Shown in pieces: positions 1 to 64,000 of a stretch of 64,000 nt of DNA. Made by a program: the position numbers and the translations under genes. The DNA lies in assembly GCF_000023225.1 (NCBI RefSeq), contig NC_013173.1, positions 1,614,501 through 1,678,500 of the forward strand. The letters are read 5' to 3'. The DNA is from Desulfomicrobium baculatum DSM 4028 (lineage in GTDB: Bacteria > Desulfobacterota > Desulfovibrionia > Desulfovibrionales > Desulfomicrobiaceae). Position 1 is the first letter of the stretch. Every line of letters begins with the position of its first letter. Below the pieces are notes generated by a model. It ran no database searches and was not told the DNA's origin. It saw only the letters and a list, made by a program, of their open reading frames with translations.

Positions 1-410
1 AGCCGAACCAGGTTCGTGGCGGAATTGCGACTGCGCAGAAAATAGCGTTTGATCAGGGCTTGCGGCAAATCCCGGACGCTGGACGAAGAGTACACCCCGC
101 GTTTGGCCTGGCTAACGTTGACAGGCAGGAAATCCGTAGCCAGTATTGAAAATTGGAGCCCGGAGTGCTCTTTGGCCTCTTCCAGCAGGGTGATGCACAG
201 ACTGTAGGCGTCGAGCCCGCGATCACATCCTGCCACAAGGAACGAGGAGAGCGGAGTGGACCCGTTGAGATGATGATCGGCGACGATTTCCGCCAGGAAC
301 TCAAATTGCCGGGCATCATGCAAAAAGCCGTGGTCCTTGCCCAGGGCATCGACAAGATAGGGCAGTTCCAGCCGCAGACCCGAGCGAAAGGTGTTTTCTT
401 CTGATGACAT
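1..410 (-). CDS. CheR-type chemotaxis methyltransferase, 5' part only
   Basis: The reading frame is open from the ATG at 410 to the left window edge (136 codons), so only the N-terminal half is visible. Seen: a helical N-terminus, then FLVAGCDRGLDAYSL and SILATDFLPVNVSQAKRGVY, followed by a KRYFLR segment. These match the order of the SAM-binding and post-binding motifs of CheR glutamate methyltransferases, which methylate chemoreceptors. The SAM loop is unusual: the family normally has a Gly-Glu-Glu-Pro-Tyr-Ser-like run where this protein has Gly-Leu-Asp-Ala-Tyr-Ser. It diverges from cheD, which supports a chemotaxis role. The catalytic C-terminal half lies outside the window, so activity cannot be judged. 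It might be a divergent or regulatory paralogue. Confidence 0.75.
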   Translation of the reverse strand, partial: MSSEENTFRSGLRLELPYLVDALGKDHGFLHDARQFEFLAEIVADHHLNGSTPLSSFLVAGCDRGLDAYSLCITLLEEAKEHSGLQFSILATDFLPVNVSQAKRGVYSSSSVRDLPQALIKRYFLRSRNSATNLVR

Positions 411-486
411 GTGCATGGATAAAGGTTACTTTTATCTACAGAATGATCGCTGCCCTGAACGTACACCCAAGGTTTCCAAGTCGGCA

Positions 487-1047
487 ATGCAAAGAATCGC
501 AAAAAACAGGATGATCGTCCCGACACAGGCCGTTGACGGCCTCGAAGATTGTCGGGAGCTGCCTCATGACTACCTGCTGGTAGGGCAGGGAGGAGTCTAT
601 GCCGCCCCGACTCTGGTGCAGACGGTGCTCGGTTCGTGCGTTTCCGTGACCATGTATTGCGCGAAATACCGCTGGGGCGGAATTTTTCATGCCTTGCTGC
701 CGCGCATCGGCGATTTTCCAGGGAGCAGATCCAGCGGCGATCAGTACCGGTACGTCGACTCGTCCATCTGGAGCCTGCTGCGGGAATTCGCCAAGGCAGG
801 AATTTCAGCAAAGAGCCTCGAATGCAAGGTTTTTGGCGGGGCCTCCCCGCTGCATCAGAATTGCGACGCATCGGCTGGAAACCGCAACGTGCAGGTCGCC
901 ATGGAGGTGCTGGCCAACGAGGGCGTGACGGTAAGCGCCTCCAGCGTCGGCGGCTACGGCGGCCGTAAGCTTTTCTTCCGCACAGACACGGGCCTGATTC
1001 TGCAGAAACGCTTCCAGGTCAAAACCTGCAGGGATTGCGGGAGCTGA
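487..1047 (+). CDS. cheD: CheD chemoreceptor glutamine deamidase
   Basis: CheD deamidates glutamines on chemoreceptors in the cytoplasm and in many bacteria interacts with CheC. Visible signatures in order are LGSCVSV with the catalytic Cys, HALLP with the catalytic His, a KVFGGA segment, GNRNV, and the closing GG..GR..FF.TDTG block. These are diagnostic of the family and complete to the C-terminus. The frame stays open upstream to a GTG at 391 with ATGs at 409 and 415, which would overlap the divergent cheR start. I prefer the ATG at 487 because it leaves room for promoters, but no start has a strong ribosome-binding site. An imperfect GCTGAAA/TTTCAGC hairpin overlaps the stop codon without a clear T-run. 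Confidence 0.85.
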   Translation: MQRIAKNRMIVPTQAVDGLEDCRELPHDYLLVGQGGVYAAPTLVQTVLGSCVSVTMYCAKYRWGGIFHALLPRIGDFPGSRSSGDQYRYVDSSIWSLLREFAKAGISAKSLECKVFGGASPLHQNCDASAGNRNVQVAMEVLANEGVTVSASSVGGYGGRKLFFRTDTGLILQKRFQVKTCRDCGS

Positions 1048-1716
1048 AACTTCTTTTTTCAGCCTCCTGGAATATGCGTGCCTTATCCGGTCCAGACATC
1101 GCTACGTGTTGCCGACACAATGCAATAACTCCCGCCTGACATCATCGAATTCGGACAGCTCTTCATGGCTGGCTTAGGTTTTTGCTGACCGTTTTGCTCT
1201 TGGCAGGATGTGTTGGCGACGTGTCATTTTTATACATATCCCAAGAAATAGTACGATTATACCGGCAGATATTGAGAATTAATCCCTGTCATACATTTTA
1301 AAGGGTTGACATTGTTTTTATATTCATGTTTATGGATGTTTTACAGATCTTCATTTTGTACCTTCAAATGTATTTCGATTCATATTTTATATATTTATTC
1401 TTTTCTGAAATTCTTCTTGTGCCGTTATAAAATTAAAATTTTTGTTTATTAACTCCAAATTTAATTTTAAAATATATATTTATTTATATTAAGCACGAAA
1501 AATATTTATATCAATAAATATTTAATAATAAAATATATTTTAATAATTTTATTATTTTTTGCGATAATTAATGAATTGTTTTTAATTTATTCTTATAATT
1601 TATAAAAAATTTACTTTGATATATATTTTAAAAATATTACTTATTTTTTTAAATATTATTTTATTATAAAAAATGCTTACTAAGAATAAATGATTCAATA
1701 TGCATGGAGCCAGAAG
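1048..1716. other. Intergenic region with extreme A+T-rich tract
   Basis: There is no credible gene here. Bases 1048-1230 have ordinary composition. From about 1230 to 1690 the sequence is almost entirely A and T, with many short A-tracts and T-tracts, in sharp contrast to the GC-rich genes on both sides. It precedes the PAS/sigma-54 regulator, so it presumably contains that gene's promoter and may be intrinsically curved. I saw no -24/-12 promoter with correct spacing and no long repeat. Confidence 0.7.
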
Positions 1717-4137
1717 ATGAAGTTAAGCAACGGCCAAAACCAGTCTCTATCCAGGCTCCGCAAGCAAGCGGAAAAGAAGTTTAAAATGAAGTCTGCTGAA
1801 TTGTATTCGCCCCACACCGAGGCGGATGCGAGACGAATGGTGCAGGAACTCGCGGTTCAGCTGATAGAACTTGAGATGCGGAATAAAGAATCGAGTCGAG
1901 GCAAAGATGAGCTGACTCGGTCGCTGGAGAAATACACAGATCTCTACGCTTTTGCACCCATCGGCTATTTTACCCTCAACCGCGGGGGAGAGATTCGCAC
2001 CGTGAATCTCGCTGGCGCCGTTCTCTTGGGGCTTGAACAGAGTGTCTTGCTCGGTCTGGACTTTAAACTCTTTGTCTTGAATGAAGCCTCCCGTGTTTTT
2101 TCTGATTTTCTCGACCGGGTGTTTGCAAGCCAGGTTAAAGAATCCTGCGAGTTCACCCTCAAGAGCAAGCATGCCCCGGCACTTTTCGTGCGGGCGGATG
2201 CGGTTGCGCGTGATTCCACCGAGTGTTTCGTCACGATCATCGACGTCACTGCGCACAAACAAACGGAGAGGGCACTGCGCGAAAGTGAGAGGCTGTATCG
2301 CGCCATCGGCGAGTCCATTGAATACGGCGTCTGGGTTTGCGCCCCTGATGGACGAAACATTTACGCCAGTGAGTCTCTGCTCAACCTGCTCGGCATAACC
2401 CAGGAGCAATGCTCCAACTTCGGCTGGGGCGATGCACTGTACCCCGATGATGCCGAACGCACCATCGCCGCCTGGAAAGAGTGCGTAAAAAGCGAAGGCA
2501 TTTGGGATATTGAGCATCGTTATCGCGGTGCGGATGGGCAATGGTACCCCATTCTGGCGCGAGGGGTGCCGGTCAGAAATGAAAACGGCGAGATTGTCTG
2601 TTGGGCCGGCATCAATCTGGATATCAGCCGCTTGAAACAGGCTGAAGCTGCGCTGCGCGCAAGCGAAGAACTGAATCGCAAAACGTTGCAGGCATTGCCT
2701 GCGCATATTGCAGTGATTGACCGTCAAGGCGGCATTATCGCCGTGAATCATGCCTGGGAAGAGTTTGCCCGTCACAATGATGCGGACGGATCACCCTCGG
2801 TTACTGTGGGTGCCAACTACTGTGAAGTTTGCCGTCGAGCCACCGCCGGCAAGGATTCCTTGGCGGAGGTGGCCCTGCGCGGTATTGAGGCCGTGTTGAA
2901 TGGCACAAGTGAGCAGTTCATGATGGAATATCCCTGCCACAGTCCGCAGGAGGAGCGATGGTTTTTCATGACCGTCGCGCCTTTGGGTCTCGGCGGGGAG
3001 AACGGTGCGGTCATCACGCACCTCAATATCTCCGAGCGGGTACGGTTCGAAGTCGAACTTCAAAAGGCTCACGACGAACTGGAGCTCCGGGTCGAAAAAC
3101 GGACGTACGAGCTCCGGGCTGCGAATAAGGAGATAAATCAGCTCAAAGACCGGCTTCAGGCTGAGAACATCTGCCTACGGCAGGAGGTTGCGAGAGAGTA
3201 CAACTTCGGAGAGATCATCGGTCAAAGCGACTCCATCGTGAACATGTTCGAGCAAATTGAACAGGTGTCGCCACTGAATGCGACAGTTCTTCTGCTGGGC
3301 GAGACCGGCACCGGCAAAGGCTTGGTCGCACGGGCCATCCATGCCCGCAGTGCCCGCAAGGGCCGGTCCATGATCACGGTCAACTGCGCGGCGCTGCCGG
3401 CCAATCTCATCGAGAGCGAACTTTTTGGGCGGGAACGGGGCGCGTTCACCGGGTCCAACGCACAGCAGTTGGGGCGCTTCGAACTGGCCGACGGAGGCAC
3501 CATCTTTCTCGATGAAATCGGGGAGATGCCGCTTGAGCTGCAAAGCAAGCTGCTGCGAGTCATTCAGGATGGAGAGATGGAGCGGCTGGGCAGTCCCCGC
3601 ACAATCAAGGTTGATGTCCGCATCATAGCGGCCAGCAATAGGAATCTGCAGGATGAGATCCGCAAGGGCAGGTTCCGGGAAGACCTTTTCTATCGACTCA
3701 ATGTTTTTCCTATCTCGATTCCTCCGCTTCGTCAGCGCGACGGCGACATCGCGTTGCTCATCAATTTTTTTGTGGCCAAATTCAACAAGAAGACCGGCAA
3801 GAATATCAAAACCGTGCCCAAAAATACCCTGAACGCGCTGCAGGAATATCATTGGCCCGGAAATGTGCGGGAACTGGAAAGCGTCGTTGAGCGGGCGGTG
3901 ATCACCAGTCCCGGAAGCTCCCTGCAAATATTGGACAGGTTTGAAACATCGAGAAAGACGGTGCCGGTTGATGGAAACATCAAAGCCCTGGTCGATCTGG
4001 AACGCGACCACATCCTGCAGGTGCTCCGGAAGACCGGCTGGCGCATTGAAGGCAAAAGCGGGGCCGCGGCGCTCCTTGAAATCAACCCCAGCACCCTGCG
4101 CGCCCGCATGCGCAAATTCGGCATCCGGCGCCAGTAG
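1717..4137 (+). CDS. Sigma-54-dependent regulator with three PAS domains
   Basis: This is an enhancer-binding protein of about 806 residues. Three PAS-type sensor modules occupy roughly residues 60-440 and are followed by a coiled-coil linker. An AAA+ sigma-54 activation domain then carries Walker A GETGTGKG near residue 528, the sigma-54 contact loop near 574, Walker B GGTIFLDEIGE near 593, and a Fis-type helix-turn-helix at the C-terminus. The contact loop reads GAFTGS instead of the usual GAFTGA. No receiver domain is present, so input is probably a small ligand, redox or haem signal sensed by PAS. I place the start at 1717 because GGAG lies 7 bases upstream; the in-frame ATG at 1690 has no such site. 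Targets are unknown. The gene is convergent with the glycerol operon once the inserted element is removed. Confidence 0.9.
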   Translation: MKLSNGQNQSLSRLRKQAEKKFKMKSAELYSPHTEADARRMVQELAVQLIELEMRNKESSRGKDELTRSLEKYTDLYAFAPIGYFTLNRGGEIRTVNLAGAVLLGLEQSVLLGLDFKLFVLNEASRVFSDFLDRVFASQVKESCEFTLKSKHAPALFVRADAVARDSTECFVTIIDVTAHKQTERALRESERLYRAIGESIEYGVWVCAPDGRNIYASESLLNLLGITQEQCSNFGWGDALYPDDAERTIAAWKECVKSEGIWDIEHRYRGADGQWYPILARGVPVRNENGEIVCWAGINLDISRLKQAEAALRASEELNRKTLQALPAHIAVIDRQGGIIAVNHAWEEFARHNDADGSPSVTVGANYCEVCRRATAGKDSLAEVALRGIEAVLNGTSEQFMMEYPCHSPQEERWFFMTVAPLGLGGENGAVITHLNISERVRFEVELQKAHDELELRVEKRTYELRAANKEINQLKDRLQAENICLRQEVAREYNFGEIIGQSDSIVNMFEQIEQVSPLNATVLLLGETGTGKGLVARAIHARSARKGRSMITVNCAALPANLIESELFGRERGAFTGSNAQQLGRFELADGGTIFLDEIGEMPLELQSKLLRVIQDGEMERLGSPRTIKVDVRIIAASNRNLQDEIRKGRFREDLFYRLNVFPISIPPLRQRDGDIALLINFFVAKFNKKTGKNIKTVPKNTLNALQEYHWPGNVRELESVVERAVITSPGSSLQILDRFETSRKTVPVDGNIKALVDLERDHILQVLRKTGWRIEGKSGAAALLEINPSTLRARMRKFGIRRQ

Positions 4138-4208
4138 AGAAGCGCGGCAGTCCGAGCGTGAAGTCATGCAAAGGACTAGGCCAATGTCTCGATCAGCACC
4201 ATTTCCGA

Positions 4209-4216
4209 AAAAATGA
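4209..4216. repeat. Target-site duplication, left copy
   Basis: The octamer AAAAATGA directly abuts the left terminal repeat at 4217 and is repeated exactly at 8228-8235 beside the right end. Eight bases is the usual duplication length for ISL3-family transposition, so this marks insertion of the whole 4.0-kb unit. Confidence 0.88.
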
Positions 4217-4244
4217 GGTCCTTCCGGAAAATATGTGGGTAGCG
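4217..4244 (+). repeat. Left terminal inverted repeat of the ISL3 unit
   Basis: The 28-base end starts GGTCCTTCCGG and matches the right end in inverted orientation with a single difference near its inner edge. Similarity stops abruptly inside, so this is an isolated end rather than part of a second complete insertion sequence. Confidence 0.88.
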
Positions 4245-4489
4245 CTCCGTGCGGATAATTGGTTTGCCTGCGTGATTACGCCGCCCTCTGCATGCCCCGA
4301 ACCTGCGACTGAATTCTGGCGCGACCTGCCTCGTCATATTTTGCGTTTAAGTTGGATCTAGCGAGTGGAGTCGAGCAATCCCCTGTTCGGAAATTCATGA
4401 TTCGCATCAGGATGTAGGCTCTAAAATCCGGGAGTCTCCAGCTTTTTATGCACGCGTTTTTGCTTTGAGCACAAACAATAATCTACTGT

Positions 4490-6520
4490 TCATCCCGAGC
4501 GACTGAAGGCGGTTACGCGGTCTAAGGCCACCGCCAAATCATCCATTCGCACCGGCTTCCCAACATAATCGCTCATTCCCCATTTTAGGAACGTCTCCCT
4601 ATCTCCCCTCATGGCATAGGCGGTCATGGCAATGATCGGTATGTCCTTTTTGGGGCCAAGATCCGCTGAGGAACGAATAGTCTTCGTCGCCTCCAAGCCG
4701 TCCATCAAGGGCATCTGCACGTCCATAAGTATACAGTCAAAGTCGTGAATCTTCAGCAGGTCAATGGCCTGCTTGCCATTCTCTGCCAGCATCACTTCAT
4801 TTCCTGCCTTCTCCAGCAGTTTGATCATTGCAAACTGGTTGGATGGATCGTCTTCAGCCAGAAGAATTCGCAATTTTTGCTTTTCCGCAATCTGTACGGT
4901 TTGATGCTTTAATATGCTCGCTTCGATCGACTGTTTGAAAGGTAAAACTACGTTCATTGACGTTCCTTCACCGACAACGCTATCAACTTCAATGCTTCCA
5001 CCCATCAAATGGACAAGCTTTTTGACTATAGACAGGCCAAGTCCAGCTCCTTGGTACTTACGAGTATAGGATTTTTCTATCTGGACAAAAGGTTTGAATA
5101 GGTTTTTAAGATGATCTTCGTGTATACCAATTCCTGTATCAGAAACAGTAAACAGAACTCTGTAATCATTATTTTTTTCTGATCCCAATGGAGTTATTTC
5201 AACAGTGACAGAACCTTCTTTTGTAAACTTTAATCCATTTCCAACTAAATTGAATAAAATTTGGAGGACCCTCCCTTCATCACCAATAACTTCGGGATGA
5301 ATGGTTGGATCAATAATGCATTTTAAAGTGACAGCCTTGGTCAAGGATTCCACGGCGAAGAGTCCTAAGATTGAGTTACGCAAATCCGCAAAGCGGAATT
5401 TTGATTCGTGGATTTCCATCATGCCCGCTTCAATTCGAGACAAGTCCAGAATGTCTGAAAGTAAACGGGTCAGGCGGTTGCACGACGTCAAAGCCAACTC
5501 AATATACTTATTTTGATCAGCACCGACAGGTGTGCCATCCAGAAGCTGAATCATGCCCATAATACCGTTGAGTGGGGTGCGAATTTCATGGCTCATATTG
5601 GCAAGAAATTCGGATTTTGCTATGTTCGCTATCTCAGCTTGTTTTGTTGCCCGTATAAGAGATTTTAAATTTATTTTGTTCTGAGTCATGTCTCTAATAT
5701 TGCATTGTACTAAAGATGCTCTATCAACTAAATATATATCTGTATCGATATCAAGATTAAAATTTGTTTTTATACTGACATCATCATAATTTATTACGCC
5801 TGTATCTCTTAATTTTTGCATTATAATCTGGAAATCACTGTTTTCGAGAAAAATGCCAATATCTTCTAGATGCTTTCCAAGAATTTCCTTTACGTTATAG
5901 CCAAACATCTTCTCGAATGCCGGATTGGCATGAGTTATCGTTCCTTCACGTTTTTCTAGCAGCACAATCCCATCATTGGCTGTCTCAAAAAGACGTCGAT
6001 AACGCTCTTCAGAATCCGCTAACAAATCCTCCAATCGCTTACGTTCAGTGATATCCTCAATAGCCAACAGGATGATCGGATCTTTGTCCGAAGTGCGCTG
6101 AATCTGCCGGGCATTCAAAAGCATGACCCGTCTGCCGATGGAATCAAAAACGTGTTCAACTTCGTAGTTTCCAAAATTTGTTTCTCGGGGAATTATTGTC
6201 TCAAGTAATTCCCGTAGTTTTGGAATATCCCACTGCTTGTTACCAAGATCATAGAGAACACTCCCTATCGTCTCATCAGGATTTACACTGAAGGTGTTAT
6301 AAAAATTACGACTTGCCGAGATAACCTTCATGTCTTTATCCAGAATCAGAAGCGGTTCTCGTATGGTTTCCAGGATACTTTGGGCGTAGTTCAGGGCTTC
6401 CTCTGTCAAAAGCACATCGGATTTTGACTCAGTCATCGATTTTTTCAAGGTGACAAATTGCGAACGCAATTCTGTAAGTTCTTGGATAAGTAATGCTTTT
6501 GATTTTATTTCATCATCCAT
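4490..6520 (-). CDS. Hybrid sensor histidine kinase (PAS-PAS-HisKA-HATPase-receiver)
   Basis: The product is about 676 residues. An N-terminal coiled segment is followed by two PAS domains (about residues 40-165 and 175-295) and a HisKA dimerisation helix with the phospho-acceptor His in NMSHEIRTPLNG near 310. The ATPase follows, with N-box NLVGNGLKFT, DTGIGI and GAGLGLS. A C-terminal receiver has its phospho-Asp in CILMDVQMPLMDG near 595. No membrane segment is visible, so it is probably cytoplasmic. The start at 6520 is preceded by an AGGGGGG ribosome-binding site; a longer frame to 6631 is unlikely. Ten consecutive G residues (minus strand) lie about 45 bases upstream. Parts of the second PAS domain are notably A+T rich. 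It is the passenger of the ISL3 unit; the partner is not in the window. Confidence 0.92.
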   Translation of the reverse strand: MDDEIKSKALLIQELTELRSQFVTLKKSMTESKSDVLLTEEALNYAQSILETIREPLLILDKDMKVISASRNFYNTFSVNPDETIGSVLYDLGNKQWDIPKLRELLETIIPRETNFGNYEVEHVFDSIGRRVMLLNARQIQRTSDKDPIILLAIEDITERKRLEDLLADSEERYRRLFETANDGIVLLEKREGTITHANPAFEKMFGYNVKEILGKHLEDIGIFLENSDFQIIMQKLRDTGVINYDDVSIKTNFNLDIDTDIYLVDRASLVQCNIRDMTQNKINLKSLIRATKQAEIANIAKSEFLANMSHEIRTPLNGIMGMIQLLDGTPVGADQNKYIELALTSCNRLTRLLSDILDLSRIEAGMMEIHESKFRFADLRNSILGLFAVESLTKAVTLKCIIDPTIHPEVIGDEGRVLQILFNLVGNGLKFTKEGSVTVEITPLGSEKNNDYRVLFTVSDTGIGIHEDHLKNLFKPFVQIEKSYTRKYQGAGLGLSIVKKLVHLMGGSIEVDSVVGEGTSMNVVLPFKQSIEASILKHQTVQIAEKQKLRILLAEDDPSNQFAMIKLLEKAGNEVMLAENGKQAIDLLKIHDFDCILMDVQMPLMDGLEATKTIRSSADLGPKKDIPIIAMTAYAMRGDRETFLKWGMSDYVGKPVRMDDLAVALDRVTAFSRSG

Positions 6521-6754
6521 TGTGTTCCCCCCTTCAATTGTGAGAGCCGGACAAAACGAACCGCCCCCCCCCCGCTCCGAATCCGACTCCAGCACGCTAG
6601 GGTGACCATAACCATGCAATCTCCATGACAACTCCTGTGCCTGCCGATGCCTTAGTACATTTTACTGATTCGCTTGATTAATCGGAATAAGAGAGCACCC
6701 TTGAGTAAGAAATCCATCACCGACGTTCCGTCACATTCGACATAATCACACTAT

Positions 6755-6928
6755 ATGACGACATCGATCTCCTGCCCAGCAGACTTAAGATGCGGGTCAT
6801 TTCTTGTCACGAAAGACAGAATAACAAATCAGAAATCACAGGCCGTTGCAAAAGAGTTGGATGAAGACATTACTATTGGCGGTATGATAGTTGATTTTGG
6901 TCCTTCCGGAATTGCTGTGAGTAAATGA
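6755..6928 (+). CDS. Small unrecognised ORF, possibly a gene fragment
   Basis: A 57-codon frame starts at the ATG at 6755. It reads like ordinary protein in its second half (AVAKELDEDITIGGMIVDF) and its last codons are formed by the internal transposon end. There is no convincing ribosome-binding site. It may be the remnant of a gene disrupted when the original insertion sequence entered, or chance. I do not recognise a family. Confidence 0.3.
   Translation: MTTSISCPADLRCGSFLVTKDRITNQKSQAVAKELDEDITIGGMIVDFGPSGIAVSK
6899..6926 (+). repeat. Internal ISL3-type terminal repeat
   Basis: The sequence begins GGTCCTTCCGGAA and matches the right end of the unit (inverted) at 21 of 28 positions, so it is probably the original left end of the insertion sequence. 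The 8 bases outside it (TTGATTTT) do not match those outside the right end (AAAAATGA), so the last transposition did not use this end. Confidence 0.75.
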
Positions 6929-6960
6929 CTTGCTTAGGAGTCTTCTCACGGAGGACGCCG

Positions 6961-8196
6961 ATGAGAGACACCGAACTTTACGCACAGATTCTTGGAGTCA
7001 AAGCGCCTTGGTTTGTTGACAAGGTTGATCTGAAAATAGCCGAGAATAGTGTTGATATTTGGCTAGACCATGGTCCAGGCGAGCGCTGGCCATGCCCAGA
7101 ATGCGGCAAACTTCTGCCCTGCCGGGACCATGTAGGCGAGCGTGTCTGGCGTCACCTGGATACATGTCAATTCAAGACGTTACTTCATGCCCGAGTTCCG
7201 CGAGTGGAATGCCCGGAACATGGAGTGCACCAGGTGCTTGTACCCTGGGCTGAACCACGGTCTCGCTTCACATTGCTCATGGAGCGCTGGATTATAGATG
7301 TGCTCACGGAGTGCGCGACAGTTGATGGTTTTCGGCGCTTGCTGAAACTCACATGGGATGAGGTTTGGGGAGTAATGGAGCGGGCTGTTCGACGAGGTCT
7401 TTCGCGCAAGGAGGCCCAGCCGATTCACTATCTCGGAGTGAACGAGAAAGCATTCCGCAAAGGGCACTCCTACATGACCATAGTCTGCGACCTTATGCGC
7501 AGTACGGTCGAGCATGTTTCCGAAGAGCGGAAGAAGAGCAGCCTGGAGGGATATTACCTCAGCCTCTCACCCGGCCAACTGGATTCCATACGGGCCATCG
7601 CAATGGATATGTGGGAGCCATATTTCACGGCGACCATGGCGCACGTGCCGGATGCCGGAGCCAAAATCGTCCACGACAGATTTCATGTCATGAAGCACGT
7701 GAACGAAGCCGTGGATAAAGTGCGCAAGCAAGAACATAAGGCCCTGATGGCTCAGGGCGACGAAACCCTCAAAGGGACCAAGTATCTTTGGCTGTTTCGC
7801 CCTGAGAACTTGCCTGCCCAGCATCAGCCGACATTCGACGTCCTTAAGGCCAGCGATCTCAATGTGGCCAAGGCATGGGCCATGAAAGAGAATTTGCAGT
7901 CACTGTGGGACTATATGTCTCCTGGATGGGGACGCAGATTCTTCAAGCGTTGGATAAAATGGATTGATCGTTCCGGCTTGGAACCAATGAAGCGGGTTGG
8001 ACAGTTACTTTCGCGGCATCTTGAAAATATTCTGACTTTCTGCCGCCACCGGATCACCAACGGCGTCGCCGAAGGGTTGAACAGCAAAATCATGAGCATC
8101 AAGCGAAAGGCGTGTGGGTACAGCAACAAGGATCATTTCAAGACGGCGATCTACTTTTTCTGCGGTGGACTTGATCTGTACCCAAGGTCAGTTTGA
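6961..8196 (+). CDS. ISL3-family transposase
   Basis: The product is about 411 residues. The N-terminal zinc-finger segment (CPECGK, later VECPEHG) is followed by the ISL3 DDE region. NEKAFRKGHSYMTIVCDL stands where the family normally has a DEKAF motif. Then come an AIAMDMWEPY segment with the second Asp, the conserved DRFHVMKHVNEAVD, and ITNGVAEGLNSKIMSIKR with the catalytic Glu. The first acidic residue of the triad therefore appears changed from Asp to Asn, which by family knowledge could reduce or abolish activity. The start at 6961 has GGAGGA 6 bases upstream; a longer frame from 6925 lacks one. It lies inside the 4.0-kb unit and ends 3 bases before the right terminal repeat. Confidence 0.93.
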   Translation: MRDTELYAQILGVKAPWFVDKVDLKIAENSVDIWLDHGPGERWPCPECGKLLPCRDHVGERVWRHLDTCQFKTLLHARVPRVECPEHGVHQVLVPWAEPRSRFTLLMERWIIDVLTECATVDGFRRLLKLTWDEVWGVMERAVRRGLSRKEAQPIHYLGVNEKAFRKGHSYMTIVCDLMRSTVEHVSEERKKSSLEGYYLSLSPGQLDSIRAIAMDMWEPYFTATMAHVPDAGAKIVHDRFHVMKHVNEAVDKVRKQEHKALMAQGDETLKGTKYLWLFRPENLPAQHQPTFDVLKASDLNVAKAWAMKENLQSLWDYMSPGWGRRFFKRWIKWIDRSGLEPMKRVGQLLSRHLENILTFCRHRITNGVAEGLNSKIMSIKRKACGYSNKDHFKTAIYFFCGGLDLYPRSV

Positions 8197-8199
8197 ACA

Positions 8200-8227
8200 C
8201 GTTACCCACATATTTTCCGGAAGGACC
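8200..8227 (-). repeat. Right terminal inverted repeat of the ISL3 unit
   Basis: Read on the minus strand from 8227 it begins GGTCCTTCCGGAAAATATGT and matches the left end at 4217-4244 at 27 of 28 positions. It begins right after the transposase stop codon. Confidence 0.88.
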
Positions 8228-8235
8228 AAAAATGA
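8228..8235. repeat. Target-site duplication, right copy
   Basis: This exact second copy of AAAAATGA overlaps the foot of the hairpin at 8232-8270, which shows that the element inserted at the base of a terminator-like structure. Confidence 0.88.
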
Positions 8236-8270
8236 AAACGTCCGGAGCGGGGCGCTGCGGACGTTTTCAT
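8232..8270. terminator. Long hairpin terminator at the end of the glycerol operon
   Basis: A perfect 13-bp stem (8232-8244 with 8258-8270) encloses a further 4-bp stem around a GGG loop. It lies just downstream of glpK on the minus strand. The stem foot is A/T rich, giving T residues after the hairpin on both strands, so it can act on both glpK and, before the insertion, the convergent sigma-54 regulator. Confidence 0.8.
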
Positions 8271-8294
8271 GTGGCGTGGTGCTGCTCGAATTCG

Positions 8295-9806
8295 TCATTC
8301 GACCCAATCAAAAGTCCTGGTTACGGCCTTTTGCCAACCTGCGAACAACTCCCTGCGTTTCTCTTCCTCCATATCCGGAACCCAGCGTTTGTCCTCTTCC
8401 CAGTTGTTGTAGAGCTCCTCGCGACCGGACCAGAAGCCCGAGGCGATGCCTGCGGCGTAGGCCGCGCCCAGGCAGGTGGTTTCGGCCACCTTGGGCCGGA
8501 CCACGGGTACGTTCAGGATGTCCGCCTGGAACTGCATGAGCAGTTCGTTGAAGACCATGCCGCCATCGGCCTTGAGGGTTTTCAGGTCCACGCCGGAGTC
8601 CTTGTTCATGGCCAGGACGATGTCCTTGGTCTGGTAGGCTGTGGCCTCAAGCACGGCCCGGGCGAAATGGTTGCGGTTGATGTAGCGGGTCAGGCCGACC
8701 ATGACGCCGCGCGCGTCGGGCCGCCAGTAGGGGGCGTAAAGACCGGAAAAGGCCGGGACAATGTACATGCCGCCCGTATCCTCAACTTTCCGGGCCAGAG
8801 TCTCTATCTCCGGGGCCGACGAGAACATCTGCAGGTTGTCCCTGAGCCACTGCACCAGGGCCCCGGCAATGGCGATGGAGCCTTCAAGACAGTAGGACGG
8901 CTTGCGGCCGCTGAACTGATAGGCCAGCGTGGTGATCAGTCCGTGTTTTGACTGGATGGGCTCGTGACCCGTGTGCATGAGCAGGAAGCAACCCGTGCCG
9001 TAGGTGTTCTTGGCTTCGCCGGGCGCGAAGCAGGTCTGCCCCACAAGGGCGGCCTGCTGGTCGCCCACGGCTCCGCAGACCGGCACGCGCGCGCCGATGG
9101 GGCCGTCCTCGCTGGTGGGACCCCAGGTCTCGCTGTCGGAGGAGGGCACAATGCGCGGCAGACCCTGCAGCGGAATGTCCATGATCTTCAGGATTTCTTC
9201 GTCCCAGCTCAGCGTTTTGAGGTCCATGAGCATGGTCCGGCTGGCGTTGGTCACGTCGGTCACATGCGCGCCGCCTTTGGGACCGCCGGTCAGCCACCAG
9301 ATGATCCAGGTCTCGATGGTGCCGAAGAGGGCGTTGCCTTTATCTGCGGCCGCGCGGGCCTCGGGCACGTTGTCCAGAATCCAGCGCATCTTGGGTCCGG
9401 AAAAATAGGTTGCCACGGGCAGTCCGGTCACGAGGCGGAAACGGTCCTGACCGCCGTCGGCCATGAGCTGCTTGCAGATTTCGTGAGTGCGGGTGCATTG
9501 CCAGACAATGGCGTTGTAGTAGGGCTTGCCCGTGAAGCGGTCCCAGACCACGGTGGTCTCGCGCTGGTTGGTGATGCCGATGGACGAGAGATCGGAGCCT
9601 CTGATCCCGGACTTGGCCAGCGCTCCCCGGATGACGTCCTGGGTGTTGTTCCAGATCTCCATGGGATCGTGTTCGACCCAGCCGGGTTTCGGATAAATCT
9701 GCTCATGCTCTTTTTGATCCATGCCGACGATGCGGCCGTGCTCGTCGAAAATGATGAAACGGCTGCTGGTGGTTCCCTGATCGACTGCTCCTACGTAGCG
9801 GGCCAT
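8295..9806 (-). CDS. glpK: Glycerol kinase
   Basis: This 503-residue protein phosphorylates glycerol to sn-glycerol 3-phosphate with ATP in the cytoplasm. It belongs to the FGGY family: the phosphate-binding DQGTTSSR lies at residues 8-15, ITNQRET and the [10 protein letters not shown] segment follow, then YGTGCF and the adenosine-binding [17 protein letters not shown] region. Length is normal. The start at 9806 is preceded by AAGGAGGAG. It is the last gene of a minus-strand operon with the glycerol-3-phosphate dehydrogenase genes, so kinase and dehydrogenase are made together. Control by GlpR is likely from the candidate operators at the operon head. Confidence 0.97.
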
Positions 9807-9843
9807 GTGCTCTCCTCCTTGGATGTATCTTCCTACAGGAATT

Positions 9844-10680
9844 TCATGTGTTCTCAAACCACGAAGCGACGACATCGCCGGGTAGAATCCCGAGGTCGTC
9901 CGGATCCAGCCCCAGGGCCAGACCCAGAATCTGGGGGTAGGGGACGGCCGGTATGGTCCCAGGCCTTTTTGTATTCTCGGCCCCGAACTGCAACTGGCAA
10001 TACGTGCAGGCCGTGGCCAGCACATCCGCGCCGGACGCCTTGGCGCCGGCCAATTTCTTGGCCACCAGAAGATCCGCGATACCCTCGTCGCGGCCGCGCA
10101 GCGGATACCCGCAGCATTCCAGCCGCAGGTCCCAGGGCAGGGCAGCGGCTCCGGTGACGGCGATCAGCCGCTCGAAAAGCGTCGGCGCCAGAGGGTCGTC
10201 GAAATGGGTGATGTTTTCGGGACGCAAGGCATGGCATCCGTAATGGCAGGCAATTTTCAGATTCCGCAACGGACGGCTCACGGCGCCGGCCACGCTGGAC
10301 AGATTGTCGTCAAGTACCTGCAGCAGATGCCGGACACGGGTCGTAGCGGGAAAATCAAGCCCGTCCTCTTTCAGCATATTCTTCATGCGACACATGAGCT
10401 TTTCATCATGATCGACCTGATGCCGCGCCTGCTGGAAATTGCCGAAACAGCATTTGCATGGCGTCATCAGATCCAGGCCTCGATTTGCCGCCAGGGCGAG
10501 GTTGCGCAGGGCCGAATAGACGGATGCGTCCCGGCTCTCGTGGCGCACGGGGTAGCCGCAGCAGTTGAACTCGGGCTTGACCAGTTCCAGCCCGAGATGG
10601 GCGCAGACCGCCTCCACGCTTTTTCCGTACTCCGGCAGATGGTGGGCGATCTTGCAGCCCGGAAAATAGGCGTATTTCAT
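9844..10680 (-). CDS. HdrB-like CCG-domain protein of the glycerol-3-phosphate dehydrogenase
   Basis: The product is about 278 residues and has two cysteine-rich CCG domains. Visible cysteines are GCK, FNCCGYP and TPCKCC in the first half, then HYGCHAL, LECCGYP and ATACTYC in the second. This is the HdrB/GlpC C-terminal pattern that binds iron-sulfur clusters in heterodisulfide reductase and related enzymes. The start at 10680 overlaps the stop of the upstream membrane iron-sulfur protein (ATGA), so the two are translationally coupled. With GlpA and GlpB upstream, it probably replaces the C-terminal half of a classical GlpC and passes electrons from glycerol-3-phosphate towards the membrane quinone pool. 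A longer frame continuing to 11037 is out of register with the upstream gene. Confidence 0.88.
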
Positions 10681-12278
10681 GACCGGCCCTCTTTCTTGCG
10701 CAGGATTTCCGCGCCCAGTTGCCGCAGCTCGTACAGAATGTCGGCCACGGGCACGCCTTGGGGGCAGTGCTCCTGACATTTGTAGCAGGTGGTGCAGCTC
10801 CAGACCATGCGCGCGCCCAGGGTCTGGGCTTTGAGACCCATGCGCAAAAGGTTCATGATCTGCTGCGGGGCGAGGTCCAGATCGCGGGACGGGTCTTCGC
10901 TGACCGCGACCACGGGGCAGACCCCCGTACAGGTCGTGCACTGCACGCAGCCCCAGAAGGATTCGGCCCGGTCCGCAAGACCGGCCCCTGTGCTGCCGAT
11001 CCTGCCCGGATCGCGCGAGCCAAGCTCCCTGGACCATTCACCGGCCGTTCGCTTGCGGATTTCACCGTCAACCCCGGCCCGGCCCGCCTCGGTAAGCGCT
11101 TTCTTGGAGGCCATCCAGAGGTCCTGCAGATCGATGCCGGCGGAGCAGACCTCCGTGCAGCGCAGACATTCGGTGCAGATGTGACTTCCCTCCGTCAGAG
11201 AGGCTGTGCGGGCGGGCGAAAGCCTGCCGCCCAGATAGCGGCGCAGATCCGAGAGCTTGTCCATGGGCAGAATATCCGCGTTGCCCATGACCCTATGGAT
11301 CGGCGCGACGCTGCAATGCAGGCTGCATTGGCCGCAGCGGGTGCAGGCGTCCAGGCCCAGGCCGCGTGATAAGGGCGGCGTATCCGCACGGCTTTTCACG
11401 CGTCCGCCTCGCACAAGCAGGTTGGCTCCCGTCGCAACGGGGTGAAAGAACTTGCCCCAAGGCAGAAGCCCAAGGCCAAGAAAGGCGAGGCCGACGTGCA
11501 CATACCAGAACAGGTCGCGCCCCTGATCGGCGATATTCCAGGAAGCAGGCACAAGCGCGGTCATGGAGCGGGAAACAAAGGCCGAGGACGTGGGGGCGTG
11601 GCATCCGGCACAGTGATTCTCGTGCAGCTCGGCGCCAAGCTCCATCATTTCAGGGGCTGTCGGCATGAATTCCTTGAAACGCACGCCATTTTCCCTGGCC
11701 CAGTAGGCTTTGAGGGAGATCAGCTCGCCGGGTTCCTCCTCGACAAAATAATAGTCCGTCATGCGCGTGAAATCGCCGGCGGACATGATCTTGAATGATT
11801 CGAGAAAAAAACCGGAAAGGAGCAGGCCAAAAACCACCGCAAGGAGCGCCCAGTCTTGCGGTATGCTTACTTTTTTGAGTTTTGTGCAGCGATTCCAGAA
11901 AAGGAGTGCGAGGCCGAAAACGCTGAGCAGCCCGAAGAGATTGCGCAGAAATTGCCAGGGGTCGAGGGTTGGTTCGTACCCGGCGATGAGGGGACGGGTG
12001 ACGACCCCGTCCATGGCGTGCAGGACAAGAAGAGGAAGAAAGCCAAGCACCAGGAACATGTGCCCGCTCCAGCGAAGAAAACCCTGACGCAGGGTGCGGC
12101 GCAGGAAGACCAGATCGGCCAGTCCGCGCCAGACTGCGCGGAATGTGCCCTGGCGCGGTCCTCCGGGTCCCGGCTTTGCGACTGCTGATCCGCGCGTACG
12201 CCATCCGCGCACCCGCCAGAGGATGCCACCGACCGCGCTGATGCACGCAAGGGTGAGACCGATGGAAAAAAAGTCCAT
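10677..12278 (-). CDS. HdrC-like membrane iron-sulfur protein with a c-type haem motif
   Basis: This protein of about 533 residues has at least four predicted membrane helices in its first 300 residues. A single CAGCH haem-c attachment motif lies in a loop after the third helix (near residue 220), and C-terminal ferredoxin-like clusters follow (CTRCGQCSLHC, CTECLRCTEVC, CVQCTTCTGVCP, CTTCYKCQEHCP). This layout, a membrane anchor plus HdrC/GlpC N-terminal type clusters, suggests a quinone- or cytochrome-linked electron conduit. It is encoded between GlpB and the HdrB-like protein and overlaps the latter by 4 bases. GGAG stands before the start. Inferred role: electron acceptor of GlpAB, equivalent to the N-terminal part of GlpC but with an added periplasmic-facing haem. 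Confidence 0.85.
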   Translation of the reverse strand: MDFFSIGLTLACISAVGGILWRVRGWRTRGSAVAKPGPGGPRQGTFRAVWRGLADLVFLRRTLRQGFLRWSGHMFLVLGFLPLLVLHAMDGVVTRPLIAGYEPTLDPWQFLRNLFGLLSVFGLALLFWNRCTKLKKVSIPQDWALLAVVFGLLLSGFFLESFKIMSAGDFTRMTDYYFVEEEPGELISLKAYWARENGVRFKEFMPTAPEMMELGAELHENHCAGCHAPTSSAFVSRSMTALVPASWNIADQGRDLFWYVHVGLAFLGLGLLPWGKFFHPVATGANLLVRGGRVKSRADTPPLSRGLGLDACTRCGQCSLHCSVAPIHRVMGNADILPMDKLSDLRRYLGGRLSPARTASLTEGSHICTECLRCTEVCSAGIDLQDLWMASKKALTEAGRAGVDGEIRKRTAGEWSRELGSRDPGRIGSTGAGLADRAESFWGCVQCTTCTGVCPVVAVSEDPSRDLDLAPQQIMNLLRMGLKAQTLGARMVWSCTTCYKCQEHCPQGVPVADILYELRQLGAEILRKKEGRS

Positions 12279-12299
12279 GCAGGCTCCACTGGTTTGAAA

Positions 12300-13547
12300 T
12301 TACAAAGAGGCCACCGCCTTGTAGGCAGTGGCGATGGCCAGCCCGGCACCGCACTTCATGCGCATCCAGTCCTGATGGGCCAGGATCGCGCCCGCGGCAT
12401 GCAGGCGCGGGTGAAAGACCCGGCCTTGCGCGTTGAGCGGCCGCAAGGCCTCGTCGGTCTCGACCCCGGCCTGGTTGACCTCGTGTCCACGCGGATCGAA
12501 AAATTCGGGCCTGTGCCAGAGGCTGCGATCTTCGGGTTGGGTCACGGGCAGATCGAAGACCGCCTCCTGAATGCGATGACGGTCCGCCTTGAGGCCCTTG
12601 CCGAAAAAGCGGCCGCTGGCAAGGATGGCACTGCGCGCGAAAAGCTCCACGGATGTCGAACCGCTTCCGGCGGTAAAATGGAATCCCTCATCCGAACACA
12701 CCGCCCTTGTGATCAGCTTCTGCGTATAGGTACGCACTCCCAGGGTCGGCAGGCCCCGATCGAAGGCGGCGCGCAGCCGGGGCCCGGCGATGGAGGGGGG
12801 CAGGGTAGGGATCTCGAAGACCCGTTTGCCGAGCAATTCTTCCAGGTGCCGCAGCACGGCGGCGGTGTCGGTCATGCCCAGGATGGCCGGGAAGCCGACA
12901 TAATCGACGTCTCCGGCCAGCGGCGCGACGCTTATCGCCAGTTCGGCCCGGCGCGCCGGGTCGGCCATGCTCCAGGCCATGTGTTCGGGATACAGCTCCC
13001 CGCTCATGCCGGGAAATTTTATCCGCGCCACTTTCAGCTCCGGCCAGGAATCTTTCCGCACTTCCGCGATCTGTCTTGCGCTGAGACCCTTGAGGCCATG
13101 AAAATCGACGATCAGCGCGGGGGCCTTCGCTTCCCATGCCTCCACCCCGTTCCAGGCGGTGCAGGGCATGAGGTAGGTGGGCTTCATGGTCCCGGCGGAG
13201 GTCAAGGTCAGGGTGTTCTTCCCGGCGCGGCCCCGATAACAAAGCCCGTGTTCGCCCAGAAAAAGGGTGAATTCCTCCAGTGCCCGGCAAATCTCCGCGT
13301 CGCTCACCCGGCAGTAGGGGTGCGCCGGAAGATCACGGCGCAGGGCGGCCAGCGCGGCAAAGGGGTCCTCCCAGACTTTCTGCTCCGTGATGGGATGCAC
13401 GGCCAACAGGTCGATGAATCCGGTGCTGAAATCAATGCCGCCCGTGGCTCCTGTCTGGGCCACGGACAGGCCGCGCCTGGCGGCGAAAAGCGCCGCGGCC
13501 ATGCCGGCGAAGCCGGAGCCGATGACCATGACATCATATGTTTTCAT
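12300..13547 (-). CDS. glpB: Anaerobic glycerol-3-phosphate dehydrogenase subunit B
   Basis: The product is about 415 residues, with an N-terminal flavin-binding Rossmann motif VIGSGFAGMAAALFAARRG and a second nucleotide-binding region ending SAILASGRFFGKGL. Similarity to GlpB is recognisable through the FSTGFIDLL segment and the C-terminal GAGLAIATAYKA block. It is the small flavoprotein subunit that links GlpA to the iron-sulfur partner. Its ATG at 13547 overlaps the GlpA stop codon (ATGA), a coupling typical of glpAB operons. A longer frame starting at 13577 lies within glpA and is less likely. Confidence 0.93.
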   Translation of the reverse strand: MKTYDVMVIGSGFAGMAAALFAARRGLSVAQTGATGGIDFSTGFIDLLAVHPITEQKVWEDPFAALAALRRDLPAHPYCRVSDAEICRALEEFTLFLGEHGLCYRGRAGKNTLTLTSAGTMKPTYLMPCTAWNGVEAWEAKAPALIVDFHGLKGLSARQIAEVRKDSWPELKVARIKFPGMSGELYPEHMAWSMADPARRAELAISVAPLAGDVDYVGFPAILGMTDTAAVLRHLEELLGKRVFEIPTLPPSIAGPRLRAAFDRGLPTLGVRTYTQKLITRAVCSDEGFHFTAGSGSTSVELFARSAILASGRFFGKGLKADRHRIQEAVFDLPVTQPEDRSLWHRPEFFDPRGHEVNQAGVETDEALRPLNAQGRVFHPRLHAAGAILAHQDWMRMKCGAGLAIATAYKAVASL

Positions 13548-15163
13548 GGCTGCTCCTTGACGGCCGCGGCAGGGCATTTTTCACTCTCCTCGTCCCTGGT
13601 CGAAGGGGCGGGCCCGAACTCCAAGTCCATGGCCCCGCAATGCAGGGCCTCCTGCAAGTCGGCCTGCATGAGCGGCACGCCCCAGAGGATCGGCGAAAAG
13701 CCTCTCCAGCGGCGCTCGGTGAAGGTTTTCAGCTCCGCCAGCCCCTGCGTCCCGGTGGAAACCTCGCGGTCATAGAGGTGCCCGGTGATGCGCGGTCCGC
13801 AGAACCCGCCCTGGCACGGCCCCTTGCCGACCCGGCTGCGCATGCCGATGGCCTTGAGCATGGAACGGCCGCGCATGTCCTTGGCCTCGTCCACGATGGA
13901 ATCGATGACCCTGCGCGAAACCATCTCGCATTCGCACAGCACGATGTCGTCTTCGGTCCGGCTTTCGATCCAGCTTTTCGGGCCCCGGCCGGGCTCCGTC
14001 CACTTGCCCATGGTGGAGGGCGGGAGCGGCTCCGTGCGCGTCCGGCACTTCGCGGACACGCCGAGTTTCGCGCAGGCCAGATCCGCCGCTTTTTCGGCCA
14101 TGAGCCGATACGTGGTCAGCTTACCGCCGGTGATGGTCATAAAATTCGACACGCCCTCATCGGCGTGGTCGATGAGCGAGAAGCCACGGCTGACCGCGCG
14201 GTCGTCCCCGGCCGGGCCGAGGGAAACCAGGGGGCGGACTCCGGCGTAGGCGCGGATGAAGCGCGTGCGCTCCAGGATGGGCAGCATGTGGCGGGCGTCG
14301 TCGATAATGCGGTCTGTTTCCGCCACGCTGGGCCTGCATCCGTCGGGGGTTGGCACCCGGATGGAAGTGGTGCCGAGAATGGACACGGTGCCGCCGGGCA
14401 CAAGGATGTCCGCGTCCGAAGGCGGACGCAGCCGGTTGATGACCCGGGTGGCGATGCGGTCCTGGGTGATGATGAGGCTGCCCATGGAATAGAGTATGTT
14501 TATGTGCGCCCCGGCCAGGGCCGCGATCCGTCCTGCCCAGGCCCCCGAGGCGTTGATCACGAGTTCGGCTTCGATCAGGACCTCGGCGCCTGTGGTTATA
14601 TCCCGGCAGCGCACAAGGGTGACGCGTGCGTCCTGCACTTCCATGGACACGGCGGCGAGATTGCGGCGCACAAAGCACCCCAGGCTCAAGGCCTGGGCGA
14701 TGTTATCGAGGGAGAGCATGAACGGATCCACCGCGCCGTCCTGCACCGCAAAGGCGGCGATGAGATTCTCCGACAGGGCGGGTTCCATGGCGCGGGCCGT
14801 GCTCAATTCCAGTCCACGGCAGGGAACGCCGCTTTTGGCGCAAAGAGCGGAAAAATCAGAGGCATACTTTTCGTCGTCTCCGCGCACGGCCACAAAAAGC
14901 CCTCCGGTGTCCTCTATGCACTGCGGCGCGAGTCGGCGCAGGATGTCGCCTTCTTCCCTGCATTCGACCGCAGCCTCCACATCCGAGGCCACATAGCGCG
15001 CGCCGCTGTGCAAGAGGCCGTGGTTCCCGCCGGATGCGCCTGAATTGACGTCGCGCTGTTCGATCAGAAGCGCCTGCACCCCGCGCAGAGCGAGATCGCG
15101 CAGCAATCCCGCGCCGGTGACACCGGCACCGATGATGAGAACCCGGGTTGTAAGTATGGTCAT
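13544..15163 (-). CDS. glpA: Anaerobic glycerol-3-phosphate dehydrogenase subunit A
   Basis: This 539-residue protein oxidises sn-glycerol 3-phosphate to dihydroxyacetone phosphate with FAD. It opens with the dinucleotide-binding LIIGAGVTGAGLLRDLALRG, continues with the GlpA/GlpD signature around SGASGGNHGLLHSGARYV, and has the TITGGKLTTYRLMAE block. The C-terminus carries a BFD-like [2Fe-2S] segment (LCECEMVS and GKGPCQGGFC), characteristic of GlpA rather than aerobic GlpD. AAGGAT precedes the start. It is the first gene of the glpAB-hdrCB-glpK operon and diverges from glpR across 258 bases with candidate operators. Confidence 0.97.
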   Translation of the reverse strand: MTILTTRVLIIGAGVTGAGLLRDLALRGVQALLIEQRDVNSGASGGNHGLLHSGARYVASDVEAAVECREEGDILRRLAPQCIEDTGGLFVAVRGDDEKYASDFSALCAKSGVPCRGLELSTARAMEPALSENLIAAFAVQDGAVDPFMLSLDNIAQALSLGCFVRRNLAAVSMEVQDARVTLVRCRDITTGAEVLIEAELVINASGAWAGRIAALAGAHINILYSMGSLIITQDRIATRVINRLRPPSDADILVPGGTVSILGTTSIRVPTPDGCRPSVAETDRIIDDARHMLPILERTRFIRAYAGVRPLVSLGPAGDDRAVSRGFSLIDHADEGVSNFMTITGGKLTTYRLMAEKAADLACAKLGVSAKCRTRTEPLPPSTMGKWTEPGRGPKSWIESRTEDDIVLCECEMVSRRVIDSIVDEAKDMRGRSMLKAIGMRSRVGKGPCQGGFCGPRITGHLYDREVSTGTQGLAELKTFTERRWRGFSPILWGVPLMQADLQEALHCGAMDLEFGPAPSTRDEESEKCPAAAVKEQP

Positions 15164-15197
15164 GGATATCCTTAAGAAGAGTCAAAAAAATAAGAAT

Positions 15198-15215
15198 ACG
15201 AAAACAAACGAAAAG
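15198..15215 (-). promoter_or_regulatory. Candidate GlpR operator half-sites upstream of glpA
   Basis: On the minus strand this reads TTTTCGTTTG followed by TTTTCGT, two direct half-sites just upstream of glpA. The same TTTTCGTTTG decamer occurs before glpS at 16308. DeoR-type GlpR proteins bind sites with TTCG cores, so repression by glycerol-3-phosphate-responsive GlpR is inferred. Confidence 0.55.
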
Positions 15216-15398
15216 ATGAAATCTTGGCCTACGCACTTCCGGCGTGCGTTCGGGTGCTGGGAAATCATGCTGGCAATGGGAAACAAGCCATGTTAACAGC
15301 TTTCGCGGAGCATGCCGCCTTCTGGGGAGATTTTTTAACATGAGCCGGTGCATTCTGCCAGAATTTTTTTCTTAAAACGACACTTCATGTAGTTTTTT

Positions 15399-15412
15399 TT
15401 TCGGAAACGAAA
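15399..15412. promoter_or_regulatory. Candidate GlpR operator before glpR
   Basis: This is a perfect inverted repeat TTTCG-N4-CGAAA placed directly before the ribosome-binding site of glpR. It shares its core with the other candidate sites and would allow autorepression by GlpR. Confidence 0.6.
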
Positions 15413-15421
15413 GGAGTAGGT

Positions 15422-16249
15422 ATGCATAACGCCCGCCCCGACAAAAGCGAAGGCCAGGACACGGGAGCCCGGCATGTCACGGTCCGTCAACGCCATGCCG
15501 AAATGATCCGCATGGTCCGGGAGACGGGTTTCGCCACCATCCAATCCCTGGCCGACCATTTCGGCATCACCCCGCAGTCCGTGCGCCGGGACATCAACAC
15601 CCTGAACGCCAAGGGCCTCGTGCAGCGCTATCACGGCGGGGCGGGGCCATGCCTGAGCACGGAGAACATGGACTACCTGGACCGAAAAGTGCTCTGCCTG
15701 GCCGAAAAGCGGGTCATCGGGCAGATGGTGGCCAGGGCCATCCCCAACAAGTCGTCGCTCTTCATCAACATCGGCACCACCACCGAAGAGGTGGCCCGGG
15801 CCCTGGGCGGACACAAGAACCTGCGAGTCATCACCAACAGCCTCAATGTGGCCTCCATCCTGACGGGAAACCCGGAGGTGGAGATTATCGTGGCCGGCGG
15901 CCTGATCCGGCATCATGACGGAGGCATCGTCGGCGAGGCGGCCATCGACTTCATCCGCCAGTTCAAGGTCGACTTCGGGATCATCGGCATCAGCGGCATC
16001 GACATGGATGGCACGCTGCTTGACTTCGACTACCGGGAAGTGCGCGCGGCCAGGGCCATCATGGAAAATTCCAGACAGGTCTTCCTGGTCACGGACCATA
16101 CCAAATTCGGTCGCAACGCCATGGTGCGCCTGGGCAACATCGAGGAAATCGACTCCCTGTTCACGGACAAGACGCCGCCGGCGAGCGTGCTTGAGCAGAT
16201 GAAACGCGGGAACGTGAAACTGCACGTCGATGAAGATTCGGAAATTTGA
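15422..16249 (+). CDS. glpR: DeoR-family repressor of glycerol genes
   Basis: The protein is about 275 residues. An N-terminal DeoR helix-turn-helix (TIQSLADHFGITPQSVRRDI, residues about 38-57) is followed by the sugar-phosphate-sensing domain with the DeoR hallmarks NIGTTTEEVARAL, VITNSLNVA, VAGGLIR and DFGIIGISGID. Family knowledge: GlpR is released from DNA by glycerol 3-phosphate. It sits between the dehydrogenase operon and the transporter operon, both of which carry TTTTCGTTTG-like sites. GGAG precedes the start. The extra 20 residues before the HTH are longer than usual for E. coli GlpR. Confidence 0.93.
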   Translation: MHNARPDKSEGQDTGARHVTVRQRHAEMIRMVRETGFATIQSLADHFGITPQSVRRDINTLNAKGLVQRYHGGAGPCLSTENMDYLDRKVLCLAEKRVIGQMVARAIPNKSSLFINIGTTTEEVARALGGHKNLRVITNSLNVASILTGNPEVEIIVAGGLIRHHDGGIVGEAAIDFIRQFKVDFGIIGISGIDMDGTLLDFDYREVRAARAIMENSRQVFLVTDHTKFGRNAMVRLGNIEEIDSLFTDKTPPASVLEQMKRGNVKLHVDEDSEI

Positions 16250-16307
16250 GTGTTTACGAAAAAAAATAGGTTAACTGACCAATTTTCTTTTTCAGTTGAG
16301 AAAAATA

Positions 16308-16317
16308 TTTTCGTTTG
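16308..16317 (+). promoter_or_regulatory. Candidate GlpR site before the glycerol transporter
   Basis: The decamer TTTTCGTTTG lies about 70 bases upstream of glpS, identical to the site before glpA on the opposite strand. Placement between glpR and the transporter suggests GlpR also represses uptake. Confidence 0.5.
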
Positions 16318-16388
16318 CTATGGGCTTTTGAACACGCTCCGGCCTTCATCCAGATGCCGGAATTCATACCCTGCCACGGAGGAGCCGC

Positions 16389-17492
<1,104 letters not shown>

Positions 17493-17503
17493 AGGATTTT
17501 TTC

Positions 17504-18583
17504 ATGGCCAAAATCGAACTTGAGAACATCGCCCACAGCTACCGGTCCAAACCCGCCAGCGATGACGATTTCGCAATCAAGAAAGTGCAGACGGTCTGGG
17601 AAGACGGGGGCGCTTACGCGCTGCTGGGTTCCAGCGGGTGCGGCAAGACCACCATGCTCAACATCATCTCGGGCCTGTTGACCCCAAGCCAGGGGCGTGT
17701 GCTCTTCGACGGCAAGGACGTGACCAAATTGCCGCCGGAAAAACGCAACATCGCGCAGGTCTTTCAGTTCCCGGTGCTCTACGACACCATGACGGTTTTC
17801 GACAATCTGGCCTTTCCGCTGCGCAACCGCAAGGTGGAGGAGGGCGAGGTGCGCGCACGGGTGCATGAGATCGCGGAGATCCTGGACCTGAGCCCCTACC
17901 TGAACAAACGGGCCAGCGGCCTGGCCGCCGACGCCAAGCAGAAGATTTCCCTCGGCCGGGGACTGGTGCGAAAAGACGTGGCCGCCATTCTTTTTGACGA
18001 GCCCCTGACCGTCATCGACCCGCACCTCAAATGGCAGCTGCGCCGCAAATTGAAGGAAATCCACCAGCAATTCGGACTGACGCTCATCTACGTGACCCAC
18101 GATCAGACCGAAGCCATGACCTTTGCCGACAATATCGTCATCATGTACGATGGCGCGCTCCTGCAGATCGGCTCGCCGGACGAGCTCTTTGAGGACCCGG
18201 CGCATACCTTTGTCGGGTATTTCATCGGCAGTCCGGGCATGAATCTCTTGCCGTGCACGATTGAGGGAAACCAGGCCGTGCTCGATTGCGGCAGCATCCC
18301 CCTTGATCCGGCCGTAGCCGCCAAGGCGGGACAGGGCGAATTTAAGATCGGCATCCGCCCGCTGTACCTCGAACTGTCGGACGCGCCCCGTGACGGGGCC
18401 GTGGCCGGACGAATCGTCTCTGTCGAGTTCGAAGGCAGCAGCCGCATCGTGACCGTGGAGTCGGGCTCATCCAAGCTCAAGGTCAGGGTCCCCGAAGGGC
18501 GGCCCATTCCGGCCGACAGCTGCTGGGTTGTCTTTCCGCCGCAGCGGACCAAGCTTTTTCGCGACCAGTATCTGGTCAAGTAG
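17504..18583 (+). CDS. glpT: Glycerol ABC transporter ATP-binding protein GlpT
   Basis: The product is about 359 residues, the second ATPase of the glycerol importer. Walker A is canonical (GSSGCGKTT), and Walker B (AAILFDEPLTVID) and the switch His (VTHDQTEA) are present. The ABC signature reads ASGLAADAKQKISLGRGL instead of LSGGQ, so one of the two composite ATP sites of a GlpS/GlpT heterodimer is expected to be weak. A C-terminal TOBE domain follows. The start at 17504 has AAGGA upstream. The longer frame from 17459 overlaps glpS and is not needed. Confidence 0.9.
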   Translation: MAKIELENIAHSYRSKPASDDDFAIKKVQTVWEDGGAYALLGSSGCGKTTMLNIISGLLTPSQGRVLFDGKDVTKLPPEKRNIAQVFQFPVLYDTMTVFDNLAFPLRNRKVEEGEVRARVHEIAEILDLSPYLNKRASGLAADAKQKISLGRGLVRKDVAAILFDEPLTVIDPHLKWQLRRKLKEIHQQFGLTLIYVTHDQTEAMTFADNIVIMYDGALLQIGSPDELFEDPAHTFVGYFIGSPGMNLLPCTIEGNQAVLDCGSIPLDPAVAAKAGQGEFKIGIRPLYLELSDAPRDGAVAGRIVSVEFEGSSRIVTVESGSSKLKVRVPEGRPIPADSCWVVFPPQRTKLFRDQYLVK

Positions 18584-18592
18584 GAGGTGGGC

Positions 18593-19458
<866 letters not shown>

Positions 19459-19462
<4 letters not shown>

Positions 19463-20256
19463 GAAAACGTCATTTCGTCCTGATTTTCTATCTCACGCTC
19501 CTGCTGCTGCCCATTTACTGGATGCTGAACATGTCTCTGCGCACCAACGCGGACATCATGCGCTCCTTCGAGCTATTCCCGAGTTCCATGACCCTGGGCA
19601 ATTATGCCAAGATTTTCTCGGATCCGTCCTGGTATTCGGGTTACATCAACACCATGATCTATGTCAGCATCAATACGGTCATCTCGCTGGTCACGGCGCT
19701 GCCCGCCGCCTACGCCTTCTCGCGCTTCCGTTTCATCGGCGACAAGCACGTCTTCTTCTGGCTGCTGACCAACCGCATGGCTCCTCCGGCCGTCTTTCTG
19801 CTGCCGTTCTTCCAGCTCTATTCGACCTTCAATCTGATCGATACGCACATCGCTGTGGCCCTGGCGCACTGCCTCTTCAACGTGCCGCTGGCGGTCTGGA
19901 TTCTGGAAGGGTTCATGTCCGGAGTGCCGCGCGAGATCGACGAGACGGCTTTCATCGACGGGTACAGCTTCCCGCGTTTCTTCCTGGCCGTCTTCATCCC
20001 GCTCATCCGTGCCGGCATCGGCGTGACCGCGTTCTTCTGCTTCATGTTCAGCTGGGTCGAGCTGCTTCTGGCCCGTACCCTGACCACCACCGTGGCCAAA
20101 CCCATCGCCGCGACCATGACCCGCACGGTCAGCGCCTCGGGCCTGGACTGGGGCCTCCTGGCAGCGGCCGGCATCCTGACCATCGTGCCCGGCGCTCTGG
20201 TCATCTGGTTTGTACGCAACCATCTGGCCAAGGGCTTCGCCCTGGGCCGGGTTTAG
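19459..20256 (+). CDS. glpQ: Glycerol ABC transporter permease GlpQ
   Basis: This 265-residue MalG/UgpE-like permease has six hydrophobic segments. The first is FVLIFYLTLLLLPIYWMLN, and the EAA loop reads REIDETAFIDGYSFPRFFLAVFIPL. It forms the membrane channel with GlpP. Translation starts at an ATG overlapping the glpP stop (ATGA). The symbol follows the transporter nomenclature; it is not the glycerophosphodiester phosphodiesterase also called GlpQ. Confidence 0.9.
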
Positions 20257-20266
20257 GAGGGCAGCC

Positions 20267-20545
20267 ATGAATATCGCCTGGATGGCCTGGACGCCTGTCA
20301 CGGCAGGATTTTTCATTTTCATCGTGCTCATGCTCATCAGCATGACCATCTGGCAGATCATCTCTCCGAGCATTGCCCGCCAGGGATTTCTGCCCTTGGT
20401 CACCACCCGTGGGGACCGTCTGTTCATAAGCCTTCTGGGTAGCGCATACATCCATCTGGCCTGGCTTGGCCTGACGGAACTGGCTGTCTGGATCGCTACC
20501 ATGATATCCGTGCTTTTTCTTGTCGCCGTCATGCGCTGGGGTTGA
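20267..20545 (+). CDS. DUF2160 small integral membrane protein of the glycerol transporter
   Basis: This 92-residue protein has two or three hydrophobic helices (TAGFFIFIVLMLISMTIWQII; LAVWIATMISVLFLVAVM). It matches the small DUF2160 protein regularly found between glpQ and glpV in glycerol ABC operons. Its function is not established; it is presumably an accessory part of the transporter. GGAGG stands before the ATG at 20267. Confidence 0.85.
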   Translation: MNIAWMAWTPVTAGFFIFIVLMLISMTIWQIISPSIARQGFLPLVTTRGDRLFISLLGSAYIHLAWLGLTELAVWIATMISVLFLVAVMRWG

Positions 20546-20628
20546 GATCAGGACACCAGCGCGGTGACAGGAGCAGGGCGGAAGCGGCGTTTTGGGGTTT
20601 ATTGTAATAACCGCAAATGGAGGTCCGT

Positions 20629-22368
<1,740 letters not shown>

Positions 22369-22392
22369 ACTCCAAAATCCGGCACCAAGCGA

Positions 22393-22420
22393 GGGAGCGT
22401 CTTCGGATGCTCCCTTTTTT
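22393..22420 (+). terminator. Rho-independent terminator after glpV
   Basis: A GGGAGCGTC/GATGCTCCC stem with a TTCG loop is followed by six T residues. It closes the glycerol transporter operon. Confidence 0.92.
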
Positions 22421-22489
22421 ATTGTCGGGGCATGGGCCTGCAGGTATGTGAGCCGTGGCAACGGGACAATTTCGGCACAGGGGGAAAGC

Positions 22490-23320
22490 ATGACCTATTC
22501 GGCGATTGTGGAGATTCTGGTCATCGGCAATGAAATTCTCATCGGCGACATCCAGGATACCAATACGAGTTGGCTCTGCAGACTGATCAACTCCAGGGGA
22601 GGGCATGTGGCGCGCGGGACCATGCTGCGCGACGATGTGGATGAAATCGCGGCCGAGGTCGGGCGCGCGCTGGAACGTGGGGCGGACGTCATCTTCACGT
22701 CCGGCGGGCTCGGCCCGACAGCCGACGATCTGACCCTGTCCGCCGTGGCCCAAGGGCTGGGCTTGCCGCTTGAATTGCATCCCGAAGCCTTGCGCATGGT
22801 CAAGGAGCAGTACGACAAATTTCATGCCTCGGGCATCATGGCCCAGGGCGGACTCAACCCGGGCCGCGAAAAAATGGCCTGGCTGCCCAGGGGCTCCGTG
22901 CCACTCTTCAACCCGGGCGGGACCGCGCCCGGCGTGCTGCTGCGGACGGGGCGGACCGCCATCATCTCGCTGCCGGGAGTACCCTCGGAACTCAAAAACA
23001 TCATTGAGTCCTCCCTGCAGGAGTTCATGAATCAGACCTTCGGCGACGGGGGGTCCCTCTGCCGGGCCCTGCGCGTGCGCTGCAACGACGAATCCCTTCT
23101 GGAACCGATCTTGCGCAAGGTGGTTCCAAGGCATCCCCGGGTCTACATCAAGTCCCTGGCCTCGACCGTCGGCATGACGCCTGAACTGGACATAACCCTG
23201 ACCGTCACCGGCGGCGAGACAGGGGAGAGGGTTCGGCTTTTGGACGTGGCTTTCGGGGAACTGTGCCGAGGACTGGCGGAGCAGGAGATCGGATTCAGGG
23301 AAATGGCGCGAACCGTATAA
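22490..23320 (+). CDS. CinA-type molybdopterin-binding domain protein
   Basis: The protein is about 276 residues. The N-terminal part has the MoaB/MogA-like fold signature: VEILVIGNEILIGDIQDTN, then TSGGLGPTADDLT and LPGVPSELK. This is the N-terminal (COG1058) half of CinA; the C-terminal nicotinamide-nucleotide amidase domain is missing. COG1058 proteins have been linked to pyrophosphatase activity on ADP-ribose or NAD-related nucleotides, so that is the best guess. GGGGGAAAGC precedes the ATG at 22490. It stands alone, convergent with rlmH. Confidence 0.85.
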   Translation: MTYSAIVEILVIGNEILIGDIQDTNTSWLCRLINSRGGHVARGTMLRDDVDEIAAEVGRALERGADVIFTSGGLGPTADDLTLSAVAQGLGLPLELHPEALRMVKEQYDKFHASGIMAQGGLNPGREKMAWLPRGSVPLFNPGGTAPGVLLRTGRTAIISLPGVPSELKNIIESSLQEFMNQTFGDGGSLCRALRVRCNDESLLEPILRKVVPRHPRVYIKSLASTVGMTPELDITLTVTGGETGERVRLLDVAFGELCRGLAEQEIGFREMARTV

Positions 23321-23365
23321 GAGCGGAAAAAGGCATTTATTCCAAAATATGCCCAACAATTACGA

Positions 23366-23830
23366 TCAATAATGGTACGTCCTCCCGGCCATGATGGTCG
23401 TGGCCCGGAAAAGCTGCTCGTAAAGCACCACCTGGGCCAGTTCGTGCGGCATGGTAAGCGGGCTCAGACTGAGCTGGACCTGGGATCGGGCCAACAGCTC
23501 CGGCGACAGCCCCAGCGCCCCGCCGATAACGAAACAGCACTCCCCGACGGGATTTTCAAGCAACGGGCGCAAAAATGAGGCGAAATCCAGCGATGTGAAG
23601 AGCTTTCCCGTCTCGTGCAGGGCCACCAGAGTGTCCTTGGGGCCTACTTTCTCCAGGATGCGCAAGGACTCCAGGCGTTTTCTTTGGGCCCCTTCGGCCC
23701 GCGGGCAATCCTTGACATTCTGGACATCGATACGCACGACTGGCTTGAGCATTTTTGCGTAGTGAGCAATAGCGTCAAGGTAGTAATTTTTCTTGAGTTT
23801 GCCTACGCTTATAATTTTGAGTCTGTACAT
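23366..23830 (-). CDS. rlmH: 23S rRNA (pseudouridine1915-N3)-methyltransferase RlmH
   Basis: This 154-residue SPOUT methyltransferase methylates pseudouridine 1915 in helix 69 of 23S rRNA. Diagnostic features are the start MYRLKIISVGKLK, the SAM-binding FVIGGALGLSPELL with its knot, and the C-terminus LYEQLFRATTIMAGRTYHY, which is nearly invariant in the family. GGAGG lies 3 bases before the ATG at 23830. The frame extended to 23857 is not needed. Confidence 0.97.
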   Translation of the reverse strand: MYRLKIISVGKLKKNYYLDAIAHYAKMLKPVVRIDVQNVKDCPRAEGAQRKRLESLRILEKVGPKDTLVALHETGKLFTSLDFASFLRPLLENPVGECCFVIGGALGLSPELLARSQVQLSLSPLTMPHELAQVVLYEQLFRATTIMAGRTYHY

Positions 23831-23905
23831 GTTCCTCCGGAATTTCTGCAGATTCACGGCCGCCGAACTGTGCTTTTCGCGATTTTTTACGTTTGCGTCG
23901 AGGGA

Positions 23906-23925
23906 TTGATTTTCAATAAAATCAA
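23906..23925. repeat. Inverted repeat between rlmH and the PilZ gene
   Basis: A perfect 8-bp palindromic stem TTGATTTT-CAAT-AAAATCAA lies in the divergent promoter region. It could be an operator for one of the flanking genes; no T-run follows, so a terminator is unlikely. Confidence 0.4.
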
Positions 23926-24024
23926 GGGCAATAATACATCATTGCCAATCGTTGCCTGCCGAAATACATCGGCCCGGCATCGGGTCATGGATAAATTGCC
24001 AGCCACGGTCTTTGGAGGTGTTGC

Positions 24025-24474
24025 ATGAACAGCAAGGTAGGACAAGACGATACGGGCGCGAAAACGGCTCGGACAGGCGACGATTCAAGCCTGCTTATCG
24101 CCTGCGATAACGAGGGAAAGAAGGTCGTGCGCAAATCTTTTCGCGTACCGGTGCCCCATGGGCTTGTGACCATGAATCATGACGGGCTGAAACATTCCGT
24201 AAAGGACCTGTCCATGTACGGCATCGGACTTTTGGTGACGAGCCCCGACGCCTTCGTGATCGGCAGCGTTTTGAACGGGGTACAGATCATCTTTCCGGAC
24301 CGCTCGTTCCACGTCGACGTCAGGATCGTGCATATCTCGCCCTACGAAGGGGATACCCTCATTTGCGGCATGGAGATCATAAACACCCATGATTCCGGAT
24401 ATATAGACTGGATGACCAGGGTCGTCAGCGAAATCAAGAGTTCGGTCCTTTCAAGCGTCGCAACAAAATCTTGA
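24025..24474 (+). CDS. PilZ-domain protein
   Basis: This 149-residue protein contains a single PilZ domain, a cyclic di-GMP receptor fold. The ligand motif RKSFR near residue 36 and the DLSMYGIG motif (D-x-S-x-x-G) near residue 62 are both intact, so c-di-GMP binding is likely. It precedes a ribbon-helix-helix protein and a ParA ATPase in the same direction with short gaps (13 and 21 bases). That suggests one operon in which c-di-GMP could influence positioning of a cell structure. The start is an ATG near GGAGG. Confidence 0.88.
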   Translation: MNSKVGQDDTGAKTARTGDDSSLLIACDNEGKKVVRKSFRVPVPHGLVTMNHDGLKHSVKDLSMYGIGLLVTSPDAFVIGSVLNGVQIIFPDRSFHVDVRIVHISPYEGDTLICGMEIINTHDSGYIDWMTRVVSEIKSSVLSSVATKS

Positions 24475-24487
24475 AGCGGGAAAACAG

Positions 24488-24877
24488 ATGAGCACACGCG
24501 AACAGCACGACATTCTCGGCGAACTTTTCCGGGAAGACAGAAACCTTGCGGCCGTGCCCGGCCTGGAAGAGCTTGATTCCCTGATTCATGCCTGCCTGGC
24601 ACCCAAGACTCCGCAGCCTGCAGCCAGAAAAAAAGTCCTGCCCTTGAAATCGAAGGCGGGAGCCAGCACGAAGAAAACGACCCATTATTTGCGCGAAGAT
24701 GTGTTTGACGGTTTGACCCAGGCCAAGGTGATCCTGAAGCGTTTGCTACCTGCCGGGGCGAAAGGAAAGGCGTCCAAATCCAATCTGGTCAATTACGCGG
24801 TCAATACGTTGCTCAGGGAAATCGAGGAAAAAGGGGCCCAGAGCTCCATCATCAAAAAAATTCTCGAGAAAAAATGA
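24488..24877 (+). CDS. Putative ribbon-helix-helix partner of ParA
   Basis: This 129-residue basic protein has a low-complexity middle (AARKKVLPLKSKAGASTKK). Its C-terminal half, THYLREDVFDGLTQAKVILK then SKSNLVNYAVNTLLREI, has the strand-helix-helix pattern of ribbon-helix-helix DNA-binding proteins. I do not recognise a named family. Immediately upstream of a ParA ATPase, it may be the adaptor or DNA-binding partner. Function is inferred from position only. Confidence 0.7.
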   Translation: MSTREQHDILGELFREDRNLAAVPGLEELDSLIHACLAPKTPQPAARKKVLPLKSKAGASTKKTTHYLREDVFDGLTQAKVILKRLLPAGAKGKASKSNLVNYAVNTLLREIEEKGAQSSIIKKILEKK

Positions 24878-24898
24878 AGTTACGGCAGGAGGCTGTCA

Positions 24899-25816
24899 AT
24901 GAAGGTGATCTGTCCGCAGTGCAAAAAAGAGCACAACATCGATGAATCAAAGATACCTGTGGGTGCCACCGTGGCGCAATGCAGAGCCTGCGGCCATCGA
25001 TTCCCGCTTTTTGAACCGGCGCCTGAGCCGGCCCCTGAAGCGGAAGCTCCAAAAACCGGGCCGCGCCGAATAGGCGTGACTTTGAGCAAGGGCGGCGTGG
25101 GAAAAACCACCACCTCCGTCAACCTGGCCGCAGGCCTCGCCCTGGCCGGTTACAAGGTTTTGCTGGTCGATACGGATACCCAGGGCCAGGCTTCCTATCT
25201 GTTGGGGCAAAAAACCCAGGCAGGACTGACGGAACTGGTCACAGGCGAACTGCCTGCTGCCGAAACCATTGTTCAGGCCCGGGAAAATTTATGGCTGCTG
25301 GCCGGCGGAAGGTCGCTTGCGGGCGTTAAACGCATGATCGACCGCAAGGATTTCGGCGGCGAGCTGACCCTGGTCGAGGCCCTGGAGCCCGTTGAAAAGG
25401 ATTTCGATTTCGTCATCGTCGATACCTCTCCGGGCTGGGACCCGCTGACGGTCAATGTTCTCTTCTATGTCTTTGAACTCATTACGCCTGTTTCCCTGGA
25501 AGTCATGACACTTCAAGGACTGGTTGAATTCTTGAAAAACCTCTCGTCCATCCAGAAATACCGCAGTGAAGTGGCACTGAACTACATCCTGCCGACCTTT
25601 TTGGACAAGCGCATCAAGAACCCCGACGCCATCCTGGATAAGCTCAAAGACCTGTACGGGGAATACGTCTGCACGCCCATCCGCTACAATGTGCGGCTCT
25701 CGGAATCCCCGGCATACGGAAAAACCATTTTCGAATACGCGCCGGGCTCGCACGGCTCCCAGGACTACCGCGACCTGGTGCGCAAGATCACCGGCCGTCC
25801 GGAACTGTTCTCCTGA
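24899..25816 (+). CDS. ParA-family ATPase with N-terminal zinc ribbon
   Basis: This 305-residue protein starts with a MJ0042-type zinc ribbon (CPQCKK...CRACGHRFP). From about residue 57 follows a ParA/MinD ATPase with deviant Walker A KGGVGKTTTSVNLA, switch I LLVDTDTQGQASYLL and Walker B FVIVDTSPGWDPL. It probably forms ATP-dependent dimers on the nucleoid and positions a cargo such as a chemotaxis cluster, plasmid-like locus or polar machine. No parB is adjacent, so it is likely an orphan positioning ATPase rather than the chromosomal ParA. The partner is probably the upstream ribbon-helix-helix or PilZ protein. Confidence 0.88.
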   Translation: MKVICPQCKKEHNIDESKIPVGATVAQCRACGHRFPLFEPAPEPAPEAEAPKTGPRRIGVTLSKGGVGKTTTSVNLAAGLALAGYKVLLVDTDTQGQASYLLGQKTQAGLTELVTGELPAAETIVQARENLWLLAGGRSLAGVKRMIDRKDFGGELTLVEALEPVEKDFDFVIVDTSPGWDPLTVNVLFYVFELITPVSLEVMTLQGLVEFLKNLSSIQKYRSEVALNYILPTFLDKRIKNPDAILDKLKDLYGEYVCTPIRYNVRLSESPAYGKTIFEYAPGSHGSQDYRDLVRKITGRPELFS

Positions 25817-25835
25817 ATGCATTGCACAGCCCTTC

Positions 25836-25870
25836 AAATCCCTGCGCATTCGCGTGCGCAGGGATTTTTT
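25836..25870 (+). terminator. Terminator after the ParA gene
   Basis: A 13-bp perfect stem (AAATCCCTGCGCA with its complement), a TTCGCG loop and a run of T residues end the PilZ-RHH-ParA cluster before topB. Confidence 0.93.
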
Positions 25871-25941
25871 CTCGATGAAAATCCTGCTGCGATTACGAAG
25901 CTACACAGGATTGCTCGTCTGTTGCGGGTAAAGAGGTTCAT

Positions 25942-27804
25942 GTGCCCAGAACGCTGATCATAGCCGAAAAGCCCTCCGTGGCCCGCGAGCTGGCAGGTGT
26001 CCTTGGCGTCAAGGGACGCGGGGACGGCTTTCTGCAAGGTCCGGGACACATAGTCACCTGGGCCGTTGGGCATCTGGTCAACATCGCCGAACCGGCCGAA
26101 CAGAACCCGGCATGGTCCGGCCGCTGGTCCATGCGCCAATTGCCCATGCTGCCTTCGCGTTTCACCCTGGGAATTCTTCCGTCCACGGCCAAGCAGTACG
26201 AAATTATCCGCAATTTCCTGCTCGACGACGATATCGATTCCGTCGTTAACGCCACGGACGCGGGCCGGGAGGGGGAACTCATCTTTCGCCGTATCTACCT
26301 GCTGGCCGGAAGCACCAAGCCGATAAAACGCCTCTGGGCCAACGACATGACCGAAAAAGGTCTGCAAAAGGCTTTCGCCGGCATGGTCAGCGGAGAGGAA
26401 AAAAGAAATCTGGGGCACGCCGCCTTTGCCCGAGCCGAGGCCGACTGGCTGGTGGGCATGAATTTCTCCCGTCTCTTCACCTTGCGCGCGGGCAGCCTGA
26501 TCACTGTCGGGCGGGTGCAGACGCCGGTTCTCAAACTACTGGTTGAACGCAGGCGCGAGATTGAAAACTTCCTGCCTCGGGATTACTGGACCGTGGAAGG
26601 CGAGTTCGCGCACGAGGGTGAGACGTTCAAGGCGACCTGGTTCGCGGCTCCGGATTTCAAGGACTCCAAGATCTGGCAGGTGGAGGAAGGGCAGACCGTG
26701 GTCCAGGCCTGCGCCGGAAAGGATGGGGCGGTTCTTGAAATGGAAAAGAAGAAGGGCAGACAAAAACCGCCCCTGCTCTTCGACCTGACCAATCTGCAGA
26801 AAGAAGCCAACTCGCGGCTTGGTTTTTCGGCCCAGCAGACGCTCTCCATCGCCCAGGACCTCTACGAAAAAAGAAAGCTCATCACCTATCCGCGAACGGA
26901 TTCCAGGTATCTGACCAAAGAGCTTTTCGCCGAATGCCTGGAGAACATGCGCGCGGTCTACGCCCATTTTCCCGAAATTTCGCAGTCGGCCGCAGCCAAC
27001 ATCAAGGACGCAAAGAAGAAATTCGAATGCGTCAACGACAAGAAGGTCTCGGATCACCACGCCATCATCCCCACAACCCTGCGCGCCAATCCGGCGACGC
27101 TGGGCAAAGAGGAGTGGGCCATCTATGAAATGATCTGCAGGCGTTTCGCGGCGGCCTTCATGGATGACGCCACCTTTGCCAGCTCAACGCTGTGGATCGG
27201 GGTGGAAGGGCATCGCTACCGGGCCACGGGCAAGATATTCCAGGACAAGGGCTGGCTTGAGGCCGAGCCCTGGCGCGCGTCCGAGGACAACCCCCTGCCG
27301 AACCTGCGCAAGGGCGCGGCCGTCACGGCGCAGAGCCTTGATCTGGTCGCGCACAAGACCAAGCCCCCGGCGCATTTCACCGATGCCACGCTGCTGGCGG
27401 CCATGGAGACGGCGGGCAAGCTGATCGATGACGAAGAGCTCCGGGACGCCATGAAAGAGCGCGGCCTCGGCACCCCGGCCACCCGCGCCCAGATCATTGA
27501 AACCCTGCTCGCCAGGAAGTATATCGGCAAGGACGGCAAGCGTCTCGTGGCCACGGATCTCGGCTGCTGGGCGGTGGACGTGGTCTGCTCCATGATTCCA
27601 CAGGTGGCGTCTCCCGAACTGACCGGCGAGTGGGAAAAACGGCTCAAAGAAATGGAGCAGGGCGGCTATGCCTACGGCGTCTTCATGCATCAGGTCCGGG
27701 AAATGGTCAGTTCCGGAGTGAGCCGGGTCAAGGGCAGCAACGCACGGCCCCCGGCCTGCCCGGTGGTTTCGGACAGAAAGCCCAGCAAAGAGGTGAACTC
27801 ATGA
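25942..27804 (+). CDS. topB: DNA topoisomerase III
   Basis: This 620-residue type IA topoisomerase relaxes and decatenates DNA through a tyrosyl intermediate. It has an N-terminal TOPRIM domain (LIIAEKPSVA; metal-binding DAGREGE) and the catalytic Tyr in ITYPRTDSRYL. The conserved DHHAIIPT and GLGTPATRA segments follow. C-terminal zinc fingers seen in some relatives are absent. The start is GTG at 25942 with AAGAGG upstream; its stop overlaps the next gene (ATGA). The neighbouring receiver-like gene is therefore translationally coupled to it. Confidence 0.95.
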   Translation: MPRTLIIAEKPSVARELAGVLGVKGRGDGFLQGPGHIVTWAVGHLVNIAEPAEQNPAWSGRWSMRQLPMLPSRFTLGILPSTAKQYEIIRNFLLDDDIDSVVNATDAGREGELIFRRIYLLAGSTKPIKRLWANDMTEKGLQKAFAGMVSGEEKRNLGHAAFARAEADWLVGMNFSRLFTLRAGSLITVGRVQTPVLKLLVERRREIENFLPRDYWTVEGEFAHEGETFKATWFAAPDFKDSKIWQVEEGQTVVQACAGKDGAVLEMEKKKGRQKPPLLFDLTNLQKEANSRLGFSAQQTLSIAQDLYEKRKLITYPRTDSRYLTKELFAECLENMRAVYAHFPEISQSAAANIKDAKKKFECVNDKKVSDHHAIIPTTLRANPATLGKEEWAIYEMICRRFAAAFMDDATFASSTLWIGVEGHRYRATGKIFQDKGWLEAEPWRASEDNPLPNLRKGAAVTAQSLDLVAHKTKPPAHFTDATLLAAMETAGKLIDDEELRDAMKERGLGTPATRAQIIETLLARKYIGKDGKRLVATDLGCWAVDVVCSMIPQVASPELTGEWEKRLKEMEQGGYAYGVFMHQVREMVSSGVSRVKGSNARPPACPVVSDRKPSKEVNS

Positions 27805-28979
27805 GTTCCATTTTAATCGTGGATTCAGACGGCAAGTCCCTGACGGCCATGCAGCGCAAGCTGCGCAAGAGTTTCGAGACCCACATCGCCCTGGGACCCC
27901 GCCTCGGCTTGCAGCGAATCAGGGAAGAGGGGCCGTATGCGCTGGTCCTGGCCGAATTTTCCATGCCGGAGATGGACGGTATCGATTTTCTGGCCGAGGT
28001 CCGCACGCTTTGCCCGGAGACGACCCGCGTGCTCGTGAGCCGTTCGCCCATGGACGTTGCGAGCCTGATGAGAGCGATCAATTCGGGCAAGATCCATCAC
28101 GTGCTGCCCGCATCCTGCGAGGAAGCCACGCTCGGCGCGGCCGTGCAGGAAGGCGTCGATCACTACAAGCGCATCTCGACTTCGGCCGGCAACATGCACG
28201 AGGTTCACGCCATCTTCGCCAAGGCCGTGCATGAGCTTGTGTGCTGGCTGCGCGGCGACGTTCGCGGAGTGATCAGTCCGCTGCTGCCTTTGCTGCGCAG
28301 CCTTGGGCAAAAAGCTCAAAATCCGATGCCGACAATCACCGAGACCGCGATCCTGCTTTCCATCATAGGGCTTATCGTCCTGCCGCCGACTGTACTGGAA
28401 AAAATCGTCCGTGGGCAAACGCTCACGGACGATGAACTCCTGATTTTCGCAAGACACCCGGAACACGCGGTGGAATGGGTTCGGCACCTGCCGCAATTGC
28501 AAGAGGTTGCGAATGTTCTGCGTGAATATGCCAACGCCCTGCATCTGTGTTTGCTGCCCGAATCCGCGGAACCTGCGGAGCGGCCGGCCATCTCCATGGA
28601 AGCGACCCTTCTGGCCATGGTCCTGGAATATCGCCTGGCCGGCTACGCGCAGCTCGAAAATGCCGAAATCCTGGCCAGGATGCGACGCAACAGCCTGTAT
28701 TCACAAACTTTGGTCAAGGCCTTTGAAGCGGTGCTGCTCGATCTCGATCAAGACGAAGTCGAACTCAGCCTGGACGGCCTGCAGCCGGGCATGGTTCTGG
28801 CCAGGGCTGTGATCGGTATTCGTGACGGCGTAGAAGTCGTCATGGTGCCGGAAGGATACGAGTTGTCCCGGACGACCATTGTCTTTCTGCGGCAGTCGGC
28901 ACGAAACGGCCAAGTCCGGGAACCTTTTTTCGTTCGGAAGATGAGCGTCATTCCTCAAGAAGATAATGATATCGCTTGA
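27801..28979 (+). CDS. Pseudo-receiver protein with HDOD-like or unknown output
   Basis: The protein is about 392 residues. Residues 1-115 form a receiver-like domain (ILIVDSDGKSL at the start), but the position of the phospho-acceptor Asp is occupied by Glu in LVLAEFSMPEMDG. The usual conserved Lys region is also weak. The remaining 270 residues are mostly helical, and I see no intact HD-GYP, GGDEF or DNA-binding motif; the arrangement resembles RpfG-like proteins whose HD residues have been lost. The start ATG overlaps the topB stop. The function is unknown. The Glu suggests a constitutively active-like or non-phosphorylated switch. Its last 32 bases overlap a convergent gene. Confidence 0.75.
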   Translation: MSSILIVDSDGKSLTAMQRKLRKSFETHIALGPRLGLQRIREEGPYALVLAEFSMPEMDGIDFLAEVRTLCPETTRVLVSRSPMDVASLMRAINSGKIHHVLPASCEEATLGAAVQEGVDHYKRISTSAGNMHEVHAIFAKAVHELVCWLRGDVRGVISPLLPLLRSLGQKAQNPMPTITETAILLSIIGLIVLPPTVLEKIVRGQTLTDDELLIFARHPEHAVEWVRHLPQLQEVANVLREYANALHLCLLPESAEPAERPAISMEATLLAMVLEYRLAGYAQLENAEILARMRRNSLYSQTLVKAFEAVLLDLDQDEVELSLDGLQPGMVLARAVIGIRDGVEVVMVPEGYELSRTTIVFLRQSARNGQVREPFFVRKMSVIPQEDNDIA

Positions 28980-29466
28980 GATTCGTGTACGTCCATTCCA
29001 GAATTTTCTGCATCTCCGCTGCAACCCCCTCGGTATGAACCTGCCCCTGATAATGGTTTAAATAATAGGCCAACGTACCTGCATCTTCTTGATATACAAG
29101 AACAATAGAATACTGAGAGGCGATGCCGGGGCGATCGGGAAATTCGGCCTGGGTGAGTACATGCAGGACAAATTTCTTTTTGTCCGAAACTTTCAGTTCA
29201 AACAGCCTGCTGGCGATGACCTCTTCTTTGAGCTTGTACGAAAGCAGGGTGCCACTTTGATCGGAACCTCTGCTTTGAATGTCGAGAGGAAACTTGCCGG
29301 GCGAGTCCTCCTGGGGAATACCGGCCGCAGGTATGGTCTTGGGTTGTTGTTCCTGCACGGGCCTGGCGATGCCGGGAGTTGAATTGTCCTGGGTCTCGGC
29401 CCAGGCAGGCACGCCGACAAACAACACCGTCAAGGCAATCAAAAGGAACCGGACGCAGCATTTCAT
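28948..29466 (-). CDS. Exported protein of unknown function
   Basis: The product is 172 residues. A clear signal peptide (LLIALTVLFVGVPAWAETQ, cleavage after AWA) is followed by a Gln/Pro-rich linker and a compact domain of about 110 residues (SYKLKEEVIASRLFELKVSD onward). I do not recognise the family. It is presumably periplasmic. Its 3' end overlaps the convergent upstream gene by 32 bases. Confidence 0.75.
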   Translation of the reverse strand: MKCCVRFLLIALTVLFVGVPAWAETQDNSTPGIARPVQEQQPKTIPAAGIPQEDSPGKFPLDIQSRGSDQSGTLLSYKLKEEVIASRLFELKVSDKKKFVLHVLTQAEFPDRPGIASQYSIVLVYQEDAGTLAYYLNHYQGQVHTEGVAAEMQKILEWTYTNLKRYHYLLEE

Positions 29467-29790
29467 GGGTAGACCTCAGGTTGCAGATTCATTTCAGACA
29501 GCTGATTCAGTTGCACAGGATCAGCGGATGGTCACAAAACAGCGGTCGTTTTTTGCCATGCACCGATGTGGATCATAACAAAAGAGAAGCGACATAGGCA
29601 ATGCCGCGACATTGCTCAACCTTGGTTTTTTTAAAGTTAACATAATTTTCATTATGTGTCAAAAAAAACGGGTAAAAATGTGGCCAAAAACGCCGGACCC
29701 CTCTCGCAATCGAATGTGCCGGGTTGATTTTGATCGCTTCCGTTCTGTGTTCAAATCGCTTCGTTCGACAGGCGCATTCGTCATGCCCAA

Positions 29791-29828
29791 CGCAGAATAA
29801 TGGGACGGGTCCATCCCATTATCCTGCG
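29791..29828. repeat. Imperfect inverted repeat, REP-like hairpin
   Basis: CGCAGAATAATGGGA (29791-29805) pairs with TCCCATTATCCTGCG (29814-29828), 14 of 15 positions, around an 8-base loop that can itself fold (GGAC/GTCC). No T-run follows. It could be a repetitive extragenic palindrome or a small mobile remnant. Confidence 0.55.
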
Positions 29829-29900
29829 CGGCACTAAACGCCACGGCACGGTGTTGAGACTGTCATTTTCCGCCTGCGGGGAATTCAGCAACGTCCCACA

Positions 29901-29940
29901 AGCAAAAAAGCCCGAGGCATTGGCCACGGGCTTTTTTGCT
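29901..29940. terminator. Bidirectional terminator downstream of the aldolase gene
   Basis: A perfect 14-bp stem AGCAAAAAAGCCCG/CGGGCTTTTTTGCT encloses a 12-base loop. The A- and T-rich arms give a T-run in both directions; it serves the minus-strand gene ending at 29960. Confidence 0.92.
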
Positions 29941-29959
29941 TCACTGCGTGCAGGTGTCG

Positions 29960-30604
29960 TTATTTGCCTTTCTTCTCCCAATCCTTGAGAAACGCGGCAA
30001 TGCCCTTGTCGGTCAAGGGATGGTCGATAAGCTGGGTCAGGATCTTGTACGGGACCGTGGCGATGTGGGCTCCGGCCATGGCTGCGTCGAGCACGTGCAA
30101 AGGGCTGCGTATGCTGGCCGCGATGATCTGCGTGGTGAATCCGTAATTGCCGAAGATGCCCATAATCTGGTGCACCAACTCCATGCCGTCCTGACCGACA
30201 TCGTCGAGCCGACCCAAGAACGGGCTGACGTAGGCCGCCCCCGCCTTGGCCGCAAGCAAGGCCTGGGCGGCGGAGAAAATCAGGGTCACGTTGGTCTCGA
30301 TGTCCATGGATTTCAAGATGCGCACGGCTTTGAGCCCTTCTGCCGTCATGGGCACCTTGACCACGACATTGGGCCCGAACTGCACCAGATCCTTGGCTTC
30401 ACGCACCATGCCTTCGGTATCGAGCGCGATAACCTCAAGACTGACCGGCCCCGGGACCAGCTTGCAGATTGTGCCGGCGATGTCGCGCCAGTCATCCGCT
30501 TCCTTGCTCATGAGCGAAGGGTTGGTGGTCACCCCGTCCACGAGTCCCATTTCCATGGCGGCCTTGATCTCGGTCAAGTTCGCCGTATCGATGAAGAATT
30601 GCAT
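29960..30604 (-). CDS. fsa: Transaldolase-like fructose-6-phosphate aldolase
   Basis: This 214-residue TIM-barrel enzyme of the small transaldolase/FSA family starts [13 protein letters not shown]. The Schiff-base Lys lies in VVVKVPMT near residue 85, and [20 protein letters not shown] and YVSPFLGR are all present. Whether it acts as transaldolase or as fructose-6-phosphate (dihydroxyacetone) aldolase cannot be decided from sequence here. It is the last gene of a minus-strand group with a YHS-like protein and folK. AGGAGG precedes the ATG. Confidence 0.93.
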
Positions 30605-30616
30605 AGCGTCCTCCTT

Positions 30617-30868
30617 CTAATCGATCATTTTCAGATATTTGTCCCGGCATTCGTAACTGCAGAAACAGCGCACCTCTTCCCCTTCCTTGATTCTGATGTC
30701 CGAATCCTTGGAAACGTAGGTCCCGCAGACAGGGTCCTTTACCAGCACTCCTTCCTTGGCCAGTTTCTCTTCCTGCTTGTGTTTGACCTCGACCTTCTTT
30801 TTCTTGTCATTGGTCACCAGTTTGTAAAGGATGAAGCAGACTGCAGCCAGAATGACAAATTTAAGCAT
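30617..30868 (-). CDS. Small membrane-anchored YHS/TRASH-like metal-binding protein
   Basis: This 83-residue protein has one N-terminal membrane helix (FVILAAVCFILYKLV), a lysine-rich stretch, and a C-terminal module with DPVCGTYV and CFCSYECRDKYL. The cysteine pattern resembles YHS/TRASH metal-binding modules found in heavy-metal or copper proteins. The role is unknown. Its start overlaps the folK 3' end by 8 bases, so it is cotranscribed with folK. Confidence 0.82.
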   Translation of the reverse strand: MLKFVILAAVCFILYKLVTNDKKKKVEVKHKQEEKLAKEGVLVKDPVCGTYVSKDSDIRIKEGEEVRCFCSYECRDKYLKMID

Positions 30869-31397
30869 TGTTCACCTCGGAAATAACGTTGGTGGCCTGC
30901 AAGATCCGATCTCCTTCAAGGCGATACGGAAGCCGGGACAGCCACTGTGATGGATAAAAGTCCCGGATGCGGATATCCGGAGCCAGATGCATGAGCGGGA
31001 CGAGCACAAAAGCCCTCTCGGTCATGCGTGGATGAGGGATTTGAAGCGTGGGCGAATTCCACTGCATGTCTCCGTAAAGGAGGATGTCGATATCTATGAC
31101 CCGTGGTCCCCAACGCTTCGCGCGGACCCGGCCCATCTGTGTCTCAATTCCTGCCAGGACGCCAAGCAGCTCTTCGGGGGAATACGAAGCACGAACATTC
31201 AGACGTACCACGCAGTTGGCGAACCAGTCCTGGTCACGCACCCCCTGCGGCTCCGTCCGGAAAATCGGGGACACGGCGTCCACCTCAAGGCCGGGGGCGC
31301 TGTCCAGGGCTTTGATGGCCTGCTTCACATTGGCCACGGGGTCTCCGATATTGGACCCCAGACTGAGATATGCCTGAGAGGCGCTTGGTTTGGGCAT
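30861..31397 (-). CDS. folK: 2-amino-4-hydroxy-6-hydroxymethyldihydropteridine diphosphokinase
   Basis: This 178-residue enzyme transfers pyrophosphate from ATP to the hydroxymethyl pterin in folate synthesis. Signatures are AYLSLGSNIGDP, RTEPQG and RWGPRVIDIDILLYG with the metal-binding acids, then IPHPRMTERAFVLVPL. It diverges from xerD across about 60 bases. The protein is of normal length. Confidence 0.96.
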   Translation of the reverse strand: MPKPSASQAYLSLGSNIGDPVANVKQAIKALDSAPGLEVDAVSPIFRTEPQGVRDQDWFANCVVRLNVRASYSPEELLGVLAGIETQMGRVRAKRWGPRVIDIDILLYGDMQWNSPTLQIPHPRMTERAFVLVPLMHLAPDIRIRDFYPSQWLSRLPYRLEGDRILQATNVISEVNNA

Positions 31398-31459
31398 TGG
31401 TTGAAAAAGCTACCTTTTTCAGCTTGTGCAGGCAAGGGGGCAGATGTACCTTGCCGGGA

Positions 31460-32338
31460 ATGCACGAAGAAATCGACGCCTATCTCCAGCATCTGACCGT
31501 CATTCGCGGATTGGCCGAAAAAACCGTCGAGGCCTATGGTTCGGATCTGCTTTTTTTCCGGGATTTTTTGTCGGAACTTGGCGGCAGCCTGCATCAGATC
31601 GATGAACACACCCTCTTCCTTTATATGGTGCATCTGCGGCGCAAGGGTCTGAAAAACACGTCCATGGCCCGCAACATCTCAAGTTTACGCGGTTTTTTCG
31701 AATTTCTGGTGCAGGAACGCCACCTCGCCTCCAGCCCCGCCGCTCTGCTGGACAGCCCCAAACTGGTCCGCAAACTGCCGGAAGTCCTGTCCCGGGATGA
31801 GGTCACCGCCCTCTTGGACCGCCCCGCCTTGAACACCCCGCTGGGTTTTCGCGACCGGACCATGCTCGAACTCCTCTACGCCTGCGGACTGCGCGTGTCC
31901 GAACTGGTCTCCCTGACCGCACCCGACTTTGATCCCCAGGCCGGGCTTTTGCGCGTGCTGGGCAAGGGCAGCAAGGAGCGATACGTGCCTCTGCACGACT
32001 CCGCGGTCAGCTTCATGCTCTCGTTCCTGCGCCAGTGGCGCCCCCTGTTCGGCCCCAAGACCGACACCGTATTTCTCAATCGCTCCGGCCTTGGCCTGTC
32101 CCGACAGGGCGTCTGGAAGCTGCTGCGCCGCTACGCGCTGGAGGCCGGCATCACGCGTCCGGTCTCGCCGCACACTCTGCGCCACTCGTTCGCCACGCAC
32201 CTGCTGGAAGGCGGGGCCGATCTGCGCACCGTGCAGATCCTGCTCGGTCACAGCGACATCATGGCCACGGAAATCTACACCCATGTGCAATCGGCCCGCA
32301 TGGTCGCCCTGCACCGCAAATTTCACCCCCGGTCCTAA
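31460..32338 (+). CDS. xerD: Tyrosine recombinase XerD-type
   Basis: The protein is about 292 residues. An N-terminal SAM-like DNA-binding domain is followed by the catalytic domain with the Arg in LRVSELVSL, HTLRHSFATHL, the second His in LLGHSDI and the nucleophilic Tyr in ATEIYTHV. It resolves chromosome dimers at dif together with XerC. No attachment site or phage genes are adjacent, so it is the housekeeping enzyme rather than an integrase. The start MHEEIDAYL is chosen by alignment to typical XerD lengths; the frame is open to 31370. Confidence 0.93.
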   Translation: MHEEIDAYLQHLTVIRGLAEKTVEAYGSDLLFFRDFLSELGGSLHQIDEHTLFLYMVHLRRKGLKNTSMARNISSLRGFFEFLVQERHLASSPAALLDSPKLVRKLPEVLSRDEVTALLDRPALNTPLGFRDRTMLELLYACGLRVSELVSLTAPDFDPQAGLLRVLGKGSKERYVPLHDSAVSFMLSFLRQWRPLFGPKTDTVFLNRSGLGLSRQGVWKLLRRYALEAGITRPVSPHTLRHSFATHLLEGGADLRTVQILLGHSDIMATEIYTHVQSARMVALHRKFHPRS

Positions 32339-32341
32339 GCC

Positions 32342-35020
32342 ATGACCCAGCCCACTTCTTTTAAAACGGTCATCACCTGCCACGCCAATGCGGATTTCGA
32401 CGCCCTGGCCGCCATGATCGCGGTCAGCAAGCTCTATCCGGACGCCGCCCTGGTCTTCCCCGGCACCCAGGAAAGCTCGCTCAAGGATTATTTCATCCAG
32501 AGCGCCATGTATCTCTTCAATTTCAAAAGCTTGAAAGACATTGACCTGCAGGCGGTGCGGCTTTTGGTGGTCGTGGATACACGGCAACGCTCCAGGCTCA
32601 CCCACGTCGAGCCCCTGCTGGCTTTGCCGGATCTGTCCATTCATCTCTATGATCACCACCCGGCCACCGATGACGCTCTTGAAGCGAGTCTCGACATCTA
32701 TCAGCCATGGGGCGCGACCACGTCCATCATCGTTGAAAAGCTCCGCGAAAAATCCCTGACCGTCAGCCCCGACGAAGCGACCATCATGGGTCTTGGCATC
32801 TTCGAGGACACGGGCGGATTCACCTTCAAATCCACCACCGAACACGATTTCAAGGCCGCGGCCTGGCTGCGGACCATGGGCATGGATCTCGACGTCATCC
32901 GCGACATCATGAGCCGCGAACTGTCCACGGAGCAGGTCGCCATCCTGTCGGAACTCATCGATTCCGCCACCACCCACACCATAAACGGCGTCGACATCGT
33001 CATCGCCGAGGTCGTGCTTGATGCCTATGTCGGCGATTTCGCCTTGCTGACGCACAAACTCATGGACATGGAAAACATCCGCGTGCTTTTTGCCGTCGGC
33101 CACATGGGCGACCGCATCCAGCTCGTGGCCCGCAGCAAGGTTCAGGAAGTGGATGTGGGCGTGGTCTGTTCGTCTTTCGGCGGCGGAGGCCATGCCTATG
33201 CCGCGTCGGCGTCCATCAAGGACCGCACTATTTCTCAGGTAAAGGATGAGCTTTTTGCTCTGCTCTACTCGCTCATCAACCCCCAGATGGTGGTCAAGGA
33301 TTTCATGTCCTCGCCCGTGGTGCGCATCAAGGCAACGCAGAGCGTGGCCCAGGCGGCGGAAGTGATGGTCCGCTATGGGCTCAAAGCCCTGCCCGTGGTC
33401 GAATACGCAGACCAGGTCTGCGGCATCATCGAGAACAGCGTGGCCGAAAAAGCCGTCGGACATGGTCTGGGAGAGGAACGGGTCACGGAGTACATGCTGG
33501 AGGATTTTCTTTTCGTGACCGAGGCCCAGGACCTCTATCAGGTCATGGAGATCATTCTGGGGCATCGCCAGCGTCTGGTCCCGGTGCTGCGCGAACAGGA
33601 ATTGGTCGGGGTCATCACGCGCACGGACCTCATCAATCTCATGATTCAGGAACCGGCCCGCATCCCCGAGTCCCTGCTTTCGGACAAGCGCCAGGAAAAG
33701 AACATCCGCCAGATACTCCTTGAGCGGCTACCTAAAGACATTGTTTCCCTGCTTCAGCTGGCAGGGCAGACCGGGCAGGAGCTTGGCGTGGAGGTCTATG
33801 CCGTGGGCGGGTTCGTGCGCGATATGCTGCTGGGCATCCCCAACGACGACATCGACCTGGTGGTCGAAGGCGACGGGATCGTGTTCGCCCAGAATCTTGG
33901 CCACAAGCTCGCGGCGCGGGTGCGCTCGCACCTCAAATTCCGCACCGCGGTGCTCATCCTGCCCAGCGGCCAGAAGATCGACGTGGCCACCGCCCGACTG
34001 GAGTACTACGAGTACCCGGCCGCCCTGCCCATCGTCGAACTCTCGTCGCTGAAGATGGACCTGTACCGCCGCGATTTTTCCATCAACACCCTGGCCATCC
34101 ACCTCTGCCCGCCCCACTTCGGGCGGCTGGTGGATTTTTTCGGCGGGCAGCAGGATTTGAAAGACGGCGTCATCCGCGTCCTGCATTCCCTGTCTTTCGT
34201 GGAAGACCCGACGCGCATCATCCGCGCCATCCGTTTCGAGCAGCGTTTCCAGTTCAAGATCGGCTCGCAGACCGAGCGGCTCATCAAAAACGCGGTGCGC
34301 CTGAACATCTTTCAGAAGCTCTCCGGGGCGCGCATCCGGCACGAGCTGCGCCTTTTGGCCGAAGACAGCGCGCCCCTTGACGCGCTGATCCGCATGCGCG
34401 ACCTGGGACTTTTGCAGGAGATCCATCCCCTGCTCCATTTCCCGCAGACAAAAGAAGCCCTGCTGGAGGAGATCGAGAAGATCATCACCTGGTACAAGCT
34501 GCTGTTCCGCGAGGAATCCCCGGACATCTGGATCGTCTATTTTCTCGGGCTGGTCTCGGGCTTCGACACGCATCAGGTCCAGGCCCTGACCTCGCGCCTG
34601 AAGTTCCCGCCCAAGAGGACGGACCTGGTGGAATCCACCCGCCGCCAGTTGCGCTATGTAGCCATGCAGCTGGCGCAATGGGGGAAGAACGAGGGGTCGT
34701 TGGCCGATCTGTACGAGATCCTCTCCCCCTTGTCTCTGGAAGGACTGCTCTATACCATGGCCAAGCAGCGCAAGCTGGAACTAAAGAAAGCCATCTCCCA
34801 CTACCTGACGCATTTGCAGGATGTGGGCATCCTCGTTACAGGCTCTGATATCAAGGAAATGGGCCTGGAACCGGGGCCGCAGTTTGCGAATATCCTGCGG
34901 GCGGTGAAACGGGCCGTTCTGAACGCGGAAGTGCGGACCAGGGAAGAACAGCTCAAATACGCCAAGCGCATGGCGGGATCGCTGCAAGGCCAAAGACGCG
35001 CACCCAAAGCCGTTTCTTGA
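32342..35020 (+). CDS. DHH phosphoesterase - CBS - tRNA nucleotidyltransferase fusion
   Basis: The protein is 892 residues in three parts. Residues 1-300 are a DHH/DHHA1 phosphoesterase (HANADFDALAAMIA, DTRQR, YDHHPA, GGGGHAYAAS), related to NrnA oligoribonucleases. Residues about 310-440 are two CBS domains (MSSPVVRIKATQSVAQAAEVM; LGHRQRLVPVL). Residues about 470-880 are a class II poly(A)/tRNA nucleotidyltransferase (AVGGFVRDMLLGIPNDDIDLV with the catalytic Asp pair, and DLYRRDFSINTLAIHL). The enzyme probably adds CCA or A to tRNA ends, with the phosphoesterase degrading small RNA or tRNA fragments and the CBS pair sensing a nucleotide. Similar fusions occur in several delta-proteobacteria and Aquificae. 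It starts 4 bases after xerD. Confidence 0.93.
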   Translation: MTQPTSFKTVITCHANADFDALAAMIAVSKLYPDAALVFPGTQESSLKDYFIQSAMYLFNFKSLKDIDLQAVRLLVVVDTRQRSRLTHVEPLLALPDLSIHLYDHHPATDDALEASLDIYQPWGATTSIIVEKLREKSLTVSPDEATIMGLGIFEDTGGFTFKSTTEHDFKAAAWLRTMGMDLDVIRDIMSRELSTEQVAILSELIDSATTHTINGVDIVIAEVVLDAYVGDFALLTHKLMDMENIRVLFAVGHMGDRIQLVARSKVQEVDVGVVCSSFGGGGHAYAASASIKDRTISQVKDELFALLYSLINPQMVVKDFMSSPVVRIKATQSVAQAAEVMVRYGLKALPVVEYADQVCGIIENSVAEKAVGHGLGEERVTEYMLEDFLFVTEAQDLYQVMEIILGHRQRLVPVLREQELVGVITRTDLINLMIQEPARIPESLLSDKRQEKNIRQILLERLPKDIVSLLQLAGQTGQELGVEVYAVGGFVRDMLLGIPNDDIDLVVEGDGIVFAQNLGHKLAARVRSHLKFRTAVLILPSGQKIDVATARLEYYEYPAALPIVELSSLKMDLYRRDFSINTLAIHLCPPHFGRLVDFFGGQQDLKDGVIRVLHSLSFVEDPTRIIRAIRFEQRFQFKIGSQTERLIKNAVRLNIFQKLSGARIRHELRLLAEDSAPLDALIRMRDLGLLQEIHPLLHFPQTKEALLEEIEKIITWYKLLFREESPDIWIVYFLGLVSGFDTHQVQALTSRLKFPPKRTDLVESTRRQLRYVAMQLAQWGKNEGSLADLYEILSPLSLEGLLYTMAKQRKLELKKAISHYLTHLQDVGILVTGSDIKEMGLEPGPQFANILRAVKRAVLNAEVRTREEQLKYAKRMAGSLQGQRRAPKAVS

Positions 35021-35113
35021 CCAAACCATGGCAATTCTTTAATGATTTTGTGTCATTTTGGTCTGTCGGACAAATTTTCGGAAAATCATCATTTTACCAG
35101 CTCTGGAGGACGT

Positions 35114-35854
35114 ATGCGTACACGGATTGCACTAGTTTTGCTGGCTCTTTTTCTCATGGCCTCAAATGCCCTGGCCAAGGATGTCGTCTTTGCGGTGGAT
35201 GCCACCTATCCGCCAATGGAAATGATTGACGCCGACAAGAACATCGTGGGCTTTGGTCCCGAGGTCGTCATGGCCATGGGCAAGGCCGGCGGATTCAACC
35301 CCATCCTCAAGAACACCGCCTGGGACGGCATCTTCGCAGGTCTTGCCTCCGGCAAGTACGACGCCATCGCCTCTTCGGTCTCCATCACCGAAGAACGCAA
35401 ACAGAGCATGGATTTTTCCGACCCCTATTTTGAAGTGAAGCAGGGCGTCATCGTGCCCAAGGGCGCGGCCATCAGTTCCGTGGCCGACCTGGCCGGCAAG
35501 ACCGTGGCCTCCCAGATGGGCACCACCGGCTATTTCGTCTGCAAGAAGATCGAAGGCGCCACCGCCAAATCCTACGACGAGATCGGCCTGGCCGTGGAAG
35601 ACCTTTATAATGGTCGCATCGACGCCGTCATCGCCGACGACGCCGTCGCCTCCAACTACGCCCTGCAGCACGAGCAGTATTCCCAGAAGCTGACCCTGGC
35701 CTTCCTCATCGCCCCCGAAGCCCCCGAGTACCTGGGCTTTGCCGTGAACAAGGGCAACAAGGAGACCGTGGAACTGATCAACTCCGCCCTGGCCGCCATC
35801 AAGGCCAACGGCGAGTACGACAAGATCTACGCCAAATGGTTCGGACCCAAATAA
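35114..35854 (+). CDS. Amino-acid ABC transporter substrate-binding protein
   Basis: The protein is about 246 residues. A signal peptide (ALVLLALFLMASNALA, then KDVV) is followed by a family 3 solute-binding domain with ATYPPMEMIDADKNIVGF and the GKYDAIASSVSITEERK motif typical of polar amino-acid binding proteins. CTGGAGGA stands before the ATG at 35114. It is cotranscribed with the permease and ATPase below, separated by a hairpin that may lower downstream expression. Specificity cannot be read from the sequence. Confidence 0.92.
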   Translation: MRTRIALVLLALFLMASNALAKDVVFAVDATYPPMEMIDADKNIVGFGPEVVMAMGKAGGFNPILKNTAWDGIFAGLASGKYDAIASSVSITEERKQSMDFSDPYFEVKQGVIVPKGAAISSVADLAGKTVASQMGTTGYFVCKKIEGATAKSYDEIGLAVEDLYNGRIDAVIADDAVASNYALQHEQYSQKLTLAFLIAPEAPEYLGFAVNKGNKETVELINSALAAIKANGEYDKIYAKWFGPK

Positions 35855-35861
35855 TGTCATA

Positions 35862-35890
35862 AACCGGGGCTAACGCCCCGGTTTTCCTTT
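35862..35890 (+). terminator. Attenuator-like hairpin after the binding-protein gene
   Basis: AACCGGGGC-TAAC-GCCCCGGTT, a perfect 9-bp stem, is followed by a T-rich tract. Located between a highly expressed periplasmic binding protein and its permease, it probably limits read-through. Confidence 0.88.
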
Positions 35891-35918
35891 TCTTTCCAGC
35901 GACTCGACAAGGCCAGTC

Positions 35919-36725
35919 ATGAACCCAAAATTTTCCAAAAAAGCTGTCAAGATCGACATCGGCGACGGCGCGGCCATCCCGCTCAAAAAGGATTCCGGCC
36001 TCTTCAACGCCTGGTGGCTCACTTTTTTCGGCGCCATCGGCATCATTACCTATCTGTGCGTGACCAGGCCCGAACCATACTGGCGGATTCTGCAATTTCT
36101 TCCCGACGGCGTCGTGGTCACCTTCCAGGTCACGATCCTGTCCATCATGCTCTCCCTGGTGCTCGGACTCATAACAGGCCTTGGCCGCCTGTCCCGCAAC
36201 AAAGTCCTGAATCTGATCGCTTCGACCTATGTCGAAGTCATTCGCGGCATCCCGCTTCTGGTGCAGCTTTTTTACATCTACTACGCTCTCGGACGCCTCG
36301 AATTTTTCAAGGATCTGCCTCCCATGGCCGCGGCAGTGACCGCCATGGGCATCTGTTATGGCGCCTACATGGGCGAAGTATTCAGGGCCGGCATCGATTC
36401 CATCGACAAAGGCCAGGCCGAGGCGGCCAGATCCCTTGGGTTCAGCCGCGCCCAGACCATGATGTACGTGATCCTGCCCCAGGCCTGGCGGACCATCCTG
36501 CCACCGGTGGGCAACGAATTCATCGCCCTCCTGAAAGACAGTTCCCTGGTCTCCATCCTGGCCGTGTCGGACCTCTTGCGCCGAGGCCGGGAATTCGCCA
36601 GCGAATCCTTCATGTATTTCGAGGCATACACCATGGTGGCCCTGGTTTATCTGGTCATCACGCTCTTCTTGTCCAAGGCCGTCAGTAAAATGGAGCAGAG
36701 GTTGAATTATTATGAACGGGACTAG
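35919..36725 (+). CDS. Amino-acid ABC transporter permease
   Basis: This 268-residue membrane protein of the HisM/GlnP type has about five hydrophobic segments. The conserved [17 protein letters not shown] segment and the EAA loop [25 protein letters not shown] couple it to the ATPase. Its 3' end overlaps the ATPase gene by 14 bases, so the two are coupled. Confidence 0.93.
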
Positions 36726-37452
36726 GCCCATCATCGAAATCAAGAACGTCTACAAGTTCTTTGGACAGTTGCAGGCATTAAACGACGTCAGCCTGTCCAT
36801 CAATTCCGGCGAGAAAGTGGTCATCATCGGTCCCAGCGGATCGGGAAAATCCACCCTGCTGCGTTCCATCAACCGCCTGGAAACCATCGACAGCGGAAGC
36901 ATCGTGGTCGACGGGCAGGATATCAACGCCAAAGACAACAATATCAACCTGATCCGCCAGGAACTGGGCATGGTCTTCCAGAGTTTCAACCTTTTTCCGC
37001 ACAAGACGGTGCTCGGCAACCTGACCATGGCACCCATGAAGCTGAAAAACGTGCCGGAGCTTGAGGCCAAGAAACGGGCCCTCAGCCTGCTGGACAAGGT
37101 CGGTATCCGGGAGAAGGCGGAGGTTTTTCCGGCCATGCTCTCCGGTGGACAGCAGCAGCGCGTGGCCATTGCCCGGGCGCTGGCCATGAACCCCAAGATC
37201 ATGCTCTTCGATGAGCCGACCTCTGCCCTGGACCCGGAGATGATCGGCGAGGTGCTCGACGTCATGGTCACCCTGGCCAAGGAAGGCATGACCATGGTCG
37301 TCGTCACCCACGAGATGGGATTCGCCCGCGAAGTGGCGGACCGCGTCATCTTCATGGATCACGGCCAGATCGTCGAGACGGGCACTCCGGAGCATTTCTT
37401 CACCAGCCCCGAGCATCCGCGCACCCAGAAATTCCTGAGCCAGATCCTGTAG
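36712..37452 (+). CDS. Amino-acid ABC transporter ATP-binding protein
   Basis: This 246-residue ABC ATPase of the GlnQ/HisP class has Walker [10 protein letters not shown], signature [15 protein letters not shown], Walker [16 protein letters not shown] and switch His VVVTHEMGF. It follows the permease with a 14-base overlap. Polar amino acid (glutamine/histidine-type) uptake is the likely role. Confidence 0.95.
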
Positions 37453-37454
37453 AC

Positions 37455-37943
37455 ATGAAAACACTGCACGCGCCCTGGCGCATCAACTACATTCTCGGTC
37501 CCAAACCCGACTCGTGCGTCTTCTGTCTGCCCGAGTCCACGGACGGCGATGAGAAACGCTTCGTGTTGCACCGCGCCGAGAACTGTTTTGTCATCATGAA
37601 CATCTTCCCCTACTCCAGCGGGCATCTCATGGTCACCCCGTATCGGCACGTCAGCAACATCACCGAACTCGACGCGAGGGAAAGTCATGAGATCATGGAC
37701 TATGTACAAAAGTGCTCTTTTATCTTAGAGCAGGCTTTCAATCCCCACGGAATCAATATCGGCGTAAATATAGGCGAGGCCGCCGGCGCCGGGATCAGGG
37801 AACATCTTCATGTGCACCTTGTGCCGCGCTGGAACGGAGATCACTCCTTCATGGCCGTCATGTCGGAAACGAGCGTTCTGCCTGAGCATCTGCGCGAGAC
37901 GTACAAGCGCTTGAAGCCCTTTTTCAACAACCTTCAACGGTAG
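37455..37943 (+). CDS. HIT-domain hydrolase or phosphorylase
   Basis: This 162-residue protein has a histidine-triad motif HLHVHLVPRW near residue 121. A CVFC pair near residue 23 and HRAENCFVIMNIFPYSSGHLMV place it with the AP4A phosphorylase/FHIT-like HIT proteins of bacteria, which cleave dinucleoside polyphosphates. It begins 3 bases after the amino-acid transporter ATPase and is followed by lapA, probably as one transcript. Confidence 0.92.
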   Translation: MKTLHAPWRINYILGPKPDSCVFCLPESTDGDEKRFVLHRAENCFVIMNIFPYSSGHLMVTPYRHVSNITELDARESHEIMDYVQKCSFILEQAFNPHGINIGVNIGEAAGAGIREHLHVHLVPRWNGDHSFMAVMSETSVLPEHLRETYKRLKPFFNNLQR

Positions 37944-37954
37944 AGGTGATACGG

Positions 37955-38302
37955 ATGCGATATCTCAAGGTGTTGGGCCTGGTAGCCCTTTTCTTTTTCT
38001 CCATGCTTTTCTTTGTTCAGAACCATGAGATCCTGATCCAGGAACTGGCGCTGGAACTCAAAGTCTTCGGCTGGCATTACCAGACCGAGGCGGTGCCCTT
38101 CTATCTGATCATCCTCATGGCTTTCGTGATCGGTTCCCTGCTCTGCACCTTCTACTTCTTCCTGGAAAGAATCCGCCTGTCCAAGCAGTGCCGCCAGTAC
38201 AAGAAGGAAGTGGATGCCCTGGAGCGCGAAGTAGCATCCCTGCGTCCCAAGACCATGGATGAGTACACCACCACGGAATCCACCGACAACATCCAGAACT
38301 GA
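37955..38302 (+). CDS. lapA: LapA-domain inner-membrane protein
   Basis: The protein is about 115 residues. It has two membrane helices (VLGLVALFFFSMLFFVQN; FYLIILMAFVIGSLLCTFYFF) joined by a short loop, and a C-terminal coiled coil (CRQYKKEVDALEREVASL). This is the LapA (DUF1049) layout. In E. coli LapA is encoded next to LapB and helps control LPS assembly. Here lapB lies one gene downstream (39426). The start at 37955 has AGAGG at the right distance; a GTG at 37946 is less likely. Confidence 0.85.
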   Translation: MRYLKVLGLVALFFFSMLFFVQNHEILIQELALELKVFGWHYQTEAVPFYLIILMAFVIGSLLCTFYFFLERIRLSKQCRQYKKEVDALEREVASLRPKTMDEYTTTESTDNIQN

Positions 38303-38338
38303 AGCATCCGGAACGATCCGTCGTCCACCCTGCTGTAG

Positions 38339-38377
38339 TGCGTCCCAAGGATCACCCCTTCGGGACGCAATTTTTTT
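38339..38377 (+). terminator. Terminator between lapA and the epimerase
   Basis: A TGCGTCCC/GGGACGCA stem with an inner AAGG/CCTT pair is followed by seven T residues. It ends the HIT-lapA transcript, so the epimerase has its own promoter or depends on read-through. Confidence 0.88.
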
Positions 38378-38395
38378 CCTTATATCGAGTACCTC

Positions 38396-39415
38396 ATGCA
38401 TAAAAAAATACTCCCTCTTCTGGAATCCAAACAACGCTGGCTCGTCACCGGCGTTGCCGGATTCATCGGCTCGAACCTGCTGGAAACCCTGCTGTGCCAT
38501 GATCACGAGGTCACGGGTCTCGATAATTTTTCCACCGGCCACAGGCACAACCTGGACGAAGTCCAAGGCAGCGTGACCCCCGAGCAGTGGGCCCGTTTCC
38601 GCTTCATCGAAGGCGACATCCGGGACCTGCCCACCTGCATGGAGGCCTGCAAGGGCGCAACCTACGTCCTGCACCAGGCCGCGCTTGGCTCGGTGCCCCG
38701 CTCCATTGTCGATCCTCTGCTGACCAACGCCAACAACGTGACCGGCTTTCTGAACATGCTGGTCGCCGCCAAGGACAGCACGGTCAGGCGCTTCGTGTAC
38801 GCGGCCTCAAGTTCCACCTACGGCGATCACCCCGGCTTGCCCAAGGTCGAGGACACCATCGGCAAGCCCTTGTCTCCCTACGCCGTGACCAAGTACGTGA
38901 ATGAGCTGTATGCCGAGGTCTTCCTCAAAACCTATGGCCTGGACAGCGTGGGGCTGCGCTATTTCAATGTCTTCGGAAAACGCCAGGATCCCGAGGGCGC
39001 CTATGCGGCGGTCATCCCCAAATGGTTCGCGGGCCTCTTGCGCGGCGAGACTGTCTGGATCAACGGCGACGGTGAAACAAGCCGCGATTTCTGCTTCATC
39101 GACAATTGCGTGCAGGCCAACATCCTGGCAGCATGCGCCACGGGTCCGGACGTTGCCGGGAGCGTGTTCAATGTCGCCTTTGGTCAGCGCACCACCCTTG
39201 GCGAGCTGTTTTATCTCATCCGCGACGAGGCCGCCAAATTCATGCCGGCCTGCGCGGAAGCGTTGCCCTCGCACCGGGATTTCCGGGCCGGGGACGTCCG
39301 GCACTCCCTGGCCGATATTTCCAAAAGCCGCAGACTGCTCGGCTACGACCCCGCCTATGACGTGCGCGAAGGCCTGGCCAAGGCCGGCGAGTGGTACGCC
39401 AGGCATCTGACCTAG
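38396..39415 (+). CDS. NAD-dependent sugar-nucleotide epimerase
   Basis: This 339-residue extended SDR enzyme has an NAD-binding [15 protein letters not shown] motif, the catalytic SSSTYG and YAVTK (Tyr-x-x-x-Lys) pair, and [12 protein letters not shown]. The pattern fits the UDP-N-acetylglucosamine 4-epimerase group (WbpP/TviC type) used for O-antigen sugars. Location between lapA and lapB links it to surface polysaccharide synthesis. The substrate is inferred. Confidence 0.9.
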
Positions 39416-39425
39416 GAGCAAACAC

Positions 39426-40520
39426 ATGCAATGGCTACGATCCCTCCTGGGAATGCGCGACGACCACGCCGACCTTTTCTCTCCTGTGCCGCCCAATCCG
39501 GCTCAGGACGCCCTGGCCGCCATCGACGACCTGTCTCGTGCCATGCGCAACCATCAGGGCGCGGTGGAGATCTGTTCGGCTCTCGGCAACCTCTACCGCA
39601 TGCGCGGGGAGCTTGACCGGGCCATTCAGATGCGCAGCTCCCTTTTGCACCGCGCGGACCTGAACCGCGAGGATCAGGCCCGCATCTATTTTGAACTCGG
39701 GCGCGACTACTCCCGGGCCGGCATTCTCGACCGCGCCCATGAGGCCTTGCGGAAATGCCGCGACATCGGCGGCGACAATCCCGCGCTGGAACTGGAACTG
39801 GCTCTCCTGCATGCCAAAGGCGGCGATTTTCTGGCCGCCAGCCGCCAATACCGGAAAATGGGGCATGATCTGCAAGCCGCCCACTATCTGGTCCGTGCCG
39901 CCACAACCGGAACCGAGGTCACGGATCAGGGGCTGCTGGCGGAGGCCAGGGAAATCTATCCCGCCTCCCCCGAGGCATGGCTTGAAGGAATCATGTTCCA
40001 GATCAGCCGGGAATCCTGGGATGATGTCCTCTCTCTGCTCGACCAGGGCCTTGGTTCGGTCGGCACGCATCTGGGCTTCGTACTGCTCGACCCCCTGCTT
40101 GATTTCGAGGATTCGGGCGCGCCCGTGAAAGCCATCCTGCCGGCGGCATATCTGGACGCCTTGCTGACCGTCATCGACAGGCATCCGCCCGAGCTGGCCC
40201 CGCTGCATTATGCCGGATGCCTGCTGCGCGCCCATGGCCGCATCGAGGAAGCCAAGACCTGGCAGGAGAAAACCCTGCTCATGAGCCCCGCCTTCTGGCC
40301 CGCCCGCCTGGAGCTTCTGACCATGTCCCTGCCCGAACAGCAGATGACCGCGGTCTTTGAATTGCAACTTGAATTTCTGCTGCGCCGCGCACGCGAGGCG
40401 AAACGCTTTGTCTGCGGCCGCTGCGGTCTGAAACGCGGGCAGATCTTCTTCTGCTGTCCCAAATGCATGTCCTGGCACTCCATAACCATCCGCCAGCTCT
40501 TGAGCGACGAGGCGTCATGA
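39426..40520 (+). CDS. lapB: LapB/YciM-type TPR protein with C-terminal zinc ribbon
   Basis: The protein is 364 residues. It consists of TPR-like helical repeats (LGNLYRMRGELDRAIQMR, FELGRDYSRAGILDRAHEAL, and more) and ends with a rubredoxin-like metal site CGRCGLKRGQIFFCCPKCMSWHSI. E. coli LapB (YciM) has the same domain order and targets LpxC for FtsH degradation, tuning LPS synthesis. Compared with E. coli LapB, the N-terminal membrane helix is not obvious here (the start MQWLRSLLGM is short). The stop codon overlaps mutS (ATGA). Confidence 0.85.
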   Translation: MQWLRSLLGMRDDHADLFSPVPPNPAQDALAAIDDLSRAMRNHQGAVEICSALGNLYRMRGELDRAIQMRSSLLHRADLNREDQARIYFELGRDYSRAGILDRAHEALRKCRDIGGDNPALELELALLHAKGGDFLAASRQYRKMGHDLQAAHYLVRAATTGTEVTDQGLLAEAREIYPASPEAWLEGIMFQISRESWDDVLSLLDQGLGSVGTHLGFVLLDPLLDFEDSGAPVKAILPAAYLDALLTVIDRHPPELAPLHYAGCLLRAHGRIEEAKTWQEKTLLMSPAFWPARLELLTMSLPEQQMTAVFELQLEFLLRRAREAKRFVCGRCGLKRGQIFFCCPKCMSWHSITIRQLLSDEAS

Positions 40521-43135
40521 GCACAGTCAAGGTCACGCCCATGATGGAGCAGTACCTGCGGGTCAAGGAAGAATATCCAGGCACCCTGGTCTTCTTTCGC
40601 ATGGGAGATTTTTTCGAACTCTTCTTCGAGGACGCCCAGATCGCGGCCCGGGAGCTGCAGATCACCCTGACCAGCCGCAACCCCGGCGCGGAGAATCCCG
40701 TACCCATGTGCGGAATGCCGCATCACGCCATCGACGAATACCTTCGCCAGTTGCTGGATAAGGGCTACAAGGTGGCCCTGTGCGATCAGGTCGAGGACCC
40801 GAAGCAGGCCAAGGGGCTGGTCAAGCGCGAGGTGACGCGGGTGCTGACCCCGGGCACCGTGGTGGAGGATATCAACCTCGACGCCAAGGGTCACAATTTT
40901 CTGGGAGCCCTGTACTGGGATGCCGACCTCGGCGGCGGTCTGGCCTGGGTCGATTTCTCCACCGGCGTCTGGTCCGGCATTCAGACCAAAAGCGAGTCCG
41001 TGCTGTGGCAATGGCTGGTCAAAATGGACCCGCGCGAGCTGCTCCTGACCGAGACCCAGGCCCTGCCCAAGGGCTTCGAGCAATGGCAGGCCAGGCTCTC
41101 GCGCTATCCGCAGAAATCCTATTTCGACGAGCGCGGCGCCCGGGACAAGCTCCTGCGCGCCCAGGCCGTCCCCAACCTGCAGACCCTCGACCTGGACGAC
41201 AAGCCGGCCCTGATCCGCTGTTGCGGAGCGCTCCTGACCTACCTGGAGCTGACCCAGAAGCGCGACCTTGGCCACCTCTCACCTTTCATTCCCCTGGACC
41301 TCTCCGCCACCCTGCTCCTGGACGAGGTCACGGAGCGCAATCTGGAACTCTTCAGGACCATGGACGGAAGAAAGGGGCGCGGCACCCTGTGGCAGGTCCT
41401 GGATCAGACCCAGACCCCCATGGGCGGCAGGCTGCTGGAGACCCGGATGCACCAGCCCTTCAAGGACCTCGGGAGCATCCTGCCCGTGCAGGAACTGGTC
41501 GCCTATCTGCACGACGGCGATGGCATCCGCGAGGATCTGCGCCGGTCGCTGGACACGGTCTACGATCTGGAACGACTGTGCACGCGCATTGTCGTCAACC
41601 GCTCGACGCCCAAGGATTTCGCGGCCCTCAAGGCGTCGATGGGCGTTCTGCCGCGCCTGCGGCAGGCCCTCCTTGAACTTGAGTCCCCGCCGCCGAGGCT
41701 TGCCGCATTGCTGCGCGACTGGGACAATCTGGATGATGTGCACGGCCTCCTGACCCGCGCGCTGGCCGATTCCCTGCCGCCGGTCATCACCGAGGGGGGG
41801 CTCTTCAGGCCCGGCTACGACGCCGCCCTCGACGAACTCATGGATCTGACCGACCACGGCGAGGCGGCGCTCGCGGGCATGCTCGACCGAGAGCGCGCGG
41901 CCTGCAATATTCCCAAGCTCAAGCTCGGGTACACCAAGGTCTTCGGCTATTATTTCGAATTGAGCCGGGCAGTCGCGGCCGAACCACCGGCCCACTTCAT
42001 CCGCCGCCAGACCCTGGTCAACGCCGAACGCTATATCACTGAAGAACTGAAAATCCTTGAAGAAAAACTTCTCAGCGCCTCGGATCAACGCAAAACCCGC
42101 GAGTACCAGCTCTTTCTGGCCCTGCGCGAGGAAGTGGCCGGGCATCGCGCCCGCTTCATGCATATGGCCACAATCCTGGCCGAGCTTGATTTTGCTCAGG
42201 GGCTCGCCCATGCCGCGCGCAAATGGGAATGGAGCAGGCCCGAGCTGCATGACGGGCTGGAAATCGCCATCAAGGGCGGACGCCATCCCGTGGTCGAGGC
42301 GGTGCAGGGTCGCTCGGGCTACATTCCCAACGACCTGACCCTGGACGACTCCGGCCGGGTACTGCTCATCACCGGCCCGAACATGGCAGGCAAGTCGACG
42401 GTGCTCAGGCAAGTGGCGCTCATCTGCATCCTGGCCCAGATGGGAGGGTTCGTTCCCGCCGCCAAGGCCCGGCTTGGACTCTGCGACCGCATTTTTTCAC
42501 GCGTCGGCGCATCGGACAACCTGGCCATGGGCCAATCGACCTTCATGGTCGAAATGACGGAGACGGCCCGCATCCTGCGCCAGGCAGGCAAACGCTCGCT
42601 GGTCATTCTGGACGAAATCGGACGGGGCACAAGCACCTTCGACGGCCTCTCCCTGGCCTGGGCCGTGGCCGAAGAACTGGTCAGACGCCAGGGCGGAATC
42701 CGCACCCTTTTCGCGACCCATTACCACGAGCTGACCGTGCTCGAAGACCGCTTGCCCGGGGTGCGCAATTACAATATCGCCATCAAGGAATGGAAGGGCG
42801 ACATCGTCTTTCTGCGCCGCATGGTGCCCGGACCGGCAGACCGCAGCTACGGCATCGAGGTGGCCCGGCTGGCAGGGGTCCCGGCTTCGGTCGTGACCCG
42901 GGCCAAGGAAATTCTGGCGGTGCTGGAGCGTCACGCTCCCGGCGGAGCCAAACGCAATGACTTTATCAGCCGCCAGGTCTCCCTGCCCGGTCTGACCAAG
43001 GCGCCGGTCTCGCACAAGCAGCCCGAGGAGCACGAGGTTCTTCAGGCCCTGAAAAAACTCAACGTCAACGAGCTTTCCCCCCTGGACGCACTGACCCTGC
43101 TCCACCAGTGGAAAGCAATGGCAGGATTGTCATGA
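40517..43135 (+). CDS. mutS: DNA mismatch repair ATPase MutS
   Basis: This 872-residue protein recognises mismatches and starts methyl-independent or methyl-directed repair. The mismatch-reading loop FRMGDFFELFFEDA carries the Phe-x-Glu pair near residue 32. The C-terminal ATPase has Walker A GPNMAGKST, the MAMGQSTFM-like segment, DEIGRGTSTFDG and the TRAKEIL helix. Its ATG overlaps the lapB stop, and its own stop overlaps the next lipoprotein gene (ATGA). Confidence 0.97.
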   Translation: MSTVKVTPMMEQYLRVKEEYPGTLVFFRMGDFFELFFEDAQIAARELQITLTSRNPGAENPVPMCGMPHHAIDEYLRQLLDKGYKVALCDQVEDPKQAKGLVKREVTRVLTPGTVVEDINLDAKGHNFLGALYWDADLGGGLAWVDFSTGVWSGIQTKSESVLWQWLVKMDPRELLLTETQALPKGFEQWQARLSRYPQKSYFDERGARDKLLRAQAVPNLQTLDLDDKPALIRCCGALLTYLELTQKRDLGHLSPFIPLDLSATLLLDEVTERNLELFRTMDGRKGRGTLWQVLDQTQTPMGGRLLETRMHQPFKDLGSILPVQELVAYLHDGDGIREDLRRSLDTVYDLERLCTRIVVNRSTPKDFAALKASMGVLPRLRQALLELESPPPRLAALLRDWDNLDDVHGLLTRALADSLPPVITEGGLFRPGYDAALDELMDLTDHGEAALAGMLDRERAACNIPKLKLGYTKVFGYYFELSRAVAAEPPAHFIRRQTLVNAERYITEELKILEEKLLSASDQRKTREYQLFLALREEVAGHRARFMHMATILAELDFAQGLAHAARKWEWSRPELHDGLEIAIKGGRHPVVEAVQGRSGYIPNDLTLDDSGRVLLITGPNMAGKSTVLRQVALICILAQMGGFVPAAKARLGLCDRIFSRVGASDNLAMGQSTFMVEMTETARILRQAGKRSLVILDEIGRGTSTFDGLSLAWAVAEELVRRQGGIRTLFATHYHELTVLEDRLPGVRNYNIAIKEWKGDIVFLRRMVPGPADRSYGIEVARLAGVPASVVTRAKEILAVLERHAPGGAKRNDFISRQVSLPGLTKAPVSHKQPEEHEVLQALKKLNVNELSPLDALTLLHQWKAMAGLS

Positions 43136-43548
43136 AACGTATTCTTTTCCTGTTTCTTGTTCTCATGCTCGCCGCCTGCGGCAAAAAGGAATGGCCGCAG
43201 CCCATCGTCAGTGAAGAGATGATCCAGATCAACCACATGGAAGTCCGCATGGAAGAGGGCTGCGTGCTGATCAATGCCAAGCTGGGCGGACGACTCGTCA
43301 ATCTCGAATATTTCATGGTCGAGATCGAGCAGGACGGCTGTCCCACCTGCCCGTTCACCCCGTCCTTCGTGCGCAAGTACTACCCCTTCAGTTCCGAGGT
43401 GTACCGCCAGGAGAACAGCTATATCTTCACCATCTGCGAGCCGTTGCCGGGCCAGACCCTGCGCGTTCGTCTGAAGGCGGACAACACGCACCAGATCATC
43501 GCGCCCGCGTTTTCGGAAATCATCACGCTCACCCCTAGCGCCCCTTAA
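43132..43548 (+). CDS. Small lipoprotein
   Basis: The protein is about 138 residues. The signal sequence ILFLFLVLMLAACGKK has a lipobox (LAAC) with the lipidation Cys near residue 15. The mature domain (about 120 residues, two further Cys in GCPTCPF) is not recognised. The ATG overlaps the mutS stop, and it is followed by lysA. In many proteobacteria a small lipoprotein (LptM/YifL) precedes lysA, so a related outer-membrane role is possible. Confidence 0.85.
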   Translation: MKRILFLFLVLMLAACGKKEWPQPIVSEEMIQINHMEVRMEEGCVLINAKLGGRLVNLEYFMVEIEQDGCPTCPFTPSFVRKYYPFSSEVYRQENSYIFTICEPLPGQTLRVRLKADNTHQIIAPAFSEIITLTPSAP

Positions 43549-43567
43549 TCCCGAAAGGAGAACACAT

Positions 43568-44839
43568 ATGCATCATTTCCAATACAAGAACGGTCAACTT
43601 CACGCCGAGGACATAGCCGTGGCCGATCTGGTCTACGAATACGGCACACCGCTCTACATCTATTCCGCGACGACCTTGAAGCGCCACTACAAGGCCTTTG
43701 ACTCCGCTTTCGACGGCATCGACCACCTGACCTGCTACTCGGTCAAGGCCAACTCCAACCTGAGCTTCCTCAAGATTCTGGCCCAGGAAGGAGCCGGTAC
43801 GGACATCGTCTCCGGCGGCGAGCTTTTCCGGGCGCTCAGAGCCGGGGTGGACCCGAAAAAAATCGTCTATTCGGGAGTGGGCAAGAAGACCGTGGAGATC
43901 CAGGAAGCCCTCTTTGCCGACATACTCATGTTCAATGTGGAGTCCGTGCAGGAACTTGAACGCATCAACGACGTGGCCGGCGGCGTGGACAAGGTCGCGC
44001 GGGTCAGCCTGCGCATCAACCCCGACGTGGACCCCAAGACCCACCCCTATGTCTCGACCGGCCTCAAGGAGAACAAGTTCGGACTGTCCCGGGCCGACGC
44101 CCTGAAAGCCTACGCCCTGGCCCAGAGCCTGCCCAATGTCGAACCCATCGGCATGGATTGTCATATCGGCTCCCAGCTGACCCAGCTTTCTCCCTTTATG
44201 GAAGCACTGGAAAAGCTGAAAGAATTTCATGGCCAGCTGGTGCAGATGGGCATCAAGATCAAGTATATGGATCTGGGCGGTGGCCTCGGGATCACCTACA
44301 ACGAGGAAGCCCCGCCGCATCCCGAGGAACTTGGCAAGGCCCTCATTGAATCCCTGAAGGGGCTGGATGTGACCCTCATCCTTGAGCCCGGACGGGTCAT
44401 CGCCGGAAACACCGGCATCCTGGTGACCGAAGTGCAGTACACCAAGACCAACGAGGACAAGACGTTCGTCATTGTCGACGCGGCCATGAACGATCTGGTT
44501 CGCCCTTCCCTCTATGGCTCCTACCATCGCATCGCTTCGGTGCGTGAAGGAAACGGCGAGGAGATGACCGCCGATGTGGTCGGCCCCATCTGCGAGTCCG
44601 GAGATTTTCTGGCCAAGAACCGCACCTTCCCCAAGGTCGCCCAGGGAGACCTGCTGGCCGCCTTCTCGGCCGGGGCCTATGGGTTCGTCATGTCCTCGCA
44701 GTACAATTCCAGAGCACGCGCCGCCGAAATCATGGTCGAGGGCGACAAGCACGTGCTCGTGCGCAAGCGCGAGGTCTACAATGATCTGGTGGCTTTGGAA
44801 GAGGATGGGCTGGCCTGCATCGGCAGATTGAAGAAATAG
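43568..44839 (+). CDS. lysA: Diaminopimelate decarboxylase
   Basis: This 423-residue PLP enzyme makes the last step of lysine synthesis (meso-diaminopimelate to lysine). PLP-Lys lies in YSVKANSN near residue 60, with HIGSQLTQ, GGGLGITY and GPICESGDFLAK. The upstream gene is a lipoprotein, as in other lysA contexts. A strong terminator follows. Confidence 0.97.
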   Translation: MHHFQYKNGQLHAEDIAVADLVYEYGTPLYIYSATTLKRHYKAFDSAFDGIDHLTCYSVKANSNLSFLKILAQEGAGTDIVSGGELFRALRAGVDPKKIVYSGVGKKTVEIQEALFADILMFNVESVQELERINDVAGGVDKVARVSLRINPDVDPKTHPYVSTGLKENKFGLSRADALKAYALAQSLPNVEPIGMDCHIGSQLTQLSPFMEALEKLKEFHGQLVQMGIKIKYMDLGGGLGITYNEEAPPHPEELGKALIESLKGLDVTLILEPGRVIAGNTGILVTEVQYTKTNEDKTFVIVDAAMNDLVRPSLYGSYHRIASVREGNGEEMTADVVGPICESGDFLAKNRTFPKVAQGDLLAAFSAGAYGFVMSSQYNSRARAAEIMVEGDKHVLVRKREVYNDLVALEEDGLACIGRLKK

Positions 44840-44863
44840 GCGTTGCCTAGAGCCTGACTGATG

Positions 44864-44901
44864 AATCCCCCGGGCGCCCGAAGCGACCGGGGGATTTTTT
44901 T
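44864..44901 (+). terminator. Terminator after lysA
   Basis: A 10-bp perfect stem AATCCCCCGG/CCGGGGGATT with a 13-base loop runs into seven T residues. Confidence 0.92.
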
Positions 44902-44953
44902 AGACCTGCGATTCAGCGGACGAGTACGAACCAGGCTGCGCGACTATTTTTTT

Positions 44954-46030
44954 TCATGACCGCAGCAGCCTGAAACGGCGGACGGCCAGCTGCAGGACCG
45001 AACGCAGCAGCACCGCAAGCATAATGAGGGCTGCCAGGATCGCAAGCAACCCGCCCTCTTCGGCACCGGAATTCTCGAGCCAGCCGTGCACTTCGAATCC
45101 GAGCCACAGGTAAAGGGCGTCGGCCGCCACGGCGCAGACAAGGGTGACGACGATGATGGACCCCACGTAGATGAAGGCGGATTTCCTGCCCAGCAACCTG
45201 CCGACCATGACCATGGTGGCCGCGTTGGTGGCCGGTCCGGCCAGCAGGAACACCAGCAGCGCTCCGGGAGAAAAGCCCTTCATAGCCAGGGCCGCGGCTA
45301 TGGGCGTGCTGGCCGTGGCGCAGACGTACATGGGCAGGGCCACGACGAGCATGGCCAGCATGGAGGTGAATCCTCCGCCCGGCAGCGTCTGGCCCAGGTC
45401 ATCCGGGAGATAGAGCGTGATGATCCCGGCCAGCAGGATTCCAAGGCCGAACCAGGGCGCGATGTCCGCCAGCAGATCGTCGAAGGCGAAGCGCTGGCCG
45501 TCGAGAAAGCGTTTCCAGACGGAGGGCGCAGGCGCCTCGCCTTGGCAGGAACAGCACCCGGATGCGCAGCCCTGCCCTGCGCCCGACGGCGCAAGGGTTT
45601 GCGGCGGCGCTGGTTCCTGTGTGCTGTCCTTGTCCGCCGCGTCGATGAAGAATCCCGTGACCATGGCCGTCAAAAAGGCGGAAAGGGGCCGCAGCACGGT
45701 CATGAGAGGGTCAAGAAGCGCCCAGCTCACGGCTATGGAATCGACGCCGGTCTCGGGAGTGGAAATGAGAAACGAGGCCGTCGCCCCCTTGCCCGCGCCC
45801 TGCCGCCGAAGCCCTGCCGCAGCCGGAATGACCCCGCAGCTGCACAGGGGCAGCGGCACCCCGAAGAGCGCCGCCTTGAAAATGTTTCCGGACTGGTTCT
45901 TGCCCAGGTGCCTGGCCACCAGATCGGAGGGCACGAACGCGCGCAGGAGTCCGGCCATGAAGAAGCCAAACAGCATCCAGAACGATGAATCGACCAGAAT
46001 ATCCCAGCATGCTTGCAACAATTCGTTCAT
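44954..46030 (-). CDS. Metal-efflux-type permease (SO_0444/YraQ family)
   Basis: This membrane protein of about 358 residues has eight or so helices, with conserved VPLPLCSCGVIP and ATASTPIAAALAMKG motifs. A cytoplasmic Cys-rich loop (GCASGCCSCQGE) probably binds metal. Relatives are predicted Cu/Zn efflux or arsenic permeases. The gene directly follows an ArsR-type repressor and overlaps its stop (ATGA), so expression is probably metal induced. The exact ion is unknown. Confidence 0.88.
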   Translation of the reverse strand: MNELLQACWDILVDSSFWMLFGFFMAGLLRAFVPSDLVARHLGKNQSGNIFKAALFGVPLPLCSCGVIPAAAGLRRQGAGKGATASFLISTPETGVDSIAVSWALLDPLMTVLRPLSAFLTAMVTGFFIDAADKDSTQEPAPPQTLAPSGAGQGCASGCCSCQGEAPAPSVWKRFLDGQRFAFDDLLADIAPWFGLGILLAGIITLYLPDDLGQTLPGGGFTSMLAMLVVALPMYVCATASTPIAAALAMKGFSPGALLVFLLAGPATNAATMVMVGRLLGRKSAFIYVGSIIVVTLVCAVAADALYLWLGFEVHGWLENSGAEEGGLLAILAALIMLAVLLRSVLQLAVRRFRLLRS

Positions 46031-46386
46031 TCCCCGCACCTCTGTCTGCAGTGATCAAGGGCCATATCGATGAGTTTTTCGACATGCCCGTCGTGAATCG
46101 TGTAGAAAATCACCTTGCCCGCCCGCCTGCCGCGCACCAGCCGGGCCGTTCGCAACAGCCGCAACTGATGGGATATGGCCGAAACGGACATGGAAAGCAC
46201 CGCCGCCAGGTCGCAGACGCACAATTCTCCGAGGCGCAGGGCGTCCATGATCTTGAGCCGCGTCGGATCGGAGATCACGCCCAGAAGCGCGGCGGCTTCG
46301 TCCAGCACGCCGTCATCGGTCCTGGCACGCTGCGCCCTTTGCACGTTTTCTTCATGGATACAGCGTACTTCGCAGACATCCTTCAT
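46027..46386 (-). CDS. ArsR/CadC-family metal-responsive repressor
   Basis: This 119-residue winged-helix repressor has an N-terminal Cys pair VCEVRCIHEE as in CadC. The ELCVCDLA motif in the recognition region is the cysteine signature of the ArsR/CadC metal site, and SVSAISHQLRLLR is the recognition helix. It is expected to be released by Cd, Pb, Zn or As. A palindrome at 46431-46448 upstream is a likely operator, and the permease gene follows with a 4-base overlap. Confidence 0.92.
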   Translation of the reverse strand: MKDVCEVRCIHEENVQRAQRARTDDGVLDEAAALLGVISDPTRLKIMDALRLGELCVCDLAAVLSMSVSAISHQLRLLRTARLVRGRRAGKVIFYTIHDGHVEKLIDMALDHCRQRCGE

Positions 46387-46430
46387 TTTGACTCCTCTGG
46401 AACGCAGATTGTGGCGATATCAAACCAACG

Positions 46431-46448
46431 CTTGAATAGTTGTTCAAG
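46431..46448. promoter_or_regulatory. Candidate ArsR/CadC operator
   Basis: The inverted repeat CTTGAA-N6-TTCAAG lies about 45 bases upstream of the arsR start. SmtB/CadC-type repressors bind similar TTGAA/TTCAA palindromes, so autorepression is inferred. Confidence 0.7.
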
Positions 46449-46594
46449 TATTAACTTGGAGTGCGCAGGTCAAGAGCCGCGCCGCACAGATTCTCCTTTC
46501 AAGGCGAGGCTCTTTTTCGTAAGATATTGATGCAGCGCACGGCTTTGGCCCGCGAAGCGGCCCCGCATCACATTTTCAATGAACACGAGCACAG

Positions 46595-47614
46595 ATGACT
46601 ATTCCAGGATCAGATCACTCCGCGCAACCCTTCGACACAAAGGCGCTGGTTCACGTCTTTGAGCAGCTCTGGAAGCATTCCAGCGATCCGTTCTGGATCT
46701 GCAGGCCCGTGGACGAGGACTATGAATTGCTGATGGCCAACGATGCCGCGGTCCGTCTGGACGCCAGGCAGGTCCCCGGGAATACGGTGCGCTCCATTGT
46801 CGGTTACGCCCTTGCGGGTGATCAGCTCATTTCCGGATATCACGAGTGCATGGCCCGCGGCGAAGCCGTGACCTTTGAACAGCGCCCGGTCCTGAATGGC
46901 AGCCAGCGGCTTTTCGAGACACTGCTTGTGCCTGTGAAGGACGAAGCCGGCACGATCACCCACATCTGGGGCATGGCGCGCGACCTGACACGCTTTCTGG
47001 TTTCCCAGAACGCGCTGGTGCATTTGAACGAACAGCTTGAAGCCAAGATTCTCCAGCGCACCAGGGAATTGGAAGAGGCGAACCACAGGCTGTCCGAGCT
47101 CTCGCTGACCGACGGGCTCACGGGCATCGCCAACCGCCGCAGGTTCGATGCGGCCTTGGCCGAGGAATGGTCCCGGTCCGCGCGAACGGGATCGACACTG
47201 GCGCTCATCATGCTCGATATCGATCACTTCAAGAAATACAACGATCACTACGGACACCAGCAGGGAGACGACTGTCTTCGGCGCGTGGCGGAGGTGCTCA
47301 GGTCCAGCGCCCGCCGTCAGGGAGACCTTGTGTCGCGCTACGGAGGCGAGGAATTCTGCATGATCCTCCCGGACACGGCCTTGCCGGGGGCGTTTGAAAT
47401 CGCCGAGCGATTGCGGCGTGAAGTGGAAAACATGGACATGCCGCACGTCTTGTCGGACGTGGGCAGGGTCACGGCCAGCATGGGCGTGGCGGCGAGCATG
47501 CCGTGCAAGGCCATGAGCCCTGCCGAGCTGCTGCGCCGTGCCGACGAATCCTTGTATCAGGCCAAGTCCGAGGGCAGAAATTGCGTGCGGGGCGCTTTTT
47601 CCTGCGTTGGTTGA
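46595..47614 (+). CDS. PAS-GGDEF diguanylate cyclase
   Basis: This 339-residue protein has an N-terminal PAS-like sensor (residues about 15-135), a short coiled coil, and a GGDEF domain with RYGGEEFCMIL. The I-site RxxD is RQGD five residues ahead of the active site. The motif is intact, so it probably makes cyclic di-GMP and is product inhibited. It has no membrane helices, so it is cytoplasmic. It could supply the PilZ proteins. Confidence 0.93.
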   Translation: MTIPGSDHSAQPFDTKALVHVFEQLWKHSSDPFWICRPVDEDYELLMANDAAVRLDARQVPGNTVRSIVGYALAGDQLISGYHECMARGEAVTFEQRPVLNGSQRLFETLLVPVKDEAGTITHIWGMARDLTRFLVSQNALVHLNEQLEAKILQRTRELEEANHRLSELSLTDGLTGIANRRRFDAALAEEWSRSARTGSTLALIMLDIDHFKKYNDHYGHQQGDDCLRRVAEVLRSSARRQGDLVSRYGGEEFCMILPDTALPGAFEIAERLRREVENMDMPHVLSDVGRVTASMGVAASMPCKAMSPAELLRRADESLYQAKSEGRNCVRGAFSCVG

Positions 47615-47722
47615 AATTCTGTCATGGGCGAAAATTACGCGGATGACATGATCTCATCGTGAAGAAACCTGGGGAAAGCGCAATTTTTTCCAAGACGGCC
47701 TCCCCCTCCCTGGTCTATCAGC

Positions 47723-48538
47723 GTGCCCATGCCCTGTCCGTCCATCAATTTCCTGCATGTTCAGCCCGGTCTCGAAATGAGCCAGGTCGCGCGCAGCAGC
47801 CATGTCTTTCCCCGCCATTTCCATGACGACCTCTACGCCATCGGACTCATGCGCCAGGGAGCAAGCTACTGCCTCGGCCCCTCGCATTCCGAGGCCACGG
47901 TGCGACAGGGACAGGCGTGTCTGATCAATCCCGGCCAGGTCCACTCCGGCGTGCCGATTTCGGACGATACCATATCCTACACCATGTTCTACCTGCATGC
48001 AGACCTGGTCCGGAACATGGCCGAAGACATGAGCCGGCGACCGGGAACGGCACCGGAATTCACGGCCCTGATCTGCGACCGGCCTGATCTTGTCATGTCC
48101 CTGCACGGACTGGCGCAGGCCTTGGCCGCAAGCAACGGACTGGCCCGCGAATCGGCCCTGGTCAGAACACTGGGGGATATTCTTGGCGCGCACGGCGGAG
48201 TGAAGAGCAAATCCCCGGAGCACGCCCCTGTGCTCGTCCGTCAGGCCACAGAAATACTGCGCTCGAACCTGGAACAAAAAATCACCCTGCGGGCCATGGC
48301 CGCCATGCTCGGGATAAGCCAGTATCAGCTGCTGCGCGCCTTCAAGCGCCAGACAGGGGTGCCGCCCCATGTCTTCCGCACCCAGCAGCGCGTGGAGCGG
48401 GCCCGGTCCCTGATCCGGCACGGCATGGTCCTGTCGGAGGTGGCGCAGGCCACGGGCTTTTCCGATCAATCCCATTTCAGCAACACATTCAAACTCTACA
48501 CCGGAGCCACGCCAGGCCAGTATGCGCTTCTGCCCTGA
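47723..48538 (+). CDS. AraC-family transcriptional regulator
   Basis: The 271-residue protein has an N-terminal cupin-type ligand domain (HFHDDLYAIGLMRQGASY) and a C-terminal double helix-turn-helix (ITLRAMAAMLGISQYQLLRAFKRQ; LSEVAQATGFSDQSHFSNTFK). It lies 44 bases upstream of an EamA-type exporter in the same direction, which it may regulate. The start is probably the GTG at 47723 or the ATG at 47729; neither has a strong ribosome-binding site. Confidence 0.9.
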   Translation: MPMPCPSINFLHVQPGLEMSQVARSSHVFPRHFHDDLYAIGLMRQGASYCLGPSHSEATVRQGQACLINPGQVHSGVPISDDTISYTMFYLHADLVRNMAEDMSRRPGTAPEFTALICDRPDLVMSLHGLAQALAASNGLARESALVRTLGDILGAHGGVKSKSPEHAPVLVRQATEILRSNLEQKITLRAMAAMLGISQYQLLRAFKRQTGVPPHVFRTQQRVERARSLIRHGMVLSEVAQATGFSDQSHFSNTFKLYTGATPGQYALLP

Positions 48539-48582
48539 AGCTCTCCGGCCGGTTCATCTTGCGTACGACTCAAGGAGCTTTC

Positions 48583-49485
48583 ATGAAATCCGAATCCCTT
48601 TCCATCACCGCCGCCAGCCCCGTCGCCCTGCTGCCAAGGCTCGCCGTGCTCGGTGCGGTGGTGCTCTGGGGCGCGTCCTTTTCGACCATGCGCATCGCCC
48701 TTCAGGACCTCCATCCGCTGAGCGTGATGTGGCTGCGCATGATCATCGCCCTAACCTGCATCCTGCCGCTGTACCGGACCGTAAGCCTGTCCGCGTATCG
48801 CAAGGGCGACTGGAAGCTGCTGTTGGCCGCCGTCATTTTTCAGCCCTGCCTGTACTTCTGGCTGGAATCCGCGGCCCTGGGGCTGACCACCTCGGCCCAG
48901 GCCGGGATCATCTCCGCCTCCGTGCCGCTCCTGGTCGCCGTGGCCGCCTGGATGATCCTCAAAGAACCCATGAGCACGCGCATCACCGCCGGGCTGCTTC
49001 TTTCCGTGGCCGGCGTCGCGGTCCTGACCCTCGGCGGACAGGCCACCGAGTCCGCCCCGTCCCCGCTCCTGGGCAACAGCATGGAGTTTCTGGCCATGGT
49101 CTGCGCGGCCGCGAACATGATCCTCATCCGCATCCTCGGCAGGCGCTACGACGCCTGGACCCTGACCGTCATGCAGGTCGTCACGGGCTGCCTCTTCTTT
49201 TCGCCCGGCATCGCCCATCTGATGGAAGTTCCGGCGGGGACCTTCGACCTGCAACTGGTCCTGATCCTCGTCTTCCTCGGCGCGGGCGTGACGCTTGGCG
49301 CTTTCTCCCTCTACAACTGGGCCATAACGCGCATGCCCGCGAGCACGGCTTCGGCGCACATCAACCTCATCCCGGTGGTGGCCGTGGGCTGCGGCTTCGC
49401 CGTCCTGGGCGAGACCATGAACCCGCTCCAAATGGCCGCCGCCTGCGTGGTCCTCTTCTCCGTGCTGATGACCCAGAAATTCTGA
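48583..49485 (+). CDS. EamA/DMT-family transporter
   Basis: This membrane protein of about 300 residues has ten hydrophobic segments in two EamA repeats (for example VVLWGASFSTMRIAL, then LGAGVTLGAFSLYNWAITRM). It is a drug/metabolite exporter, commonly for amino acids or purines. AAGGAG stands before the ATG at 48583. It is paired with the upstream AraC regulator, and a terminator shared with hepT follows. Confidence 0.92.
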   Translation: MKSESLSITAASPVALLPRLAVLGAVVLWGASFSTMRIALQDLHPLSVMWLRMIIALTCILPLYRTVSLSAYRKGDWKLLLAAVIFQPCLYFWLESAALGLTTSAQAGIISASVPLLVAVAAWMILKEPMSTRITAGLLLSVAGVAVLTLGGQATESAPSPLLGNSMEFLAMVCAAANMILIRILGRRYDAWTLTVMQVVTGCLFFSPGIAHLMEVPAGTFDLQLVLILVFLGAGVTLGAFSLYNWAITRMPASTASAHINLIPVVAVGCGFAVLGETMNPLQMAAACVVLFSVLMTQKF

Positions 49486-49489
49486 GCGC

Positions 49490-49515
49490 AAAAAAAGGGA
49501 GCCAGGCTCCCTCTC
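49490..49515. terminator. Terminator between the exporter and hepT
   Basis: A GGGAGCC-A-GGCTCCC hairpin has the A-run on the left, so it terminates mainly the minus-strand toxin-antitoxin operon, and perhaps the exporter in the other direction. Confidence 0.75.
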
Positions 49516-49525
49516 CTTGCGGACA

Positions 49526-49867
49526 TCATCCTTTCGATTCCGGCGCGAGCGGATCCAGCAACGCCAGAAGTTCAGGCAAGTCCCTGTGCACGGTGTCCCA
49601 GACGATATCCATGTCCACATCGTCGTAATCATGGATCATGAGGTTGCGCATTCCGATCATGGCTGCCCAGGGAATTTCGGGATGCAGTTCCCTGGTCTGT
49701 GACGAAACGCGCCGCGCCGCTTCACCGTTGACTTCGATGCGCCTGATCACCGCATCCTGACATCGGGTATCGAGCAGGAAATCCTTGAGAGTCAGGTCAT
49801 CGACATAGGAAAGAGCGAGGCGTGCGGCTTCGGTGATATCGAAAATGTACGCGCGGTCACGATCCAT
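49526..49867 (-). CDS. hepT: HepT-type HEPN toxin
   Basis: The protein is 113 residues with a HEPN fold. The RNase motif R-x4-6-H appears as RNLMIHDY near residue 75. HEPN toxins of this type are RNases neutralised by a MNT partner that adds AMP residues. It overlaps the 3' end of mntA by 11 bases. The longer frame from 50110 is not the real start; the ATG is at 49867. Confidence 0.93.
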   Translation of the reverse strand: MDRDRAYIFDITEAARLALSYVDDLTLKDFLLDTRCQDAVIRRIEVNGEAARRVSSQTRELHPEIPWAAMIGMRNLMIHDYDDVDMDIVWDTVHRDLPELLALLDPLAPESKG

Positions 49868-50246
49868 GGAAGACCTCCGCGCTTTGCAGAATCGCATTTC
49901 GACGAATGTGATTTCGGCTTTGTTCCAGGCCGCGACGGCTGACCAAGTCAACCTTGCGACCAAAAATCCCTTCCAATTCGTTTTGCATGCGGACCATGTC
50001 GAAAAGGGTCGGACGGGCATTTTTTTGAAAGCGGACCAGCACATCGACATCACTGTGAGGTCGAAAATCTTCACGCAGCACGGATCCAAAAAGCGCCAGT
50101 TCCGAGACACTCCATTTCAGACAAAAAGCGGCCACCGCCTCCCGGTTCACGGAAATTCCGTGCACTATCGATGCGGGCGTCGCGCTGGACGCATCGAATC
50201 CCTGACGTTGCTGGTCCGAAACGTTCATCGCCTGGTTTTTTGCCAT
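49857..50246 (-). CDS. mntA: MntA-type nucleotidyltransferase antitoxin
   Basis: The protein is about 129 residues and has the minimal nucleotidyltransferase signature GS-x10-D-x-D (LFGSVLREDFRPHSDVDVLV). Such proteins AMPylate the paired HEPN toxin and neutralise it. The start at 50246 is chosen because GGAGG lies 5 bases upstream; an ATG at 50258 precedes it. The 32-residue N-terminal extension is longer than usual. Operon order antitoxin-then-toxin and an 11-base overlap fit the HepT/MntA type. Confidence 0.93.
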   Translation of the reverse strand: MAKNQAMNVSDQQRQGFDASSATPASIVHGISVNREAVAAFCLKWSVSELALFGSVLREDFRPHSDVDVLVRFQKNARPTLFDMVRMQNELEGIFGRKVDLVSRRGLEQSRNHIRRNAILQSAEVFHGS

Positions 50247-50376
50247 GCCTGCCTCCATTTCAGAACAAAGAATGCTTTTTCCGTAAATAAATAAAAAAAG
50301 TGTACGAAGAACACGGATTGAAGGCCAGAATTTTCTGAACCAAAGGCGGCTGGACTATGCAATGGGGTTGTTAAAA

Positions 50377-50400
50377 AAAGGGAGCCTAATGCCCCCTTTT
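50377..50400 (-). terminator. Terminator after the citrate synthase gene
   Basis: On the minus strand GGGGGC-ATTAG-GCTCCC (with one G-T pair) is followed by seven T residues, immediately downstream of gltA. Confidence 0.8.
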
Positions 50401-50401
50401 C

Positions 50402-51688
50402 TCAACGATCCTTCATCAGGATATAGTCCCTTATGTTCGGCCCCACGTAGATCTGACGGGGGCGGTGGATGCGGGTGTTCTCTTCCAGGTGCTGCTCGTG
50501 CCAGTGCGCGATCCAGCCCGGCAGGCGGCCGATGGCGAACATGACCGGGAACATGTTCACCGGAATGTTCAGGGCGCGCAGGATCAGTCCGGAATAGAAG
50601 TCCACGTTGGGATAGAGCTTGCGCGAGACGAAATAATCGTCATGCAATGCGATCTCTTCAAGCTCCTGGGCGATATCGAGGAACGGGTCCTTGATGTGCA
50701 GCGAAGCCAAAAGGTTCGTGGCGCATTCCTTCAAAACCTTGGCCCGGGGGTCGAAGTTCTTGTAGACCCTGTGCCCAAATCCCATCAACCTGAATTCCTT
50801 GCGTTTAACCTTTTCGATGCAATCCTTGACGGTGAGATCGCCGTCGCGGATGTTTTCGAGCATCTGCACCACGGCGGAGTTGGCCCCACCGTGCAACCGG
50901 CCCCACAGGGCGCAGATGCCGGCCGAGACCGAGGCAAAAAGATTGGCCTCGCTCGATCCGACCATGCGCACCGTGGAACAGGAGCAGTTCTGCTCATGGT
51001 CGGCGTGCACCAGCAGGAACTGCGACAGCGCTTTCTGGGCCTCGGGGGTGGGCACGTGCTCCTTGTAGGGCACGGAAAACATCATGTGCAGAAAGTTTTC
51101 ACAGTAGGAGCGGCTGGGGTCCGGGTAGATGATGGGCAGCCCTGCGGACTTGCGGTAACTGAAAGCCGCGATGGTGCGCACTTTGCTGACCAGCTTGGCC
51201 ACGGCCTTGCGAAACTCCTCTTCGGTCTGGATGTCCAGCAGATCGGGATTGTAGGCTCCGAGCGAATTGATGACCGCCGAGAGGATGGCCATGGGATGGC
51301 CGTTGGGTGGAAAACCCTCGAAGTGGTGCATGAGATCCTCATGCAGCAAGGCCGTGTCGCCGAGCATGGTGCGGAACGCGGCCCGCTCTTCGCGGGTCGG
51401 CAGTTCGCCGAAGACAAGCAGCATGACCGTTTCCACGAAGGAACTCTGCCGGGCCAGCTGTTCAATGGGATATCCGCGATAGCGCAGGATCCCCCTCTCC
51501 CCGTCCACGAAAGTTATGCCGCTGTAACACGAACCGGTATTGGCGTAGCCCTGGTCCAGGGTAATGACCCCGGCCCGGGTTCGCAGACAGCTCACGTCCA
51601 CCCCGATCTCGCCTTCGGTGCCGCGCACGATGGGCAGCTCGTAGGTCTGGCCGTCAATGGTCAAAGTGGCTGTATCTTTTTTTTGCAT
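50402..51688 (-). CDS. gltA: Citrate synthase
   Basis: The protein is about 428 residues and condenses acetyl-CoA and oxaloacetate. It has ITLDQGYANTGSC and the GILRYRGYPIEQLA segment, catalytic His in HADHEQNCSCSTVRMVGSS and RLHGGANSAV, and MGFGHRVYKNFDPRAK with the catalytic His and Asp. The start MQKKDTATL has AGGAGG upstream. It lies next to the acetate-activation genes, which is sensible for acetyl-CoA use. Confidence 0.97.
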   Translation of the reverse strand: MQKKDTATLTIDGQTYELPIVRGTEGEIGVDVSCLRTRAGVITLDQGYANTGSCYSGITFVDGERGILRYRGYPIEQLARQSSFVETVMLLVFGELPTREERAAFRTMLGDTALLHEDLMHHFEGFPPNGHPMAILSAVINSLGAYNPDLLDIQTEEEFRKAVAKLVSKVRTIAAFSYRKSAGLPIIYPDPSRSYCENFLHMMFSVPYKEHVPTPEAQKALSQFLLVHADHEQNCSCSTVRMVGSSEANLFASVSAGICALWGRLHGGANSAVVQMLENIRDGDLTVKDCIEKVKRKEFRLMGFGHRVYKNFDPRAKVLKECATNLLASLHIKDPFLDIAQELEEIALHDDYFVSRKLYPNVDFYSGLILRALNIPVNMFPVMFAIGRLPGWIAHWHEQHLEENTRIHRPRQIYVGPNIRDYILMKDR

Positions 51689-51749
51689 AAATCCTCCTGC
51701 AATCTTTCCCCCCGCCAGGAAAAAGACCAGTCTTGAACACGTTCCGAGC

Positions 51750-51780
51750 CTGCCCACGCTCACGCGGGGGCAGGCTCAGT
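51750..51780. other. Long hairpin between pat and gltA
   Basis: GAGCCTGCCC and GGGCAGGCTC form a strong stem around a CACGCTCACGCG-like loop, with no adjacent T-run. It may stop transcription of the pat gene or protect the 3' end. Confidence 0.55.
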
Positions 51781-51836
51781 CTCGCGAAAAAAATCGTTTA
51801 ACGGAAATCGATTGAATTATCCAGACGGCAAAAAGG

Positions 51837-54527
51837 CTAGGATTTCGGCTCCCATTCCCACAAAGGCAAACGCATTTCTACCAATTCTTCTTCATAGTTA
51901 TGCGACACATTCAGGCCGAAGCGCTTGGCCAGACCGATCATGCCCTTGTTGCGCGGCATGGTCTGCCCCTCAAGATAGCGGGTCCCCCGCCCTTTGCAAT
52001 AGCGGATCATTTTTTCAAACAGCACCGAGCCAAGGCCCGATCCTTTCATGTCCGCGCTGATGATTATGGCGAATTCGGCCGACGAATTATCGGGTTTGGT
52101 GGACGTGCGCACCACGCCAAGAGTCTTGGGCTGGCCATCGACGTTCTGGGTGGCGATGAAAGCCATCTCGCGGTCGTAGTCGATCTGCGTGAACTTGGGC
52201 ATGTCGCTTAAAACGAAATTCTGGACCAGCCCGAAAAAGCGCAGGCGCAAATCCTCCTCGGGCAGGTTGTGGATGAAATCGAGATGGGCCTGGGCATCCT
52301 CCGGCCGGATGGGCCGCAGCAGGACCTGCTCGCCGTTCTTGAGGCGCACGCATTCTTCCAGCTCCCGGGGATACGGACGGATGGCCAGTCTTTCCGGTCC
52401 CGTGACCAGCGAGGGCTGAATCCAGATCCGCGCGCCCAGGGCCAGCACGCCCAGATCGTCGGCAAAGATCGGGTTCATCTCCAGGGTCACGATCTGGGGC
52501 AGGTCAATGACCATCTGACTGATCTGGATGAGGGCCAGACAGATGTCGTCGATGTCCGCCGCGGCCTGACGCCTGGATCCCTGCAGCAATTTGTAGATGC
52601 GGGTGCGGGAAATGAGTTCCTTGGCCAGCCCCATGTTCAGCGGGGGCAGGGTCACGGAGTGGTCGTTGATGACCGGCGCGGAAACGCCGCCATGTCCGAA
52701 GCGCAGCACCGGACCGAAGACCTTGTCCGTGAAGATGGAAATGAAAAGCTCATGCGCCCCGGGCCTGCGCCCCATTTTCTGGACGGTGAAACCCTCGATG
52801 TAGGCGTTGGGAACCTGGGCATGGACGCGCGCCGACATGTTCGCCGCCGCTTCGAAGACCAGATCAGGGGTGGTCAGGTCGAGGGCGATGCCGCCGATGT
52901 CGAAAGGCTGGGTGATCTGCGGGGAGCGGATTTTGAGCGCGACCGGAAAGCCGATCTCGGAAGCCGCCTCCACGGCCTGCATGGCCGATTTGCAGATTCT
53001 GGTCTCGACCACGGGCACGCCGTAGGCGGCCAGGACCTGCCTTGATTCGTCCTCGGTGAGGTGGTTGCGGTCTTCGTCGAGGGCGGTCTTGATGATCTGA
53101 AGGGCGTGCTCCGTGTCCGGAAAAAAGTCCGCCGGCAGGGAATCCGGGGTTTGCATCAGGATCTTCTGCGTGCGTTTGTAGCGCAGCATGTGCAGATAGG
53201 CCATGATGGCCTTGCCCGGCCGGTCGAAGACCGGGATGGCGGCCTCTTCGAAAACTTCCTTGGTGTCCTGCACCGTTTCCTCGCCCAGCCAGTTGGCCAG
53301 CACCAGGCAGCGGCTGGTCTTGGCCACCTGGGTCACGGCCTGGGCGATCTCAAGGCTCGACGTACCCTGGAAAGGCACATGCAGGATGAGTACGCAGCCC
53401 ACGTCCGCCGCCCGCACCAACACGCTGAGGACCCGGGCATAGGTGTCGGGGGTGGCATTGTAGGGCAGGGTCACGGGGTTGTCGGAGCAGCGCTCCTGAC
53501 CCAGGATCTCCTCCAGCTTGAGCTGGGTCTCCTCGTTGATGGCCGCCAGCTCCCCTCCTCCGTTGATGAGGGTGTCGGCGGCCAAAAGGCCGATGCTCTG
53601 GCCGTTGGTCATGATGGCCAGGCCGTTGCCGCGCAGAGGCTTGTAGTTGGCCAGGGTGCGGGCGCCCTCGAACAGGGAGTCGATGTCGTCCACGCGGACC
53701 ATGCCGGCGCGGCGGAAGGCGGCGTCGTAGATCTGGTCCTGGTCCATTTCCGTGAGTTCGCTGGCGGCGTCGCGCAAATCGCAGGGCAGACGGCGCGGAC
53801 GGATGACCAGGATGGGCTTGTTGCGTGCGCTGGCTCGGGTCGCGGACATGAAGCGGCGCGCATCCTGGATGTTTTCCACATAGAGAAGGATGGCCTTGGT
53901 GGCCGGATCGGAGCCCAGATAGTCGAGCACGCAGCTGAAATCCACATCCAGCTGGCGCCCAAGGGAGATGCAGTGGGAAAAACCGACGTTGTTGGTCCTG
54001 GCCCAGTCCAGAACGGATTCGAACAGACTGTCGGACTGGGTCACAAAGGCGATGCGGCCCTCCTTGGCTCCCACCCGGGACAGGCTCGCATTGACCCCGC
54101 TCGCCGGGACGATCATGCCCAGACTGCCCGGACCGAGCACGCGGATATCTTTCTCGCGCAGCACCTTGCGGATCTTTTCATCCATGAGCGCTCGCTCTTT
54201 TGCTTCAAGTAAGGCATAACCAGGGTCCATGATCACGGCCACGTGCGTGCCATTATCGACCAGCTCGACAAGACGGTCCGGAATCTCGTGCGCCGGGGAG
54301 CAGATGATGGCCATGTCCGGGGTCAGCGGCAGGGAGGCCACGTCCACATACGACAGGACGCCGAAAATGGCCTCCTGCGCCCCGGAAACAGGCAGCACCG
54401 GTCCGAGAAATTTGCCGGACATGAGGTTGCGCATGAGGATCGCGCTGACTGAATTCGGATCGCGGGACGCCCCGATGATGGCCAGGGAATTGGGCTTGAA
54501 CAACAGATCCAGGTGTTTGACGCTCAT
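51837..54527 (-). CDS. pat: Pat-type acyl-CoA-synthetase-like protein acetyltransferase
   Basis: This protein of about 896 residues combines an ADP-forming acyl-CoA-synthetase-like body (start LFKPNSLAIIGASRDPNSVS; an ATP-grasp region around LALKI-like VALKIRSPQITQPFDIGG) with a C-terminal GNAT domain. The acetyl-CoA loop is GSGLGSVLFEKMI near residue 855. This is the layout of Salmonella Pat, which acetylates and inactivates acetyl-CoA synthetase. It diverges from acs, which makes that role very likely here. The start at 54527 is chosen over longer frames. Confidence 0.9.
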   Translation of the reverse strand: MSVKHLDLLFKPNSLAIIGASRDPNSVSAILMRNLMSGKFLGPVLPVSGAQEAIFGVLSYVDVASLPLTPDMAIICSPAHEIPDRLVELVDNGTHVAVIMDPGYALLEAKERALMDEKIRKVLREKDIRVLGPGSLGMIVPASGVNASLSRVGAKEGRIAFVTQSDSLFESVLDWARTNNVGFSHCISLGRQLDVDFSCVLDYLGSDPATKAILLYVENIQDARRFMSATRASARNKPILVIRPRRLPCDLRDAASELTEMDQDQIYDAAFRRAGMVRVDDIDSLFEGARTLANYKPLRGNGLAIMTNGQSIGLLAADTLINGGGELAAINEETQLKLEEILGQERCSDNPVTLPYNATPDTYARVLSVLVRAADVGCVLILHVPFQGTSSLEIAQAVTQVAKTSRCLVLANWLGEETVQDTKEVFEEAAIPVFDRPGKAIMAYLHMLRYKRTQKILMQTPDSLPADFFPDTEHALQIIKTALDEDRNHLTEDESRQVLAAYGVPVVETRICKSAMQAVEAASEIGFPVALKIRSPQITQPFDIGGIALDLTTPDLVFEAAANMSARVHAQVPNAYIEGFTVQKMGRRPGAHELFISIFTDKVFGPVLRFGHGGVSAPVINDHSVTLPPLNMGLAKELISRTRIYKLLQGSRRQAAADIDDICLALIQISQMVIDLPQIVTLEMNPIFADDLGVLALGARIWIQPSLVTGPERLAIRPYPRELEECVRLKNGEQVLLRPIRPEDAQAHLDFIHNLPEEDLRLRFFGLVQNFVLSDMPKFTQIDYDREMAFIATQNVDGQPKTLGVVRTSTKPDNSSAEFAIIISADMKGSGLGSVLFEKMIRYCKGRGTRYLEGQTMPRNKGMIGLAKRFGLNVSHNYEEELVEMRLPLWEWEPKS

Positions 54528-54698
54528 CGTCCGAAAAGCTCCGTTTACCGACTTGAAGGTGGTGGCGTTTCCGTTAACCGCCAATATCAGCCATTTACCA
54601 GAAAAGGGGGGAAAACAAAATTCATTTCTTCTACACCCTATTGTCAGATACACGTCCTTCAAGGACATCGCCTACCCAACAGCAAAGGAGGAATCACC

Positions 54699-56672
54699 AT
54701 GACACCTGACAATATCCAGAGCCTGCAGCACGAACAGCGCCTCTTCAACCCACCCGCCGCCAAACGGGCCCACATCCCCGACATGGCCACCTACGAAGAG
54801 CACTATCGCCGCGCCGACCAGGACCCCGAAGGCTACTGGGCCGACCGCGCCAAGGAGCTTCTCAGCTGGAGCAAACCCTGGGACAAGGTCATGGACTGCG
54901 ATTTCACCGTTCCGAAGATCAACTGGTTCGTGAACGGCCAGCTCAACGTCAGCTACAACTGCCTTGACCGGCATGTGGAAAACGGCCTGGGCGACAAGAC
55001 GGCCATCATCTGGCAGGGCGAACCCGAAGAAGATGTCCGGCACATTTCCTTCCGCGAACTTTTGCACGATGTCATCCGCTTCGCCAACATCCTCAAAAAA
55101 CTCGGAGTCGGACGCGGTGACCGCGTGGCCCTCTACATGCCCATGGTGCCGGAACTGGCCGTGGCCATGCTGGCCTGCACGCGCATCGGAGCCACGCATT
55201 CCATCGTTTTCGCGGGCTTTTCGGCTTTGAGCCTCATGAACCGCATCCAGGACTGCGAAGCCAAGGTGCTGGTCACCGCCGACGCGGTGCTGCGCGGAGG
55301 CAAGAAGATCCCCCTCAAGGGCAATGTCGACGAAGCCCTCAAAGGCTGCCCCACCGTGACAGCTTGCGTGGTCCTGAAGCGGGCCGGCATCGACATCAAC
55401 ATGGTCGAGGACCGGGACCTGTGGTGGCACGACGTCATGGCCGACCCGAACATCGCCACGAGCTGCCCCTGCGAACCCATGGACTCCGAGGACCTGCTCT
55501 TCATTCTGTACACAAGCGGCTCCACGGGCAAGCCCAAAGGGGTCATGCACACCACGGGCGGTTACCTGACCTACGCGGCCCACTCCACGCAGCTGGTCTT
55601 CAACCTGCATGACGACGACATCCATTTCTGCACGGCGGACATCGGCTGGATCACCGGGCACACCTACATCGTGTACGGTCCTCTGGCGCTGGGCGTGACC
55701 TCGGTCATGTTCGAAGGCGTGCCGTCCTATCCCGATCCGTCCCGGTTCTGGCAGTTGGTCGAGAAGTTCAAGATCACCTCCTTCTACACCGCGCCCACCG
55801 CCATCCGGGCGCTGATGCGAGACGGCTCGGAATGGACGCAGAAGAACGATTTGTCCTCCTTGCGCGTGCTCGGCAGCGTCGGCGAACCCATCAATCCCGA
55901 GGCCTGGATGTGGTATCACAAGAACATCGGCAATTCCAAGCTGCCCGTGGTCGACACCTGGTGGCAGACGGAAACGGGCGGCATCCTCATCTCCGCTCTG
56001 CCCTTCGCCACGCCACTCAAACCCGGCTCCGCCACCCGTCCTCTGCCCGGCGTGCATGCCCGCATCGTCGACGCCGAAGGCAACCCGACCTCTGCCAACG
56101 AAGGCGGCCACCTGATCATCGAGCGCCCCTGGCCGGGCATGCTGCGCGGCGTGTTCGGTGATCCCGAGCGCTTCAAGCAGCAATACTTCGAGCGCTTTCC
56201 CGGCCGCTACGAGGCCGGCGACGGCGCGCGCCAGGACGAGGACGGCTATTTCTGGATCATGGGCCGCCTTGACGATGTCATCAACGTGTCCGGCCATCGC
56301 CTGGGCACGGCCGAGATCGAGTCCGCCCTGGTCTCGCATCCGGCCGTGGCCGAGGCCGCCGTGGTCGGCATGCCTCACGACATCAAGGGCCAGGCCATTT
56401 ATGCCTACGTCACCCTGCGCGCCGACGCGGACGAATCCGACGAACTCATAAAAGCCCTGCGCAACCACGTCCGCAAGGAAATCGGGCCGCTGGCCTCTCC
56501 CGAAGTCATCCAGTTCACCGTGGGCCTGCCCAAGACCCGCAGCGGCAAGATCATGCGCCGAGTACTGCGCAAGATCACCTCCGGTTCCACGGCCCTGGAA
56601 GACTTCGGCGACACCTCGACCCTGGCCGATCCTTCCGTCATTCAAGATCTGATCGCCGGTCGCCATACCTAA
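54699..56672 (+). CDS. acs: Acetyl-CoA synthetase
   Basis: This 657-residue AMP-forming enzyme activates acetate. The P-loop is YTSGSTGKPKGVMHTTGGYL, followed by WWQTETGG, and the C-terminal catalytic Lys lies in PKTRSGKIMRRVLRKI (near residue 617), the site acetylated by Pat. Its start has AAAGGAGGAATC. It is transcribed away from the Pat-type gene across 171 bases that must hold both promoters. It is ended by a strong terminator before the TetR gene. Confidence 0.97.
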   Translation: MTPDNIQSLQHEQRLFNPPAAKRAHIPDMATYEEHYRRADQDPEGYWADRAKELLSWSKPWDKVMDCDFTVPKINWFVNGQLNVSYNCLDRHVENGLGDKTAIIWQGEPEEDVRHISFRELLHDVIRFANILKKLGVGRGDRVALYMPMVPELAVAMLACTRIGATHSIVFAGFSALSLMNRIQDCEAKVLVTADAVLRGGKKIPLKGNVDEALKGCPTVTACVVLKRAGIDINMVEDRDLWWHDVMADPNIATSCPCEPMDSEDLLFILYTSGSTGKPKGVMHTTGGYLTYAAHSTQLVFNLHDDDIHFCTADIGWITGHTYIVYGPLALGVTSVMFEGVPSYPDPSRFWQLVEKFKITSFYTAPTAIRALMRDGSEWTQKNDLSSLRVLGSVGEPINPEAWMWYHKNIGNSKLPVVDTWWQTETGGILISALPFATPLKPGSATRPLPGVHARIVDAEGNPTSANEGGHLIIERPWPGMLRGVFGDPERFKQQYFERFPGRYEAGDGARQDEDGYFWIMGRLDDVINVSGHRLGTAEIESALVSHPAVAEAAVVGMPHDIKGQAIYAYVTLRADADESDELIKALRNHVRKEIGPLASPEVIQFTVGLPKTRSGKIMRRVLRKITSGSTALEDFGDTSTLADPSVIQDLIAGRHT

Positions 56673-56702
56673 CCCCAGGCTCCGGTTTTCGTCTCCCTCC
56701 CC

Positions 56703-56731
56703 GGGCGCGCTCTTATGAGCGCGCCCTTTTT
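56703..56731 (+). terminator. Terminator after acs
   Basis: A 10-bp perfect stem GGGCGCGCTC-TTAT-GAGCGCGCCC is followed by five T residues. Confidence 0.95.
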
Positions 56732-56732
56732 C

Positions 56733-56767
56733 TTGACGTGAATCGAGAATGAGTAAATACATACTCA
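56733..56767 (+). promoter_or_regulatory. TetR-gene promoter and operator
   Basis: TTGACG lies 17 bases before AATACA, giving a sigma-70-like arrangement. The perfect inverted repeat TGAGTA-N6-TACTCA (56750-56767) covers the -10 region, as expected for an operator at which the TetR protein represses its own operon. Confidence 0.75.
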
Positions 56768-56787
56768 CATCAGAAAGGAGGCCTACC

Positions 56788-57360
56788 ATGTCACGACCAG
56801 TCATGAAACGCGAAACCATAGAAGAATCCGCCATCCGCCTTTTTGCCACCAAAGGGCTGGCGCGTACCACCATAAAGGATATCGCAAGCGAGGCGGGAGT
56901 CACCGAGGGCGCGCTGTACCGCTACTATTCCGGCAAGGAAGAAATGGCGTGGAAGCTTTTCAACCGCGAGCTGGACCAGTTCACCCATCTGGTATCCGAG
57001 GTCCTCTTCGACGACCGCATGCCGTTCGATCTGCGTCTGGGGCTCGCGATCCAGACCATCTACGACTATTACATATATAATGGCGACCAGTTCGCCTTCA
57101 TCCTGCTGACCCAGCATGGCTTTCCCGAAGACAAGCTCCTGAGCCGCGAGACCGAGCCCATGGCCATGGCCGAACGCTTTATCGGCCAGGCAGTGGGCGC
57201 GGGCGAGATTCCGCCCTGCGATGCCGATCTCCATGCGGGGCTGCTGATGGGAGCCATCATGCAACCGCTCGTTCTGCACCGCTACGGCAAACTCGAACTG
57301 ACCCCCGGCACGCCCGCGCAGGTCACGGCCGCCTGCCTGCGCATGCTGGGTCTGTGCTGA
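56788..57360 (+). CDS. TetR-family regulator of the lipid gene
   Basis: This regulator is about 190 residues with an N-terminal TetR helix-turn-helix (TTIKDIASEAGVTEGALYRYY) and a ligand-binding C-terminus. AGGAGG precedes the ATG at 56788. It is followed 3 bases later by the LplT-PlsC-Aas fusion, so it probably controls phospholipid remodelling in response to an acyl compound. A palindromic operator overlaps its promoter. Confidence 0.93.
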   Translation: MSRPVMKRETIEESAIRLFATKGLARTTIKDIASEAGVTEGALYRYYSGKEEMAWKLFNRELDQFTHLVSEVLFDDRMPFDLRLGLAIQTIYDYYIYNGDQFAFILLTQHGFPEDKLLSRETEPMAMAERFIGQAVGAGEIPPCDADLHAGLLMGAIMQPLVLHRYGKLELTPGTPAQVTAACLRMLGLC

Positions 57361-57363
57361 GCC

Positions 57364-60300
57364 ATGGAAACACGCACCTCGCACCGCCTTGGGCTCCTGA
57401 AAATCCGGGGATTTTTGCCCTACCTTACTGTCGTCCTGGTCAACGCCATGCTCGACCTGGGGCACAAGATCATCATCCAGAACACGGTCTTCAAGTGCTA
57501 TGACGGATCCACCCAGATTGCGCTGACAGCCCTTGTCAACGCCTGCATCCTGCTGCCCTTCATCATGTTCTTCACGCCTGCCGGATTCCTGGCCGACCGC
57601 TTCTCCAAGCATCGGGTCATGCGCTGGACCGCGGGTCTGGCCATTCCCATGACCGTGCTCATTTACGGCAGTTATCTCTTGGGCTGGTTCGAAGCGGCTT
57701 TTGTCCTGACCCTGATCCTGGCCGCGCAGTCCGCCTTTTATTCCCCGGCGAAATACGGATACATCAAGGAAATGGCCGGCAAGGACAACCTCGGCATGGC
57801 CAACGGCGTGGTCCAAGCCGTGACCATTGTCGCCATCCTGCTGGGCGGCGTCCTCTTTTCCCTTCTGTTCGAGTCCCTCATCGGCGACGCCACGACCAAG
57901 GAAGACATCCTGCACGCCATCGCTCCCAGCGGGCTGCTGCTCATCGCGGGCGCCGTGGCGCAAACCCTAGTGGCCCTGCGCATCCCGCAGTACAAACCCG
58001 GCGACACGACCCTGCACCTTGATTTCAAAACATATGTCCGTGGAGTATACTTAAAGAAGAACTTGAAGAACATCTATGGCCACGAGACCATCTGGCTCTG
58101 CGTGCTCGGCCTGTCGCTCTTCTGGGGGGTCAACCAGGTGCTTTTCGCCGCTTTCGGCGCGCACCTCAAGGATTTCGCGGGCGTGACCTCCACCGTCGTG
58201 GCCCAGGGGCTGCTGGCCATCGGCGGCGTTGGCATCATCGTCGGCTCCATCACCGCCGGACGCCTCTCGCGGACCTATATCGAAACCGGGATCATCCCCC
58301 TGGCCGCGCTCGGCATGACCATCTGTCTGGCCACCATCCCCGGCATGAGCAATATTCCCGCCCTCGGCTGTCTGCTGGCCGTGTACGGATTTTTCGGCGG
58401 TCTCTATGTGGTGCCGCTCAACGCGCTCATTCAGTTCAATGCCAAGGATTCGGACCTGGGCACGATCCTGGCCGGCAACAATTTTTTGCAGAACGTGTTC
58501 ATGCTGGCCTTCCTGTGCATGACGGTGCTGGCTTCCCTGACCGGGCTCTCCAGCGTGCCCATCATCCTGACCCTGGCCGCGATCATGGCTCTGGGTTCGG
58601 TCCACACCCTGCGCAAGCTGCCTCAGTCTTTCATGCGTTTTCTGCTGCGCATCGTCTTTGCCCAGCGCTACCGGCTGGTTGTGACCGGCCTGAAGAACAT
58701 TCCGTCCCAGGGCGGGGTGCTGCTCCTCGGCAACCACACCAGCTGGATCGACTGGGCCGTGCTGCATCTGGCCGTGCCCCGGCCCGTGCGCTTTGTCATG
58801 TCGCGCCATTATTACAGCCGCTGGTATCTGCGCTGGTTCCTGGATCTCTACCGTGTCATCCCCATCTCTTCCGCGGCCAGCAGTTCAGCCTTGCGCACGA
58901 TCACCGAGAACCTCAAGGCCGGCGAATGCGTGGTCCTTTTTCCCGAGGGAGCCATCAGCCGCAACGGCCAGCTCGCGGCCTTCCGGCGCGGCTACTGCAT
59001 CCCGGCGGTCCAGAGCGAATGCACCATCGTGCCCTTCTATCTGCGCGGCCTGTGGGGCAGCAGGTGGTCCGCCGTGAGCAGGCATTTCCGCCGCAACACC
59101 AACGGCGTTCTGGCGCGTGACGTCAATCTGTGCTTCGGCCCTGCCCTGCCTGCCACGGCTACGCCGCAGGAAGTCAAGGACGCCGTGCACCGTCAGTCCA
59201 TCATGGCCTGGCAGGAATTCGCCCGCACCCAGACCTCCATCCCGCAAAGATGGCTGCGCGCGGTCAAACGCGCTCCGGCCAGGCTGGCCGTGGCCGATTC
59301 CGGCGGAGCCCAGGCCACCGGCGAAGAGCTGTTCCTTTCCGCCCTGGCCCTATCCCGCACGCTCAGCGCCCTGCCCGAAAAGGCGGTGGGCATCCTGCTG
59401 CCGCCGGGAGTAAGCGGCGCTGCGGCCAACATGGCCGTGCTCATGGCCGGCAAGACCACCGTCAACCTTGATCCGGGCCTGTCTGCGCCGGCCTTTGCGA
59501 GTTGCCTGCAGCAGGCCGGAATCGGGACGATCTTAAGCACCCGCAAGCATCTTGAAAAATTGCGCGGCCAGGGATGCGCCGGGCTTCATGACGAGCTGCG
59601 TTTCCAGTTCGTGGAAGATTGCCGGACATCCCTGCGCGACACAGCCCTGACTCGCCTCCTGATCCGCCTCCTGCCGGTGGCTCTGCTGCGTTTTGTCCTG
59701 CCTCTGCGCGTCTCGGCCCAAAGTACGGCCGCCATCGTCTTCGTGCCCAGGCAAGAGCCCATGCCCGTTGGCGTGTGCCTTGGACACTCCAGCATCATCA
59801 CCAACGCCCGCCAGATCGCCTCTCTCTTTCCGCCTCGGGGCGACGACGTGCTGCTGACCGCCCTGCCCCTGCATGACGCCCTGGGGCTGACCACGACCAT
59901 GTTTCTGCCCTTGCTCGAATCCGTGCCCATGGCCTGCGCCCATGACCCCTTCGAGGCCCGCAGGATGGGACGGCTGTGCGTCGACTTCGAGGCGACCATG
60001 CTCTGCGCCGATCCCGCGATGCTTGAGGCGTACATCGTCAGCCCCGCGCTGCACCCGCTGATGTTCGCGTCCCTGCGCTCCGTACTGTCGGGCGGACTGG
60101 CGCTCTCCGATTACTGCGTGCAGGCCTTCCGCCAAAAATTCGGACTCATCGTCCATGACGGCTACGGCACCACCGAGACAACGCCCGTGGCGACCGTCAA
60201 TGCCCCCGATGTGCTCAATCCCCTGGACCTGAACATCCAGCAGGGCCGCAAACCCGGCACCGTGGGGCTGCCCCTGCCCGGCTCCGCCCTGCGCATCGTG

Positions 60301-60513
60301 CACCCGCAGACCCTGACGGACCTGCCCCATGGCGAGAGCGGCCGCATTCTTATCGGCGGAACCCAGGTCATGCAAGGCTACCTGGGCCGCGACGACCTGA
60401 CCGCAAAAGCCATCGTCGAAGCGGACGGCATCCGCTGGTTCATCACCCAGGACACAGGACGACTGGACGAAGACGGCTTTCTGATTCTGGAAATCGGACC
60501 AAAGCGGTCTTGA
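57364..60513 (+). CDS. LplT-PlsC-Aas fusion with a degenerate, truncated adenylation domain
   Basis: The protein is 1049 residues. Residues 1-420 are an MFS transporter of the LplT lysophospholipid flippase type (LVNAMLDLGHKIIIQNTVFK; NAKDSDLGTILAGNNFLQN). Residues about 425-640 are a PlsC-type acyltransferase with NHTSWID and FPEGAISRNG intact. Residues about 650-1049 resemble the acyl-ACP synthetase part of Aas. Two oddities: the ATP-binding P-loop of the family is replaced by FVPRQEPMPVGVCLGHSSII, and the protein stops right after DEDGFLILEIG, where relatives continue for roughly 90 residues including the catalytic Lys. The adenylation half is therefore probably inactive, while the flippase and acyltransferase could still remodel lysophospholipids. 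Confidence 0.9.
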   Translation: METRTSHRLGLLKIRGFLPYLTVVLVNAMLDLGHKIIIQNTVFKCYDGSTQIALTALVNACILLPFIMFFTPAGFLADRFSKHRVMRWTAGLAIPMTVLIYGSYLLGWFEAAFVLTLILAAQSAFYSPAKYGYIKEMAGKDNLGMANGVVQAVTIVAILLGGVLFSLLFESLIGDATTKEDILHAIAPSGLLLIAGAVAQTLVALRIPQYKPGDTTLHLDFKTYVRGVYLKKNLKNIYGHETIWLCVLGLSLFWGVNQVLFAAFGAHLKDFAGVTSTVVAQGLLAIGGVGIIVGSITAGRLSRTYIETGIIPLAALGMTICLATIPGMSNIPALGCLLAVYGFFGGLYVVPLNALIQFNAKDSDLGTILAGNNFLQNVFMLAFLCMTVLASLTGLSSVPIILTLAAIMALGSVHTLRKLPQSFMRFLLRIVFAQRYRLVVTGLKNIPSQGGVLLLGNHTSWIDWAVLHLAVPRPVRFVMSRHYYSRWYLRWFLDLYRVIPISSAASSSALRTITENLKAGECVVLFPEGAISRNGQLAAFRRGYCIPAVQSECTIVPFYLRGLWGSRWSAVSRHFRRNTNGVLARDVNLCFGPALPATATPQEVKDAVHRQSIMAWQEFARTQTSIPQRWLRAVKRAPARLAVADSGGAQATGEELFLSALALSRTLSALPEKAVGILLPPGVSGAAANMAVLMAGKTTVNLDPGLSAPAFASCLQQAGIGTILSTRKHLEKLRGQGCAGLHDELRFQFVEDCRTSLRDTALTRLLIRLLPVALLRFVLPLRVSAQSTAAIVFVPRQEPMPVGVCLGHSSIITNARQIASLFPPRGDDVLLTALPLHDALGLTTTMFLPLLESVPMACAHDPFEARRMGRLCVDFEATMLCADPAMLEAYIVSPALHPLMFASLRSVLSGGLALSDYCVQAFRQKFGLIVHDGYGTTETTPVATVNAPDVLNPLDLNIQQGRKPGTVGLPLPGSALRIVHPQTLTDLPHGESGRILIGGTQVMQGYLGRDDLTAKAIVEADGIRWFITQDTGRLDEDGFLILEIGPKRS

Positions 60514-60578
60514 ATTTTGCAACGCATCGATTTAGGGCACGCACCTGTCAACACCGACAGCAAAAGCCCAGGAGAAAC

Positions 60579-60776
60579 ATGATTACTGTCCGCCTTGAAC
60601 CCGAAAACCGGGAACTGACCATCGACCGCGCCGCCACGGTCACCCAGCTTCTGCACAAACTCGGACGCAAGCCCGGCCGGGCCCTTGTCATCCGCAACGG
60701 CGGGCTGCTCACTCCGGATCTGAACCTCAAAGACGGCGACCACGTCATCGTGCGCGACGTCGGATCGAAGGGATAG
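60579..60776 (+). CDS. TtuB/MoaD-like small sulfur-carrier protein
   Basis: The 65-residue protein has a ubiquitin-like beta-grasp pattern (MITVRLEPENRELTI; ATVTQLLHKLGRKPGRALV; LKDGDHVIVRDV). It starts after CAGGAG and lies 4 bases before the TtuA-like gene. Sulfur carriers of this family normally end in Gly-Gly; here the C-terminus is Gly-Ser-Lys-Gly, so it may be processed, use another mechanism, or be non-catalytic. Function is inferred from the neighbour. Confidence 0.85.
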   Translation: MITVRLEPENRELTIDRAATVTQLLHKLGRKPGRALVIRNGGLLTPDLNLKDGDHVIVRDVGSKG

Positions 60777-60780
60777 CCAT

Positions 60781-61719
60781 ATGAAATGCAAACGCTGCCA
60801 GATCCCCGCCGTTGTCGCCCTGCCCAGCCACCACACCGCTTTCTGCAAGGACTGCTTTCTTGTCTTCGCCCGCAGGCTGGTGGAACGGGCCATCAAGGAA
60901 CACGGCATGTTCACCTTCGATGACCGCATCCTCATCGCCATCTCCGGCGGCAAGGATTCCCTGGCCCTGGCCTGGCAATTGAAGGATCTCGGCTACAACA
61001 TCGAAGGCCTGCACATCGACCTCGGCATCCCTGAATCATCGCCCATCGCGCGGAGCTACGCCGAGCGTTTCTGCGCGATGGGCGAGATTCCCCTGCACGT
61101 TATCGAGACGGCCAAATTGGGACTGGCCATGTGCGACGTCAAGCGCCGGGTCAAACGCCCCATCTGCTCCGTCTGCGGACAGACCAAGCGCTACCTGTTC
61201 AACAAGTTCGCCCAGGAGAACGGCTTCACGGTCCTGGCCACGGGGCACAATCTCGACGACGAAACCTCGCGCCTTTTCGCCAACGTCATGCGCTGGGATG
61301 TGGAGTTTCTGAGCGACCAGGGGCCGGTCATGCCTGCCGAGAAAGGGTTCGCCAAGAAGGTCAAGCCGCTTTTTCGCCTGACCGAATTCGAGACCGCGAA
61401 CCTCTGCTTTCTGGCCGGCATCGACTATGGCTACGCGCCATGCCCCTACAGCTCCAAGGCCAGCTTTCCCATCTACAAAAACCTGCTGGCCGATCTGGAA
61501 GACATCCAGCCGGGACGCAAGATCCGCTTTTATGACGGGTTTTTAAAAGATGGCCGCCAGGGCTTTGCCCCGCGAGGCGAAACGAGCGTGGACATCCAGC
61601 CCTGCACGACCTGCGGATATCCGACCTCTGCCGGGGAATGCGGCTTTTGCCGTCTGACGGCGACGATGAACGAAGATGACGGGAAGCGTGAGACGCGCGA
61701 CGTGAAGCGTAAAGCGTAA
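60781..61719 (+). CDS. TtuA-family tRNA 2-thiolation ATPase
   Basis: This 312-residue protein has an N-terminal zinc site (CKRC, CKDC) and a PP-loop AISGGKDSLALAWQL that binds ATP. The CSVCGQTKRYLF cysteine motif binds the catalytic iron-sulfur cluster, and a second zinc ribbon CTTCGYPTSAGECGFC lies near the C-terminus. This is the TtuA/TtcA-like family that puts sulfur on tRNA (for example 2-thio-ribothymidine). Its partner is the small beta-grasp gene 4 bases upstream. The last residues (KRETRDVKRKA) are encoded by a short degenerate repeat. Confidence 0.93.
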   Translation: MKCKRCQIPAVVALPSHHTAFCKDCFLVFARRLVERAIKEHGMFTFDDRILIAISGGKDSLALAWQLKDLGYNIEGLHIDLGIPESSPIARSYAERFCAMGEIPLHVIETAKLGLAMCDVKRRVKRPICSVCGQTKRYLFNKFAQENGFTVLATGHNLDDETSRLFANVMRWDVEFLSDQGPVMPAEKGFAKKVKPLFRLTEFETANLCFLAGIDYGYAPCPYSSKASFPIYKNLLADLEDIQPGRKIRFYDGFLKDGRQGFAPRGETSVDIQPCTTCGYPTSAGECGFCRLTATMNEDDGKRETRDVKRKA

Positions 61720-61784
61720 AAGCGGGAGGCGTGAAGCGGGAATGAAGTGGCTCGTGCCGACCGCTCACCTCTCCCTGAATCTGA

Positions 61785-62792
61785 TCACTTGCAAACCGTA
61801 GTGTTGCGACCGCATTTCTTGGCCGCGTACATATTCTGGTCGGCCCGGTCCACGAGGTCCGAGACGGATTCTCCGGGACAGTAGCTGGTCACTCCCAGGC
61901 TCAGCGAAACATGGACACCCTGCGCATTTTTCGGGTAAAAGGAATGTTCGAAAAAAGTGGTCCGGATGCGTTCGGCCACTCTGGCGGCTTCTTCGCGGGG
62001 TGTTTCCGGCAGCACGATGATAAACTCCTCCCCCCCGTAGCGGTAGGCCGAGTCCGCGTCGCGGATCAGTTTCTGAATGAGGCGGCCCAGCTCCGCGAGC
62101 ACGGCGTCGCCGCATAAATGCCCGTAGGTGTCGTTGTACCGCTTGAATTTGTCGATATCTATGACGCACAGGGATAGCGGGCTGTTGTAGCGCGTGGCCC
62201 GTTCCACCTCGGCCTGCACCTGCCGGAAGAAATGGCGTGCATTGTAAAGCCCTGTCAGTTCGTCGGTCAAACTCAGCTCCTTGTAGCGCATCTCGCTGCG
62301 CCGCAGATCCTCCTCGATGCGTTTGCGGGCGATGATCTCCTGACGTAATTCAGCGGTTCGACGCTGCACCTCTTCTTCCAGATGTTCCCGGTAAAGCCTG
62401 TTTTCCCTCTTCAAATGCACCTTTTCAATGCTTTTGTTCACGGAGTGCAGCACGAATTCCAGATTGAGAAAGGGCTTGACCAGAAAATCCCACGCGCCCC
62501 GGCGCAAGCTCTCGATGGCGTCGTCGGTGGACCCGACCCCGGAAATGACAATGAGGCCCGTTTCGTCATCCCGGGAAGAAATATGCTTGAGCACGTCCAA
62601 TCCGGACAGGTCCGGCAGCTTGAGATCAAGAAGCACCAGATCCGGAAGTTCGGAGTTGTACAGGTCGAGGGCCTTGGTGCCCGTATCGGCCAGAATGACC
62701 TCGTGACCTTGTTCGCGCAAAAAGTCGCCGAGCAACTCAAGCAACGTCGGTTCGTCATCGACAAGCAGGATACGGGCTTTCTGTGGGCTCAT
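61785..62792 (-). CDS. Receiver-GGDEF response regulator
   Basis: The protein is 335 residues. A response-regulator receiver (ILLVDDEPTLLELL; phospho-Asp in LVLLDLKLPDLSG near residue 56; conserved Lys in FLVKPF) is joined through a coiled coil to a GGDEF domain with RYGGEEF. The RxxD I-site is RDAD. This is the PleD-like diguanylate cyclase layout: phosphorylation should promote dimers and c-di-GMP synthesis. The cognate kinase is not adjacent. Confidence 0.95.
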   Translation of the reverse strand: MSPQKARILLVDDEPTLLELLGDFLREQGHEVILADTGTKALDLYNSELPDLVLLDLKLPDLSGLDVLKHISSRDDETGLIVISGVGSTDDAIESLRRGAWDFLVKPFLNLEFVLHSVNKSIEKVHLKRENRLYREHLEEEVQRRTAELRQEIIARKRIEEDLRRSEMRYKELSLTDELTGLYNARHFFRQVQAEVERATRYNSPLSLCVIDIDKFKRYNDTYGHLCGDAVLAELGRLIQKLIRDADSAYRYGGEEFIIVLPETPREEAARVAERIRTTFFEHSFYPKNAQGVHVSLSLGVTSYCPGESVSDLVDRADQNMYAAKKCGRNTTVCK

Positions 62793-63004
62793 ATTCAGGC
62801 CGGGGTTACAAGTGTATAGAAACGGATTACTGATAAACCGTATGAGATGTAAGACACAAGCATCTTTTTCCTGGATGACGAAGTTCCCGGCAGACGGCGA
62901 TTCCCGGGATTTCAGGGACAGCCATCACCAAAATCCCGCTGCCCCGGACATTGACATCGATAAAATCAATAACTACTCCCTTACCCACATCAAAGGAGGA
63001 TTCC

Positions 63005-63316
63005 ATGTTCGAACTTACAAAGGCTGCCAAAGAGCAGCTTGATATGCACTTCGCAGGCAAAGAAGTGTCCCCGATCCGGGTCTACATGGCTGCCGGCTGA
63101 GGCGGGCCTCGCTTGGCGCTTGCTCTGGATGAGCAAAAAGACAACGACGTAGTACACGAAATTGACGGATACAAATTCCTGGTTGAAACTGCCCTGATGG
63201 ACGAGTCGAAACCCATTTCGGTGGAATTCCACCCGCACATGGGTTTCAACATCAAGTCCGGGCTTAAAGCGAGTTCTTCGGGATCTGGCTGCTCTTCCTG
63301 CACTTCCTGCGGTTAA
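63005..63316 (+). CDS. HesB/IscA-like selenoprotein
   Basis: The frame is 104 codons with one internal TGA at 63098-63100, residue 32, in the context AAG-Sec-GGPRLALALDE. Reading TGA as selenocysteine keeps the frame continuous to TAA at 63314. The C-terminus has a CSSC/CTSCG cluster. This is the known HesB-like selenoprotein family of anaerobic bacteria, probably involved in iron-sulfur or metal handling. A hairpin at 63120-63136 downstream of the TGA can act as bacterial SECIS. AAAGGAGG precedes the start. Confidence 0.9.
63120..63136 (+). promoter_or_regulatory. Candidate bacterial SECIS element
   Basis: TTGCTC-TGGAT-GAGCAA forms a perfect 6-bp stem whose loop begins 26 bases after the TGA, within the spacing used by SelB. 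The loop contains G residues, as expected. Confidence 0.65.
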
Positions 63317-63336
63317 GACTCAGCTTTTCGAAGACC

Positions 63337-63375
63337 AAAAGGGCTGTCCGTAACGGGCGGCCCTTTTGTTTTGCA
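63337..63375 (+). terminator. Terminator after the selenoprotein gene
   Basis: AAAAGGGC and GCCCTTTT arms with inner G-T pairs form a stem around TAAC, followed by a T-rich run. Confidence 0.85.
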
Positions 63376-63508
63376 CGGTCATTCCAGCCTTCCGCTCCTC
63401 TGCCCGGGCTGGTCTCAAGGAAATTTCACTTTTTTTCATTTTCTGCGAAAAAAGTCTTTGACAGCGGGCATGTGGCTCTATAAAGACTGTTTCTCGTTGG
63501 ACGGGACG

Positions 63509-63584
63509 GGGCGGTTAGCTCAGCTGGGAGAGCGTCGGCCTTACAAGCCGAGGGTCATAGGTTCGATCCCTGTACCGCCCACCA
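63509..63584 (+). tRNA. tRNA-Val(UAC)
   Basis: A 76-base cloverleaf with encoded CCA. The acceptor GGGCGGT pairs with ACCGCCC, the D-arm is GCTC/GAGC, the anticodon loop CTTACAA carries TAC, and the T-loop is GGTTCGATCCC-like. Confidence 0.97.
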
Positions 63585-63598
63585 CGAAGACAAAATGC

Positions 63599-63675
<77 letters not shown>

Positions 63676-63686
63676 TTAGAGAACAA

Positions 63687-63720
63687 GGGATTTCAGTCGA
63701 AAGGCTGAAATCCCTTTTTT
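63687..63720 (+). terminator. Terminator after the tRNA pair
   Basis: GGGATTTCAG and CTGAAATCCC form a perfect 10-bp stem with a TCGAAAGG loop, followed by six T residues. Confidence 0.95.
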
Positions 63721-63899
63721 CTGTTGTGGGTTCCGCTGTGGGTTTATGTGATTCCAGCGACCTGTTTTTCGACTATGAACGAAAGGCCATCCGGTGACGG
63801 GCGGCTTTTTTTGTAACGATGATTGCACAATAAGTTCCAGTTCTGAGAGAGTCAGAAAATGGTAAGATTCAAGATTCAAGATCTGATAACCATACAAAA

Positions 63900-63975
63900 G
63901 GACACCTCCGAAAATAGCAGGTGACCGATTCCTCTGCTATATAGGAGTTGGCAAACACTCGTATCGGAGGTGTCC
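63900..63975 (+). promoter_or_regulatory. Hairpin sequestering the transposase ribosome-binding site
   Basis: GGACACCTCCGA (63900-63911) and TCGGAGGTGTCC (63964-63975) are perfect complements of 12 bases. The GGAGG in the second arm is the ribosome-binding site of the gene starting at 63977. If the arms pair in the mRNA, translation is blocked. The enclosed 52 bases could also be part of a non-coding end of the element. Confidence 0.7.
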
Positions 63976-63976
63976 A

Positions 63977-64000
63977 ATGGCTATATACGCAGGAATCGAT
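63977..64000 (+). CDS. Probable IS110-type transposase, first codons only
   Basis: Eight codons (MAIYAGID) are visible before the right window edge. The start matches the opening of IS110/IS1111-type transposases, which begin with a short stretch ending in Gly-Ile-Asp, the first acidic residue of their DEDD site. The assignment rests on very little sequence and the adjacent hairpin, so it is tentative. Confidence 0.45.

Follow-up and report, generated by a model that had tools for sequence, protein, structure and literature searches.

In the glycerol-3-phosphate operon of Desulfomicrobium baculatum DSM 4028, two adjoining genes, hdrC* and hdrB, probably replace GlpC with a membrane-bound module of two subunits that carries electrons from GlpAB through a haem c to periplasmic cytochromes and/or menaquinone. 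We put the probability of this reading at roughly 60%; within it, we infer the complex with GlpAB, the periplasmic side of the haem, the direction of flow and the final acceptor. The gene cluster itself and the kind of module are already known. As far as the open literature shows, novelty lies in the haem c site and the protein architecture, in the modular distribution and in the finding that the glp-linked proteins come from a single clade. The open-access literature searched contained no earlier account of a haem c site with glpAB or of the distribution of the module. A central question in the energy metabolism of sulfate reducers, still open, is how electrons from cytoplasmic oxidations cross the membrane. 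As a defined and recurrent unit of two genes whose haem c site is invariant, the module is a candidate carrier from a soluble flavoenzyme to the periplasm, and the pair would be one answer to the question of the GlpAB partner where GlpC is missing.

The glp operon and its genes

The window, the whole stretch of 64,000 nucleotides analysed here, comprises positions 1614501-1678500 of a closed genome of 3,942,657 bases. The gene order on its minus strand is glpA-glpB-hdrC*-hdrB-glpK, with overlaps or short gaps between the genes, including an ATGA overlap of the hdrC* stop with the hdrB start, and none of the five genes is truncated or disrupted (Table 1). GlpB exceeds its NCBIfam cut-off, and GlpA exceeds that of PRK11101 while falling 1 bit short of that of TIGR03377. 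The operon is most likely the cluster Dbac_1434-Dbac_1446 treated in PMC11505543 (2024), where heterodisulfide reductase-like genes are drawn in the homologous clusters of that study's strain and of other sulfate reducers. An ISL3-family insertion element (window 6895-8231), with 17-base inverted repeats at 6895-6911 and 8215-8231, adjoins the 3' end of glpK.

Table 1. Features of the glp region, with window coordinates and the basis of each call
Feature	Position	Strand	Basis
glpA	13544..15163	(-)	PRK11101 461 bits, cut-off 425; TIGR03377 551.7 bits, cut-off 552.8
glpB	12300..13577	(-)	start probably at 13547; NF003725 658.9 bits, cut-off 345
hdrC*	10677..12278	(-)	ORF; Pfam Fer4_8, weak Nitrate_red_gam; fold match to EtfD/NarI
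CAGCH haem c attachment site, residues 223-227	11598..11612	(-)	CxxCH in 55/55 relatives; predicted periplasmic loop
First dicluster [4Fe-4S] domain, Cys 312-378	11145..11345	(-)	conserved Cys
Second dicluster [4Fe-4S] domain, Cys 444-505	10764..10949	(-)	invariant Cys
hdrB	9844..10680	(-)	278 aa; Pfam CCG x2; conserved ligands; alignment with solved HdrB
glpK, glycerol kinase	8295..9806	(-)	ORF; homologues at the equivalent place in relatives
glpR-like repressor, divergent	15422..16249	(+)	ORF; glpR named in the PMC11505543 cluster
ABC transporter genes (2 ATPases, 2 permeases, binding protein), glpSTPQUV type	16389..22368	(+)	ORFs; cluster in PMC11505543

Architecture of the pair and its relation to GlpC

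The hdrC* protein (533 aa) combines a NarI-type membrane domain, a haem c loop and two dicluster Fe-S domains. Five membrane segments were found by hydropathy, and the loop of residues 161-253, which holds CAGCH, was assigned to the periplasm by the positive-inside rule. The alignment comprised 57 relatives, two of which are Fe-S-only subunits whose loci have a separate gene for the membrane part. All 55 relatives with a membrane domain share C223, C226 and H227, while both x positions vary, and a chance CxxCH was therefore ruled out. As in a c-type cytochrome, the motif lies on the exported side, going by the predicted side of the loop, and haem attachment is putative. His 73, 87, 261 and 279 of the membrane domain are kept in at least 53 rows of the alignment. 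The ligands of the first dicluster domain are Cys 312/315/318/322 and 368/371/374/378, and those of the second, which matches HdrC, are Cys 444/447/450/454 and 495/498/501/505; these 16 cysteines are predicted to bind four [4Fe-4S] clusters.

The AF2 model of hdrC* is confident in the membrane half and of low confidence in the Fe-S half (17 sequences). Its best structural match is Mycobacterium smegmatis EtfD (PDB 9ojn; Z 19.0, rmsd 3.8, 295 residues), followed by NarI with a Z of about 11. As in EtfD, EMO and HdrF, a five-helix NarI-type membrane domain is followed by an Fe-S domain; the CCG domains, which in that group lie on the same polypeptide, are encoded here by the separate hdrB. The NCBIfam search reached no curated cut-off for the hdrC*-hdrB family.

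HdrB has two CCG domains with complete sets of non-cubane cluster ligands, C9/40/41/75/78 and C149/189/190/225/228, which are conserved in the glp-linked set. Both CX(n)CCG...CxxC sets include their bridging cysteines, C78 and C228, the role of which was taken from the HdrB/EtfD comparison in PMC13083937 and from alignment to a solved HdrB. The two residues are present in 18 of 18 glp-linked HdrBs, and C228 is Ser or Thr in 12 of the remaining, non-glp-linked ones. The protein matches the solved HdrB structure of HdrABC with an E value of 4e-46, and TIGR03288 (HdrB), although its score of 174.9 bits is below the cut-off of 345, is still the best model for it. In the HdrBs of the hdrC*-linked family, residues 75-78 read CKCC, with an extra invariant Cys77 that is missing from the aligned archaeal HdrBs and from the compared GlpCs. 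For annotation, the signature would be a NarI-type domain with CxxCH and four [4Fe-4S] motifs, with an HdrB of the CKCC type behind it.

E. coli-type GlpC, the third component of the anaerobic glycerol-3-phosphate dehydrogenase, resembles the pair in that its gene comes after glpB and its product has Fe-S and CCG domains. Two [4Fe-4S] and two CCG motifs lie together in this single protein, which is of the soluble type and has no membrane domain or haem; in half of the compared GlpCs the first CCG set is without Cys75. With E. coli GlpC as query, no true GlpC was found in the D. baculatum genome, where the two best matches score below the GlpC cut-offs and are better explained as LdhH-type proteins. 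Judged by gene order, hdrC* and hdrB stand at the place of GlpC in a conserved operon. Against TIGR03379 and PRK11168, the GlpC models (cut-offs 279.9 and 278 bits), hdrC* scores 39.5 and 54.0 bits and HdrB 12.6 and 41.2 bits, which places neither in the GlpC family. HdrB, nearest to the HdrB of HdrABC, misses the GlpC cut-off by a wide margin, and the [4Fe-4S] motifs of hdrC* are twice as many as in GlpC and are joined to an EtfD/NarI-type membrane domain; the pair is therefore not a GlpC split in two.

These results bear on a preliminary description made from the letters of this DNA alone. It had reported an HdrB-like gene and an HdrC-like gene with a haem site in the glp operon, and the pair was recovered at exactly its coordinates, glpA and glpB lying upstream and glpK downstream. 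The CAGCH site that it placed on the membrane protein was borne out by the conservation of the motif. Its label HdrC-like is right for an Fe-S protein and understates a protein with two dicluster domains and a NarI-type membrane domain. Its proposal that GlpC had been replaced by a split version stands as far as the replacement goes, with GlpC not found and the pair at its place, and fails as regards the split, which the family scores, cluster count and membrane domain rule out.

Distribution and phylogeny of the module

Scanning of 84,980 species' genomes with peptide patterns gave 16 relatives, apparently in sulfate-reducer and related deltaproteobacterial genomes, going by their labels. The five-gene order of the window recurs in 12 of the 16, as well as in L062 and L063; of the other four, two are cut off where the contig ends, one lacks a neighbouring glpK and one has no glp link. 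Within the Desulfovibrionales, hdrC* is present in 43 of 297 genomes, and glpB lies directly upstream of it in 39 of these 43, as counted from gene coordinates read by eye. The remaining four comprise one genome with glpB and hdrC* on different contigs and three without glpB. The same adjacency was found in MAGs of other families. Of 395 genomes sampled across the phylum, 54 match hdrC* in whole or in part (E <= 1e-20) and 74 have GlpB, and E. coli-type GlpC comes after most of the GlpB loci examined.

The glp-linked hdrC* proteins form a single clade with a support of 99. A GlpA tree of 54 rows contained 27 GlpC-linked sequences, 16 hdrCB-linked sequences and 11 with neither or another partner; the hdrCB-linked GlpAs group with partnerless relatives in a clade that contains none of the GlpC-linked ones. 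Going by the hdrC* clade and this tree, the partner choice of GlpAB tracks phylogeny. In one genome (G134), glpK directly follows glpAB and the hdrC*-hdrB pair is encoded elsewhere; this unlinked pair branches as the sister of the glp clade, and the GlpA falls among the hdrCB-linked GlpAs. Pairwise identities of GlpA and GlpB correlate with those of hdrC* at 0.93-0.95 (GlpK, 0.85). This points towards an association of GlpAB with hdrC* and was not used as proof, owing to confounding by species relatedness.

The pair is not exclusive to GlpAB. Many genomes carry it alone, including those of family f17 without a GlpB match in the phylum-sample list, and in others HdrA-like genes and more Fe-S genes come after it. 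The pair would therefore be a general module rather than a dedicated set of GlpAB subunits, and from its gene neighbourhoods it is predicted to be an Hdr module that spans the membrane and that one GlpAB lineage has adopted. In two genomes, G045 (L100 4436-9144) and G081 (L101), the membrane part is a separate protein of 716 aa with b561, multihaem c and NarI-like regions, and it adjoins a 272-aa multihaem cytochrome, an Fe-S-only HdrC and HdrB. This variant and the pairs beside HdrA-like genes suggest that the module generally serves to connect an Hdr-type acceptor in the cytoplasm with the membrane and with a periplasmic haem c.

Conversely, GlpAB of the window lineage does not always have the pair nearby. 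Neither GlpC nor the pair is adjacent at L210, L212, L218, L219 and L220; among the Desulfovibrionales, GlpAB is accompanied by glpK only in L210 and L212 and by an ABC transporter only in L218-L220, and in others by no recognisable partner. The pair is therefore no universal requirement in this lineage, unless it is encoded elsewhere. The preliminary description had treated the pair as the GlpAB partner, had proposed a survey of the operon order and had held that GlpAB functioning without the pair would count against it. The survey upheld the order, in the counts given above. The partnership is favoured by the conserved operon and the conduit-like build of the pair and fails as a GlpAB-specific one. 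Many GlpABs of the lineage have neither an adjacent pair nor GlpC.

Proposed electron route and known counterparts

In the route that we propose, GlpAB would oxidise glycerol-3-phosphate to dihydroxyacetone phosphate in the cytoplasm, and its flavins would pass electrons to the non-cubane clusters of HdrB and from there to the four [4Fe-4S] clusters of hdrC*. These would reduce the NarI/EtfD-type membrane domain, with one or two haems b, from which electrons would cross the membrane to the haem c on the periplasmic face. They would leave from haem c to the periplasmic c-type cytochrome pool and/or through menaquinone reduced at the haem b site. A periplasmic exit is somewhat favoured because the haem c site is strictly conserved, and cytochrome c3-type proteins are encoded in the genome. 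Electron transfer from glycerol-3-phosphate to a low-potential cytochrome c3 would be somewhat uphill, but the membrane potential would aid the outward movement of electrons. A narrower proposal is that GlpAB-HdrCB is a trans-membrane glycerol-3-phosphate:cytochrome c oxidoreductase bypassing the quinone pool, and that this is one among the uses of a modular HdrCB conduit able to connect different cytoplasmic flavoproteins, GlpAB or HdrA-type, with periplasmic cytochromes; we advance it tentatively, at less than even odds. Points against the broader, two-exit reading are the pairs without GlpAB, the GlpABs without the pair, the reduction of quinone by EtfD and EMO, and the reported failure of the strain to grow on glycerol.

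The closest counterparts are EtfD of mycobacteria (9ojn) and EMO of Syntrophus, both ETF:menaquinone oxidoreductases. Like the window pair, they have [4Fe-4S] and CCG parts behind a NarI-type membrane domain with five helices and haem b, and they take electrons from a cytoplasmic flavoprotein. Unlike them, the pair has a separate CCG protein, four rather than two [4Fe-4S] motifs and an added haem c site; its HdrB retains both bridging cysteines, which EtfD has lost, and its operon partner is GlpAB instead of ETF. In the main alternative, the same complex would be an ordinary glycerol-3-phosphate:menaquinone oxidoreductase that, like EtfD and EMO, releases electrons at the haem b/quinone site, the haem c serving only to tune, to stabilise or to give a side exit. 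EtfD, the best fold match, binds menaquinone near its haem b, quinone reduction resting on map density and an assay (PMC13083937). EMO reduces methylmenaquinone. Oxidation of glycerol-3-phosphate (about -190 mV) by menaquinone is downhill and reduction of cytochrome c3 not clearly so, which we count in favour of this alternative. However, the CxxCH is invariant across very different gene contexts, and the family variant fused to multihaem c suggests a periplasmic haem on the main path. We regard a plain menaquinone oxidoreductase as a serious but not the favoured possibility.

Other known systems share parts of the arrangement. The passages of PMC2702500 (2009) on Desulfobacterium autotrophicum HRM2 place the membrane-bound HdrF1/HdrF2 beside glpAB and propose electron transfer from GlpAB to HdrF. 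These, too, are membrane-bound HdrCB-like proteins encoded adjoining glpAB; compared by description only, HdrF differs in carrying the CCG part fused, and those passages mention no haem c. The window HdrB has full ligand sets like the HdrB of HdrABC, whereas hdrC* differs from HdrC by its membrane domain, its haem c and one more dicluster domain, and the window operon contains no HdrA. QmoC of the same genome resembles hdrC* in joining an HdrC-type Fe-S domain to a NarI-type membrane domain but has the opposite domain order, two [4Fe-4S] motifs and no CxxCH; hdrC* scores 66.6 bits against the QmoC model NF038018 (cut-off 300) and falls outside that family. In HotSeep-1, an HdrA-associated haem c/CCG protein (AMM42179.1-AMM42180.1) was proposed to exchange electrons with cytochromes c (PMC10553843). 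It resembles the window pair as a CCG-containing, haem c-binding Hdr-type system; compared by description only, it differs in being HdrA-associated, in having haem c and CCG in one protein and in not being described with glpAB.

It is improbable that the operon is silent or decaying in this strain and has no present function. D. baculatum reportedly does not grow on glycerol, which PMC11505543 ties to a mobile element 'in front of' glpK, while P. methanolicus does grow. In the window, the ISL3 element adjoining glpK lies downstream of the intact gene (stop 8295) and not in its promoter; the five genes are full length with conserved cofactor residues, and glycerol does support growth of a relative that has a homologous cluster. 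Less probable still is a pair from another pathway merely co-located with glpAB, for instance connecting periplasmic cytochromes with HdrA or with a thiol/disulfide partner (DsrC-like) through an intact HdrB site, since the tight glpB-to-glpK conservation over several families, the single glp-linked clade and the absence of a detected GlpC in the genome weigh against it, even though pairs occur without GlpAB and beside HdrA-like genes, GlpABs occur without the pair, and glp-linked HdrBs retain the C78 and C228 of catalytic HdrB that EtfD lost.

A different arrangement was seen in G083 (L139 4079-12754), where glpA-glpB is followed by a 1039-aa HdrA-like protein, an HdrD/GlpC-like protein and glpK pieces; it is possibly another alternative to GlpC.
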